From positions 1 to 39,869 of IMG/VR virus record IMGVR_UViG_3300030098_002311: DNA of 39,869 nucleotides. The stretch is one strand, 5' to 3'. The stretch comes from a virus. The notes beneath the pieces were generated by a model that saw nothing but the letters and a program-made list of their open reading frames with translations, did no database searches and was not told where the DNA came from. Of the stretch, positions 1 to 39,869 are shown piece after piece; within the stretch, counting starts at the first letter, position 1; each line of letters begins with the position of its first letter. A program made the translations under genes and the position numbers.

Positions 1-2
1 CC

Positions 3-83
3 ACGCAAGTATATTACAGCATGGCAATAGGTGCTACTAGAATGGAAGAGGCAAAAGTCTTTCAAGTACCTTGCGATGAGTAA
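3..83 (+). CDS. Major capsid protein, C-terminal end (partial, variant copy)
   Basis: The window opens inside a gene. The 26 residues before the stop (YYSMAIGATRMEEAKVFQVP region) match the last residues of the complete capsid gene at 38154-39029 (YYSMALGATRMEETKVFQIP) with several substitutions, and a like terminator and micro-ORF follow both. It is therefore the 3' end of a homologous but diverged capsid gene. Its 5' part is outside the window. I read it as another strain's allele of the same locus, not a second capsid gene. Confidence 0.85.
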   Translation, partial: TQVYYSMAIGATRMEEAKVFQVPCDE

Positions 84-108
84 TAATTGATAGTAATATC
101 AATTCTTA

Positions 109-135
109 GGGAGGCGGGAGACTGCCTCCCTTTTT
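109..135 (+). terminator. Rho-independent terminator after capsid (variant copy)
   Basis: GGGAGGC (109-115) pairs with GCCTCCC (124-130) across an 8-base loop and is followed by TTTTT. It lies directly downstream of the capsid stop. The same structure follows the second capsid gene at 39052-39083, so it is conserved between the two versions. Confidence 0.85.
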
Positions 136-155
136 AAACAACAATGGAGGATCTT

Positions 156-236
156 ATGCCAAGAGGCAAAGGAACATACGGGTCTAAAAAAGGTAGACCA
201 ATGAAGAAACCAAAAAAAGGAAAGAAGAAAAAATAA
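156..236 (+). CDS. Lys/Gly-rich micro-protein (26 aa)
   Basis: An ATG preceded by a good Shine-Dalgarno (TGGAGG at 144-149) opens a 26-residue ORF starting MPRGKGTYGSKKGRP and ending in a run of lysines. The same ORF, with the same ribosome site and N-terminus, occurs at 39106-39189. Conservation between two diverged copies while the 3' end varies supports a translated gene. It lies between the capsid terminator and the tail adaptor gene. The composition suggests nucleic-acid or charge-based binding, but no function is known to me. Its stop overlaps the next start (TAATG). Confidence 0.75.
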   Translation: MPRGKGTYGSKKGRPMKKPKKGKKKK

Positions 237-343
237 TGAAAAAACTTTCCAATAAACAAAAAAAAATTGCACGAGTAGCAAAACCAAAAAATAGAATTAC
301 TGGTGCAGATTTTAAAAAACTAAGAAAAAAAAGAAAAGTTTAG
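236..343 (+). CDS. Basic micro-protein (35 aa), present only in the variant branch
   Basis: The start overlaps the preceding stop in a TAATG junction, which suggests translational coupling. The 35-residue product starts MKKLSNKQKKIARVAKP and is about 45% Lys+Arg. It has no counterpart between 39189 and 39193 in the other version of this locus, so it is a presence/absence gene. No domain is recognisable. Possible roles (DNA condensation, capsid decoration) are guesses. Confidence 0.6.
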   Translation: MKKLSNKQKKIARVAKPKNRITGADFKKLRKKRKV

Positions 344-347
344 TATT

Positions 348-503
348 ATGATGAAATTGACTAAAAGACAAAAGGCAGCTCTTTCCCGTCATAAAAAACA
401 TCATACTGCTAAGCACATGGCATCTATGAAAAAACTTATGTCTGAAAAAGGGATGAGTTTTTCTGAAAGCCATAAAATCACAATGAAGAAAGTAGGAGTG
501 TAA
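348..503 (+). CDS. Basic His/Met/Lys-rich micro-protein (51 aa), variant branch only
   Basis: Two adjacent ATGs (348 and 351) open an ORF of 51 or 50 residues, beginning MMKLTKRQKAALSRHKKHH and later carrying MSEKGMSFSESHKITMKK. The MKLTKRQKAAL...HMASMKKLM..G.SFSESHK pattern looks like a small basic helical protein of a type seen in marine phages; I cannot name a family. It follows the previous gene by 4 nt and abuts the next ATG directly (TAA-ATG). It is absent from the other version of the locus near 39190. Confidence 0.6.
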   Translation: MMKLTKRQKAALSRHKKHHTAKHMASMKKLMSEKGMSFSESHKITMKKVGV

Positions 504-650
504 ATGCCAAGAAAACGAAGAGGCTTATACGCAAATATAAATGCTCGTAGACGAAAAGGTATTTCAAGACCAAAATCTAAGAGTACAATAACACCGAAAG
601 CATACGCTAATATGAAAGCTGGCTTTCCTAAAAAAAAGAAAAGAAGATAA
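504..650 (+). CDS. Arg/Lys-rich micro-protein (48 aa), variant branch only
   Basis: The ORF starts directly after the previous stop and encodes 48 residues starting MPRKRRGLYANINARRRKG and ending KKKKRR. The MPRKRRGLYANI.ARRKRI start is a pattern I associate with short conserved proteins of marine podoviruses, but I know of no assigned function. The strong positive charge fits nucleic-acid binding. It ends 3 nt before the tail adaptor ATG and is missing from the other version of the locus. Confidence 0.65.
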   Translation: MPRKRRGLYANINARRRKGISRPKSKSTITPKAYANMKAGFPKKKKRR

Positions 651-653
651 TCA

Positions 654-1235
654 ATGGCTAGTGTTGTATCAATTTGCAATAGTGCGTTAAACCAGCTGGG
701 AGCTGCGAGTATTACTGCATTAACAGACAATAGTAAGAACGCAAGATTATGCAACGCTAGGTATGAAACTATTAGGGATGCGGTATATAGAAGTCATCCT
801 TGGAATTGCTTAATGAAAAAACAGCAATTGGCTCAAGATACCGCAACACCCGTATATGGTTTTAAATTTCAATTTACTTTACCTAGTGATTGTCTAAGAT
901 TAATTCATCTTGACGCTTACAATACAGATCACAAAGTAGAGGGTAGAAAAATTCTTTGCAATGAAAGTACAATTAAAATTACTTATGTTGCACAAATTAC
1001 AGATCCAAATGAGTTAGATGTATTAACAAGAGAAACTATATCAGCTGGATTAGCAGCAGATCTTGCTTATGCAATAACAGCTAATTTACAAGTTTCTAAA
1101 TTAATGCAAGAAAAGTATCAATTCAAATTATCTGAGGCTAGACATACAGACGCTAGCGAGGGATATAATATTGATCCTAACAACGGACAAGTCGATCAAA
1201 TCTTAACCGAAGATTTTATAAATAGTAGATTATAA
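654..1235 (+). CDS. Tail adaptor / tail tubular protein A (T7 gp11-like), variant copy
   Basis: A protein of 193 residues of the head-to-tail adaptor type. The N-terminal pattern (ICNSALNQLGAASITAL...NARLCNARYETIRDAVYRSHPW) matches the phage gatekeeper family in which A..C...Y...RD..L..HPW is conserved. It should form the ring between portal and nozzle and help close the capsid after packaging. It is followed 2 nt later by the nozzle gene, as in T7-like phages (gp11-gp12). A second full-length version (39193-39774) is roughly 80% identical over the same length without indels, as expected for alleles of one gene. Confidence 0.85.
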   Translation: MASVVSICNSALNQLGAASITALTDNSKNARLCNARYETIRDAVYRSHPWNCLMKKQQLAQDTATPVYGFKFQFTLPSDCLRLIHLDAYNTDHKVEGRKILCNESTIKITYVAQITDPNELDVLTRETISAGLAADLAYAITANLQVSKLMQEKYQFKLSEARHTDASEGYNIDPNNGQVDQILTEDFINSRL

Positions 1236-1237
1236 TT

Positions 1238-3745
1238 ATGGGAAAACAATTATTAAGCATCCCTAGCTTTACCGCTGGGGAGATGAGCGATAGTATGCAA
1301 GGCAGAACAGATTTTGCCAAGTATTTTTCAGCGGCATCACGAATAGAAAATTTTGTAGTATTACCACATGGACCAATAACAAGAAGACCAGGAACTTATT
1401 TTGTATCAGAAGTTAAAACAAGCTCAGCTAAAACAAGATTAGTAGCTTTCACTTTTTCAACAACTCAAACTTATATTTTAGAATTTGGCAATCAGTACAT
1501 AAGATTTTACAAAGATGATGGACAAATAACATCTGGTGGATCTGCTTATGAAATTTCTACACCTTATACTACTGCTCAACTCTTCGATTTAAAATTCGCA
1601 CAATCCGCAGATGTAATGTATATTTGCCATGAAAGTCACTCAGTTAGAAAATTATCAAGAACTGGACACACATCCTGGACACTTACAGAAGTTGAATTTA
1701 CTAATGGACCATACTTAGACAGCAACTCTACATCTGTCACAATGACACCATCCGCAACATCTGGATCTTCAATTACAATAACAGCCTCAGCTCCTACTTT
1801 TGTTTCTGGAGATGTAAATCGATTAATTAAATTTTCAGATGGTTATGCAAAAATTACTGCTTTTGGTTCAGATACATCTGTCACAGCAGAAGTTAAAGAG
1901 GATTTTGCAAATACTAATGCTGTCACAAATTGGAGCTTAGGAGCTTTTTCTTCTGTCACGGGTCATCCTCGCTGCGTATCATTTTTTGAGCAGCGTCTAG
2001 TTTTTGCTGGCACATCACAACAACCGCAAACAATGTTTTTTTCTAAATCGGGAGATTACGAAAACATGACATCGGGTAGCAATGATGACAATGCAATGAT
2101 TTATACTATTGCGTCAAACCAAGTTAATGCCATCCAGGCTATGAAAGCTACAAGAACTTTAATTGTAATGACAACTGGTGGAGAATACGCAGTATCTTCT
2201 GGAGCTGCTCAAGATGCAATCACACCTACAAACATTAATATCAGAAAACAATCTAACTATGGATCTTCTGGTGTTGATGCCTTATCAATTGGAAACGCCA
2301 CAATTTTTTTACAAAGAGCAAAAAGAAAAATTAGAGAGCTAGCTTATAATTTTGATACAGATGGTTATACAGCTCCCGACTTAACTATTCTTGCAGATCA
2401 TATTTCAGATAGCGGTATTATTGATATGTCATATCAGCAAGAGCCATATTCAATAGTTTGGTGTGTAAGAAATGATGGCGTTATGTCTGGTTTAACTTAT
2501 AACAGATTAGAGAATGTAGTTGCCTGGCACAGACATATTTTAGGTGGCAAATCAGATACTGGCAAAACTATTAAACAACAAAAAATTTCTTTTACCGCAA
2601 ACTCCACAAATGTTTCTACAACAAACAATACTATAGTTTTAACGGGTCATGGTTTAGCAACTGGAGATCCAGTTTATTATTATGCAGCATCAAATGTTAT
2701 TGGCGGATTATCAAATTCAAAAGTTTATTATGTAATATCCGTTGATGCCAATACTATTAAATTAGCAACTTCATCATCCAATGCCTCAGCTGGGACAGCA
2801 ATTAGCTTAACCTCAGCTCCAGGATCAGACACTACTCAATTTATTTATCAAGGCGTAAATATAAATAATAATATTTTATTTGTTTCATCTCACGAATTTA
2901 AAAGTGGAGATCATATTTTTTATGACAATACTGGCACAGCAATTTCTGGTTTAGCAGAAAATACAAAATATTATGTTGAAAAAATAGATGACAATCAAAT
3001 TCAACTTTATACAGACGAGGGTAGAGGTACTATTGTTAATTTAACCTCAGCTCACAGCTCCGAACAAACAGATAAAATTTTAACTCATGCTAAAGTAGAA
3101 AGTGTTGCTTGTATTGATGGCGATACTGATGAGGATCAAGTTTGGGTTATTGTTAATAGATATATTAATGGATCTACAAAAAGATATGTTGAGTATTTTA
3201 CACCTTTTGAATTTAACAAAGACTTAACTGCATTTCATTATTTAGATAGTGGACTAGCTTATTCTGGTGGCGAGACTAGCAGCTTATCTGGACTTACACA
3301 TTTAGAGGGAGAGGTAGTTGATATTATTGGAGAGGGATCAGTACAAACCTCAAAATCAGTTTCCTCTGGTGCTATTAGCCTGGACACAGCTATTGAAGAG
3401 GCAAAAGTAGGATTATTATATTCATCTGATTTACAAACAATGAGATTAGATGAGGGTTATACAGAGACAACTCAAACTAAAACAAAAAGAGTTTATGATT
3501 TGTCTGTAAGATTTCAAGATAGTGTTGGAGCTAGCGTTGGACCAAGTGGAGATAATTTAACTGCAATAGATTTTAGAGATAGTGGAGCATCAATGGATTT
3601 ACCCGTGCCATTATTTACTGGAGACAAAGCTGTTGAATTTGATGTTGGACACGGCACAGAGGGATTAATTTATGTAAAGCAGCCTCAAGCGCTGCCAATG
3701 ACTATCTTAGGAATATATCCAAGATTGGAGACAGAGAATGTCTAA
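1238..3745 (+). CDS. Tail nozzle / tail tubular protein B-like protein (835 aa)
   Basis: The N-terminus (SFTAGEMSDSMQGRTDFAKY...ENFVVLPHGPITRRPGTYF) is the signature of large phage nozzle/stabilisation proteins (functional analogue of T7 gp12), where GE.S....GR.D...Y......ENF.....G...RRPGT is conserved. It should form the distal tail tube. Residues about 451-532 and 540-613 are two copies of a beta-rich module (TGHGLATGDPVYY...YYVISVDANTIKL / SSHEFKSGDHIFY...YYVEKIDDNQIQL), each ending in LTSA, so the protein has an internal tandem duplication. It starts 2 nt after the adaptor gene and overlaps the next gene by 8 nt. Confidence 0.85.
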   Translation: MGKQLLSIPSFTAGEMSDSMQGRTDFAKYFSAASRIENFVVLPHGPITRRPGTYFVSEVKTSSAKTRLVAFTFSTTQTYILEFGNQYIRFYKDDGQITSGGSAYEISTPYTTAQLFDLKFAQSADVMYICHESHSVRKLSRTGHTSWTLTEVEFTNGPYLDSNSTSVTMTPSATSGSSITITASAPTFVSGDVNRLIKFSDGYAKITAFGSDTSVTAEVKEDFANTNAVTNWSLGAFSSVTGHPRCVSFFEQRLVFAGTSQQPQTMFFSKSGDYENMTSGSNDDNAMIYTIASNQVNAIQAMKATRTLIVMTTGGEYAVSSGAAQDAITPTNINIRKQSNYGSSGVDALSIGNATIFLQRAKRKIRELAYNFDTDGYTAPDLTILADHISDSGIIDMSYQQEPYSIVWCVRNDGVMSGLTYNRLENVVAWHRHILGGKSDTGKTIKQQKISFTANSTNVSTTNNTIVLTGHGLATGDPVYYYAASNVIGGLSNSKVYYVISVDANTIKLATSSSNASAGTAISLTSAPGSDTTQFIYQGVNINNNILFVSSHEFKSGDHIFYDNTGTAISGLAENTKYYVEKIDDNQIQLYTDEGRGTIVNLTSAHSSEQTDKILTHAKVESVACIDGDTDEDQVWVIVNRYINGSTKRYVEYFTPFEFNKDLTAFHYLDSGLAYSGGETSSLSGLTHLEGEVVDIIGEGSVQTSKSVSSGAISLDTAIEEAKVGLLYSSDLQTMRLDEGYTETTQTKTKRVYDLSVRFQDSVGASVGPSGDNLTAIDFRDSGASMDLPVPLFTGDKAVEFDVGHGTEGLIYVKQPQALPMTILGIYPRLETENV
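1253..1329. repeat. 77-bp exact repeat, internal copy (contig closure point)
   Basis: Bases 1253-1329 equal 39793-39869, the last 77 bases of the window. Immediately upstream the copies differ (TTATTA here, CTTTTA there). The exact block stops where the contig stops. This is the pattern left by an assembly graph loop with a 77-base overlap, and defines a circular map of 38,540 bp. Confidence 0.9.
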
Positions 3746-4190
3746 TATTGAAATAGTGCAATTTGAAAATAAGCACGCTGAACAAATATTAGATATTGGA
3801 TTAAATAGCGAATTACTAGAACTTAAGCCAGAGCATAGAAAATATGCTTATTATTTGGAAAGTGTTGGGATGTCGTTCACGGGTCTAATCAATGGAAAAC
3901 CTATTGCGGCTGGAGGTGTCTTTCATCTCTGGGATGGCGTTGCCGAGGGGTGGGTCTTAGCAACAAAAGAAATTTTTAACTATCCAATTTTCTGCGCAAA
4001 GCATATAAAGAATAGAACTGAAATAATTATAAATACTCACAATATAAAAAGATTACAAACAAGCGTGAAAGCAGATTGCCAAATGGCGTTAAGATTTGCT
4101 GGATGGCTAGGTCTAAAGCCAGAGGGTCGTATGGTTAATTATGGTCCCGATGGTTCAGACTTTATTAGATATGCGAGGATAATAAAATAA
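3738..4190 (+). CDS. gp13-like internal virion protein with GNAT-like fold (150 aa)
   Basis: The size, the position after the nozzle, and the pattern (FTGLINGKPIAAGGVFHLWDGVAEGWVLATKEI...RLQTSVKADCQMALRFAGWLGLKPEGRMVNYGPDGSDFIRYARI) match the DUF2833/T7 gp13 family, which resembles N-acetyltransferases. In T7, gp13 is needed for particle assembly. Whether this one acetylates anything cannot be told: the GNAT R/Q-x-x-G-x-G/A acetyl-CoA loop is not obvious. It overlaps the upstream gene by 8 nt and shares one base with the next start (TAATG), so it is part of the virion operon. Confidence 0.75.
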   Translation: MSNIEIVQFENKHAEQILDIGLNSELLELKPEHRKYAYYLESVGMSFTGLINGKPIAAGGVFHLWDGVAEGWVLATKEIFNYPIFCAKHIKNRTEIIINTHNIKRLQTSVKADCQMALRFAGWLGLKPEGRMVNYGPDGSDFIRYARIIK

Positions 4191-4645
4191 TGAGTTTTTT
4201 TGGAGACATATACGCTGGGAAAGCTGCTAACGCAGCAGCAAATTATAACGCTAAGATAATGGAGCGTAATGCTGCGATGAAAGAGCAAGAGGCTAAACAG
4301 ATTATGTCTGTTCACAATGAATATAGCCTCCCTAAATTTGATCGAACAATGGAGGAGATCCAGGGTGCTACCAAAACATCTTACCTGGTTAGGGGTGCAG
4401 CTCTCTCTGGAACACCATTAGAAATGATTTACGAACAAGAAATCCAATTACAAACTGATAGAGATATTATGAATTACAATGCTGAGAATGCAAGAGACCA
4501 GGCAAACAATGCAGCGATCCAGGCTAGAGCAGATGCTGATATGCAAAGATGGAGAGGTAAAGTTGCTAAGAAAGCATCTTACTATGCAGCTGGCGCAAGT
4601 TTATTGGATCTTGGAATGTCAGCTAAAACAGCGGGGATTGTATAA
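4190..4645 (+). CDS. Internal virion protein, gp14-like (151 aa)
   Basis: A small Ala-rich helical protein (GKAANAAANYNAKIMERNAAMKEQEAK ... NAENARDQANNAAIQARAD) in the slot of T7 gp14, between the gp13-like protein and the large core proteins. Long amphipathic helices and a small hydrophobic C-terminal patch (YYAAGASLLDLGMSA) are typical of ejection proteins that insert in the outer membrane at infection. TAATG overlaps link it to both neighbours. The assignment rests on gene order and composition, with no decisive motif. Confidence 0.65.
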   Translation: MSFFGDIYAGKAANAAANYNAKIMERNAAMKEQEAKQIMSVHNEYSLPKFDRTMEEIQGATKTSYLVRGAALSGTPLEMIYEQEIQLQTDRDIMNYNAENARDQANNAAIQARADADMQRWRGKVAKKASYYAAGASLLDLGMSAKTAGIV

Positions 4646-6768
4646 TGTCAATTAAACTTTACAAATCACAATTAACACCAACAACTAACGACAGCAATGT
4701 TGTAGATACAAGACAAATAAATTTAGGCGAGGCTCAATCTATTGGCAAAGCCATGAAAGGTATGCTGCAATCTGGAGAAAAACTTTATATCAAACACCTG
4801 GACATTAAATCTGATAATGAGCTTTTAGAAAAATCAAAAGAGATAATGAATGGCAAAGGAGATAATGAGGGTTTATCTGCAACAATTATTAAAGCTAGCG
4901 AGATGAAAGATGATAAAGCAGCTCTTCAATTATATAATGATAAATGGAAGTCTTTACTAGAAAGCTCTAAAAATGAAGTCTCCTGGATGACAAAAAAGAA
5001 ATTGTCATTATGGATGTCTAAACAACAATTAAAAGATACTAACGCTATTAAAGTTGCAACGACAACTAATATGATTAACTCTTTAAGACTTAATCATTTA
5101 GACCAAATAAATACTTGGTCTAAATCTATTATTTATGGATCAACAGCTTTGGAAAAAAATGCAGCTGCAACAGATCTTAAAAATTTTTTTAATAGCGATA
5201 AAGCAAAAGAAATATTTGGCGATGGTTTAGATAAATTAAAAAAAGATACAAATAGAAATATAGCTTTTTATGGATATAAAAATGTTTCTTTAAAAGATCA
5301 AGCTGCAGCTTTAGAGGCAGCTAAAAAAGATAAAAGATTAGATATAGAAGATGTTGAAAAATTAAAAACTCATTTTAAAACTTCTAAAACTTCAAGCAAT
5401 AATCTTAATAAAGATAATGTTTCTAAAATGGAAAGCGCTTTAGAAAGCGGCATCATGTACGATCAAGACGAATGGAATGCTGCATGGCAAACTGCTACCG
5501 AGGGAAACGATCAAAAAACTTTATTAAAATTAAAAAATATGGCTGATGATGCAGCAATTTATTCTCAACTTAGCACAATGTCTGTAGCTGAAATTGAGAA
5601 TAGAAGAAATATTTTACAAGAATATGTAAATAAAAATTTGCGTGAGGGTAAAGGTACTGAATTACAATATGCAAGAAATTTAGAAATAACTAAAAAATAT
5701 CTTGCGAAACTAACTACAGATCTTAATAAAGATCAATTAACAACAGCTCATCAAAAAGGATTAATAACTTTAAATGAAATTGGTTTTGAAAAAATGCTGG
5801 CTCCAGGCGGAAGTGTTGATGATTTTACAAGCTCTATAAATGAAAGAATTGCTAAAGCAAAATCAGTAGCAAGTTTTTATAAAAGAGAAGTTAAATTTTT
5901 TACTGCAAATGAGGAAAAACAAATAAGTGCTGCTTTTGCAGCTGCAGATACTAAAGATGAATTAATACAAATTTCAACAATTTTAGTTAAAGCATTTGGT
6001 ACAGATAGCGATCTAGCTTTTAAACAGCTTACAAAAAATAACACAATACTTTCTACTATTGGCGGACTTACTATTATGAATGATTACGAACCAAGCCAAA
6101 ATGTAGATTTAATTGCAGAGGGATTTTTAATTTCTAAAAATAAACAATTAGCTCCAATATATAAAATTAAAACTACTGATACGGGATATTTAGCTGCAGT
6201 AGCAAAATATCAAAAAACATTTTTGGATAACGAAGATACTTTTAACAATATTGTTCAAGCAGCTAATTATATTTACATGGCTCAATTAAGAAACGATGGC
6301 AAAACTACAAATGATTTTAAAGCTAGTGATTGGGAAAAAGCATTTATTATGGCATCTGGTGGTAATAAAAAAGATGGATTTATATTTGATAGTAATTTCG
6401 GTGGTTATGACAAAGACACAAGAGGAAACCAGGTTCACATTCCGCCATGGTTAGAAAACGGAAAGTTTGAGGATATTGTAGAAAGATTTAAAGCAGATGA
6501 AAATTTATGGTTAAAAGCATCTGTACTTGAAAGCAATGCTATTATTGGAGATGGTGCATTAAAAGGAGAAGAGATTACTTTAGCAGAAATTTTTAAAGAG
6601 GATGATCCTTATTTTGTAAGTGTTGGAAATGGTAAATACAAAGTAGCTATGGGGGAAAATCCTACTGAGCCAGGCTCAGAGCCAGAATATTTAATGAATA
6701 AAGATGGCGGCTATTTCATTATTAACATTAATAAAATTAGAGACGAAATAATTACGGGAATGAAATAA
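4645..6768 (+). CDS. Large internal virion/ejection protein (707 aa)
   Basis: A Lys/Asn-rich, predominantly helical protein without membrane segments or recognisable enzymatic motifs. Its middle (residues about 200-480) alternates charged helices such as DQAAALEAAKKDKRLDIEDVEKLKTHF. The position corresponds to the first large core protein (gp15 slot) of T7-like phages, which builds the periplasmic channel for DNA ejection; that role is inferred from synteny only. The next gene overlaps by one base (TAATG). Confidence 0.6.
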   Translation: MSIKLYKSQLTPTTNDSNVVDTRQINLGEAQSIGKAMKGMLQSGEKLYIKHLDIKSDNELLEKSKEIMNGKGDNEGLSATIIKASEMKDDKAALQLYNDKWKSLLESSKNEVSWMTKKKLSLWMSKQQLKDTNAIKVATTTNMINSLRLNHLDQINTWSKSIIYGSTALEKNAAATDLKNFFNSDKAKEIFGDGLDKLKKDTNRNIAFYGYKNVSLKDQAAALEAAKKDKRLDIEDVEKLKTHFKTSKTSSNNLNKDNVSKMESALESGIMYDQDEWNAAWQTATEGNDQKTLLKLKNMADDAAIYSQLSTMSVAEIENRRNILQEYVNKNLREGKGTELQYARNLEITKKYLAKLTTDLNKDQLTTAHQKGLITLNEIGFEKMLAPGGSVDDFTSSINERIAKAKSVASFYKREVKFFTANEEKQISAAFAAADTKDELIQISTILVKAFGTDSDLAFKQLTKNNTILSTIGGLTIMNDYEPSQNVDLIAEGFLISKNKQLAPIYKIKTTDTGYLAAVAKYQKTFLDNEDTFNNIVQAANYIYMAQLRNDGKTTNDFKASDWEKAFIMASGGNKKDGFIFDSNFGGYDKDTRGNQVHIPPWLENGKFEDIVERFKADENLWLKASVLESNAIIGDGALKGEEITLAEIFKEDDPYFVSVGNGKYKVAMGENPTEPGSEPEYLMNKDGGYFIININKIRDEIITGMK

Positions 6769-9317
6769 TGAGTATATTCTTTGATGAAGATAAAGCTCTT
6801 ACTCCATCAACAAACGAGAGCTGGACTAAGGGACCAAGAACAAACATATCTGAAAATTTTAAATCTGTAAGTAAAGCCTTTTCCATGACCGAGCTTACAC
6901 AATCTGAAATAAGAAATAAATCAGAGGAATATGGAAATGTAATACAGATCCTTAGAGAAAACGGCAACACAAATTTTGTAGATCCAATAGATCAAGTATT
7001 TAATTGGCAGACGGGAACTGGTTTTGATAATGAAACGGGTTTTGTTGAAACAAGATCTTATAACGAATTAGAAACGGATTTTTGGAATAAAGTTGAAGAG
7101 GCTAAAAAAAATAATCCAGATCTAAATTTTAAATTGCAAGAGGCTGGTCTTGATACCCAGGATAATATGTATAAGACCATTGCAACAAAAGCTAAAGATA
7201 GTTGGGTTGATAATGCCTCTGTAAGTGAGAGAGCTACATTGGGCGGTAAAATTTTCGGTCAATTTGGCGGTATGGCTGTCACAGCATTTAAAGATCCCTG
7301 GATGCAGCTAGGGTTAGTTGCATCTTTTGGTTATTCTGTACCAGCAACATTCGGAGCTGCAGCTTGGAAAGTTGCAAGATATGAAATGGTTATAGGAGCT
7401 GTTGCTGAAACAATGATCCAATTAAAAGCTCAGCCTTACAGAAAAGAATTAGGTTTTACAGATGCTGGTTTAGAAACTGGTTTAAGAAATGTATTTATGG
7501 TTGCTGGTGCATCAGCAGTTTTATCTCCAGTTTTATTAGGTGTATTTAAAGCATTTGGTAAAGGAATTGATGTTGGTAAAAAACATCTTTTTAAATTATC
7601 AGATAATGAGCTGCAACAAGTTGGAAAAGAATTAGGAGAACTTAATCCTAAATACAAAGATACGACTTTAGATAATTACCAAATACCAAGAAAAGATAAT
7701 CCATTTCCAGATAATGCAGCGGGTAGAACTGAACATAGAGAAAGATTAGATCTTGCTGTTAAATCTTTTAATGAGGGAACTGAATTAGATTTACCACCAG
7801 CAAAAAATCCAGCTACAAATATTGAACCTCCAATTAGTTTTAAAGTTGGAGAATTTCAAGATGTATTTGATGGACAAGGTAATTTAGTTAAAACTCAAAT
7901 TGTAAAAGTAAGCTCATCTGGAAATTCTGCTAAAATAAAATTTAATGATGGATCTGAAAAAGTAATTACTTTAGATCCAAAATCTGGTTCTTATCAAAAC
8001 ATAAGAAATCCTAATTATGTTATTAGATCCTCTGGTGTAAATGCTCAAGGAAAATCTGTATCTTCATTATCTAAAGCTGAGCTAAACGAAATTAGATCAA
8101 AATTACTTAAAAAAAAAGAAGATCTTGAAAAAACTGGTCAAACAAATCAAGGTGTTTATGCAGACACATTACAAGATTTAAACTCTCTTGATTTTAATGT
8201 TAATAAAATTTCAACAGATACAAATGCTCCAGGAGTTAATAAAGCTGAGTTTAATAGAAATGAAAGTAAATTAGCTGAGGATCTAAACAATGTAAAAGAT
8301 TTTGATGTACCTACTGAGGCTGCTTATAGAAATCAAGCCTCACTATCAGAGGAAACAATGTTTGATGCTGGTACATCTGCAGCCATTAGAGCTGAGGCTG
8401 AGGCTGGAGCTGCAGCTAAAACATCTCCAATCATTAATTTAGGAGAAAAAACCCAAGACTTAGTATCAAAATCCCAAGTCACAGATACAGCTCGGTCATC
8501 AGTTGTTTTAGCAACTGCACAAAGCAAGCCACCGCTCATTCGTGGGCTAGATAATAAGTCTGTTGGCGATTTCAATTCCATAGGTATTAGGTTATATCAA
8601 AAATCTAATGATTATAAAGAGATTTACAATACTTTATCTAAAAAATTAGAGCCTCTGAAAAGAGACTTACAAGCAATTACAGCAAAATATGATGGCAATT
8701 TAGCGGCAAGAGTTAAAGATAAAGCTAAAATTGACGAAAAATTGGCTATTAAAAAGGAATTACAGCCACAAAATATCCCAGATTGGTTAGGTGCTAGAAT
8801 AAGTGTAGATACAATAACTCAAGCAAAACTCTTACTTGCTGAGCTAAACAAGACTTATAAGCTCATAGAAATTGACGATTTCTTAGATGATGTTGGTAGA
8901 ACTCAAAGAAAACATCCAACACAATATAGACGGATCCATACCCAGGCTTTAACAAAAGATGGTTATACTTTTGAGCTGCAAATTTCTCTTAAAGAATTAG
9001 ATCCAATTATAGATAAATCTCACGCTGTTTATAAAAAAATTACATACCAAAGAAATAGTATGTCAATGGATGAGTGGAATAAAACTTTAAAAGAGCAAGC
9101 TAAAGTAGAGGCGGATATGAAAAACGCTTACTTTAAAATTAAAGATAAAGAATTTACAAGATTTAATACTACTAACGATATTGATATTCCTTATGTTGTT
9201 GGAACAAGATTAGATGAAAAAGGAGAGATTGTTCCTTTATTAACAACAGCCAGAGAGGCATTTGAACAAGATGCAAAAAATGCAACTATGTTTAAAAGAT
9301 TGGAGAACTGCATATGA
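6768..9317 (+). CDS. Ejection protein with a RelA/SpoT-like domain (849 aa)
   Basis: The first half looks like a virion ejection protein, with a hydrophobic stretch at about residues 165-270 (LGLVASFGYSVPATFGAAAW..., NVFMVAGASAVLSPVLLGVF) that could cross a membrane. The C-terminal part has the ordered signature of RelA/SpoT-type nucleotidyltransferases: R648-V-K-D-K-A-K-I-D-E-K-L (RvKs..Si..Kl box), D672-W-L-G-A-R-I (D..G.Ri; metal site in RelA/SpoT), Y720-R-R-I-H724 (gYqSlH), E736-L-Q-I (EiQiRt, catalytic Glu) and a final HAVYK. All key acidic residues are kept, so a (p)ppGpp-type or tRNA-pyrophosphate-type transferase activity is possible. The gene overlaps the next by 4 nt (ATGA). Delivery with the DNA is inferred from its place among ejection proteins. 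Confidence 0.75.
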   Translation: MSIFFDEDKALTPSTNESWTKGPRTNISENFKSVSKAFSMTELTQSEIRNKSEEYGNVIQILRENGNTNFVDPIDQVFNWQTGTGFDNETGFVETRSYNELETDFWNKVEEAKKNNPDLNFKLQEAGLDTQDNMYKTIATKAKDSWVDNASVSERATLGGKIFGQFGGMAVTAFKDPWMQLGLVASFGYSVPATFGAAAWKVARYEMVIGAVAETMIQLKAQPYRKELGFTDAGLETGLRNVFMVAGASAVLSPVLLGVFKAFGKGIDVGKKHLFKLSDNELQQVGKELGELNPKYKDTTLDNYQIPRKDNPFPDNAAGRTEHRERLDLAVKSFNEGTELDLPPAKNPATNIEPPISFKVGEFQDVFDGQGNLVKTQIVKVSSSGNSAKIKFNDGSEKVITLDPKSGSYQNIRNPNYVIRSSGVNAQGKSVSSLSKAELNEIRSKLLKKKEDLEKTGQTNQGVYADTLQDLNSLDFNVNKISTDTNAPGVNKAEFNRNESKLAEDLNNVKDFDVPTEAAYRNQASLSEETMFDAGTSAAIRAEAEAGAAAKTSPIINLGEKTQDLVSKSQVTDTARSSVVLATAQSKPPLIRGLDNKSVGDFNSIGIRLYQKSNDYKEIYNTLSKKLEPLKRDLQAITAKYDGNLAARVKDKAKIDEKLAIKKELQPQNIPDWLGARISVDTITQAKLLLAELNKTYKLIEIDDFLDDVGRTQRKHPTQYRRIHTQALTKDGYTFELQISLKELDPIIDKSHAVYKKITYQRNSMSMDEWNKTLKEQAKVEADMKNAYFKIKDKEFTRFNTTNDIDIPYVVGTRLDEKGEIVPLLTTAREAFEQDAKNATMFKRLENCI

Positions 9318-11866
9318 GTTTTAAACAATGTATTCTTAATGGTATTAAAGAGGGTTTAATTTCTGAAAAACAAGGCGAAACTTTATACAAAAATTTTGAT
9401 GAGATCAAAGACTTTTATCAATATAGAAAAAATCTAAATAAACCAGAGGCTGAGAAAAAAGCTGCAAGGGAAGTGTACGATGCTTTGAAAATAGAAGAGG
9501 CAGAGAAGTTAAGATACACTTTGCAGATGAGAGCCAAAATGAATGAAATAGAATTTGATTTTAAAAATTATAGAAATTCAAATGGCGAAGTAGATTACGC
9601 AAACGCTTATAGAGCTTACCTGGCTCAAGATAACTGGTCTTATAAACCTAACATTGAAAACCAAACAATGATTGAGAGAAACAAAGCTCATGAATTGATG
9701 GGTAATTTAATGGAACAAAATAGATATGGTTGGGGTGGAATGGTATCCAGGAAACAAAAAGCCAATAAAAAATCAATGGTTAGAGAGATCATGGGCGAAA
9801 GAACTGGAAATGTTAATGCTCAAGAATTAGCCAAAGCATGGAAAGAAGTAGCTGAACATTTAAGAAAAAGATTTAATTATTTTGGTGGTAAAATTTTATC
9901 GAGAAAAGATTGGGGACTACCACAAATGCACGATACATTATCTGTTAGATCGGTGCAAAAAGATGATTGGATTGATTATATTTTACCAAAATTAGATATT
10001 GAAAAAATGGCAGATGAAAGAACTGGTTTGCCATTTACAGATAGAAGTATTCGAGAGGCTTTAAGTGAAGTGTACGAAAGCATATCAACTGAGGGTATGG
10101 CAACATTTAAACCTGGAACTAACAGCTTTGGTAAAGCTCTACATAATAGAAGATTAGATCATAGATTTTTAGCTTTTAAAAGTGCAGACGATTGGATGGA
10201 ATATCAAGCTAGATTTGGTAATGGAGATCCATATAAAACAATGTTAGATCACATAAATAGCATGAGTAGAGATATTGCTATGCTTAAGATCCTTGGACCA
10301 AATCCAGACGCAATCCATTCCTGGGCTGTTGCTAGTATAAAAAAACAATCAGCTATTGATGCTGCTAACGAGGCAAAAGGATTATTTAAAAGAAAAAAAA
10401 CTATTATTAAAGATAGTAGATTAAAAAAAGATGGCGTTAAAATTTATAGAACTGAACAAGATAGAACTAATGCAATTTTAGAAAATTCAAAAAATTTATT
10501 AGCATACCATAAGGGACATTTAAGCAAACCCGTTGATGGTTTTTTTGGTAATACCTTTGCTGGTTTAAGGCAGATCCTTACAGCTGCACAATTAGGAGGA
10601 GCTGCGATCATGACTATTACAGATCAGCATTGGATGAGAATGACAGCTAAGTTTAATGGATTACCAGCAACAAAAGCGAATATAACTTCTGTAAAACAAT
10701 TAGCAGAGGGTGTTAAAAAAGATAAAAAATTAGCAAAGCTAGCAATTAAACTTGGTTTAGGTGCTGAAATGTGGAGTGCAGTATCAGCTGTTCAAACTAG
10801 ATATTTAATGGATATAGATGCTCCGTTATGGTCTAAAAGAGTTTCTGATGCAATACTAAGAGGATCTGGATTATCACATTCCACACAATCTAATAAATGG
10901 GCGTTTGGAATGATGGCGCTAGGAGAACTTGCTGAAAATGTAAATTCTCCATTTGCAAAATTAAATAAAAATTTACAAACACAATTTAAAAAATATGGTA
11001 TTGGCGAAAAAGAGTGGGATATAATTAGAAAAACAAAATTATATGATGCTGGTATAGATGATCCATCTATGGCTGGCAAAGGAATGACTTATCTAAGACC
11101 AGATGATATTTTCCAAAGAGCTGATTTAGATGCTGGAACAAGAGAATATTTAACAACAAGATTAATGACATGGATTGCTAATGAAACTAATTTTGCTGTT
11201 CCTACTGCATCTGCAAAAGGTAGAATTACTTTAGCTGGAGACGCTAGACCAGGAACTATTAAAGGAGAAATAATCAATTCTGGTTTAATGTATAAAAACT
11301 TTGCAATTACTTTAGGCATGACACACATGGCTAGAGGTTTGCAGCAACAAGGATTTGCTGGAAAAGCTAAATACCTGGTTCCTATGATTATTGGTGGAAC
11401 AATAATGGGAGCTTTAGCTTATGAAATTAAACAAGTTGCAGCTGGTAAAAAACCAACTCCTATTTCAAAAATGGGAGTAAGATACTGGATTAATGCTATG
11501 GTTTATGGTGGTGGATTAGGAATATTTGGAGACTTCTTATTCCAAGACACTAATAGATATGGCGGATCTTTGGCAAAAACTATTGCTGGACCAGTTATAG
11601 GTTTCTTTGGAGATCTAATAAATTTAACATTTGGTAATGCAGCTCAGCTTGTAAGTGGCGAAAAGACTAATGCTGGCAAGGAGCTGGTTGCTTTTATACA
11701 AAGATATACTCCAGGATCTAACCTTTGGTACTCAAGATTAGTCACAGAAAGGATTATATTTGATACCCTGGAGAAGATGTTAAATCCTAATTTTAATGCA
11801 GATAATAGGCGAAATATTAACAGATTAAGGAAGAGAACGGGACAAGAATATTGGTGGTCGCCATAA
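9314..11866 (+). CDS. Large internal virion/ejection protein (850 aa)
   Basis: The last gene of the tail/core operon. The N-terminus (CILNGIKEGLISEKQGETLYKNFDEIKD) and C-terminus (PGSNLWYSRLVTERIIFDTLEKMLNP...RRNINRLRKRTGQEYWWSP) follow a pattern shared by very large ejection proteins of many podoviruses. Hydrophobic segments at about residues 697-715 (LVPMIIGGTIMGALAYEI) and 735-790 suggest membrane insertion. No lytic transglycosylase motif of the T7 gp16 kind is visible. It overlaps the upstream gene by 4 nt, and a terminator-like hairpin follows it. Confidence 0.7.
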   Translation: MSFKQCILNGIKEGLISEKQGETLYKNFDEIKDFYQYRKNLNKPEAEKKAAREVYDALKIEEAEKLRYTLQMRAKMNEIEFDFKNYRNSNGEVDYANAYRAYLAQDNWSYKPNIENQTMIERNKAHELMGNLMEQNRYGWGGMVSRKQKANKKSMVREIMGERTGNVNAQELAKAWKEVAEHLRKRFNYFGGKILSRKDWGLPQMHDTLSVRSVQKDDWIDYILPKLDIEKMADERTGLPFTDRSIREALSEVYESISTEGMATFKPGTNSFGKALHNRRLDHRFLAFKSADDWMEYQARFGNGDPYKTMLDHINSMSRDIAMLKILGPNPDAIHSWAVASIKKQSAIDAANEAKGLFKRKKTIIKDSRLKKDGVKIYRTEQDRTNAILENSKNLLAYHKGHLSKPVDGFFGNTFAGLRQILTAAQLGGAAIMTITDQHWMRMTAKFNGLPATKANITSVKQLAEGVKKDKKLAKLAIKLGLGAEMWSAVSAVQTRYLMDIDAPLWSKRVSDAILRGSGLSHSTQSNKWAFGMMALGELAENVNSPFAKLNKNLQTQFKKYGIGEKEWDIIRKTKLYDAGIDDPSMAGKGMTYLRPDDIFQRADLDAGTREYLTTRLMTWIANETNFAVPTASAKGRITLAGDARPGTIKGEIINSGLMYKNFAITLGMTHMARGLQQQGFAGKAKYLVPMIIGGTIMGALAYEIKQVAAGKKPTPISKMGVRYWINAMVYGGGLGIFGDFLFQDTNRYGGSLAKTIAGPVIGFFGDLINLTFGNAAQLVSGEKTNAGKELVAFIQRYTPGSNLWYSRLVTERIIFDTLEKMLNPNFNADNRRNINRLRKRTGQEYWWSP

Positions 11867-11912
11867 ATAGTTATAGACAGAATTGACAGAATAATTTAAT
11901 AGAAAAAATATA

Positions 11913-11939
11913 GTAGGAGTATCACGCCTACATTTTTTT
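11913..11939 (+). terminator. Probable terminator between core-protein operon and tail-fibre genes
   Basis: GTAGG (11913-11917) can pair with CCTAC (11927-11931), followed by a run of seven T. The stem is short, so it may be leaky. It lies in the only sizeable gap (98 nt) of the structural region. The duplicated GACAGAAT words just upstream (11874-11891) may belong to a promoter, but no convincing -10 is spaced from the TTGACA at 11883. Confidence 0.5.
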
Positions 11940-11964
11940 CATAAAATTTTAAAAGGAGAACAAA

Positions 11965-13023
11965 TTGACTATATCAACGCTAGTCGTAAAAAATTCATAT
12001 AATGGAGACGGATCAGCAACTCAGTTTGCGTATCAATTTCCTATACACTCAACATCTGAGATCAAAGTTATTGAAAGATCTGCAGCTGGTGTAGAAACAA
12101 TAAAAGTTTTAGGAACTCATTATAGCATCACAGACAATGGAGCTGCTGGTGGACAAGTTAATTTTAACACAGCTCCAGCAAGTGGTGTTGAGGTAGTATT
12201 AATTAGAGATACAAACTTAACGCAAGAAGTTGACTATATTGCTAACGATCCTTTCCCAGCTGAAACGCATGAGGGAGCGATTGATAAATTAACTTTGCAG
12301 ATCCAGGAGCTGCAAGAAGAGTTAGATAGAACTTTAAAACTTTCAAGAACTAACAGCATTGCTAGCTCAGAGATTACAGAAAAAGCAAGTCAAAGAGCTA
12401 ACAAAGTTTTATCATTTAATCCATCTGGAGAAATTTTATTAGATCAAGAATTAGGAGAGTTTAAAGGAAACTGGGCGGCATCAACTTATTATGCTGCAAG
12501 ATCGATTGTAAAAGATAGCTCAAACAATAATGTCTATCTTGCCAATACAGCTCACACATCCTCTGGTTCAACTCCATTATCTTCAAACTCAGATATTGGA
12601 AAATGGGATTTATTAGTAGATGCAGCTGCAGCTGCTGCTAGTCAAACATCCGCAGCTGCTAGTGAGGCTGCAGCCATAGCTGCAAAAACAGCTGCTGAGA
12701 CAGCGGAAACAAATGCCGAAACTGCAAACACAAATGCTCAATCTGCTTTAACTTCTGCGAACTCAGCTTTAAGCTCAGCTCAAGCAGCACAAACTGCAGC
12801 TGAAAGTGCTTTAGACCAATTCGATGATACATACCTAGGATCTAAAACTTCTGATCCAAGCGTTGATAATGATGGAGACGCTATAACTGAGGGAGATATG
12901 TATTATAATTCATCATCAAACAAACTAAGAATTTATAGCGGGGGACAATGGAAAGACGCTGCTGTAGATACAACTGCATTCGCTCAAGCGGGATTTAGTA
13001 TTGCTATGAGTGTAGCTTTATAA
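11965..13023 (+). CDS. Tail fibre protein with T7 gp17-like N-terminal domain (352 aa)
   Basis: It uses a TTG start with AAAGGAG 8 nt upstream. Residues 1-140 (SYNGDGSATQFAYQFPIHSTSEIKVI...VLGTHYSITDNG..GGQVNFNTAPASGVEVVLIRDT...QEVDY) are the gp17-type domain that attaches fibres to the tail. Residues about 218-285 form an Ala-rich coiled coil (SEAAAIAAKTAAETAETNAETA). The C-terminus (DDTYLGSKTSDPSVDNDGDAI..GDMYYNSSSNKLRIYSGGQW) is a widespread fibre ending. It has no large receptor-binding domain, so it likely serves as an adaptor for the adhesins encoded downstream. Confidence 0.9.
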   Translation: MTISTLVVKNSYNGDGSATQFAYQFPIHSTSEIKVIERSAAGVETIKVLGTHYSITDNGAAGGQVNFNTAPASGVEVVLIRDTNLTQEVDYIANDPFPAETHEGAIDKLTLQIQELQEELDRTLKLSRTNSIASSEITEKASQRANKVLSFNPSGEILLDQELGEFKGNWAASTYYAARSIVKDSSNNNVYLANTAHTSSGSTPLSSNSDIGKWDLLVDAAAAAASQTSAAASEAAAIAAKTAAETAETNAETANTNAQSALTSANSALSSAQAAQTAAESALDQFDDTYLGSKTSDPSVDNDGDAITEGDMYYNSSSNKLRIYSGGQWKDAAVDTTAFAQAGFSIAMSVAL

Positions 13024-13033
13024 GGAGGAAATA

Positions 13034-13366
13034 ATGGCTCAGAATTTTCGTAATCAATTAACATCTACTGCGATTGGAACTTCTGCTACAGATATATTAG
13101 CTCAAGCTGATACTTTCGACACGATTGTTGGGATCAGATTAGTTAATGTTGCTGGATCAGCTATTAATGCAACTTGTCAAATAGTTAATGGTTCAGACAC
13201 AACTGAGCTTATTAAAAATGTTCCAATTCCAGCTGGTTCATCTTTAGAGCTTATTGATGGTGGATCTAAAATTATTGTGAAATCTGGAGACAAGCTACAA
13301 GCATTATCTGATACAGCTAGCAGCTTAAAAGCAGTTGTTAGTTATATTGATGCAATAAGTAATTAA
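13034..13366 (+). CDS. Small beta-rich virion protein, fibre region (110 aa)
   Basis: Preceded by TAAGGAGGAAATA, a very strong ribosome site. The sequence (TAIGTSATDILAQADTFDTIVGIRLVNVAGSAINATCQIVNGSDTTELIKNVPIPAGSSLELIDGGSKIIVKSGDKLQAL) is all-beta in character and resembles small decoration or spike-type proteins found beside marine phage fibre genes; PAGSSLELI.GG.K..V..GD.L....... is a recurring pattern. No enzymatic motif is present. It is probably a structural component of the tail or fibre; exact role unknown. Confidence 0.65.
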   Translation: MAQNFRNQLTSTAIGTSATDILAQADTFDTIVGIRLVNVAGSAINATCQIVNGSDTTELIKNVPIPAGSSLELIDGGSKIIVKSGDKLQALSDTASSLKAVVSYIDAISN

Positions 13367-13382
13367 TTTATAGGAGGATAAA

Positions 13383-13991
13383 TTGGCATACATAGGAGCA
13401 GCTCCCGCTAGTCAAGCATTAACTGGAGCAGACATACAAGATGCGTCTATTGGTTTAGTAGATCTATCAACAGCTGCGCAAGATGCGTTAGGTAAAGTTG
13501 ATTTTTACGGATTTAAAAAACAAAATGGAGCTAAGACTTTGACTAAAACTATAACTGCGTCTGGTGGAAAATATAGTATAGATGGTGTCGAACAAGATAG
13601 CTTAGTTTTAATTAAAGGGGATACTTATATTTTTGATTATTCTGCAGCTACATCACATCCATTTAAAATTTCTACAACTTCTGACGGGACACACGGAGGC
13701 GGATCAGAATACACTAACGGCACATCCACAGCCAGCAATGCTTTGACTTTTGTTGTGCCAAGTGATGCTCCAGCTCAACTATACTACTATTGCTCTTCTC
13801 ATTCTGGAATGGGTGGATCTATCCAGGTTATAGAAATGAAAACAGATATTGTTTTAGAATACACAAACGGAGCTGATAATGTGGATGTCTTAGATGCTGC
13901 TAATGCAGAAAATTTTGACGAAAGTTTTTTTACAAAAAAAGGATTAACATTTTCAGTTAATTCAAGCGGAGATGTGGAGGTATCAATATAA
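13383..13991 (+). CDS. Virion protein with cupredoxin-like (type 1 copper) domain (202 aa)
   Basis: TTG start with AGGAGG 8 nt upstream. The N-terminus (MAYIGAAPASQALTGADIQDASI) is of the fibre-associated kind. Residues about 60-152 have a cupredoxin signature: H92-P-F in a beta strand, then YYYC137-S-S-H140-S-G-M143-G-G. The His/Cys/His/Met set with C-x2-H-x2-M spacing equals the amicyanin arrangement. All four type 1 copper ligands are thus present. The C-terminal GLTFSVNSSGDVEVSI is shared with the protein at 15307-15858. It overlaps the next gene by one base. Copper binding is predicted from motif only; a purely structural use of the fold is possible. Confidence 0.7.
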   Translation: MAYIGAAPASQALTGADIQDASIGLVDLSTAAQDALGKVDFYGFKKQNGAKTLTKTITASGGKYSIDGVEQDSLVLIKGDTYIFDYSAATSHPFKISTTSDGTHGGGSEYTNGTSTASNALTFVVPSDAPAQLYYYCSSHSGMGGSIQVIEMKTDIVLEYTNGADNVDVLDAANAENFDESFFTKKGLTFSVNSSGDVEVSI

Positions 13992-15307
13992 TGGCTTTAA
14001 CTCGTATTGGAAATCAAGCGATAACTTTAGACGCTGCAGAAATTCCTAACCTGGATGCAAGCAAAATTACCAGCGGTCAATTTGCAGATGCTAGAATTTC
14101 TAGCTCAAGTGTTGTAGCTCATTCTCCACAAACAGATCTGCAGCCAATTAAATCAGATATTTCTGCGCTAGCTTTAAGAGAGGCTACTAACGAAAGCTCA
14201 GCAGCTTTTAATTTACCAAATCAATTTATAGATACTTTTGCGACAGATACTTTAGGAACGAAAACAGATGTATCGGTAGAGGGTGGCAAATGTAGCACGG
14301 GTACATCGGGAGTTTGCTTTACTGCTGACAGCAATACAAAATTTTTATTACAATCCAACACAACAGACGGCTCAACAACTTTTACAGACGAAAGCTCTCT
14401 TGGTTCTACTATATATTCAGCGGGACAAGTACAACATAAAACAAATCAATCTAAAGATGGTTTATCATCAATTTATTTTGATGGCAGCTCATCGAACCAA
14501 GATAAATTATGGACTGGCGATATACAAGCTCTTGAAGATTTAAACAATGGAGATTTTTGCGTTGAAATGTGGATGATGAAAGATAGTAGTTTTTCTCCAA
14601 GTAATCATAATATTTTACAAATAGGAACTGAATATCAATGGGAATGGGATAGTGGTAAATTAGGATTTTATAATTATGAGGCATTTGGAAACTGGTCGCA
14701 TATTGGTAATACTGGTACAGCAGCAAGCTCAGCTGTTTGGCATCACTACGCTGGAGTTAGAGACGGAAACGATCATAGGTTTTATCTTGATGGAGTACAA
14801 ACAAGAACAGAAAGCGCAAGCACAAGCTCATCTTTTGCAAATGGAGTAATGAGCATAGGTTATCATCAATCAGATGCTAATAGAGCATTTAAAGGTTGGA
14901 TAGACAGCTTGAGAATTTCAAATGTTGTGAGATACCCAAGCGGAACTTCATTTACACCACCAACTGGCGCATCAACAAATGCTACTGGTACAGCAATCCA
15001 GGCAGCAAACGCAGTAGGATCCGCTAAAACAAAAGTCGGTGGCACAATGCTTTATAAAGATAATCAAGGTACAGCTACTTTAGGAACCGATCTTAAGATC
15101 TACTTTTCTTGCGATGGTGGATCAAACTGGACAGAGGCATCAAGTTATTCTGCGATCACTCCAGTTTATTCTACTGGAATTAAACAAGTAAGATTAGGCG
15201 AAACAACTTGTTCATCTGGAACAGATATTAGATACAAAGCTGTCTGGGCTAACCAAGCAGCTGGTTCAAAAGAAACTCAATTACATGGAATAGGAGTTAA
15301 TTACTAA
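13991..15307 (+). CDS. Tail adhesin with LamG/concanavalin-like domain (438 aa)
   Basis: The N-terminus (IGNQAITLDAAEIPNLDASKITSGQFADARI) is the typical attachment stretch of marine phage fibres. Residues about 155-325 form a LamG_3/concanavalin-like jelly roll: SIYFDGSS, then DFCVEMWMM, WHHYAGVRDGNDHRFYLDGVQ, and SIGYHQSDANRAFKGWIDSLRIS in the expected order. Such domains bind glycans, so this is a strong receptor-binding candidate. The C-terminal about 100 residues (CDGGSNWTEASSYSAI...IRYKAVWANQAAGSKETQLHGIGVNY) form a further beta module. It is linked to both neighbours by TAATG overlaps. Confidence 0.8.
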   Translation: MALTRIGNQAITLDAAEIPNLDASKITSGQFADARISSSSVVAHSPQTDLQPIKSDISALALREATNESSAAFNLPNQFIDTFATDTLGTKTDVSVEGGKCSTGTSGVCFTADSNTKFLLQSNTTDGSTTFTDESSLGSTIYSAGQVQHKTNQSKDGLSSIYFDGSSSNQDKLWTGDIQALEDLNNGDFCVEMWMMKDSSFSPSNHNILQIGTEYQWEWDSGKLGFYNYEAFGNWSHIGNTGTAASSAVWHHYAGVRDGNDHRFYLDGVQTRTESASTSSSFANGVMSIGYHQSDANRAFKGWIDSLRISNVVRYPSGTSFTPPTGASTNATGTAIQAANAVGSAKTKVGGTMLYKDNQGTATLGTDLKIYFSCDGGSNWTEASSYSAITPVYSTGIKQVRLGETTCSSGTDIRYKAVWANQAAGSKETQLHGIGVNY

Positions 15308-15858
15308 TGCCATATATAGGAAGACCCATAGACGCTGGAGATTATAAAGAAATAACTTTAACAGAGGCATTCGATGGATCAAGAACTGCCTTTACAATGT
15401 CTGAAAGTGTTGGTTCACATTTTCAACTTTTTGTAATTTTATCAGGTGTACTCCAACATTGGGGAGATAGTTATACTTGCGTTGGAACTACACTTACTTT
15501 TTCTGCAGCTCCTAGTACGGGGGAAAGTATAAAAATTTTAAAAATTGGAGATACACTATCTATTAATCAGCCAAGCTCTGGATCAGTAGGAGTGGCTCAA
15601 TTATCTACTACTGGAATAGCAGCTGGTAAAGTATTTAAAGTTAATGATGCTGGCAATGCCTGGGAGCTTGGAAATGCTAGCTCAGCTGAGGTTTATTTAT
15701 TTAATAAAAATGGCAACAATCTAAATGTTATTACAACTAACGGGGGTCAAGATAATATATCAAACGCTGATTATACTGGAGCAGATGATAAAATGTTTGC
15801 AGCTAGCGGCTTTACTTTTAGCGTCAATTCAAGCGGAAATCTTATAGCAACAATTTAA
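15307..15858 (+). CDS. Tail fibre accessory protein (183 aa)
   Basis: The N-terminus (MPYIGRPIDAGDYKEITLTEAFDGSRTAFTMSESVG...LFVILSGVLQHWGDSYTCVGTTLTFSAAPSTGESIKIL) has the gp17-like beta-sandwich pattern of fibre-tail attachment domains. It then reads VGVAQLSTTGIAAGKVFKVNDAGNAWELG, a linker common in marine fibres. The C-terminus (GFTFSVNSSGNLIATI) repeats that of the cupredoxin-like protein, which suggests exchange of a capping or trimerisation peptide. Probably a short fibre or adaptor. Confidence 0.65.
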   Translation: MPYIGRPIDAGDYKEITLTEAFDGSRTAFTMSESVGSHFQLFVILSGVLQHWGDSYTCVGTTLTFSAAPSTGESIKILKIGDTLSINQPSSGSVGVAQLSTTGIAAGKVFKVNDAGNAWELGNASSAEVYLFNKNGNNLNVITTNGGQDNISNADYTGADDKMFAASGFTFSVNSSGNLIATI

Positions 15859-15914
15859 GTCTGTTCTATAAAAGTTTCCTATTGCAAATCAATTAATTAA
15901 TATAAAGGATTTTT

Positions 15915-16766
15915 ATGGCTACAATAGATTTAGGCAAAATAAAAATGGTGTGGCGTGGTGCGTATGATAACGCAACTGCCTATACTCCAGATGATGTTGT
16001 TTCAAGCGGGGGAACAAGCTATATTTGCATCCTCGCATCAACTGGCAATGCTGTCACTAATACGACTTATTGGAATGTATTAGCTCAAGGTGGTACAGAT
16101 GTCGGAACAACTTTAACTACTGAGGGAGATATTTTATATCGAGACGGCAGCGGATTACAGCGTTTAGCAAAACCTGGTTCAACAATGTATTTACAAATGA
16201 CATCTGGTGGGGTTCCATCTTGGTCTGCTTTATCTTCAGATTTTGTAAAAATTGCTAGTGTAGATGTTTCAAGTGCAGTAGGAGAATTAGCATTTAATGA
16301 GCAATTTTCATCTACTTATAAAAAATATAAATTAATTTTTCAAAAATTTAGAGCATCTGCAAATAACAATGAATTAAGGTTAAGATTAAGAATAGGAACA
16401 ACAAATCAAACAGCGAATAATGAGTATTATTCAACTTATCATACTTCTTACTACAATGGCGCTAGTGGTGGTGTTAATAATTCTAATGACAAATTTGATC
16501 ATTGCAGAGTGTTAAACTGGAGCTTACCTCATACTTCTGGCAATAGAAGTTTTAATGGAGAAATAAATTTTTATGATCCACAAGAATATAGACCAGTTTG
16601 GGCTGGTTTAATCCACGGACACGAAAGAAATTTTGATAACATTTTAAATGCTACATTTGCTCATACTTACGATCAAGATGTAAATGTTGATGGATTTACT
16701 TTGTATTTAAGTGGTGGTGCAAATTTTATTGATGGAACAGCAACACTTTATGGAATTAAGGAGTAA
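15915..16766 (+). CDS. Receptor-binding fibre, cassette copy 1 (283 aa)
   Basis: Residues 1-95 (DLGKIKMVWRGAYDNATAYTPDDVVSSGGTSYICI...YWNVLAQGGTD-VGTTLTTEGDILYRDGSGLQRLAKPG) contain a chitin-binding-type (ChtBD3-like) WxxxxAYxxxDVVxxxGxxYxC module followed by the DILYRDGSGLQRL linker. Residues about 110-283 form an all-beta domain rich in aromatic and charged residues that ends at GTATLYGIKE. The first 95 residues are closely related to those of the fibre at 16991-17785, whereas the C-terminal domains differ. Likely an interchangeable receptor-binding protein. Confidence 0.7.
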   Translation: MATIDLGKIKMVWRGAYDNATAYTPDDVVSSGGTSYICILASTGNAVTNTTYWNVLAQGGTDVGTTLTTEGDILYRDGSGLQRLAKPGSTMYLQMTSGGVPSWSALSSDFVKIASVDVSSAVGELAFNEQFSSTYKKYKLIFQKFRASANNNELRLRLRIGTTNQTANNEYYSTYHTSYYNGASGGVNNSNDKFDHCRVLNWSLPHTSGNRSFNGEINFYDPQEYRPVWAGLIHGHERNFDNILNATFAHTYDQDVNVDGFTLYLSGGANFIDGTATLYGIKE

Positions 16767-16772
16767 TAAATT

Positions 16773-16991
16773 ATGACAAAAATAATAGTTATTGAACCAA
16801 ATAAAGAACCAGTACTTAGAGATATGACAGCAGATGAACAATCTGAACACGATAGCAGAATTGATAATACTGCTGAATTGGAAGTAGCTAAAAAACAAGC
16901 TGATATAGATTTAAAAGCTAGCGCAAAACAAAAATTAATAAACGGAGAGGCATTAACCGAGGATGAGGCTAATGTAATGGTAGGATTATAA
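16773..16991 (+). CDS. Small fibre-associated protein, cassette copy 1 (72 aa)
   Basis: An acidic 72-residue protein. Its C-terminus (LKASAKQKLINGEALTEDEANVMVGL) matches that of the protein at 17785-18048 (TKASAKAKLIAGEPLTQEEADTIVL). The KASAKAKLIAGE.LT.EEA..IV ending is very common in small proteins encoded after phage and prophage fibre genes. It may be an assembly factor or chaperone for the adjacent fibre; that is inference from linkage. Its stop overlaps the start of the second cassette (TAATG). Confidence 0.65.
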   Translation: MTKIIVIEPNKEPVLRDMTADEQSEHDSRIDNTAELEVAKKQADIDLKASAKQKLINGEALTEDEANVMVGL

Positions 16992-17785
16992 TGGCAACAC
17001 TAAATTTAGGCAGACTAAAACCAGTATTCAGAGGTTCGTGGAATAACGCAACATCTTACAGCGTTGATGATATTGTAGTTAGAAATAATCAATCTTATAT
17101 TTCTATTCAAGCTGGCACTAACCAGGATCCAGCAACTGCTACTGCTTACTGGACATTGATGGCTGCAGCGGGAACAGATGTCGGAGCTACACTTACAACT
17201 CAAGGCGATCTTTTATATCGAGATGGATCTGGATTACAGAGACTAGCAAAAGGTACAAGCGGTCAAGTTTTAAAACAAGGCACTAATCATCCCGAATGGG
17301 GAACTGATATTGGCGGAAAAATTGGTCAAGTTTTAAGCTCATCTGTGACTTCTGCTCAAAGTACAACTTCATCAAGCTGGACAGATATGACTGGAGGATT
17401 TTCAATAGCGATAACACCAGCATCAACAGCAAGTAAAATTTTATGGAGTTTCCACATTGCTGGAAATTCTAGCGACCAATATACAAAAGTTAAAATAGTT
17501 TATGGAGATGGTTCAGACTTAAACACTCAAGCCATTGGAGATGCTGCTGGAAGTAGAATTAGAGCAACTATTGGAGGTATATACAGCTCTGGTTCTGACA
17601 CGGGGGTACAATATTCAATGCAAGGATTAGATAGTCCCAACACAGCCTCATCTATTACATACAAATTACAATGGCAAATACCAGGAAGTAATACAACTTA
17701 TGTAAATAGAAGAAGTCACGATAACGATCATTCTGAAAATGACAGATCTCATTCAAGTATAACTTTAATGGAGGTATTAGCATAA
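16991..17785 (+). CDS. Receptor-binding fibre, cassette copy 2 (264 aa)
   Basis: Paralogue of the fibre at 15915-16766. Residues 1-95 (NLGRLKPVFRGSWNNATSYSVDDIVVRNNQSYISI...YWTLMAAAGTDVGATLTTQGDLLYRDGSGLQRLAKGT) align throughout with the first copy. From residue 96 it continues GQVLKQGTNHPEWG and then a different beta domain ending SHSSITLMEVLA. Shared base and different tip is the usual sign of receptor-range diversification. It overlaps both neighbouring genes by one base (TAATG). Confidence 0.7.
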   Translation: MATLNLGRLKPVFRGSWNNATSYSVDDIVVRNNQSYISIQAGTNQDPATATAYWTLMAAAGTDVGATLTTQGDLLYRDGSGLQRLAKGTSGQVLKQGTNHPEWGTDIGGKIGQVLSSSVTSAQSTTSSSWTDMTGGFSIAITPASTASKILWSFHIAGNSSDQYTKVKIVYGDGSDLNTQAIGDAAGSRIRATIGGIYSSGSDTGVQYSMQGLDSPNTASSITYKLQWQIPGSNTTYVNRRSHDNDHSENDRSHSSITLMEVLA

Positions 17786-18048
17786 TGTATCAACACGAGG
17801 CAATTTATCAATTATATCCTAATGTAAAATCAATCACAGAAAATGATGCTGCAGAAATTACTGCATTAGACCAAAATATGAACCCAGTTTCTATTGATAT
17901 GTCGGCAGTTAATACAAAAGCTGCTGAACTTCAAGCTGAGGCAGATGCTGAAAAACAAGCTAAAGAAGATACAAAAGCTAGTGCTAAAGCAAAATTAATT
18001 GCTGGCGAACCTCTTACTCAAGAAGAGGCAGATACAATAGTTTTATAA
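17785..18048 (+). CDS. Small fibre-associated protein, cassette copy 2 (87 aa)
   Basis: Paralogue of the 72-residue protein in the first cassette. The N-terminus (YQLYPNVKSITENDAAEITALDQNMNPVSIDMSAVNTKAAELQAE) differs, then an Ala/Lys/Glu helix leads to the shared SAKAKLIAGEPLTQEEADTIVL ending. It closes the fibre module; 25 nt separate it from the next gene, whose own ribosome site is TAGGAG. Confidence 0.65.
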   Translation: MYQHEAIYQLYPNVKSITENDAAEITALDQNMNPVSIDMSAVNTKAAELQAEADAEKQAKEDTKASAKAKLIAGEPLTQEEADTIVL

Positions 18049-18073
18049 AAATATTTACATTATAGGAGCTGCT

Positions 18074-18283
18074 ATGAAAATAGCCTTGGTTATGCTCATG
18101 TGTAGCACTTTCCATGGCTGCCTAGAGCCGTTCACAATGCCAACAACATACGATACTTATTACGATTGCCTCCAGGCTGGATACGATGAGGCTATTAATA
18201 AACAAAAAGAAATAGGGAGAGTTGAAACTAATAAGCATCAAATATTTATTAGGTTCAGCTGCAAGCCAATAAATGAAATCTAA
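18074..18283 (+). CDS. Small exported cysteine-containing protein (69 aa)
   Basis: A strong ribosome site (ATAGGAGC) precedes the ATG. Residues 1-16 (MKIALVMLMCSTFHGC) look like a short signal or lipoprotein-type segment, with Cys at 10 and 16. The mature part has YDTYYDCLQAGYDEAINK...VETNKHQIFIRFSCKPI, with two more cysteines that could pair. The DCL.AGY.EA pattern is common in small periplasmic proteins of marine phages. Placed before the lysis genes; a spanin-like role is possible but unproven. Confidence 0.55.
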   Translation: MKIALVMLMCSTFHGCLEPFTMPTTYDTYYDCLQAGYDEAINKQKEIGRVETNKHQIFIRFSCKPINEI

Positions 18284-18515
18284 AAGAAAAAAAATTACAT
18301 TAAAAGAATATGCAGAAGATAGAGCTGCATTAAGAATATCTTACCATGAGAAAGTCTGCGCTGAAAGAATGAAGACTTTATTTAAAGCGATAGATGCAAT
18401 GAGAAAAGATATATCTGAATTAAAAACATTTATGAACAGAGGTAAAGGAGCTGCTGCAATTATAATTTTAATTGGAGGTTTAATTGGCTCAATCTTTTAC
18501 TTCTTCCAGAAATAG
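18273..18515 (+). CDS. Membrane protein with N-terminal coiled coil, XhlA-like (80 aa)
   Basis: The charged helical N-terminus (about 1-58) is followed by one transmembrane helix (AAAIIILIGGLIGSIFYFF) and a short KQ-type tail. This layout equals that of XhlA-type lysis accessory proteins, which sit in the inner membrane and assist holin. It starts inside the preceding gene (11-nt overlap) and its 3' end overlaps the next gene by 32 nt. The lysis-block position supports the call, but XhlA homology is not demonstrable by eye. Confidence 0.55.
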   Translation: MKSKRKKITLKEYAEDRAALRISYHEKVCAERMKTLFKAIDAMRKDISELKTFMNRGKGAAAIIILIGGLIGSIFYFFQK

Positions 18516-18783
18516 AAAAACTGCTGCCAAAGGTTTAGAGACGGAGCTGCTAGCGCAAGCTAGATTTGCTGCTGATCCTAACCTGGTTGTCTTTACGCCT
18601 ACTGGTTCTAAGGGACCAATAGATCTACTGGTGCTTAACTTAACAACGGGAGAGTACACGGCTTATGATGTCAAGACACGAAACTTTAGAAAAAACGGAT
18701 CTAAGATACATCGAGCAAGAACAAAGGAGCAAAGGTTCTTTTTAGGTGTTAAAATTCTTAATTTTGATCCACAACAAACTTGA
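18484..18783 (+). CDS. PD-(D/E)XK nuclease-like protein (99 aa)
   Basis: TTG start chosen because GGAGGT lies 6 nt upstream. The sequence shows the compact nuclease core: a helix with E19/E21 (KGLETELLAQARF), then P39-T-G-S-K-G-P-I-D47-L-L-V and Y61-D62-V-K64-T, giving the E...D...D-x-K catalytic set of the PD-(D/E)XK superfamily, as in Holliday-junction resolvases and VRR/restriction-like enzymes. Possible jobs are resolving replication/packaging intermediates or degrading DNA. Its place between membrane and lysozyme genes is unusual. It overlaps the upstream gene by 32 nt. Confidence 0.65.
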   Translation: MAQSFTSSRNRKTAAKGLETELLAQARFAADPNLVVFTPTGSKGPIDLLVLNLTTGEYTAYDVKTRNFRKNGSKIHRARTKEQRFFLGVKILNFDPQQT

Positions 18784-18789
18784 GGAACT

Positions 18790-19227
18790 ATGGCAGATTA
18801 CAACGAGCTTAAAGAAAAGATTAAAAAACATGAGGGGTATAGAGATCATATCTACCTTGATAGCTTATCCATTCCTACTTTTGGTTATGGTCACATGGTG
18901 CTACCTACCGATGATCTTGTTAAAGATAAGCATTATCCTATTGAAGTTGCTGAGGAATATTTCGATAAAGATTTTAATATTGCTGTATCGGCAGCTGAGA
19001 AACTTATAGGAGATATTAATTTAAACCACATTCAAAAGTGCTGCATTATTCAAATGTGTTATCAGCTTGGTGGACCAAGAACATCCAAATTTAAAAAGAT
19101 GTGGCAAGCTCTAAAAGATGGAGACATCCAGGAGGCATCCGCACAAATTTTAGACAGCCAATGGAATAAGCAAACTCCTGGTCGATGCGCAGAAGTAGCA
19201 GCAGAAATGGCGAGTAGTAATATATGA
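18790..19227 (+). CDS. Endolysin, T4-lysozyme type muramidase (GH24, 145 aa)
   Basis: The catalytic triad of GH24 is present at the expected spacing: E15 in KKHEGYRD, D24 in YLDSL, T30 in PTFGYGH. The IPTFGYGH block and the C-terminal helix ending WNKQTPGRCAEVAAEM (cf. W....P.R......M) are typical. The length fits a single-domain lysozyme. No signal-arrest sequence is seen, so release should depend on a holin. It overlaps the holin gene by 4 nt (ATGA). Confidence 0.92.
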   Translation: MADYNELKEKIKKHEGYRDHIYLDSLSIPTFGYGHMVLPTDDLVKDKHYPIEVAEEYFDKDFNIAVSAAEKLIGDINLNHIQKCCIIQMCYQLGGPRTSKFKKMWQALKDGDIQEASAQILDSQWNKQTPGRCAEVAAEMASSNI

Positions 19228-19604
19228 TCCAATTCTTAGGTTTCTTAAAAAATCCTTTAGTAAAATTTGTAGCAAATAAAACTATGGGTGCAATTACCCA
19301 TAAGCTAGAAAAAGATAAAATAATAAAAGCTAAAGAACTTGAGGCAGCTAATAACCTGGATGTTAAAAAGGTTGAGGTACAGCTCGAACAAGTTAAGCAG
19401 CAAGAACACTCATTAAAAGATGAGTGGTTATGTTTATTTTTTACGCTGCTCATGGCTGCACATTTCATTCCAGCATTTCAGCCAGCTATGGATAAAGGCT
19501 GGGATATTCTTGGAAAAGCAGATCCTTACTTTTGGATAATAATTTTGACAATAGTTGGAGCATCTTTTGGTGTGACTACTATGAATAAATTAAAGAAAAA
19601 ATAG
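19224..19604 (+). CDS. Holin, GTA-type 3TM-holin-like (126 aa)
   Basis: A charged helical N-terminus is followed by two clear membrane segments (residues about 69-85, LCLFFTLLMAAHFIPAF; and 102-118, YFWIIILTIVGASFGVT). A third, weaker hydrophobic stretch is at 2-18. The DEWLCLFFTLL...PAFQPAMDKGW pattern resembles the 3TM holin family of gene transfer agents and alphaproteobacterial phages. It is encoded directly after the lysozyme with a 4-nt overlap, which supports a pore-forming lysis role in the inner membrane. Confidence 0.75.
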   Translation: MIQFLGFLKNPLVKFVANKTMGAITHKLEKDKIIKAKELEAANNLDVKKVEVQLEQVKQQEHSLKDEWLCLFFTLLMAAHFIPAFQPAMDKGWDILGKADPYFWIIILTIVGASFGVTTMNKLKKK

Positions 19605-19678
19605 GGGGGTATGTAGGTGCCAGACTACCTCGAGATCGCAGTCTCCGTGGCTCCTAGGAGCATATAGAATTATAATTT
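19605..19678 (+). other. GC-richer intergenic stretch with short inverted repeats
   Basis: This gap is much richer in G+C than its surroundings. It can form TAGGT/ACCTC-type, AGACT/AGTCT and a GCTCC-TA-GGAGC palindrome. No T-run follows, so it does not look like a simple terminator. A leader structure controlling the downstream small genes is one option; nothing proves it. Confidence 0.3.
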
Positions 19679-19822
19679 ATGGCTAGAATTAAGTTTGATG
19701 TAAATAAGCTGCCACATGAAAGGATCCCAAAAAAAACAAGTATTGGGAGGAGACCCAAATTTTCAAGTATGAATAAACATAAGAAGAGAACCTGGAAAGC
19801 TAAGAATAGAGGAGGGATGTAA
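19679..19822 (+). CDS. Basic micro-protein (47 aa)
   Basis: The ORF encodes 47 residues beginning MARIKFDVNKLPHERIPKK and continuing TSIGRRPKFSSMNKHKKRTWK to GGM. The LPHERIPKKTSIG......S.MNK.KKR..K pattern is one I associate with short conserved proteins of marine phages, and the coding frame fills the gap exactly. The stop overlaps the next ATG (TAATG) and the GGAGGG in its own 3' end serves as that gene's ribosome site. Strongly basic; function unknown. Confidence 0.7.
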   Translation: MARIKFDVNKLPHERIPKKTSIGRRPKFSSMNKHKKRTWKAKNRGGM

Positions 19823-20181
19823 TGAAAGTTTCAGAGAACTCGGTTATCAGTCTCCCAGTTAGAAATCTTTTAGCTTTATGCGCAGCTGTAGCAATGGGAA
19901 TTTTTGCATATACCGAGATTACTTCCAGGCTAACCAGCCTAGAAACTTCAAGAGAATTACACCAGGCAGATCTACTCAAGAAGTCTGAGCAGCTCCCAAC
20001 GGATCAAGAACAATTTATGCTGCTAGAACATATAGCGGGACAAGTAGAAAATATACAAAAAGAAATGGAAACAATGAGAAATAATAATGTCAATATAAAA
20101 TACGCTATGAAAGATATTGAAAAAATTAAAGAAAGTTTAGAGCAGCTCAAAGATAAAGTTAGAGCTAACGGGAGCCATTAA
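19822..20181 (+). CDS. Membrane-anchored coiled-coil protein (119 aa)
   Basis: The start is preceded by GAGGAGGG, though only about 6 nt away. Residues about 13-30 (VRNLLALCAAVAMGIFAY) form one transmembrane helix. The rest is a long helical region with heptad-like spacing (LTSLETSRELHQADLLKK, QVENIQKEMETMRNNN, MKDIEKIKESLEQLKDKV) that should lie in the periplasm or cytosol as a coiled coil. This is a recurring protein type in marine podoviruses near lysis genes. It may act in lysis or exclusion; no direct evidence. TAATG overlap with the next gene. Confidence 0.6.
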   Translation: MKVSENSVISLPVRNLLALCAAVAMGIFAYTEITSRLTSLETSRELHQADLLKKSEQLPTDQEQFMLLEHIAGQVENIQKEMETMRNNNVNIKYAMKDIEKIKESLEQLKDKVRANGSH

Positions 20182-20399
20182 TGGAGCAGATGGTTATAGC
20201 ACTTTTGATGATAGTAAATAATGAGATCAAGGAGGCTCGTATCCAAAGCTCATTAAGCGAATGCCTCAAAGGTAAGCGCCATGCTATGCGCCAGGTAAAG
20301 AACAATTCAAATGTTGTCTATTCTTGCATAAACACAAAGGCTGAGCTTGAGGAAAATATAGACGGGTCATTAACTATTAAAAAATTAATTATGGAATAA
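20181..20399 (+). CDS. Small protein with two cysteines, unknown function (72 aa)
   Basis: The start shares a base with the previous stop (TAATG). The N-terminus (MEQMVIALLMIVNNEIKEA) is mildly hydrophobic and could be an uncleaved signal. SSLSECLKGKRHAMRQ...NVVYSCINTKAELEEN has two Cys that might pair if exported. The KG.R.A.RQ......Y.C pattern recurs in small marine phage proteins of unknown role. Part of the small-gene string after the holin. Confidence 0.5.
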   Translation: MEQMVIALLMIVNNEIKEARIQSSLSECLKGKRHAMRQVKNNSNVVYSCINTKAELEENIDGSLTIKKLIME

Positions 20400-20581
20400 T
20401 GGTTAAGAAGACATGGAAAAAACCAGTATCAATAGTAATGGATATTGGACCATGTAAATACTGCAAAAAGGATATGGTTAATACTGACAGCTTTGTAGCT
20501 TTCGCAGATAAGACTAAAGCTCATTATGAGTGTATGCGCCTGGATGATGCTAAGAGAGCTGAGGATAAGACTTTTGAATAG
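20399..20581 (+). CDS. Small putative zinc-binding protein (60 aa)
   Basis: C-K-Y-C (residues about 19-22) and H-Y-E-C (about 42-45) give a CxxC...HxxC arrangement fit for one zinc ion, embedded in PCKYCKKDMVNTDSFVAFADKTKAHYECM. It is the last rightward gene of the late region; six bases after its stop the convergent tRNA gene begins. Function unknown; small zinc proteins of this kind often bind nucleic acid or protein. Confidence 0.55.
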   Translation: MVKKTWKKPVSIVMDIGPCKYCKKDMVNTDSFVAFADKTKAHYECMRLDDAKRAEDKTFE

Positions 20582-20586
20582 TGGTG

Positions 20587-20660
20587 TCTGGGCGGCTGGA
20601 TTTGAACCAGCGCTCCCCTGGTCCCAAACCAGGTGCGATACCAGACTTCGCTACGCCCAG
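20587..20660 (-). tRNA. tRNA-Pro (anticodon TGG)
   Basis: A complete cloverleaf of 74 nt on the minus strand: acceptor CTGGGCG/CGCCCAG (7 bp, perfect), D stem GCG/CGC, anticodon stem CCTGG/CCAGG with loop TTTGGGA (anticodon TGG), variable loop GGAGC, T stem GCTGG/CCAGC with loop TTCAAAT, discriminator A. CCA is not encoded directly after the discriminator (the DNA reads A-CACCA). It lies next to the integrase, so it is likely also the attachment-site homology: a phage carrying the host tRNA sequence can integrate there without destroying it. Confidence 0.93.
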
Positions 20661-20682
20661 GCAACAATTATTTAAAATTACG

Positions 20683-20700
20683 AGAGGATTATCAGAGGAT
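20683..20700 (+). repeat. Paired AGAGGAT direct repeats beside the tRNA (possible integrase arm sites)
   Basis: AGAGGAT occurs at 20683-20689 and 20694-20700, 11 bp apart. The 19-mer covering them (20682-20700) recurs exactly at 32169-32187 upstream of terL. A second pair is at 20880-20898. Spacing of one helical turn fits protein binding sites flanking an attP core. Confidence 0.5.
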
Positions 20701-20823
20701 TTCAGATATATCAACCGCAACTCTCTCAATAAAATCAATGCTTTTTTATGCGCATTTTTGTCAAGAATATCTATTCAATTTAAAATAGAAGTGTTGTAAA
20801 TACTAACTGGATGTATGATTTGT

Positions 20824-20846
20824 TCGATAGGTTCGAATACTATCGA
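20824..20846. repeat. Hairpin with tRNA T-arm-like loop
   Basis: TCGATAG (20824-20830) and CTATCGA (20840-20846) form a perfect 7-bp stem around GTTCGAATA. The GTTCGAAT loop resembles a tRNA T-loop, but no further tRNA structure surrounds it. It lies between the two AGAGGAT pairs, so it could be part of the integration site. Confidence 0.4.
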
Positions 20847-20879
20847 TATGTATTGGGGTTGTTAGCTTATTTAAGGGGT

Positions 20880-20898
20880 AGAGGATTTTTCAGAGGAT
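20880..20898 (+). repeat. Second AGAGGAT pair in the attachment region
   Basis: AGAGGAT at 20880-20886 and 20892-20898, 12 bp apart. The second copy overlaps the 5' arm of the terminator hairpin. Together with 20683-20700 it brackets the T-arm-like hairpin. Confidence 0.4.
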
Positions 20899-20921
20899 CA
20901 ATTTGATCCTCCTTTTTTTTT
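20893..20921 (+). terminator. Rho-independent terminator ending the rightward late region
   Basis: GAGGATC (20893-20899) pairs with GATCCTC (20905-20911), extendable through the AATTT loop, and is followed by C and nine T. The T-run is on the plus strand only, so it stops rightward transcription before it enters the integrase operon. Confidence 0.88.
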
Positions 20922-20929
20922 GCGTGTTA

Positions 20930-21100
20930 TTATCTTTTAGCGAATTTAACTATAGCATCTGGAAGTATATCTCCCTTGCTATCAAAATTATTTAGGTATT
21001 CTTGGTATAATTGCTGAACTCTCCAATCAGCATTAAAGGTAGGAACATGAGCCATCTCCAGGTGTAATTTAAAAAGGAGATAGCTCATGGGTTGCGCCAT
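20930..21100 (-). CDS. Small protein encoded after the integrase (56 aa)
   Basis: A 56-residue ORF starts on the last base of the integrase stop (TAATG) and reads MAQPMSYLLFKLHLEMAHVP, then TFNADWRVQQLYQEYLNNFD, then SKGDILPDAIVKFAKR. The composition is that of a folded helical protein, not random sequence, and the overlap indicates translational coupling to the integrase. It is the last gene of the leftward operon. I do not recognise a family; a role in excision control is conceivable from position alone. Confidence 0.65.
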   Translation of the reverse strand: MAQPMSYLLFKLHLEMAHVPTFNADWRVQQLYQEYLNNFDSKGDILPDAIVKFAKR

Positions 21101-22272
21101 TAGTTAAGGAGCATCTTATCAATGGCTGCAATTCTCTCAGACTTGTTATTGTCAAGATCTTTGTAATACCATTTATTTGGCGTATCCATATTGGACCAGC
21201 CAAATCTAAGCATGATTTGTTTGTCTGTTAAAACCATTTGATCTCTCAAATATGAGTAGCTGAATTTTCTGAATGGAGACATTCCATTCTGCCAAACTAT
21301 CCCACATCTCTTAGCTGCTCTCTGTATTCTCTTTTTTGCAGAGGCTTTAGTAATACCAAATAGCATTTTGTATTTACCTTGCTTTTTAGCAACTGAACAT
21401 TCCATCCAGTTTTTAAGCATGATTGCCAAACTTTTAGAGATCTCTATGGTTCTTTTAGAGCTAGCAGTTTTTAAGAAATTCTCTCTTAAATTATCCCATT
21501 TATCTAAGCTGTGATTTGTAGAGATAACAGCTGGTCTGCTTTTTAGATCTATATCTGAGTAAGTTAAACCTAACAGCTCATTCAATCTGCAGCCAGTTTC
21601 AGCAGCTGTTTGGAATAATACCTGGTTTAATGGATCTTGCTCAGCATTAACTATTTTTAAAACATCCTTATATTTAGGCTGCCATTTTGGTTTAGTATTC
21701 TCATCCTGGAAAAAGTTTTTGTTAAATTTCCAATTAAGAATAGCTGGATCAATAACCCATTTTCTGCCATGGCAATATCTAATAAACATTTTAAAGTTAG
21801 CAACAGCATCTTTGATTGCTTTTTTGCCTAGCTTTTTAGTGCCTCTGATTACCTCAGTTTTACCACCAGGAAGATTTTTAACTACCATTCCTTTAGAGCC
21901 TATAAGAGCTGGTATATAGCTTTTTTCAAAATCATAGAGGGTATAGTCGGTCATGAGCGATTTGCTTATGTGTGGCTCTATATGGTTCTTTATCATGCCA
22001 CAAATAACTAATCTAAACTCATGTGTCTTTAGCTCATCTTCCAATACATCTTTTTTATAGGCTTTAAAAGCTGTCTCAAAAGTAATCTTTTCGGGAGCTG
22101 CTAGGTGTGGTTCCATCTGTCTTAAACTTTCAGCAAATGAATACGCAGCTCTTTTTTGGTTTAGGTCATAAGTAGCTTTAAGATGTTTTTTTCCTTTGTC
22201 ATCTTTAACCATGACTTTAAACTTATAACCGCCAGCCATTTTTTTCTTTTCTACCCAAGCCATCTTAAGCAT
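21100..22272 (-). CDS. int: Tyrosine recombinase / phage integrase (390 aa)
   Basis: The N-terminal arm-binding part (YKFKVMVKDDKGKKHLKATYDLNQKRAAYSFAESL) and a core-binding helical part precede a catalytic domain. Visible catalytic residues: R229 (AETGCRLNELLGL), a Lys in the beta-hairpin (KTASSKRTIEI), R335 (SPFRKFSYSYLRDQ) and a tyrosine pair Y369/Y370 (NKWYYKD). The two histidines of the canonical box are replaced: S332 stands where HxxR has His, and W359 where LGH has His (W is tolerated in several recombinases). It should insert the phage at the tRNA-Pro locus. It overlaps the upstream gene by one base. Confidence 0.9.
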   Translation of the reverse strand: MLKMAWVEKKKMAGGYKFKVMVKDDKGKKHLKATYDLNQKRAAYSFAESLRQMEPHLAAPEKITFETAFKAYKKDVLEDELKTHEFRLVICGMIKNHIEPHISKSLMTDYTLYDFEKSYIPALIGSKGMVVKNLPGGKTEVIRGTKKLGKKAIKDAVANFKMFIRYCHGRKWVIDPAILNWKFNKNFFQDENTKPKWQPKYKDVLKIVNAEQDPLNQVLFQTAAETGCRLNELLGLTYSDIDLKSRPAVISTNHSLDKWDNLRENFLKTASSKRTIEISKSLAIMLKNWMECSVAKKQGKYKMLFGITKASAKKRIQRAAKRCGIVWQNGMSPFRKFSYSYLRDQMVLTDKQIMLRFGWSNMDTPNKWYYKDLDNNKSERIAAIDKMLLN

Positions 22273-22529
22273 TATTGCATACCCTCACTTTCTGCCATTC
22301 TTTTAAGATTTGGTTTAGCGAAAAAATCTCTGTAAGTTTCATAATTACAAACCATTAAGAAACCTGGATCATTAGTTTTTTCGATTTTAACTTTTCTCAC
22401 TTGACCCGCAGCCTCAGCATAATCCTTTATGAATTTTTGATGAGCCTCTGGAATTGAATTACCTTGGAAAGTTTTTTCCCTCCCAGGTAATTTATAAGTG
22501 CAAATATAATAGGGTGTTCCACCTGGCAT
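22272..22529 (-). CDS. Unknown small protein directly upstream of integrase (85 aa)
   Basis: The product (MPGGTPYYICTYKLPGREKTFQGNSIPEAHQKFIKDYAEAAG...) begins with a beta-hairpin-like stretch followed by an amphipathic helix, a layout seen in small DNA-binding or adaptor proteins. Its ribosome site, AAAGGAGG, lies in the end of the previous gene (repeated junction). It overlaps the integrase start by one base (TAATG). A recombination directionality role is possible because of the coupling, but no excisionase motif is visible. Confidence 0.6.
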   Translation of the reverse strand: MPGGTPYYICTYKLPGREKTFQGNSIPEAHQKFIKDYAEAAGQVRKVKIEKTNDPGFLMVCNYETYRDFFAKPNLKRMAESEGMQ

Positions 22530-22750
22530 TATGCAGCCTCCTTTATAAATTGTTTAGCTTGTTTTAAATTTTTAAACTCTCCTTTAAAAAGATAATTAGA
22601 TAATTTATTACTTCTTAAATCTTGTTTAAAAACTTGAATGATTTTAGGCATTGGTTTATCAACACAGATTTTCCAATATCTATTTTTAGCAGCATAAAGA
22701 TAAACATAAGTGCCAGCATAAAAATTTCTTTTAATTAATTTAAGATCCAT
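22529..22750 (-). CDS. Unknown small protein, ends in the KEAA junction (73 aa)
   Basis: The sequence (YAGTYVYLYAAKNRYWKICVDKPMPKIIQVFKQDLRSNKLSNYLFKGEFKNLKQAKQFIKEAA) has a beta-rich first half and a basic helical second half. The last four codons AAG-GAG-GCT-GCA encode K-E-A-A and also form the Shine-Dalgarno for the next gene, whose start overlaps the stop. Neighbouring genes share this junction. Function unknown. Confidence 0.6.
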   Translation of the reverse strand: MDLKLIKRNFYAGTYVYLYAAKNRYWKICVDKPMPKIIQVFKQDLRSNKLSNYLFKGEFKNLKQAKQFIKEAA

Positions 22751-23102
22751 TATGTAGCTCCTTTCCGTTTTTTTCTATTTGATAAGGTTTGTAAATAGGT
22801 AAATCTTTTAACTCATCGTACACTTCTAAATTCCAATGCGATCTAAAATCAAATTTAGAAGTAAAAATACCTAAATCTTTTAGTTTATGAAAAGTCTTTA
22901 AATAATTTCTGTATGGTTTTCTATTTTTTCTATTTGGAAAACCTTTACTTAAAGAGTGCAATTCCCAATTAAGTTGAGCTTTTAAAAAAGCATCTACAGA
23001 TCTTTTGTATTTACTTTCAAAAAGATAAACAGAATTTGTAGATCCCATTCCTCTTGATGACATATCTCCGCTAGTTGCTATTAAGCATAAATTATAATCC
23101 AT
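22740..23102 (-). CDS. Unknown small protein (120 aa)
   Basis: The longest of the small genes before the integrase. It is rich in Lys, Tyr and Leu (STNSVYLFESKYKRSVDAFLKAQLNWELHSLSKGFPNRKNRKPYRNYLKTFHKL). Its 3' end reads K-E-L-H-N-G-S and runs 11 nt into the next gene. The DNA there equals the repeated junction with one base missing (AAGGAG-CTACATAATG), which explains why this product does not end in KEAA. No family recognised. Confidence 0.6.
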   Translation of the reverse strand: MDYNLCLIATSGDMSSRGMGSTNSVYLFESKYKRSVDAFLKAQLNWELHSLSKGFPNRKNRKPYRNYLKTFHKLKDLGIFTSKFDFRSHWNLEVYDELKDLPIYKPYQIEKNGKELHNGS

Positions 23103-23263
23103 TATGCAGCCTCCTTTATTTTAAATTTAATGTAATTTCTAAAACTAATATTTTTGAAATAATCGTACCCATCTTTTGAGTACATATACATCCAAGATCC
23201 AGGGTCGCTTAGACCCTGGGATTTTGCGCTAGCAAATGCTAATTTATGATTTCTTAAATACAT
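23102..23263 (-). CDS. Unknown small protein, ends in the KEAA junction (53 aa)
   Basis: A 53-residue ORF filling exactly the space between its neighbours: start overlaps the previous stop (TAATG), and its own stop overlaps the next start. It reads MYLRNHKLAFASAKSQGLSD, then PGSWMYMYSKDGYDYFKNIS and a basic end with K-E-A-A. The gene contains a perfect GC-rich inverted repeat (23199-23219). The exact tiling and the shared junction make it a real gene despite its length. Function unknown. Confidence 0.7.
   Translation of the reverse strand: MYLRNHKLAFASAKSQGLSDPGSWMYMYSKDGYDYFKNISFRNYIKFKIKEAA
23199..23219. repeat. Perfect GC-rich inverted repeat inside a small gene
   Basis: CCAGGGTC (23199-23206), loop GCTTA, GACCCTGG (23212-23219). 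Eight base pairs, GC-rich in a strongly AT-rich operon, extendable by neighbouring bases. No T-run follows on either strand. It could pause transcription or stabilise mRNA. Confidence 0.6.
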
Positions 23264-23535
23264 TAAGCAGCCTCCTTATATTTAGGTTGATATTTTTGAG
23301 CGTGTTGTGTTGCGCCTAATTTTCCACCGCAAGCAAAACCCTCAGCATTATATTTGTCGTCAAATTCAAAACCCGCATCATCCATTTTGCCAGATCTAAT
23401 TCCCCATGGATATAAGACACCAGGAACATTTAATCTGTAGCATAGAAAATTTGGGTATTGAGAATTGTGATACCAATGTGTACCAAGACCAGACTTTAAC
23501 TTAACCCAGCCAAATTTATCTTTTCTAAATGCCAT
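23263..23535 (-). CDS. Unknown small protein, ends in the KEAA junction (90 aa)
   Basis: The product (FGWVKLKSGLGTHWYHNSQYPNFLCYRLNVPGVLYPWGIRSGKMDDAGFEFDDKYNAEGFACGGKLGATQHAQKYQPKYKEAA) is rich in Trp, Tyr and Gly, which suggests a compact beta fold; no catalytic motif is evident. It ends in K-E-A-A with the embedded ribosome site and TAATG overlaps on both sides. Member of the leftward small-gene operon. Confidence 0.6.
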   Translation of the reverse strand: MAFRKDKFGWVKLKSGLGTHWYHNSQYPNFLCYRLNVPGVLYPWGIRSGKMDDAGFEFDDKYNAEGFACGGKLGATQHAQKYQPKYKEAA

Positions 23536-23867
23536 TAAGCAGCCTCCTTAGTAGTTTGATAAACTAATTGAACATTAAAAACTTCTCCCTCAAAATGATG
23601 CTGTTTTAATTTCTTTAAATTTTTAAAGAAACCAACTAACGCCATTTTATTATTAACAATGTTAAAGTGAGTAGTTTTTAATTTGATGTAATTTTTTGCA
23701 GACTTGAAATGGTAATTATTATTTCCAGCAACAAAAAATTTATTGATATAAGCATTTAACCATTTGCCTTTATCAGTTTTAGTAGAGATCTTAGGAACCT
23801 TATAAGAGACTAATTTTCTCAAGTAAGGTTTCCAAGGATGAAGTTTTAAAATATACTTAACTATCAT
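23535..23867 (-). CDS. Unknown basic small protein, ends in the KEAA junction (110 aa)
   Basis: I place the start at the ATG at 23867 (MIVKYILKLHPW), not at the in-frame ATG 24 nt upstream, because it forms an ATGA overlap with the stop of the preceding gene and follows that gene's AAAGGCTGC junction. The product is strongly basic (KPYLRKLVSYKVPKISTKTDKGKW...NLKKLKQHHFEGEVF) and ends T-K-E-A-A. The internal GEVF....KL pattern faintly resembles the 73-residue neighbour (GEFKNLKQAK), so distant paralogy is possible. Function unknown. Confidence 0.6.
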   Translation of the reverse strand: MIVKYILKLHPWKPYLRKLVSYKVPKISTKTDKGKWLNAYINKFFVAGNNNYHFKSAKNYIKLKTTHFNIVNNKMALVGFFKNLKKLKQHHFEGEVFNVQLVYQTTKEAA

Positions 23868-24010
23868 GCAGCCTTTCTTTTTTTCTCCCAAACATAAAGC
23901 GTCTTGCCAATAACTTTAGAGCTAGTGTTTTCAAGAGGGAGGATTTTAGTTTCGAAGAAATTTTCAAGAGCCTTGAAAGTCTTGAATTTGTATTTTTTAA
24001 ATTTCTTCAT
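23864..24010 (-). CDS. First gene of the leftward small-gene operon, leaderless (48 aa)
   Basis: A 48-residue basic ORF: MKKFKKYKFKTFKALENFFE, TKILPLENTSSKVIGKTLYV, then WEKKRKAA. It has no Shine-Dalgarno. The promoter -10 lies at 24021-24026, so transcription should begin about 4 nt before the ATG; leaderless translation is expected. The stop overlaps the next ATG (ATGA), and the R-K-A-A end is a variant of the KEAA junction. Being first under a repressible promoter, it may be a regulator or anti-host factor, but nothing in the sequence specifies this. Confidence 0.7.
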   Translation of the reverse strand: MKKFKKYKFKTFKALENFFETKILPLENTSSKVIGKTLYVWEKKRKAA

Positions 24011-24020
24011 TGATAATATA

Positions 24021-24049
24021 TATATAAGCATTCATTGACGGGGTGTCAA
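24021..24049 (-). promoter_or_regulatory. Promoter of the leftward small-gene/integrase operon
   Basis: Minus strand: -35 TTGACA (24049-24044), 17-bp spacer, -10 TATATA (24026-24021). It is near consensus, with the predicted start about 24014, four bases before the ATG at 24010. Confidence 0.85.
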
Positions 24050-24060
24050 GACTTATTGAC
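24035..24060. promoter_or_regulatory. TTGAC-N5-GTCAA operator with an additional half-site
   Basis: TTGAC (24035-24039), GGGGT, GTCAA (24045-24049) forms a 15-bp dyad covering the -35. A third half-site TTGAC is at 24056-24060, giving TGTCAA-N6-TTGACA as well. The same 15-bp dyad overlaps the promoter at 31415. Likely bound by a phage repressor. Confidence 0.65.
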
Positions 24061-24144
24061 AATAATGCAATTAGCTTGCTTTTATGGTAATTTTGATTAG
24101 GCGCAAGAGGGGGTATTCAACTTATTCAGTTGTTTAGAATAGTT

Positions 24145-24180
24145 ATAAAAAGCTAGTTAAGTCTGTAATTGTACTAGCTT
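24145..24180 (-). terminator. Terminator of the second leftward operon
   Basis: On the minus strand AAGCTAGT (24180-24173) pairs with ACTAGCTT (24157-24150), with a 15-base loop, followed by TTTTAT. It overlaps the stop codon of the last gene. The stem is AT-rich, so efficiency is uncertain. The region 24061-24144 holds no gene that I can see. Confidence 0.6.
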
Positions 24181-24360
24181 GTCTTGCAGCTGGATGACAT
24201 CAATTAATTTTGAATGCGCATCTTTAGAGAGAGCTGCAATACCTGGCGGATATATTCCGTCATTTTTTTTCTTTAGTCTCAATATCTTTGCGTTCAGAGA
24301 CTTTCTCTCTTTTTCCTTTTTCTGGATCTGTTGTTCCAGGTGTTTGTAGTGCGTTTGCAT
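24157..24360 (-). CDS. Short coiled-coil protein, out-of-frame overlap with upstream gene (67 aa)
   Basis: The start at 24360 has a consensus ribosome site, AAAGGAGG, 9 nt upstream, lying inside the coding part of the preceding gene. The first 101 nt overlap that gene in another frame. The product begins with a Lys/Glu coiled coil (LEQQIQKKEKERKSLNAKILRLKKKN), followed by a Pro-Gly turn and another helix (AHSKLIDVIQLQDKLVQL). The terminator starts at its stop codon. Function unknown. Confidence 0.6.
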   Translation of the reverse strand: MQTHYKHLEQQIQKKEKERKSLNAKILRLKKKNDGIYPPGIAALSKDAHSKLIDVIQLQDKLVQLQT

Positions 24361-24535
24361 TTGGATCTACCTCCTTTATGCGTTTAAAATCATAGCTTAA
24401 AGTTTTTTCATCTATGATTATTTTAGCAGCGTTAGAGGGTACACTAGCCTTAACCGCTGCATCTAAAGTTGAGAATGTTTCTACGGCTTGAAAGCCTACA
24501 CCTCCGCTCCAGAATTTTTCAAATTTTTTTACCAT
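24260..24535 (-). CDS. Unknown protein with charged C-terminus (91 aa)
   Basis: Residues 1-50 (VKKFEKFWSGGVGFQAVETFSTLDAAVKASVPSNAAKIIIDEKTLSYDFKRI) look folded; the last 35 residues are a charged, low-complexity tail that shares DNA with the overlapping gene at 24157-24360. Its start overlaps the stop of the gene before it (the TAATGG junction at 24533-24537). No family recognised. Confidence 0.6.
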   Translation of the reverse strand: MVKKFEKFWSGGVGFQAVETFSTLDAAVKASVPSNAAKIIIDEKTLSYDFKRIKEVDPNANALQTPGTTDPEKGKREKVSERKDIETKEKK

Positions 24536-24870
24536 TACGGATGATCCCTTAATAATTTATTATATTCTTTTAGATCTTTAATTTCTTTTTTTAATTTTTT
24601 ATTTTCTTCGTCTAAATTTTGATAGGATTTAATTGCCTCAATAATATATCTTGAAAAATCTATACTTTCTTCTAGTGCGTTAAATAGCCAATGTTTGCAA
24701 TCTTTAGGATTTTTTAACATAACTTGGCGCATTGTCAAACCAAATTTATCCAATCCCTCTTTGTCTCTATCCAGGATCCGAGCTATAAGCTCATTAGTAT
24801 TTGGATCTGGACTTAGATCTATTGGTTTATTCGGATACTTCGGTTCTTGCCTGGTAGTCTTTTGATCCAT
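24535..24870 (-). CDS. Helical protein resembling MazG-type nucleotide pyrophosphohydrolases (111 aa)
   Basis: The segment RDKEGLDKFGLTM...KDCKHWLFNALEESIDFSRYIIEAI resembles the first helices of phage dNTP pyrophosphohydrolases (R...KYG......WL.HA.EE..D...Y...A), where the E-E-x-x-D cluster binds magnesium. A coiled coil follows (NLDEENKKLKKEIKDLKEYNKLL). A second acidic pair, needed for a full active site, is not obvious, so it may be only a structural relative. It overlaps the LexA-like gene by 52 nt. Confidence 0.5.
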   Translation of the reverse strand: MDQKTTRQEPKYPNKPIDLSPDPNTNELIARILDRDKEGLDKFGLTMRQVMLKNPKDCKHWLFNALEESIDFSRYIIEAIKSYQNLDEENKKLKKEIKDLKEYNKLLRDHP

Positions 24871-25034
24871 CCTCTTGCCTCTAAATTTAAAACTATTTTG
24901 TGTACTCCGCTTTTAGATTTTAGACCAGCAGCGCATTTCATCTCTTCGTATGTTGGCGCTACTGGTTTCTTTTTCATATATGATTTAATGAAGTCAAAAA
25001 TTTTTTTTTGCCTTGGACTTAAACCATATTTCAT
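24819..25034 (-). CDS. Stand-alone LexA-type winged-helix DNA-binding protein (71 aa)
   Basis: The whole protein equals the N-terminal domain of LexA: LSPRQKKIFDFIKSYMKKKPVAPTYEEMKCAAGLKSKSGVHKIVLNLEARGWIKRLPGKNRSIRI matches LT.RQ..i..fI......G..PT..Ei....gl.S...v...l..Le..G.I.r.....R.i. There is no room for the C-terminal protease domain. It could occupy SOS-type boxes, or compete with a host or phage repressor, without RecA-dependent cleavage. It is the third-last block of the recombination operon and overlaps the next gene by 52 nt. Confidence 0.85.
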   Translation of the reverse strand: MKYGLSPRQKKIFDFIKSYMKKKPVAPTYEEMKCAAGLKSKSGVHKIVLNLEARGWIKRLPGKNRSIRINQ

Positions 25035-25043
25035 AACAGCTCC

Positions 25044-25337
25044 CTAAAATTGACCCATAAAATCATCTCCAGGCGATGCTGCTGGAGTTGGACCAGAGCT
25101 GCTAGATTTTTTGATGGTAATCTTTAGAGATTTATCCTCCTGGATATACCCGCTAGCCTCCATCCAAACTCCATTAATAGTAAAATTTTTTTTGAATGGC
25201 TTGCCAGCCTTATTCATTTTTTCACTATCTGGATGAACCATATCGGGATGTTTCTTTTCTGTCTTCGCAGTATTTCTCTGTAAAGAAAAAGTCGCTACCC
25301 AATTTGGATCTTTTGGTTTTTGTTGTTCAACAGCCAT
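25044..25337 (-). CDS. Unknown protein beside the recombination genes (97 aa)
   Basis: The sequence has a folded middle (GKPFKKNFTINGVWMEASGYIQEDKSLKITIKKS) with an OB-like strand pattern and a short acidic tail after a Gly/Pro/Ser linker, ending P-G-D-D-F-M-G-Q-F. An acidic, aromatic-ending C-terminus after a flexible linker is the hallmark of single-stranded DNA-binding proteins (cf. DDDIPF), so an SSB-like role next to exonuclease and annealing genes is plausible. Upstream ribosome site GGAGGATAA. Confidence 0.5.
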   Translation of the reverse strand: MAVEQQKPKDPNWVATFSLQRNTAKTEKKHPDMVHPDSEKMNKAGKPFKKNFTINGVWMEASGYIQEDKSLKITIKKSSSSGPTPAASPGDDFMGQF

Positions 25338-25341
25338 AAAA

Positions 25342-25920
25342 TTATCCTCCTATTAATTGCTGTTTTCTATTATCAAAAGCTAGCTTAATTTTTTCAAGTT
25401 TGCTTTTGTCTTCTTTAAATAGCTTTTCGAGAAATTCTTTATTCTCTCTCTTAAGCTGATCTAAATTTGCTTGATGACTACAATTTTTAATTCGATCTAA
25501 AATAATATTTGTATGATCTAATTTAATTCCTTGGTTTTCTGTTTTCTTTTCTGGTGGCATTTCAACATCTGAATAATATTTGCCGTGTAATCCTAGAGCT
25601 TTAAGTATAGCTCTATCGACAGCTCTCTTTTCTGCTACAGCTACTGGATAAACAAAGTTATTATTTAATGGAGATACTTCTCCCAAACTTTCGTGAGTTT
25701 TTCCCTCAAAAGATGCTTGAGCTTTAACAACAGCGCAGCTCTTAGTTAAATCACAATTAACTAATTCTATATTAGTTATAACTCCAAACTCTCTTGCTAA
25801 GTTTTCAACTTCATAATGTTTAATAATATAAGATCCATTATCCATTTTAATTAATCCCCCGCTGGATTTAAGACCAGCAAGGTACTGCTCCAGCGAGGGA
25901 AATTTTAGGATTTTACCCAT
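25342..25920 (-). CDS. Putative single-strand annealing/recombination protein (192 aa)
   Basis: Residues about 60-115 (SCAVVKAQASFEGKTHESLGEVSP...YPVAVAEKRAVDRAILKALGLHG) carry the pattern V.A......G....G.G........P...AE.RAv.RAi....g, typical of phage/plasmid proteins of the Rad52/Erf-like ssDNA-binding type. The C-terminal third is helical and charged. A RecB/Cas4-like exonuclease (26439-27413) lies in the same operon; exonuclease plus annealing protein is a standard phage recombination pair. Family assignment by eye is tentative. It overlaps the upstream gene by 16 nt. Confidence 0.5.
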   Translation of the reverse strand: MGKILKFPSLEQYLAGLKSSGGLIKMDNGSYIIKHYEVENLAREFGVITNIELVNCDLTKSCAVVKAQASFEGKTHESLGEVSPLNNNFVYPVAVAEKRAVDRAILKALGLHGKYYSDVEMPPEKKTENQGIKLDHTNIILDRIKNCSHQANLDQLKRENKEFLEKLFKEDKSKLEKIKLAFDNRKQQLIGG

Positions 25921-26138
25921 GAGAGAGGTTCTCCTATGTTGTGAAAGCCAGGAAAGAAACTGCTGCTGTTTAAAACCTGGCTCTCAGCATTTGAAAAGAG
26001 TAGGGAGAAAAAGACGCAAATCAAAAATATACTTAACAAGATTTTAAAGGTATTTCTGATAGTTTTTTTTTCTTGTCTCTTTCCAAATTTTGTTTTCAGC
26101 ACATACTGCTGATAATTAATCATATTTATTTTATCCAT
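25905..26138 (-). CDS. Single-pass membrane protein (77 aa)
   Basis: The start at 26138 has GGAGG 10 nt upstream (inside the previous gene). A basic N-terminal region (KFGKRQEKKTIRN) precedes one transmembrane segment (FKILLSIFLICVFFSLLFS) ending in a signal-peptidase-like NAESQ. The remaining about 25 residues (LNSSSFFPGFHNIGEPLSWVKS) would be periplasmic. Function unknown; such proteins in early operons often affect superinfection. Confidence 0.55.
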   Translation of the reverse strand: MDKINMINYQQYVLKTKFGKRQEKKTIRNTFKILLSIFLICVFFSLLFSNAESQVLNSSSFFPGFHNIGEPLSWVKS

Positions 26139-26260
26139 AATTCAATAACCTCCACAATTAAAACTCCCGCTAATAACAAAGCTAGGATGGTGTGATAGAT
26201 ATGCCAAACAACTCCTTTGCTTTCTTTTTGTTCTTGTCTTGGTAAATTTTTTTTATCCAT
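26126..26260 (-). CDS. Very small membrane protein (44 aa)
   Basis: The start is the ATG at 26260 in a TAATG overlap with the previous stop, with GGAGGAGG about 14 nt upstream; a longer in-frame form from 26341 would overlap a coding region in another frame and is less likely. The product has a polar N-terminus (MDKKNLPRQEQKESKG) and one C-terminal membrane helix (ILALLLAGVLIVEVIELWI). It overlaps the next gene by 13 nt. Function unknown. Confidence 0.55.
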   Translation of the reverse strand: MDKKNLPRQEQKESKGVVWHIYHTILALLLAGVLIVEVIELWIK

Positions 26261-26442
26261 TAATTTATATTTAACCTCCTCCATTTTTTTCTTGATTGGA
26301 TCCATCCAATAGCTGTTAATGTTCCACCCATTCGTTCCCAATCATTAAAACCCATTGGAGATCCACCTCCGCTTGGAATAGCTTTAAAATTACTTGCTCT
26401 ATATTTTCTTAATAATTTTGCTTTTGGCGTTTCTTTGTTCAT
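26260..26442 (-). CDS. Unknown small basic protein (60 aa)
   Basis: The start at 26442 (MNKETPKAKLLRKYRASNFK) forms an ATGA overlap with the exonuclease stop; an alternative ATG 12 nt upstream is possible. The sequence continues AIPSGGGSPMGFNDWERMGGTLTAIGWIQSRKKWRRLNIN, with a Gly-rich loop. Its 3' end holds the GGAGGAGG ribosome site of the next gene. No family recognised. Confidence 0.5.
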   Translation of the reverse strand: MNKETPKAKLLRKYRASNFKAIPSGGGSPMGFNDWERMGGTLTAIGWIQSRKKWRRLNIN

Positions 26443-27413
26443 GCTAACCCCCATAATCTAGTTGCTTTTAATTTATGATCTCCCATACCATTCCAGAAAA
26501 AATGATCGAAATTAGGAATAATGTCATCCACCCAGGTTGTTTTTCCAGCGTGTCTCTCCATTATTTTTTCTCTGTTGGAACAGATCTGGTTCATTTTAAC
26601 CATAAATTTTTCTAAATTTTTTGGCTTAAGTTGATCGCAATTATCTGGAGTATAAATATTATATCCCGTTTCATTGACTACAACTAAGTGAGGTTTTTTT
26701 CTTGTTGCCAAATAATAAAAAGCAACTTGCAAAATATGCTGGAACCAGCCTCTGTATTTTTCTTGCTTTGGATCTGCTGGACCCAATATCTTTTGTTGAG
26801 AAAAAGAATAAGATCCATCTTTTTTTGGTCTATTTTTTTTACGCCATTTAGTTTTTAATTCTATAAAATTATATTGATCTTCAAAATCTACTCTGCCAAT
26901 TACTGGTAGCTGGCAATCTGGCAGCTCCAGGCTAACAGATCTCTCGCATTCAATCGGATCTTTTAATCCAATTACTTTGAAAGCATCTTGCAGCTGTTTC
27001 CAGGTTAAAGCAAAAGCTAATTTATTTTCCTCATGCTGCCTGGTGTCTCTTTCATCAACTGGAGAATATTTATTAAATTGATCTATTGCTTTATCAAAAA
27101 TTTTTTTTTCTAAAGGAATTTCTTTTTTAATTAATCCAGATCCTTTTTCATATTCCCAAATAAATTTGCCGTATTGTTTTTGACCCAGCTCTCCAATCCA
27201 ATTTCCACATTTCATATTGGAATTAACTGGCAGCTCTCTTCTTTCCTCTTGGCTGAGGTATAGGTACTTATAACCCCATTGATCCTCTTCTGTGTTGATC
27301 TGAGAGGGACTATGATGGTTTAATCCGTATAGCTTAACCCAATCTGGAAGTTTTTTAATTGAGCTAATCCAATCATTTAACTCTTTTTCTGCTGCATCTT
27401 TTTTTAATATCAC
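26439..27413 (-). CDS. RecB/Cas4-like PD-(D/E)XK exonuclease (324 aa)
   Basis: GTG start (no ATG nearby, no ribosome site). Motifs in order: HHSPSQIN near residue 33 (S-x-I motif of RecB nucleases), GNWIGELGQ (G..iGe.g), G-R-V-D176 followed by NFIE185-L-K187-T (D...E-x-K active site) and FQHILQVAFYYLAT (Q...Y motif that follows the active site). This is the standard set of the phage/Cas4/RecB exonuclease group. It should resect DNA ends for annealing-based recombination with the downstream gene. First gene of its operon. Confidence 0.8.
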   Translation of the reverse strand: MILKKDAAEKELNDWISSIKKLPDWVKLYGLNHHSPSQINTEEDQWGYKYLYLSQEERRELPVNSNMKCGNWIGELGQKQYGKFIWEYEKGSGLIKKEIPLEKKIFDKAIDQFNKYSPVDERDTRQHEENKLAFALTWKQLQDAFKVIGLKDPIECERSVSLELPDCQLPVIGRVDFEDQYNFIELKTKWRKKNRPKKDGSYSFSQQKILGPADPKQEKYRGWFQHILQVAFYYLATRKKPHLVVVNETGYNIYTPDNCDQLKPKNLEKFMVKMNQICSNREKIMERHAGKTTWVDDIIPNFDHFFWNGMGDHKLKATRLWGLA

Positions 27414-27466
27414 AATGGAACATTGTTAGAACAATAGTGAAATTATTGCAAACATATATTGCCAAA
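27414..27466 (-). promoter_or_regulatory. Promoter and operator of the exonuclease operon
   Basis: Minus strand: -35 TTGCAA (27451-27446), 17-bp spacer, -10 TAACAA (27428-27423), predicted start 3 or so bases before the GTG at 27413. A 21-bp element (27446-27466) overlaps the -35 and equals the one in the repressor promoter at 19 of 21 positions. The promoter match is weaker than the others. Confidence 0.5.
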
Positions 27467-27503
27467 TATGCACATTTCATGCACAGATTGCAATTATTGG
27501 TTG

Positions 27504-28199
27504 TTATTTGTTGATATTTTGAAGTAGATTTGGGTCGTATTTAATCTTAACTGGAGATGCTATTTCAAAATCAGTTGGGACCAAATTCTTGCACAAATCA
27601 TTTACTGGTTCTCTTGTATAGTTATGTAATATATCAAAAGTGCCATTGCCTTTAGGATTAAGCAGCGCAACTACTGGCTGGCAGCCTCCAGATTTTTTTC
27701 CAATCTTTTTCTTAAAATTTTGAGATGCTTTTAAATAGCAAATTTTTCCTATTGCATCTTTTGCAAACAATTTATTTTTTGGCATATCAAAAAGCCAGAT
27801 TTCTCCATCTGAGCTGGTTCCTGGACAATCCATTTGCACAGCTCTTATATCTTCATGGTAATATTCGTATGGTATTCTAATATTATGCTGATTTTCTTTT
27901 GGAATTTCTTTAATAACGCAATCCCATTCAGATCTATATTTTAATTTAATATTTTGAGTTGGTTGATAAACTTCGGTAGGATGGATCTTTAAAATTTTTG
28001 CAATTTTTTCTGCATTATCCCAGGCAATAGCTCTGGAATTTTTTATCCATCTATTAATAGTTGATGCGTCTTTACCGATTTTTTTAGCAAAATCAGCCTG
28101 GCTCATATCCGCATTTTTGAGCAGCTTATCTAATAGCATTTCAGTATCTTCTAAATGTGTATTTTTTATAACTTTGAATTTATCTTTTGATATTGTCAT
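27504..28199 (-). CDS. CI-like repressor with Cro/CI helix-turn-helix (231 aa)
   Basis: Residues about 20-75 (LLDKLLKNADMSQADFAKKIGKDASTINRWIKNSRAIAWDNAEKIAKILKIHPTEVY) are a HTH_3 (Cro/CI) domain: SQ.DFAKKIG.D.STI.RW..... The C-terminal half (RAVQMDCPGTSSDGEIWLFDMPKNKL...ASPVKIKYDP) resembles a LexA/CI dimerisation domain, but the Ser/Lys protease pair is not evident, so self-cleavage is doubtful. I start at 28199, not at the ATG 75 nt upstream, because a strong promoter predicts transcription exactly at this ATG. Opposite orientation to the Cro-like gene. Confidence 0.8.
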   Translation of the reverse strand: MTISKDKFKVIKNTHLEDTEMLLDKLLKNADMSQADFAKKIGKDASTINRWIKNSRAIAWDNAEKIAKILKIHPTEVYQPTQNIKLKYRSEWDCVIKEIPKENQHNIRIPYEYYHEDIRAVQMDCPGTSSDGEIWLFDMPKNKLFAKDAIGKICYLKASQNFKKKIGKKSGGCQPVVALLNPKGNGTFDILHNYTREPVNDLCKNLVPTDFEIASPVKIKYDPNLLQNINK

Positions 28200-28205
28200 G
28201 CTGTC

Positions 28206-28247
28206 AATATAATTGTGGATCTTGCATTTGGCAATAGATATTTGCAA
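28206..28247 (-). promoter_or_regulatory. Repressor promoter with overlapping operator
   Basis: Minus strand: -35 TTGCCA (28234-28229), 17-bp spacer, -10 TATATT (28211-28206), predicted start at about 28199, the A of the ATG. The operator 28227-28247 (TTTGGCAATA-G-AT-A-TTTGC...) covers the -35 and recurs at 27446-27466, so the repressor probably controls its own gene. Confidence 0.8.
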
Positions 28248-28302
28248 AATAATCAAAATTTTTGATTTCCACAAACACTATAAGTTGTGTGAAATACGGG
28301 GA

Positions 28303-28323
28303 TATTGCAATAGATGTTGATAA
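28303..28323 (+). promoter_or_regulatory. Third, weaker operator copy in the switch region
   Basis: TATTGCAATAGATGTTGATAA keeps the GCAATAGAT core and matches the 28227-28247 element at 15 of 21 positions. It lies between repressor and Cro-like gene, about where the rightward early promoter should be. I find no convincing -35/-10 pair for that promoter. Confidence 0.45.
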
Positions 28324-28383
28324 GATTGCATAACTAGCAATGTTCTCTTGCGTTTTTGGCAAGTATTAGTTTAAGCAGCTTAA

Positions 28384-28581
28384 ATGACTTTAGAACAATA
28401 TAGAAAATCAAAAGGCTTTTCTTATAAAAAATTAGCAGAATTTTTAGGCATAACTGGTGTCTCTCCAGAGAGTACAGCTTGCAGATGGTGTCAGGGATCC
28501 AGGATGCCAAAGCCAAAAAATATAAAAATCATAATGGAGAAAACAAATGGGAAAGTTAAGCCAGCGAGTTTCTACTCGTAA
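28384..28581 (+). CDS. Cro-like DNA-binding protein (65 aa)
   Basis: The sequence (MTLEQYRKSKGFSYKKLAEFLGITGVSPESTACRWCQGSRMPKPKNIKIIMEKTNGKVKPASFY) has the compact helix-turn-helix of Cro/CI proteins: SYKKLAEFLG (helix 2), TACRWCQGSRMP (recognition helix) and the typical ending I...TNGKV...SFY (cf. TDGKV...DF). It is divergent from the repressor and first in the rightward early operon. It should antagonise lysogeny by repressing the repressor promoter. No Shine-Dalgarno is visible. It overlaps the next gene by 35 nt. Confidence 0.8.
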   Translation: MTLEQYRKSKGFSYKKLAEFLGITGVSPESTACRWCQGSRMPKPKNIKIIMEKTNGKVKPASFYS

Positions 28582-28846
28582 AAAAAAATTAACTGGGACT
28601 ATAGATGATTATCCATTGGTTAAAGTATCTACTCTTGATTGGGTTTCTCATTCTGAATGGATGCACATCGACAAAGCAAGGAGACTTAAACCCGATAAGT
28701 GTTTTGCGGTGGGTTATCTCCTCACAGAAAACAGATCTATCGTTCAAGTCTTTGGTTCCTATTCCTACGATGAAGACGGATCAATCTCAGTTGGAACAAT
28801 AGAAACAATCCCTGGATCCTGGGTATTAGAGGTTAAAAAAATATGA
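28547..28846 (+). CDS. Unknown early protein (99 aa)
   Basis: A ribosome site (ATGGAGAAAACA) inside the Cro-like gene precedes the ATG. The product (PLVKVSTLDWVSHSEWMHIDKARRLKPDKCFAVGYLLTENRSIVQVFGSYSYDEDGSISVGTIETIPGSWVLEVKKI) follows a pattern common in short phage early proteins (W.s..eW....A..l.P..c..vGyl......i...gSy...g.....IP.g....i..i), possibly a beta-barrel. No known function. Confidence 0.6.
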   Translation: MGKLSQRVSTRKKKLTGTIDDYPLVKVSTLDWVSHSEWMHIDKARRLKPDKCFAVGYLLTENRSIVQVFGSYSYDEDGSISVGTIETIPGSWVLEVKKI

Positions 28847-29103
28847 TTAAATTTTTTTTAAATACAATAACCGCAGCTCTAGTTATTTTTTATATTTTTT
28901 TACTTTTTCAAGAAACAGCTTTTGCAAATGAAAATTGGACACCAGAGTTTAAAGAATTTTGCGCAGTATATATGGAATATGTAAATAAGTACAAAGGAAT
29001 TAATGCTGGCTGCTGCGATATAGATCATCCAAGCAATGATCTTTTAAAAGAGGGATGGAAAGGAGAGAGCTTACTTTTTTGTGATGGCAAAGAAATCGTG
29101 TAA
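28843..29103 (+). CDS. Exported cysteine-rich small protein (86 aa)
   Basis: Residues 1-28 form a clear signal peptide (basic MIK, hydrophobic ITAALVIFYIFLLF, cleavage after AFA before NENW). The mature 58-residue part has four cysteines (FCAVY, AGCCDID, LFCDG), suited to two disulphides in the periplasm. It overlaps its neighbours by 4 and about 20 nt. An early, periplasmic phage protein may modify the envelope or block superinfection; this is inference. Confidence 0.6.
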   Translation: MIKFFLNTITAALVIFYIFLLFQETAFANENWTPEFKEFCAVYMEYVNKYKGINAGCCDIDHPSNDLLKEGWKGESLLFCDGKEIV

Positions 29104-29290
29104 ATGCGCTGAAACAATAAAAACTCTTAAAAAAGATGTTGAGAGATTAACTGAGGAAAATTTGAATTATGAAACAATTAGCAAATCTCACAAAGAAACA
29201 AACGGAGAGCTGCAGACTAAGCTCACAGCTGCAGAAAATAAAATTAAAGATTTTGAGGAAAATTACATAAAGATAGATGGCAAGAAATAA
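29084..29290 (+). CDS. Short coiled-coil protein (68 aa)
   Basis: Start at ATG 29084 (an in-frame GTG directly before it is possible), within the end of the preceding gene. AAGGAGAG lies about 14 nt upstream. C-K-C at the N-terminus is followed by one long charged helix (IKTLKKDVERLTEENLNYETISKSH...LQTKLTAAENKIKDFEENYIKI) with heptad spacing. It overlaps the next gene by 14 nt. Function unknown. Confidence 0.55.
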   Translation: MAKKSCKCAETIKTLKKDVERLTEENLNYETISKSHKETNGELQTKLTAAENKIKDFEENYIKIDGKK

Positions 29291-29669
29291 TTACTTCGAT
29301 AAAGGAGATCCTTATTCAGAATGGCATAGAGCCTTAAAAAATGATTTGCGCTATGTTGATATAGACAGCTGCGGGATTTGTAATAAATGCAAGCAGCCAA
29401 TCTACCTGGCGGAGACTACTTTCGATGTGGGTCAATCCTGGAAAGCTACAACGGCTACAGAGTGGCTGGCTAAAGCTGCTGGTTTGCCGAGTTTTTTAAT
29501 TTTTTATAAAGTTAATGAAAATAGAGAAGTTATTAGCTTTAGAGTTAAGCAGCTCACACCCGAAAAAGATCGGAAAGAGGTTTTATTGGAGCCAGAGGCA
29601 TGGGTTCAAGCGATGGAGCTGCTCCAAGATCGGCACAATTTAGTATGTAAAAAAAAGGATGTAGCTTAA
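29277..29669 (+). CDS. Unknown protein with CxxC motif (130 aa)
   Basis: C-G-I-C-N-K-C-K near residue 35 gives a CxxC-type metal ligand group; a second group is not obvious (one Cys near the C-terminus). The N-terminus (NNYFDKGDPYSEWHRALKNDLRYVDIDSC) and the block VGQSWKATTATEWLAKAAGLPSFLIFYKVNENREVISFRVKQLTP look like a conserved phage early protein with a strand-rich core. It may handle a nucleic acid or protein partner. The stop overlaps the next start (TAATG). Confidence 0.55.
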   Translation: MARNNYFDKGDPYSEWHRALKNDLRYVDIDSCGICNKCKQPIYLAETTFDVGQSWKATTATEWLAKAAGLPSFLIFYKVNENREVISFRVKQLTPEKDRKEVLLEPEAWVQAMELLQDRHNLVCKKKDVA

Positions 29670-30286
29670 TGAGTTATTATTTTGTTGGAGATCTTAATAT
29701 TTTACATAACAAAGAATTAACAGCTAACGACAAAATAGTTTATTTTGCTTTGGTTTCGTTTATGAAAAAGGAAAATGGGGTAGCATTCCCAAGATACGCC
29801 ACAATCTCCAAGCGCTGCGGCTTAAGTAAAAGCTCAATACAAAAATCAGTTAAACACCTTGCCAAGCTAAAGTTGATAACCACAAAACGGCTACAATCGA
29901 CAAATCAATATCTTTTATCTCAGCAATTTGCTTTAGAGACATTAGTCAAGAAAAAGCAGAGAATGCTCTCTGGCAACTCTGAGAGTTATAATCGGAGAGT
30001 ATTAATAAAACCATATAATTATACTAATACTAGATATAAGAATAATGTTAATAACTATAATAAGAACAATTCTCTCCCCCCGACTACTGAAAAACCTATT
30101 TTAGTCTATAAAGGAAAAACTTATAAAGAGCATGGAAAAGAGGGTTATTGGAATGAGTTTATTTCGGATGATGGGAAAGTAATCCGCAAGCATTCTTTTA
30201 AAAATATCATCGAGGAAAAAAAAACTTCAAAAAATAAGTTTGATGCTGCTGCAGAAAAAATAATATATGCGGCTACTGGCACATAA
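29669..30286 (+). CDS. Winged-helix protein, putative replication initiator (205 aa)
   Basis: Residues 1-90 (NILHNKELTANDKIVYFALVSFMKKENGVAFPRYATISKRCGLSKSSIQKSVKHLAKLKLITTKR) form a HTH_36-type winged helix, as in phage replication proteins (O/DnaD-like) and plasmid RepA: L...dk.Vy..L.......g..fPs..tIa...g.S...v...i..L...g.i. The rest is Asn/Lys-rich and poorly structured, with a TYKEHGKEGYWNEFISDDG segment. With no polymerase or helicase in the genome, this is the best candidate for an origin-binding protein. No iterons were found inside the gene. Confidence 0.6.
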   Translation: MSYYFVGDLNILHNKELTANDKIVYFALVSFMKKENGVAFPRYATISKRCGLSKSSIQKSVKHLAKLKLITTKRLQSTNQYLLSQQFALETLVKKKQRMLSGNSESYNRRVLIKPYNYTNTRYKNNVNNYNKNNSLPPTTEKPILVYKGKTYKEHGKEGYWNEFISDDGKVIRKHSFKNIIEEKKTSKNKFDAAAEKIIYAATGT

Positions 30287-30674
30287 AATCGTTGAAATTT
30301 TTGAAATTGCGGGTAAGGCAGATCGGATGATGCCTAAGCCAGCTAAGCCTGGATCTCCGAGAATGTATGATTTGCTCCAGATGTCTTATGACCCAAAAGA
30401 CATTGGCTATTATGATAAAAAGGGATTAAAGCTCCGAGCTAACTCAAAACAGATTGATTGCTGGGAAATGGCAATCGAATTGCTTGCTAAGCTCCCAGAT
30501 GTTGAAAAAAGACGCTTAGTCTGGGCTAGAGCTTGCCGTTATAATTGGAGTGTTTTAGGTAGGCAATTCGGGTTGCATCGAGTGACTATAAAAAAGCGAT
30601 ATAAGACAATTATCTTGGATCTGGAGACTAGCTTGCCAAAATCAATGCTAGACAGAATAGACAATTTAATTTAA
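30267..30674 (+). CDS. DUF6362-like helix-turn-helix protein (135 aa)
   Basis: The C-terminal part (VEKRRLVWARACRYNWSVLGRQFGLHRVTIKKRYKTIILDL) is a sigma-region-4-like helix-turn-helix found in alphaproteobacterial phages and prophages (LWARA.r..W..l...fg..r.t...r....l). The N-terminal half holds a Pro/Lys-rich linker and a WEMAIELLAKLPD helix. It lies just upstream of the HGGxSTG and terS genes, where a late-gene regulator or packaging factor would be expected. It overlaps the preceding gene by 20 nt. Confidence 0.55.
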   Translation: MRLLAHKIVEIFEIAGKADRMMPKPAKPGSPRMYDLLQMSYDPKDIGYYDKKGLKLRANSKQIDCWEMAIELLAKLPDVEKRRLVWARACRYNWSVLGRQFGLHRVTIKKRYKTIILDLETSLPKSMLDRIDNLI

Positions 30675-30699
30675 GAGGAATAATTAGGGTCAGAGTAAT

Positions 30700-30963
30700 G
30701 TGTCTATGGTAGGAAGACCCTTAAAAAAAGTATTTTGCGAGAGCTATACACGCAGCTCTAATTATAAAAATCAATGTAGAGCCAAAGGATATTTTCAAAA
30801 AACCTCTGGCAAATTTCGTTGCCGCCACCATGGAGGCTTTTCTACTGGACCAAGATCTCTGGCTGGTAGATTAAAAGCAATAAAAAATTTAAAAAATTTT
30901 AAAAATAAGACAGATCAAGAAATAATAGAATGGATAAAATCGAAAAAATATGTGAAAGATTAG
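30700..30963 (+). CDS. HGGxSTG-motif zinc-binding-like protein (87 aa)
   Basis: The block CRAKGYFQKTSGKFRCRHHGGFSTGPRSLAGRLKA is the HGGxSTG signature of a widespread small phage protein usually next to terminase genes. Cys and His residues (C..KG......C..HGG) suggest a metal site. I keep the GTG at 30700; the ATG at 30706 is equally possible. It overlaps terS by 34 nt. Function not established; linkage suggests packaging or HNH-type assistance. Confidence 0.6.
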   Translation: MSMVGRPLKKVFCESYTRSSNYKNQCRAKGYFQKTSGKFRCRHHGGFSTGPRSLAGRLKAIKNLKNFKNKTDQEIIEWIKSKKYVKD

Positions 30964-31382
30964 AGCTTGGAGAGCCGCTCTCGGTTATTTGTAAAGATAA
31001 AGACTTTCCAGATGTAAGTACAATTTATAAAAAATGTAGATCAGATGAAAAGCTGCGTAATAAAATAATGGCAGCTAGACAGACTGGCGTTTGGACTTTG
31101 TTAGATAAAATTGCAGAAGATATGCAGATCCCAAAGACACCTCAAGAAACACATTTTTTAAGAGAGAAGTGGAGCCACATTAGATGGCTTGCAACAAAAC
31201 TAGCAAGCAGCACTTTTGGCGATAAGTCTCAAGTGCAGCAAAAAATAGATAATCATTTAATCATAAGTTGGGGAGAGCCAAAGGATGATATTAAAGAAAT
31301 TAAAAATGTTATGGATCCGTTATCAAGTACACCTATTCAAGAGCTACCTGGAGCTGTCGGGAATAATCAAGAAAAAGGATAA
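30930..31382 (+). CDS. terS: Terminase small subunit (150 aa)
   Basis: The N-terminal helix-turn-helix (RLELGEPLSVICKDKDFPDVSTIYKKCRSDEKLRNKIMAARQTGVWTLLDKIAED) matches the phage TerS pattern ia.G.s...Ic.d..mP...tv..W...d..f...y..Ar......l.dei. The middle (EKWSHIRWLATKLASSTFGDKSQVQQ) matches the conserved ...R.W.a.KL.p..yGdk.... It should recognise the pac or cos site and recruit TerL. TerL lies 1.26 kb further on, separated by an accessory gene and a noncoding region. Confidence 0.85.
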   Translation: MDKIEKICERLELGEPLSVICKDKDFPDVSTIYKKCRSDEKLRNKIMAARQTGVWTLLDKIAEDMQIPKTPQETHFLREKWSHIRWLATKLASSTFGDKSQVQQKIDNHLIISWGEPKDDIKEIKNVMDPLSSTPIQELPGAVGNNQEKG

Positions 31383-31414
31383 AAAAAAATAATTGCATAT
31401 CTTGCAATTTGTTC

Positions 31415-31443
31415 TTGACATTGCGTCAATACTGATTTATTGA
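31415..31443 (+). promoter_or_regulatory. Promoter with TTGAC-N5-GTCAA operator before the accessory gene
   Basis: -35 TTGACA (31415-31420), 17-bp spacer, -10 TATTGA (31438-31443). The dyad TTGAC-ATTGC-GTCAA (31415-31429) covers the -35 just as at 24035-24049. The predicted start is about 31450, the ATG itself; no Shine-Dalgarno is present. Confidence 0.65.
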
Positions 31444-31449
31444 TTAGTA

Positions 31450-31971
31450 ATGACAAAAAAAAACATATACAACGCAAAAAACTTCGAGACAGCAGTTGTC
31501 GTTGATAACTATCCTTGGGGTTTTAAGCTCAAAACTAAGAGAGCTTATTGGATTGAGACAAATAACAAAGGCGACAGATTTTGTTATCAGACTTTAAATC
31601 CAAAAAATAATAAGTGGTGTGCTGTGAAGACTTCTACTTATGGAGCTGCGTTTGTTTTAACTCAAGATGACAGCAATGGTTATGTTGATTATTTTGGCTT
31701 GAGCAAATGTGATACTGCAAAAGATGTAGAAAGCTGGTTGACAAAAGTTGATTATAATCAGCTCAACACTTTACAAAAGAAACAGCTTTGCAGAATAAAG
31801 GCTTTTAGCAAATCAATGGAGGGAGTTAAGATCTCTTTTGTTAATTCAACTGCCTGGAGCGATGAAGAGAGAGCAGCTCACAAAGCGAAACAAGATGAGA
31901 TCAATGGCAAATTAGCTGCTTATGCTAATAAACTTTATGGATCTTGCCTTGTTAAAAATAAGTTAGTTTAA
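31450..31971 (+). CDS. Self-contained accessory (moron-like) gene of unknown function (173 aa)
   Basis: The gene has its own promoter and operator, no leader, and its own terminator, and it separates terS from terL. The N-terminal part (VVVDNYPWGFKLKTKRAYWIETNNKGDRFCYQTLNPKNNKWCAVKTSTYGAAFVLTQDD) follows a pattern seen in conserved unknown proteins of marine phages; the C-terminal half is helical and basic. No signal or membrane segment. Shared operator with the integrase operon suggests expression linked to the lysogenic state, for example in immunity or host fitness; this is inference. Confidence 0.65.
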   Translation: MTKKNIYNAKNFETAVVVDNYPWGFKLKTKRAYWIETNNKGDRFCYQTLNPKNNKWCAVKTSTYGAAFVLTQDDSNGYVDYFGLSKCDTAKDVESWLTKVDYNQLNTLQKKQLCRIKAFSKSMEGVKISFVNSTAWSDEERAAHKAKQDEINGKLAAYANKLYGSCLVKNKLV

Positions 31972-31985
31972 AAAAAAAATTACAG

Positions 31986-32020
31986 AGCCTGGTGGGATAT
32001 TCTCTCCAGGCTTTTCTTTT
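31986..32020 (+). terminator. Rho-independent terminator of the accessory gene
   Basis: AGCCTGG (31986-31992) pairs with CCAGGCT (32006-32012), 13-base loop, followed by TTTCTTTT. It directly follows the accessory gene and closes a promoter-gene-terminator unit. Confidence 0.85.
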
Positions 32021-32333
32021 ACCTGGTTTAAACTTATTGAAGTTCTATTTTATATGCTTGCGCCACGCTCCTCACGCACACGGCATGGAGTTCGAGAGCC
32101 TGGATTGCGGGAGCTGTAGGTATGAAACCTATCGACAAGTGAGATAAACAAAGAATAATTTAAACAATGAGAGGATTATCAGAGGATCTAAGCGGATCTA
32201 AACGGATATGAGCGGATCCTTACATATAAAACAGAATAAAATGGAGGAACAAACCAGGGGTATAGCCGAAAATTCTGCCGCATTTTTTAAAAATATATAA
32301 ATAGGGAGTTTAAGACACAAACACACACAGACG
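32021..32333 (+). other. Noncoding region upstream of terL (possible packaging or regulatory site)
   Basis: About 310 bp without a credible gene. 32060-32120 is distinctly GC-richer than the rest and contains a short inverted repeat (GTAGGT-ATGAA-ACCTAT, around 32116-32132). 32170-32217 holds a phased repeat array. A packaging (pac/cos) site between terS and terL is plausible by position, and a late promoter may also lie here, but neither can be shown from sequence. Confidence 0.5.
32170..32217 (+). repeat. Five 7-bp iterons at one-helical-turn spacing
   Basis: AGAGGAT (32170-32176), AGAGGAT (32181-32187), AGCGGAT (32191-32197), AACGGAT (32201-32207), AGCGGAT (32211-32217). Spacing is 11, 10, 10 and 10 bp, so all copies face the same side of the helix. 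The first two lie in a 19-mer identical to one beside the tRNA (20682-20700). Confidence 0.8.
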
Positions 32334-32531
32334 ATGGCGCATAATAAATTTACAGATAGTTTAATAACGGCAATGGTATTCACGAATGAAGATACTAACG
32401 GATTGGTTATACATATAAACGGATTTGAAAATGAGCAGCACGCTCATAAGTTTGTTAAAAAATTAATGAAAAATAGTGGAGTAGAATACAAATCAATTAG
32501 AGATATTTTTGATTTACCAACTATTCACTAA
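32334..32531 (+). CDS. Small acidic/neutral protein upstream of terL (65 aa)
   Basis: The product (MAHNKFTDSLITAMVFTNEDTNGLVIHINGFENEQHAHKFVKKLMKNSGVEYKSIRDIFDLPTIH) has a strand-strand-helix pattern (VIHINGFENEQHAHKFVKKLM) like a small ferredoxin-like or ACT-type fold. The ATG has no clear ribosome site. It is followed by a strong GGGGGGGAG site for the next gene. Such a short gene before terL is common in marine podoviruses; function unknown. Confidence 0.6.
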   Translation: MAHNKFTDSLITAMVFTNEDTNGLVIHINGFENEQHAHKFVKKLMKNSGVEYKSIRDIFDLPTIH

Positions 32532-32544
32532 CAAGGGGGGGGAG

Positions 32545-32640
32545 ATGGAAATTATAGAACAAATGAAACATTACTGGAGAGATCACAAAAAAGTGATGGT
32601 TGCTGTTGCTGTAGTTATTGTTGTATTAGCGATAGTTTAA
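32545..32640 (+). CDS. Micro membrane protein upstream of terL (31 aa)
   Basis: A 31-residue ORF with a strong ribosome site (GGGGGGGAG): MEIIEQMKHYWRDHKKVMVA followed by VAVVIVVLAIV. A polar N-terminus is followed by one membrane helix of about 14 residues. The stop overlaps the terL start (TAATG), so terL translation is probably coupled to it. Single-helix proteins of the form ...K.YW..HKK....AV.VIVVLAI. precede terL in other marine podoviruses, as far as I recall. Confidence 0.75.
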   Translation: MEIIEQMKHYWRDHKKVMVAVAVVIVVLAIV

Positions 32641-33917
32641 TGAAAGTACAGATACCTTACACACCGAGACCATTACAAGCAGATCTACATAAAAGTCTCG
32701 ATAAGTATAGGTTCGCTGTATTGAGCTGTCATAGGCGGTTTGGCAAAAGCGTTGCAATAATTAATCATTTAATTAGAGCAGCTCTAACCCACAAATTAAA
32801 AAATCCGAGGTTTGCATACATAGCGCCAACTTATAAGCAAGCTAAGTCAATAGCCTGGGATTATTTAAAAATGTTTGCTGGAGCTATACCTGGAGCAAAA
32901 TTTCACGAAACGGAGCTGCGGTGTGATTTACCGAATGGGAGCCGTATAACTTTACTATCCTCTGAACAGCCAGATAGTCTCCGTGGTTTGTTTCTTGATG
33001 GAGTGTGTATCGATGAGGTAGCGCAAGTAGAGCCAAGATTATGGAATGAAATTATTAGACCAGCTCTGTCGGATAGAAAAGGATTTTGTTATTTTATAGG
33101 CACGCCAGCTGGGATGTCTAATTTATTTTATGAATTGTACCAGTACGCTTTAGGAGATGATGAGTGGTACACTTATACAGCTAAAGCAAGTGAAACAAAA
33201 ATTATAGACCAGAAAGAGCTTGATGCCGCAAAAGCTCAAATGGGAGACACCAGGTACAGACAAGAATTTGAATGTGATTGGATTGCTAATATTGAGGGAT
33301 CAGTATATGGCAATATAATAAAAGATTTAGAAGAGAAACAACAACTAACTAAAATTGGATATGATCCAAGTTTAGAAGTACATACAGCCTGGGATTTAGG
33401 AGTGGATGATAGTACAGCCATAACTTTTTTTCAGAAATTAGGAAACCAAATAATGATTATCGATTATTACGAAAATAATCGAGAGGGACTTCCGCATTAT
33501 GTAAAGGTTGTAAAAGATAAAGATTATATTTACGGAGACCATTACGCTCCGCATGATATAGAAGTTATGGAATTTTCTACTGGTAGAACCAGGAATGAGG
33601 TAGCTTACCAGTTGGGGATTAGGTTTAGAATTTTACCTAAGTTAAACCTGGAGGATGGTATCCACAGCTTAAAGATGATTTTACCAAGATGTTGGTTTAA
33701 TGTTGAAACTACACAGCCTTTGATAAATGCTTTAAGACAATACCATCGAAAGTATAACGATAAAATGAAAATGTTTTCTAACAAACCCGTTAGAGATTGG
33801 TCCAGCCACGCTTGCGATAGCGCAAGGTATATGGCGATGTCTATAACGGATATGTCAGATAAAAGAAGACCAAACCAAAAAATAACCGAGAATGAATACT
33901 CGATACATGGAGAATAA
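32640..33917 (+). CDS. terL: Terminase large subunit (425 aa)
   Basis: ATPase part: Walker A-like C30-H-R-R-F-G-K36-S, Walker B GVCID125-E126-VAQ, motif III YFIGTP. Nuclease part: AWD252-LGVDDSTAI (first metal-binding Asp), DHYAPHDI and the final SHACDSARYMAM with the last acidic residue. It drives DNA into the prohead and cuts the concatemer. The order terL - small genes - portal - scaffold - capsid is conserved among podoviruses. The start overlaps the micro-ORF stop (TAATG). Confidence 0.95.
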   Translation: MKVQIPYTPRPLQADLHKSLDKYRFAVLSCHRRFGKSVAIINHLIRAALTHKLKNPRFAYIAPTYKQAKSIAWDYLKMFAGAIPGAKFHETELRCDLPNGSRITLLSSEQPDSLRGLFLDGVCIDEVAQVEPRLWNEIIRPALSDRKGFCYFIGTPAGMSNLFYELYQYALGDDEWYTYTAKASETKIIDQKELDAAKAQMGDTRYRQEFECDWIANIEGSVYGNIIKDLEEKQQLTKIGYDPSLEVHTAWDLGVDDSTAITFFQKLGNQIMIIDYYENNREGLPHYVKVVKDKDYIYGDHYAPHDIEVMEFSTGRTRNEVAYQLGIRFRILPKLNLEDGIHSLKMILPRCWFNVETTQPLINALRQYHRKYNDKMKMFSNKPVRDWSSHACDSARYMAMSITDMSDKRRPNQKITENEYSIHGE

Positions 33918-33920
33918 GTT

Positions 33921-34148
33921 ATGGGATTTTTAAAACCAAAGATACCAGCAATGCCAGCTATCCCGCCAGTACAGCCTTTGCCAGAACCACCAAAATACGA
34001 TGATGCGGCAAGAGCAGAAGAGGCTGCTAGAAAAAGAGCAAGATTAAGAAATCAAAGAACGGGAAGATCATCAACTATTTTAACTGGAGCTGAGGGATTA
34101 GAGGATGATAGCAGCGTTGTCTCTAAGAAAGAATTGTTAGGAGGATAA
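33921..34148 (+). CDS. Pro/Ala-rich small protein with conserved C-terminal tag (75 aa)
   Basis: A proline-rich N-terminus (KPKIPAMPAIPPVQPLPEPP) and an Arg/Ala helix are followed by GRSSTILTGAEGLEDDSSVVSKKELLGG. The G-R-(S/T)-x-x-I-L-T-G-A-x-G-L-x-D...K-x-x-L-L-G(G) ending recurs in the genes at 34149 and 35101. Similar endings occur in short proteins between terL and portal of other podoviruses. Likely a head-assembly or portal-associated factor. It ends directly before the next start codon. Confidence 0.65.
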   Translation: MGFLKPKIPAMPAIPPVQPLPEPPKYDDAARAEEAARKRARLRNQRTGRSSTILTGAEGLEDDSSVVSKKELLGG

Positions 34149-34856
34149 GTGCCATACGGATACGGAGCATCAAAAAATCATTCTTCAAATAAATCCACAA
34201 CAACGGGTGGAGGAAATACAAATAGAGAAAGAGGAATACAAAGAAACGCTACACAAAAAGTTTCTAAAAAAACTAAAACGGGGGGAGAGGATCATAGAAC
34301 TACAAGAAATTCTCAAACGCATTTTATAAATACTAAGATGCCACCAATAGAGCAAAAAACATTGGCGGGTAAATTATTACAAGGTTTCGCAAATAGCTTA
34401 GATAGCGTGACGGGAGCATCTGTAAAAAACAGAGCTTTCTTTGATAAGAATTATGAAAGAATAAGAGCTAACAAAACTAATATTGGTTTGCCTGATAAAG
34501 CAACTTTTGATGCTTTGCCTTTATCAGAAAAACAAGCTCTCTATAGAGCAACAAGATTAGACATCATGCGTAATAACCAAAATCCTTTGGGAGAACCATT
34601 AGGAGATGGAGGAGGAGCTAATCAAACTTTATTATCTCAAGAACCAAAATCGGGAGTAGTGACTAGCGATGGTATAGTTGGTCCAATAATAGGATCTAAC
34701 GCAGTTAAAACTCCAGAAGAAATCCAGGCTGAAAAAAATAAAGAGGGTGGAATTATTTTAGCAAAAAAAATTGGTAGATCCAGAATGATTAAAACATCTG
34801 CACAAGGTTTAACAGATGATGAAGATATAATAACAAGAAAACAATTATTAGGATAA
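34149..34856 (+). CDS. Disordered N-terminus plus conserved C-terminal tag (235 aa)
   Basis: GTG start directly after the preceding stop, with GGAGGA upstream. The first 65 residues are Gly/Ser/Thr/Asn/Lys-rich and probably disordered. The middle (KTLAGKLLQGFANSLDSVTGASVKNRAFFDKNYERIRANK) is helical. The end, GRSRMIKTSAQGLTDDEDIITRKQLLG, is a diverged form of the tag in the neighbouring genes. Probably a virion or assembly protein; unknown mechanism. Confidence 0.6.
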   Translation: MPYGYGASKNHSSNKSTTTGGGNTNRERGIQRNATQKVSKKTKTGGEDHRTTRNSQTHFINTKMPPIEQKTLAGKLLQGFANSLDSVTGASVKNRAFFDKNYERIRANKTNIGLPDKATFDALPLSEKQALYRATRLDIMRNNQNPLGEPLGDGGGANQTLLSQEPKSGVVTSDGIVGPIIGSNAVKTPEEIQAEKNKEGGIILAKKIGRSRMIKTSAQGLTDDEDIITRKQLLG

Positions 34857-34858
34857 TT

Positions 34859-35089
34859 ATGGGTGGCGTTAATATTGAAAGACAAAAAGAAATTAATAAA
34901 GCAAATCAATACACTAAACGACCAGAAAAATTAAAAGGCGCTAGAGATACTTTTGAAAGATTAACTGGCAGAAAAGCTAGACCCGTAGAGCAAGCTGGTA
35001 TGTTTCAAGATATGACAGATTTAGAAAAAAATAGATATAGAGCCTTAGTGGCTAAAGATAATAAAAACAAAAAATCTCAACTAGGATAA
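34859..35089 (+). CDS. Small basic protein between terL and portal (76 aa)
   Basis: A Lys/Arg-rich helical protein (ERQKEINKANQYTKRPEKLKGARDTFERLTGRKARPVEQAGMFQDMTDLEKNRYRALVAKDNKNKKSQLG). Its last residues K-S-Q-L-G recall the tag end (K..LLG) of its neighbours but the rest of the tag is missing. Ten nucleotides and a strong AAGGAGGAAAG site separate it from the next gene. Function unknown; assembly role inferred from position. Confidence 0.55.
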   Translation: MGGVNIERQKEINKANQYTKRPEKLKGARDTFERLTGRKARPVEQAGMFQDMTDLEKNRYRALVAKDNKNKKSQLG

Positions 35090-35100
35090 GGAGGAAAGTT

Positions 35101-35319
35101 ATGGGAGGAGTAGCAAAAAGAATATTACCAAAACCACCCGCACCACCAGCTCCCGTTTATATTCCTACACCGACAGCTCCAGAGGTTTCTCAAGCAACGG
35201 CAGTAGCAAAAACGGATATGGCAAGAGGTAAAGGTAGAACAACAACTATCTTAACTGGAGCTAAAGGTTTAGGCGATAACAAACTCACAACTTCAAAAGC
35301 ACAATTATTAGGAGGATAG
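35101..35319 (+). CDS. Pro-rich small protein with conserved C-terminal tag (72 aa)
   Basis: The N-terminus (GGVAKRILPKPPAPPAPVYIPTPTAPEV) is proline-rich, and the C-terminus (GRTTTILTGAKGLGDNKLTTSKAQLLGG) is the clearest copy of the tag together with that at 33921-34148. The two proteins are paralogous in layout: Pro-rich stretch, short Ala/Arg helix, tag. It directly abuts the portal gene start, which suggests co-translation and a possible portal-docking role. Confidence 0.65.
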   Translation: MGGVAKRILPKPPAPPAPVYIPTPTAPEVSQATAVAKTDMARGKGRTTTILTGAKGLGDNKLTTSKAQLLGG

Positions 35320-36927
35320 ATGGCAATAGATAAAAAAGCCAAAAAAATTTTAGAGAAATACAATACTCTAAAAGCACAGAGACAGACATGGGAAGATCAT
35401 TGGCAAGATGTTGCTAACTATTTTTTACCAAGAAAATCTAATATCACTTTAAAAAGAACTAAAGGCGATAAGAGACACGACCAGATCTATGACGGCACAG
35501 CAACTCATGCGCTAGAGTTATTATCTGCTAGTTTAAATGGTATGCTTACTAATACTATTTCTCCGTGGTTTGTATTAAAATTTAGATCTGAGGAAATGAA
35601 CCAGGATGATGAGGCAACAGAATGGTTAGAGAGCTGCGCAAAAGTTATGCAGCAAGTATTTCAAAGATCAAATTTTCAGCAAGAAGTTTTTGAATTATAC
35701 CATGAGCTGCTAACCTTTGGTACATCTGCAATGTTTATTACAGATGATTTTAAAGATGATTTGAGATTTAAAACAATTCATATTTCAGAAATTTTTATTA
35801 CTGAAAATGAAAGAGGATTAGTAGATTGTTTAGTTAGAAGATTTCAAGTTAAAAATAAAAATATTCCTTTTATGTATCCAGAGGCAACAATCCCACCATC
35901 TCTGGCATCTAAAATTCAATCAGCTCCATACGATGAAACTTTTATAATTCATTCAGTACAAGCATCTGAAAATGCTATGGGTTATGAGAGCAGCAAGAAT
36001 ATGGATTTTACTTCTTGTCATGTTCACGAAGATACTGGAGTTATATTAAGAGATAGTGGATTTAGAGAATTTCCGTATGTGGTTCCTAGATATTTAAAAT
36101 CTAGCAGCAATGAAATTTATGGAAGATCTCCAGCCATGAATGCTTTACCAGATGTTAAGATGTTAAATACAATGTCTAAGACAACTATTAAAGCAGCTCA
36201 AAAACAAATAGATCCACCTTTAATGGTTCCAGATGATGGCTTTGTTTTACCAGTAAGAACTATTCCAGGAGGATTAAATTTTTATAGATCTGGAACTAGA
36301 GAAAGAATTGAACCTTTAAACATTGGAGCCAACAATCCTTTAGGCTTACAAATGGAAGAGCAAAGAAGAAAAGCTATTAGAGAAAATTTCTTTGTCGATC
36401 AGTTAATGATGGTTCAAGGTCAAAACATGACAGCTACAGAAGTTATGCAGCGTACTGAGGAAAAGATGAGATTACTTGGTCCAGTATTAGGTAGATTACA
36501 ATCTGAATTTTTACAGCCGCTCATAACTAGATCTTTTAATTTATTAATTAAAAATAATAAATTTGCTCAACCACCAGAAACTATTGGAGATCAAGAAATA
36601 GAAATTGAATATGTATCTCCATTAGCGAAAGCTCAAAAGACCCAAGAGCTTTCATCCATTATGAGAGGAATTGAAATATTTGGATCATTGCAAAATGTTG
36701 CTCCAGTATTTGATTACTTGGATATAGATGGTTTAGTAGATCATGTTAAAGATGTTTTAGGATTACCAGCTAAGGTAATGAGATCCCGTGGAGAGGTACA
36801 ACAAATCCAGCAACAAAAACAAGCTGCAGAAATAGAGCAAGCGCAAATGCAACAAGCTCAACAAGTAGCTGAGAGTGCTGGAAAAATTGCGCCAGCTTTA
36901 AAAGCCATGGGTGGTATGAATGAATGA
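35320..36927 (+). CDS. Portal / head-to-tail connector protein, T7 gp8-like (535 aa)
   Basis: The N-terminus (KKILEKYNTLKAQRQTWEDHWQDVANYFLPRKSNI...IYDGTATHALELLSASLNGMLTNTISPWF) is the typical start of T7-type head-tail connectors. Also typical: the core QVFQRSNFQQEVFELYHELLTFGTSAMFI, the YGRSPAMNALPDVKMLNTMSKTTIKAAQKQIDPPLMVP segment and the MTATEVMQRTEEKMRLLGPVLGRLQSEFLQPL helix. Length is within the family range. A Gln/Ala-rich tail (about 490-520) follows. Twelve copies should form the DNA channel of the capsid. Confidence 0.93.
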   Translation: MAIDKKAKKILEKYNTLKAQRQTWEDHWQDVANYFLPRKSNITLKRTKGDKRHDQIYDGTATHALELLSASLNGMLTNTISPWFVLKFRSEEMNQDDEATEWLESCAKVMQQVFQRSNFQQEVFELYHELLTFGTSAMFITDDFKDDLRFKTIHISEIFITENERGLVDCLVRRFQVKNKNIPFMYPEATIPPSLASKIQSAPYDETFIIHSVQASENAMGYESSKNMDFTSCHVHEDTGVILRDSGFREFPYVVPRYLKSSSNEIYGRSPAMNALPDVKMLNTMSKTTIKAAQKQIDPPLMVPDDGFVLPVRTIPGGLNFYRSGTRERIEPLNIGANNPLGLQMEEQRRKAIRENFFVDQLMMVQGQNMTATEVMQRTEEKMRLLGPVLGRLQSEFLQPLITRSFNLLIKNNKFAQPPETIGDQEIEIEYVSPLAKAQKTQELSSIMRGIEIFGSLQNVAPVFDYLDIDGLVDHVKDVLGLPAKVMRSRGEVQQIQQQKQAAEIEQAQMQQAQQVAESAGKIAPALKAMGGMNE

Positions 36928-37132
36928 AAAAGATATTAAACAATTAACGATAGACTACAAACAGACTTTTACATCTGAGAGCGGAGTTAAAGTGCTTGAT
37001 GATTTAAAAAAGAGATGCAGCTATGAAACGACTAGCTTTGTTCAAGGCGATAGTCACGATAGCGCATTTAGAGAGGGACAGCGATCAGTTGTTCTTTTCA
37101 TTAATAATATGCTCAACAAAAAGGAGAAATAA
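36920..37132 (+). CDS. Small protein between portal and scaffold (70 aa)
   Basis: The start overlaps the portal end by 8 nt. The sequence (DIKQLTIDYKQTFTSESGVKVLDDLKKRCSYETTSFVQGDSHDSAFREGQRSVVLFINNMLNK) matches a recurring type of short podovirus protein with the FREGQRSVV..I..ml pattern at this locus. The function is unknown. It ends directly before the scaffold start, with AAAGGAGA as that gene's ribosome site. Confidence 0.65.
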   Translation: MNEKDIKQLTIDYKQTFTSESGVKVLDDLKKRCSYETTSFVQGDSHDSAFREGQRSVVLFINNMLNKKEK

Positions 37133-37972
37133 ATGTCGAGTGAAAATCAAGAGGTAGCAGCAACGGAACAAAATCCAGCGCTGTCTGGAGATCCTTTAAA
37201 TAATACTCCAGAAACAAATACTGATTGGAAAGCTGGTCTTTCTGATGAGTTAAGAGCTGAAAAGTCTTTAGAAAATATTAAAGATGTTTCAAGTTTAGCA
37301 AAGAGTTTTATTCATGCACAAAAATTAGTAGGTGCAGATAAAATTCCAGTACCTAACAAACACGCAACGGAACAAGATTGGGATGCCGTTTATAAAAGAT
37401 TAGGCAGACCAGACACTCCAGATGGATATAAATATAATTTACCAGAAGATCAAAATGTAAATGCTGAGGCATTAAAAACATTTTCAGATCACGCTCATAA
37501 ATTAGGATTACTTCCTAATCAAGCTGAGGGTATGGTTAAATTTTATAATCAAATGAGAGCTGAGGAACTAGCTGCAGCTGATAGTACAGCAACAGCTGGC
37601 AGACAAAAAGCAATGGATGAATTGCAAACAGAATGGGGACAAGCCTATAATCAAAAAATTACAGCAGCTAACAATGTTGTAAGAGAGGTTTTTCCAAAAG
37701 GTTTTATGAGTATGAACCTGGAGGATGGAACTAAATTAGGAGATCATCCAGCTGTTATCAGAGCATTCGCAGCTCTAGCTGATAAGATGGGAGAAGATAA
37801 AATTGTCCAGGCAGATGGACCAAATTATCTAACACCTAAACAGATAGACAAAGAAATTGCTACTTTACAACAACCAGGTTCAGCTTATTGGGATAAAAAC
37901 CATCCTAATCATGCAGCGGCTGTTGATGAAGTAAAAGCGTTGTTTGAACAAAAACACGCTAAAGCAGAGTAA
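37133..37972 (+). CDS. Capsid scaffolding protein (279 aa)
   Basis: An acidic, mostly helical protein with the pattern of T7-like capsid assembly proteins: DWKAGLSDELRAEKSLENIKDVSSLAKSFIHAQKLVGADKIPVPNKHATEQDWDAVYKRLGRPDTPDGYKYNLPED. The W...L.......L....d...lak.y...q.l.G...i.vP.....e.w..vy..lGrP..p..Y.. consensus is easily seen. The basic C-terminus (KALFEQKHAKAE) probably contacts capsid subunits. It acts in prohead assembly and is then released. Directly upstream of the capsid gene. Confidence 0.88.
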   Translation: MSSENQEVAATEQNPALSGDPLNNTPETNTDWKAGLSDELRAEKSLENIKDVSSLAKSFIHAQKLVGADKIPVPNKHATEQDWDAVYKRLGRPDTPDGYKYNLPEDQNVNAEALKTFSDHAHKLGLLPNQAEGMVKFYNQMRAEELAAADSTATAGRQKAMDELQTEWGQAYNQKITAANNVVREVFPKGFMSMNLEDGTKLGDHPAVIRAFAALADKMGEDKIVQADGPNYLTPKQIDKEIATLQQPGSAYWDKNHPNHAAAVDEVKALFEQKHAKAE

Positions 37973-38153
37973 AATTTCTCTTTACAGAATTATTAATTTT
38001 CTGTTAAAGCTGAAATATATTTGGATAATCGCAAGACCCAAGTTGACACTAGGAATAGTCTAGGATCCAGGAGATCTAAAATCGAGGAGCGACCCGCAAG
38101 GATAATCATCCGATTAACATTAACACAACTAACAAATAAGGAGGGTTCGACTT
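37973..38153 (+). promoter_or_regulatory. Capsid gene leader (181 nt)
   Basis: This gap before the capsid gene contains TTGACACTAGGAATAGTCTAGG with a CTAGGA/TCTAG inverted repeat and a GGATAATCATCC palindrome, and ends in a consensus ribosome site (AAGGAGGG, 10 nt before ATG). A separate promoter or a stabilising leader for high capsid expression is plausible. No -10 is properly spaced from the TTGACA. Confidence 0.4.
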
Positions 38154-39029
38154 ATGTCAACTCAAATTACTACAGCATTTGTAGAACAATACTCTTCAAA
38201 TGTTTCAATGTTAGCTCAGCAAATGGGAACTAAGCTGAGAGGTGCTGTTGATGTAGAGACTATTAGAGGTAAAAATGCTTTCTTCGATCAAATCGGAGTG
38301 ACAGCAGCTCAAGTAAGATCTACTAGACACGGAAACACTCCTCAGATCAACACTCCTCACTCAAGAAGAAGAGTATCCTTAGCAGACTATGAATGGGCTG
38401 ATTTAGTAGATGACTTAGATAAAGTTAGAATGTTAGTAGATCCAACTAGCTCGTATGCGAAAGCAGCAGCTGCAGCAATGAATAGATCGATTGACGATGT
38501 TATCATAACTGCAATGAATGCAGACGCAGCAACGGGTGTAGCTGGTGGTACTACAACTGCTTTACCAAGTACATCTAAATTCTCAACTGCAAACCAAACA
38601 GATGGTATGACTTTGGCTAAACTATTATCTGCTAAGCATTTCTTTGATGCTGGCGATGTAGATCCTAGCATAAAGAGGTACATTGTTTGCGGAGCTAAGC
38701 AGATCCAAGATCTATTGAACACTACAGAAATTAAAAATTCTGATTTCAATACAATCAAGGCTCTCGCTCAAGGAGATATAAATTCATTCTTAGGATTTGA
38801 ATTTATTATGTCTAACAGACTAAACATGGATGGCACAAATACTGATGACAGACTATGTTTTGCGTTCACAGCTGATTCAGTTAAACTTGCAATCGGTGCA
38901 GATGTTAAGGCTAAAATCTCTGAGAGAGATGACAAATCTTATGCAACTCAAGTCTATTACTCAATGGCTTTAGGTGCAACAAGGATGGAAGAAACTAAAG
39001 TGTTTCAAATTCCTTGTCATGAGGCTTAA
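38154..39029 (+). CDS. Major capsid protein (291 aa)
   Basis: Placed after portal and scaffold with a strong ribosome site and followed by a terminator. The sequence (FVEQYSSNVSMLAQQMGTKLRGAVDVETIRGKNAFFDQIGVTAAQVRSTRHGNTPQINTPHSRRRVSLADYEWADLVDDLDKVRMLVDPTSSYAKAAAAAMNRSIDDVII) has the HK97-fold pattern of podovirus/T7-like capsids: Y...v..l.Qq....L...V.........k...d......a......h.dTp....h..r.v...d.e.adlvDd.D......dp...Y...a....r..Dd.i. The short C-terminal strand ends RMEETKVFQIPCHEA; the variant allele's end is at 3-83. Confidence 0.92.
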   Translation: MSTQITTAFVEQYSSNVSMLAQQMGTKLRGAVDVETIRGKNAFFDQIGVTAAQVRSTRHGNTPQINTPHSRRRVSLADYEWADLVDDLDKVRMLVDPTSSYAKAAAAAMNRSIDDVIITAMNADAATGVAGGTTTALPSTSKFSTANQTDGMTLAKLLSAKHFFDAGDVDPSIKRYIVCGAKQIQDLLNTTEIKNSDFNTIKALAQGDINSFLGFEFIMSNRLNMDGTNTDDRLCFAFTADSVKLAIGADVKAKISERDDKSYATQVYYSMALGATRMEETKVFQIPCHEA

Positions 39030-39051
39030 TAGATAGCAATATCTATTTTAA

Positions 39052-39083
39052 GGGAGGCGGGGAGACTTGCCTCCCTTTTTTTT
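39052..39083 (+). terminator. Rho-independent terminator after capsid
   Basis: GGGAGGC (39052-39058) pairs with GCCTCCC (39069-39075), followed by eight T. Same stem as the variant copy at 109-135 with a slightly longer loop. Confidence 0.88.
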
Positions 39084-39105
39084 AACAACAATAATGGAGG
39101 ATCTT

Positions 39106-39189
39106 ATGCCAAGAGGCAAAGGAACATACGGGTCTAAAAAAGGAAGACCACCAAAAAAACCAAAGAATAAACCAAAGAGAAAAGGATAA
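39106..39189 (+). CDS. Lys/Gly-rich micro-protein (27 aa)
   Basis: Counterpart of the ORF at 156-236: identical first 15 residues (MPRGKGTYGSKKGRP), then PKKPKNKPKRKG. The ribosome site TGGAGG is identical. In this version of the locus it is the only micro-ORF before the tail adaptor, which starts 3 nt after its stop. The AAAGGA at its end serves as ribosome site for the adaptor gene. Function unknown. Confidence 0.75.
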   Translation: MPRGKGTYGSKKGRPPKKPKNKPKRKG

Positions 39190-39192
39190 CAA

Positions 39193-39774
39193 ATGGCTAG
39201 TGTCGTTCAAATATGCAATTCCGCATTAAATCAACTGGGAGCTGCGAGTATAACTGCGCTTACAGATAATTCAAAAAATGCAAGACTATGCAATGAAAGA
39301 TATGCAGTAGTAAGAGATGCTGTGTTTAGATCTCATCCATGGAATAGTTTAATTAAACGACAACAGCTAGCTCAAACTACTAATACACCAGCTTATGGTT
39401 TTAGTTATGAGTTTTCTTTACCAAGTGATTGCCTGAGAGTTTTAGGATTAGACGCTTATAATTCTGATTATAAAGTTGAGGGTAGAAAAATTCTTTGTAA
39501 TGAACAATCAATAAAAATTATTTATATAGCTCAAGAAACAGATCCAAACGAAATGGATGTTTTATTAAGAGAAACTATATCAGCGGGATTAGCTGCAGAT
39601 ATTGCTTATGCAATTACTGCTAATCTCCAAGTAGCAAAATTAATGCAAGAAAAATATCAATTCAAAGTATCTGAGGCTAAACATACAGACGCTAGCGAGG
39701 GATACAACACAGATCCAGAAAATGGATTAACAGACCAAATCTTAACCGAAGATTTTATAAACAGCAGATATTAA
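39193..39774 (+). CDS. Tail adaptor / tail tubular protein A (T7 gp11-like)
   Basis: Same protein family and length (193 aa) as 654-1235, with the conserved blocks ICNSALNQLGAASITALTDNSKNARLCN, SHPWNS and VEGRKILCN, and the LTEDFINSR ending. Substitutions (about 36, mostly conservative, no gaps) are spread over the length, as between alleles of two strains. This copy follows the complete capsid gene in the window and therefore belongs to the continuous late operon. Confidence 0.88.
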   Translation: MASVVQICNSALNQLGAASITALTDNSKNARLCNERYAVVRDAVFRSHPWNSLIKRQQLAQTTNTPAYGFSYEFSLPSDCLRVLGLDAYNSDYKVEGRKILCNEQSIKIIYIAQETDPNEMDVLLRETISAGLAADIAYAITANLQVAKLMQEKYQFKVSEAKHTDASEGYNTDPENGLTDQILTEDFINSRY

Positions 39775-39777
39775 ATT

Positions 39778-39869
39778 ATGGGAAAACAACTTTTAAGCAT
39801 CCCTAGCTTTACCGCTGGGGAGATGAGCGATAGTATGCAAGGCAGAACAGATTTTGCCAAGTATTTTTC
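39778..39869 (+). CDS. Tail nozzle protein, N-terminal fragment cut by the window end
   Basis: The first 30 codons (MGKQLLSIPSFTAGEMSDSM QGRTDFAKYF) are identical at protein level to those of the complete gene at 1238-3745. From 39793 the DNA is also identical, up to the last base. It is the 5' end of the same gene seen again after going once around the map. Confidence 0.9.
   Translation, partial: MGKQLLSIPSFTAGEMSDSMQGRTDFAKYF
39793..39869. repeat. 77-bp exact repeat, terminal copy
   Basis: Identical to 1253-1329 and extends exactly to the last base of the window. See the internal copy. Confidence 0.9.

What the first reader, a model, noticed from the sequence alone, without database searches (positions are those of the whole stretch)
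8709..9080. RelA/SpoT-like nucleotidyltransferase domain inside a putative DNA-ejection protein
The 849-aa protein keeps the RVK...K-I-x-x-K-L box (R648 on), D672..GAR, Y720RRIH and E736LQI in the right order, including the metal and catalytic acidic residues. If ejected with the DNA, it could synthesise alarmone-like nucleotides or modify tRNA (as some small toxic RSH enzymes do) at the moment of infection. A host-modulating enzyme built into the virion core would be unusual.
Basis: partly seen in the sequence, partly recalled or inferred. Interest (0 to 1): 0.75.

Follow-up and report, generated by a model that had tools for sequence, protein, structure and literature searches.

The report
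Alarmone-synthetase domain in phage ejection protein
A family of marine phages, probably infecting SAR11 bacteria, carries a complete alarmone-synthetase-type (RelA/SpoT) enzyme domain inside a protein of the DNA-injection core, at a position where related phages carry other toxin-like enzymes, so the virus may deliver a growth-control enzyme along with its DNA.

Summary
Residues 648-757 of the 849-aa protein (6768-9317, +) match Pfam RelA_SpoT above its cut-off (35.2 vs 27 bits). An AlphaFold model of residues 600-770 matches only RelA/SpoT-type synthetases among its 50 best PDB hits. The whole ATP (pyrophosphate-donor) site, plus acceptor-side Tyr720 and His724, is invariant in 28 distinct homologous domains down to 44% identity.

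By synteny the protein is one of two gp16-position core/ejection proteins of an epsilon15/VP5-like podovirus. All 19 loci found through the neighbouring gene alone carry the domain. In more distant relatives (38-47% identity in the neighbour) the same place, between a shared N-terminal module and a shared C-terminal tail, holds Zeta-toxin-like kinases, ADP-ribosyltransferases, a second divergent RelA/SpoT family, or nothing. The cassette has recently recombined between phages. So the slot looks like an exchangeable cargo bay.

Virion-linked RelA/SpoT domains are already known (MuF-Apk2 toxins, polyvalent proteins). New here are the podoviral ejection-protein carrier, near-universality in one marine clade, a guanosine-type acceptor motif and no immunity gene. 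Enzymatic activity, product and delivery are inferred, not shown.

The parts
6768..9317 (+). 849-aa 'slot' protein at the gp16-like ejection position (carrier of the RSH domain)
   Evidence: ORF; overlaps the genes on both sides (ATG at the preceding stop, next ATG inside its stop); N-terminus homologous to VP5 gp17, SI2 and gut-phage slot proteins
6768..7757 (+). conserved N-terminal module (about aa 1-330), with one strongly hydrophobic helix around aa 242-260 (7491-7547)
   Evidence: hhalign/hmmsearch to slot proteins of other podoviruses; Kyte-Doolittle peak 2.17
8565..9077 (+). RelA/SpoT-type synthetase domain as modelled (aa 600-770)
   Evidence: AF2 pLDDT 83; Foldseek PDB all RSH synthetases
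8709..9038 (+). Pfam RelA_SpoT match (aa 648-757) with syn motifs R648-x-K650...K658, D672..G675-A-R677, Y720-R-x-I-H724, E736-x-Q738
   Evidence: invariance in 28 distinct domains
9165..9314 (+). shared C-terminal tail (aa 800-849) ending in a conserved Cys (..MFKRLENCI)
   Evidence: same tail pattern in all slot proteins whatever the cargo
9314..11866 (+). 850-aa downstream partner, phrog_684 virion structural protein (gp17 position of epsilon15/phiV10)
   Evidence: PHROGs E=1e-156; 110 phage records
4645..6768 (+). 707-aa core protein (gp15 position), phrog_992 head protein
   Evidence: synteny with phiV10
3738..4190 (+). small internal virion protein (phrog_4177, phrog_308)
4190..4645 (+). 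small internal virion protein (phrog_418)

Best explanation
The 849-aa protein is a core (ejection) protein of an epsilon15/VP5-type podovirus. Its N-terminal module and C-terminal tail build it into the virion core, and between them it carries an exchangeable enzyme cargo. In this clade the cargo is an active RelA/SpoT-type pyrophosphokinase. A few copies would enter the host with the DNA and transfer pyrophosphate from ATP to the 3'-OH of an acceptor nucleotide, most likely GDP/GTP, giving (p)ppGpp. That would trip the host's stringent response at entry: rRNA synthesis falls, and RNA polymerase and nucleotides are freed for the phage. Shown here: domain, fold, intact donor site, conservation, synteny and cargo exchange. 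Inferred: packaging, ejection into the cytoplasm, catalytic activity, acceptor identity and benefit.
For: Domain and fold. Donor site: FaRel2 residues reported to bind ATP/Mg (R64, K66, K74, D90, G93, R95, E145, Q147; PMC11782079) have counterparts R648, K650, K658, D672, G675, R677, E736, Q738, with identical spacing inside each motif; all are invariant in 28 distinct domains. Acceptor side: Tyr720 and His724 are invariant; the YxSxH-type histidine is the guanosine-type syn3 signature, where adenosine-type Apk2 has GxN (PMC12226406). The region aligns through to SH..YK with the Rel synthetase domains of Pelagibacter-related genomes. An arginine is either at 722 (with Ser740, 13 sequences) or at 740 (with Ala722, 15), never both or neither, a swap between neighbouring motifs that fits a maintained active site. 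Purifying selection: dN/dS about 0.15-0.3. Carrier: and synteny with phiV10, VP5, Skadi; overlapping genes, no immunity gene. Slot: all 19 loci found by the neighbour protein carry the domain. More distant relatives carry Zeta_toxin (12 of 33 proteins scanned), ART-PolyVal (2), a second RSH-like family (13 of 48 loci; model pLDDT 91.6, best PDB hit Tas1) or no extra domain in the same place. Third-codon identity between window and L004 is 0.98-1.00 over aa 651-750 but 0.55-0.88 through aa 650 and 0.72 in the next gene, i.e. recent cassette exchange. Host link: one copy in a Candidatus Pelagibacter MAG contig; 17 of 20 relatives of that MAG have their own Rel.
Against: No experiment shows the protein in a virion or in the host cytoplasm. 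Homology of the slot protein to T7 gp16 itself was not detectable, and that of the downstream protein only marginally. The serine of the syn1 motif (FaRel2 S70) is a lysine here, and the acceptor loop (aa 709-718) is poorly modelled. A strong stringent response or tRNA block at entry could also harm the phage. Slot cargos in some relatives are peptidoglycan hydrolases, so part of the slot protein may stay in the periplasm, where ATP is absent.
Confidence: 0.5

Rival explanations
1. The domain is a tRNA 3'-CCA pyrophosphokinase (toxSAS/CapRel type) delivered to stop host translation at entry.
For: CapRel is among the Foldseek hits (TMq 0.60); the donor site is identical to that of FaRel2; the strand carrying syn3 is arginine-rich (YRRIH/YRAIH).
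Against: Blocking translation at entry would also stop the phage; no antitoxin or hydrolase gene is present; the syn3 His is the guanosine-type signature. A tRNA-specific signature could not be tested.
Confidence: 0.2
2. The domain makes (p)ppApp and drains ATP, like Tas1 and the MuF-Apk2 prophage toxins, acting as a toxin against the host or against competitors.
For: Tas1 is among the PDB hits and is the best hit of the second RSH-like family found in the same slot; MuF-Apk2 is a virion-linked precedent.
Against: Apk2 signatures (syn3 GxN, syn2 RYT, syn4 YH) are absent; this family has YRxIH and GAR/GTR. Apk2 and Bxa loci carry adjacent immunity genes, here none.
Confidence: 0.13
3. The domain is enzymatically dead and serves only as a structural or packing module of the core.
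For: Core proteins need bulk modules; the syn1 Ser is not kept; some relatives have no cargo at all, so the slot is not needed for assembly.
Against: All donor-site residues are invariant while most of the domain varies; the linked R722/S740 against A722/R740 swap; other cargos in the slot are enzymes of conflict systems.
Confidence: 0.1
4. The enzyme is active but works in the producing cell late in infection, or against host defence or a co-infecting phage, rather than as an entry effector.
For: The gene sits in the late structural operon with overlapping genes, so it is made in the producing cell too; the genome looks temperate (integrase; HTH repressor-like protein).
Against: Fusion to a virion core protein and cargo exchange among different effectors fit delivery better than late intracellular action, which would not need the fusion.
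Confidence: 0.12

Closest known systems
MuF-Apk2 prophage toxins (S. pneumoniae, B. caccae, M. haemolytica, P. multocida; PMC12226406)
   Same: RSH-type synthetase domain fused to a phage structural (head) protein, presumably packaged
   Different: Carrier is MuF (portal-associated minor head protein), not a podoviral ejection protein; cargo sits C-terminally; adenosine-type syn motifs, exclusively (p)ppApp; with immunity genes iapK/aph1. Here syn3 is His-type, cargo is internal, no immunity gene
Phage polyvalent proteins with RelA/SpoT domains (Iyer et al. 2017, PMC5512222)
   Same: Large phage proteins combining interchangeable conflict domains (RelA/SpoT, ART, ParB-like); predicted to be injected
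   Different: There described for prophages of Spirochaetes and epsilon-Proteobacteria and in MuF fusions; the passages read do not describe podoviral core proteins or marine phages; here there is a single catalytic cargo and no ParB-like module in the window clade
T7 gp16 / epsilon15 gp16-gp17 ejection (core) proteins
   Same: Genome position, neighbouring internal virion proteins, mosaic enzymatic domains (transglycosylase in T7 gp16)
   Different: Known enzymatic domains there are peptidoglycan hydrolases (PMC8954989); sequence homology to T7 gp16 not detectable for the slot protein
Tas1 (type VI effector, (p)ppApp synthetase) and toxSAS FaRel2/CapRel
   Same: Fold and donor-site residues; use of an RSH enzyme as weapon
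   Different: Delivery by T6SS or a toxin-antitoxin module rather than a virion; acceptor motifs differ (from adenosine-type Apk) or could not be compared (FaRel2)
SAR11 host Rel (bifunctional RSH, about 570-710 aa)
   Same: Synthetase motifs align end to end, including SH..YK
   Different: No hydrolase or regulatory domains in the phage protein; highly divergent sequence, so not a recent capture

Membership tests
RelA/SpoT (RSH) synthetase domain superfamily | Profile match above the curated threshold | tested here: met
   PF04607 35.2 bits vs 27; 5 of 33 slot proteins scanned match it, the window clade
RelA/SpoT (RSH) synthetase domain superfamily | RSH synthetase fold | tested here: met
   AF2 pLDDT 83; all 50 listed PDB hits are RSH synthetases
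RelA/SpoT (RSH) synthetase domain superfamily | Donor-site residues R, K, K, D, G, R, E, Q and base-stacking Y | tested here: met
   Invariant in 28 distinct domains; mapped on FaRel2; the syn1 Ser is not kept
RelA/SpoT (RSH) synthetase domain superfamily | Pyrophosphokinase activity | not testable with these tools
   No assay
Guanosine-type alarmone synthetase | syn3 SxH, syn2 AVR, syn4 IR signature | tested here: inconclusive
   His724 and Arg677 kept; 722 is R/A rather than S; 740 is R in 15 and S in 13 sequences
MuF-Apk2 toxins | N-terminal MuF domain | tested here: not met
   No MuF hit in Pfam
MuF-Apk2 toxins | syn3 GxN / syn2 RYT / syn4 YH adenosine signature | tested here: not met
   YRxIH, GAR/GTR, QIS/QIR against the signatures in PMC12226406
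MuF-Apk2 toxins | Adjacent immunity genes | tested here: not met
   Neighbouring genes overlap; no extra ORF of immunity type in 654-11866
Phage polyvalent proteins | Large phage protein in which conflict domains are exchanged between relatives | tested here: met
   Zeta_toxin, ART-PolyVal, RSH, RSH-like B or none in the same slot; L008 carries RSH plus an ART-like segment (sub-threshold)
Phage polyvalent proteins | Packaged and injected | not testable with these tools
   Inferred from position only
Podoviral ejection (core) protein, epsilon15 gp16 / T7 gp16 position | Gene order: two small internal virion proteins, gp15-size protein, slot protein, phrog_684 protein | tested here: met
Podoviral ejection (core) protein, epsilon15 gp16 / T7 gp16 position | Sequence homology to T7 gp16 | tested here: inconclusive
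   Slot N-module homologous to VP5 gp17 (hhalign 96.6%), which matches phrog_342, the T7 gp16-type family (E=2e-10); direct comparison with T7 gp16 negative

The most novel reading that the evidence does not exclude
Podovirus ejection cores contain a dedicated, exchangeable effector bay, flanked by a constant N-module and a constant Cys-ending tail. SAR11 phages use it to deliver a guanosine-type alarmone synthetase with the first DNA, switching the host's stringent response on before any phage gene is expressed.
Probability: 0.3. Interest if true: 0.8.

Novelty: new variant of a known kind. Interest (0 to 1): 0.58.

Why it matters
It would extend virion-borne RSH effectors from MuF head proteins to the ejection core of podoviruses that appear to infect SAR11, among the most abundant bacteria in the ocean. 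It would also give a testable reason why some pelagiphages could control host rRNA and nucleotide economy from the first minute of infection. The ribosome-poor infected SAR11 cells reported in PMC11066056 are one phenomenon worth testing against it (no link shown here). The slot comparison gives a simple way to mine podoviral cores for other injected enzymes. My own estimate, assuming the roughly 3 gp16 copies annotated for T7, kcat about 1 per second and a 0.01 cubic-micrometre cell: about 600 product molecules (100 micromolar) in a few minutes, so a handful of enzyme copies could matter in so small a host.

Tried and rejected
A chance motif match was rejected. Direct homology of the slot protein to T7 gp16 was not detectable; the downstream protein gave only weak colinear matches, so 'split gp16' is left as a suggestion. 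BLAST of the full slot protein in annotated phages found nothing, and of the domain alone nothing significant; the relatives are in metagenomic viral contigs and one MAG. A search of viral contigs with too divergent an alignment failed and was replaced by A4. Recent capture from the host was rejected: the domain is highly divergent from SAR11-type Rel. A missing-immunity-gene search of the structural operon found none, and a Pfam scan of ten other window ORFs found no alarmone hydrolase or antitoxin. An apparent low divergence between window and L004 was recognised as recombination rather than constraint. Literature searches for RelA/SpoT in podoviral ejection proteins found no report, within an open-access library only.

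Full report
Observation. The ORF 6768-9317 (+) encodes 849 aa. Pfam RelA_SpoT matches residues 648-757 at 35.2 bits, above its cut-off of 27; it is the only Pfam family in the protein. A profile of 16 homologous domains retrieves GTP pyrophosphokinases first from the PDB sequences (E=1.9e-4). The AlphaFold model of residues 600-770 (pLDDT 83.1, pTM 0.77; residues 709-718 poor) matches RSH synthetases in all 50 listed Foldseek hits: Rel, RelA, RelP, RelQ, Tas1, CapRel and an exported Streptomyces SAS.

Active site. I collected 28 distinct homologous domains (minimum 44% identity to the window). R648, K650, K658, D672, G675, R677, Y720, R721, H724, E736 and Q738 are invariant; only 34 of 174 columns are. 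The residues that hold ATP and magnesium in FaRel2 (R64, K66, K74, D90, G93, R95, E145, Q147; PMC11782079) map on R648, K650, K658, D672, G675, R677, E736, Q738, with the same spacing within each motif. The syn1 serine (S70) is not kept. A linked change is notable: 13 sequences, the window among them, have Arg722 with Ser740 (YRRIH...QIS) and 15 have Ala722 with Arg740 (YRAIH...QIR), with no exceptions. In canonical RSH these positions are Ser and Arg of YxSxH and ExQIR on neighbouring strands, so one arginine seems to have moved between the strands while the site was kept. These sequences are related, so this may be as few as one evolutionary event.

Carrier. Upstream are tail tubular-type proteins, two small internal virion proteins and a 707-aa protein matching phrog_992; downstream and overlapping is an 850-aa protein of phrog_684, virion structural protein. 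The same order occurs in phiV10/epsilon15-type phages, VP5, Shamal and YeP4, and partly in the SAR11 phage Skadi. For epsilon15, gp4, gp20, gp15 and gp17/16 are described as its packaging/injection device (PMC12391199); phiV10p19, at the slot position, is annotated as similar to epsilon15 gp16. The slot protein's N-terminal module is homologous to VP5 gp17 (hhalign 96.6%, E=7e-10), Dunaliella virus SI2 and gut phages; VP5 gp17 and the Skadi protein match phrog_342, the T7 gp16-type family. Direct similarity to T7 gp16 was not detectable. So 'ejection protein' is a well-supported inference, not a demonstration.

Cargo slot. All 19 loci found with the neighbour protein alone (at least 67% identity in that protein) carry the RSH domain. 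With a broader alignment I reached relatives at 38-47% identity. Their slot proteins keep the N-module and the C-terminal tail (...T.R......D...L.RL..C) but carry, in between, a ParB-like segment (DGHQR, my reading; region also matched by phrog_10691) and then different cargo. Of 33 slot proteins scanned, Pfam finds Zeta_toxin in 12, RelA_SpoT in 5 (the window clade) and ART-PolyVal in 2. Thirteen of 48 distant loci carry a second RSH-like family without the syn1 Arg and the syn3 His, whose model (pLDDT 91.6) is closest to the (p)ppApp toxin Tas1. Some, such as L112, L114 and L129, show no extra domain. Relatives from gut phages carry a glycosyl hydrolase 108 or a transglycosylase-family segment in the same protein. 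L008 has the RSH domain plus an ART-like segment. BFVD also lists RSH folds in long phage proteins named DdrB-like and ART-PolyVal-like. Between the window and L004, third-codon identity is 0.98-1.00 over aa 651-750 against 0.55-0.88 through aa 650 and 0.72 in the downstream gene: the catalytic cassette has recently moved between phages.

Host and lifestyle. The record is a 39,869-base virus contig. A close relative lies in a Candidatus Pelagibacter MAG contig, and the downstream protein has relatives in SAR11 phages. Seventeen of 20 genomes related to that MAG have their own Rel, whose synthetase motifs align with the phage domain through SH..YK, although the sequences are very divergent. The window also has an integrase, an HTH repressor-like protein and a tRNA-Pro gene, so it is probably temperate.

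Mechanism. Best reading: an active pyrophosphokinase is built into the ejection core, enters with the DNA and makes an alarmone, most likely (p)ppGpp because the acceptor motif keeps the guanosine-type histidine; adenosine-type Apk2 enzymes have GxN there (PMC12226406). Steps shown: domain, fold, donor site, conservation, exchangeability, genomic position. Steps inferred: packaging, cytoplasmic delivery, activity, acceptor, benefit. Rivals are tRNA 3'-end modification, (p)ppApp toxicity, an inactive structural module, and late or defence-related action; each has a named test.

Known and new. RelA/SpoT domains in phage polyvalent proteins and fused to MuF were described in 2017 (PMC5512222), and MuF-Apk2 toxins have been assayed (PMC12226406). 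This family fails the Apk2 membership tests (no MuF, no adenosine signature, no immunity gene). It fits the broader notion of a polyvalent, virion-associated effector. What appears new, within the open-access papers searched, is the podoviral ejection-protein carrier with an exchangeable cargo bay and the fixation of an RSH enzyme across one marine clade. I therefore call it a new variant of a known kind.

Noticed in passing
L008:8282-9436 (slot protein of IMGVR_UViG_3300030382_000825): The RSH-carrying slot protein has an extra segment after the RSH domain that resembles ART-PolyVal (19 bits, below the 31.2 cut-off): two effector-like domains in one protein.
   Followed up: partly
L101:4997-5641, L121:4847-5503 and 11 further loci: A second, divergent RelA/SpoT-like family in the same slot of more distant phages, confidently modelled (pLDDT 91.6) and closest to Tas1; it lacks the syn1 Arg and syn3 His and has conserved DEG...GYFDRK-type motifs.
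   Followed up: partly
slot proteins of the loci (e.g. L095, L105): Zeta-toxin-like (P-loop) kinase domains in podoviral slot proteins: 12 of 33 scanned.
   Followed up: partly
C-termini of all slot proteins; window 9165-9314: A constant C-terminal tail (IP...D..GE....T.R......D...L.RL..C) in slot proteins regardless of cargo, perhaps a packaging or assembly tag; the downstream protein also starts with a conserved Cys motif (MSFKQCI).
   Followed up: partly
window 8709-9080 against L004: Near-identical third codon positions over the catalytic core only, indicating recent recombination of the RSH cassette between otherwise diverged phages.
   Followed up: yes
window 20586-20660 (-) and 21100-22272 (-): A tRNA-Pro(TGG) gene next to an integrase gene, possibly the attachment site.
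   Followed up: no
window 11965-13023 and 16991-17785: Two proteins with weak (sub-threshold) CBM_5_12 carbohydrate-binding matches.
   Followed up: no
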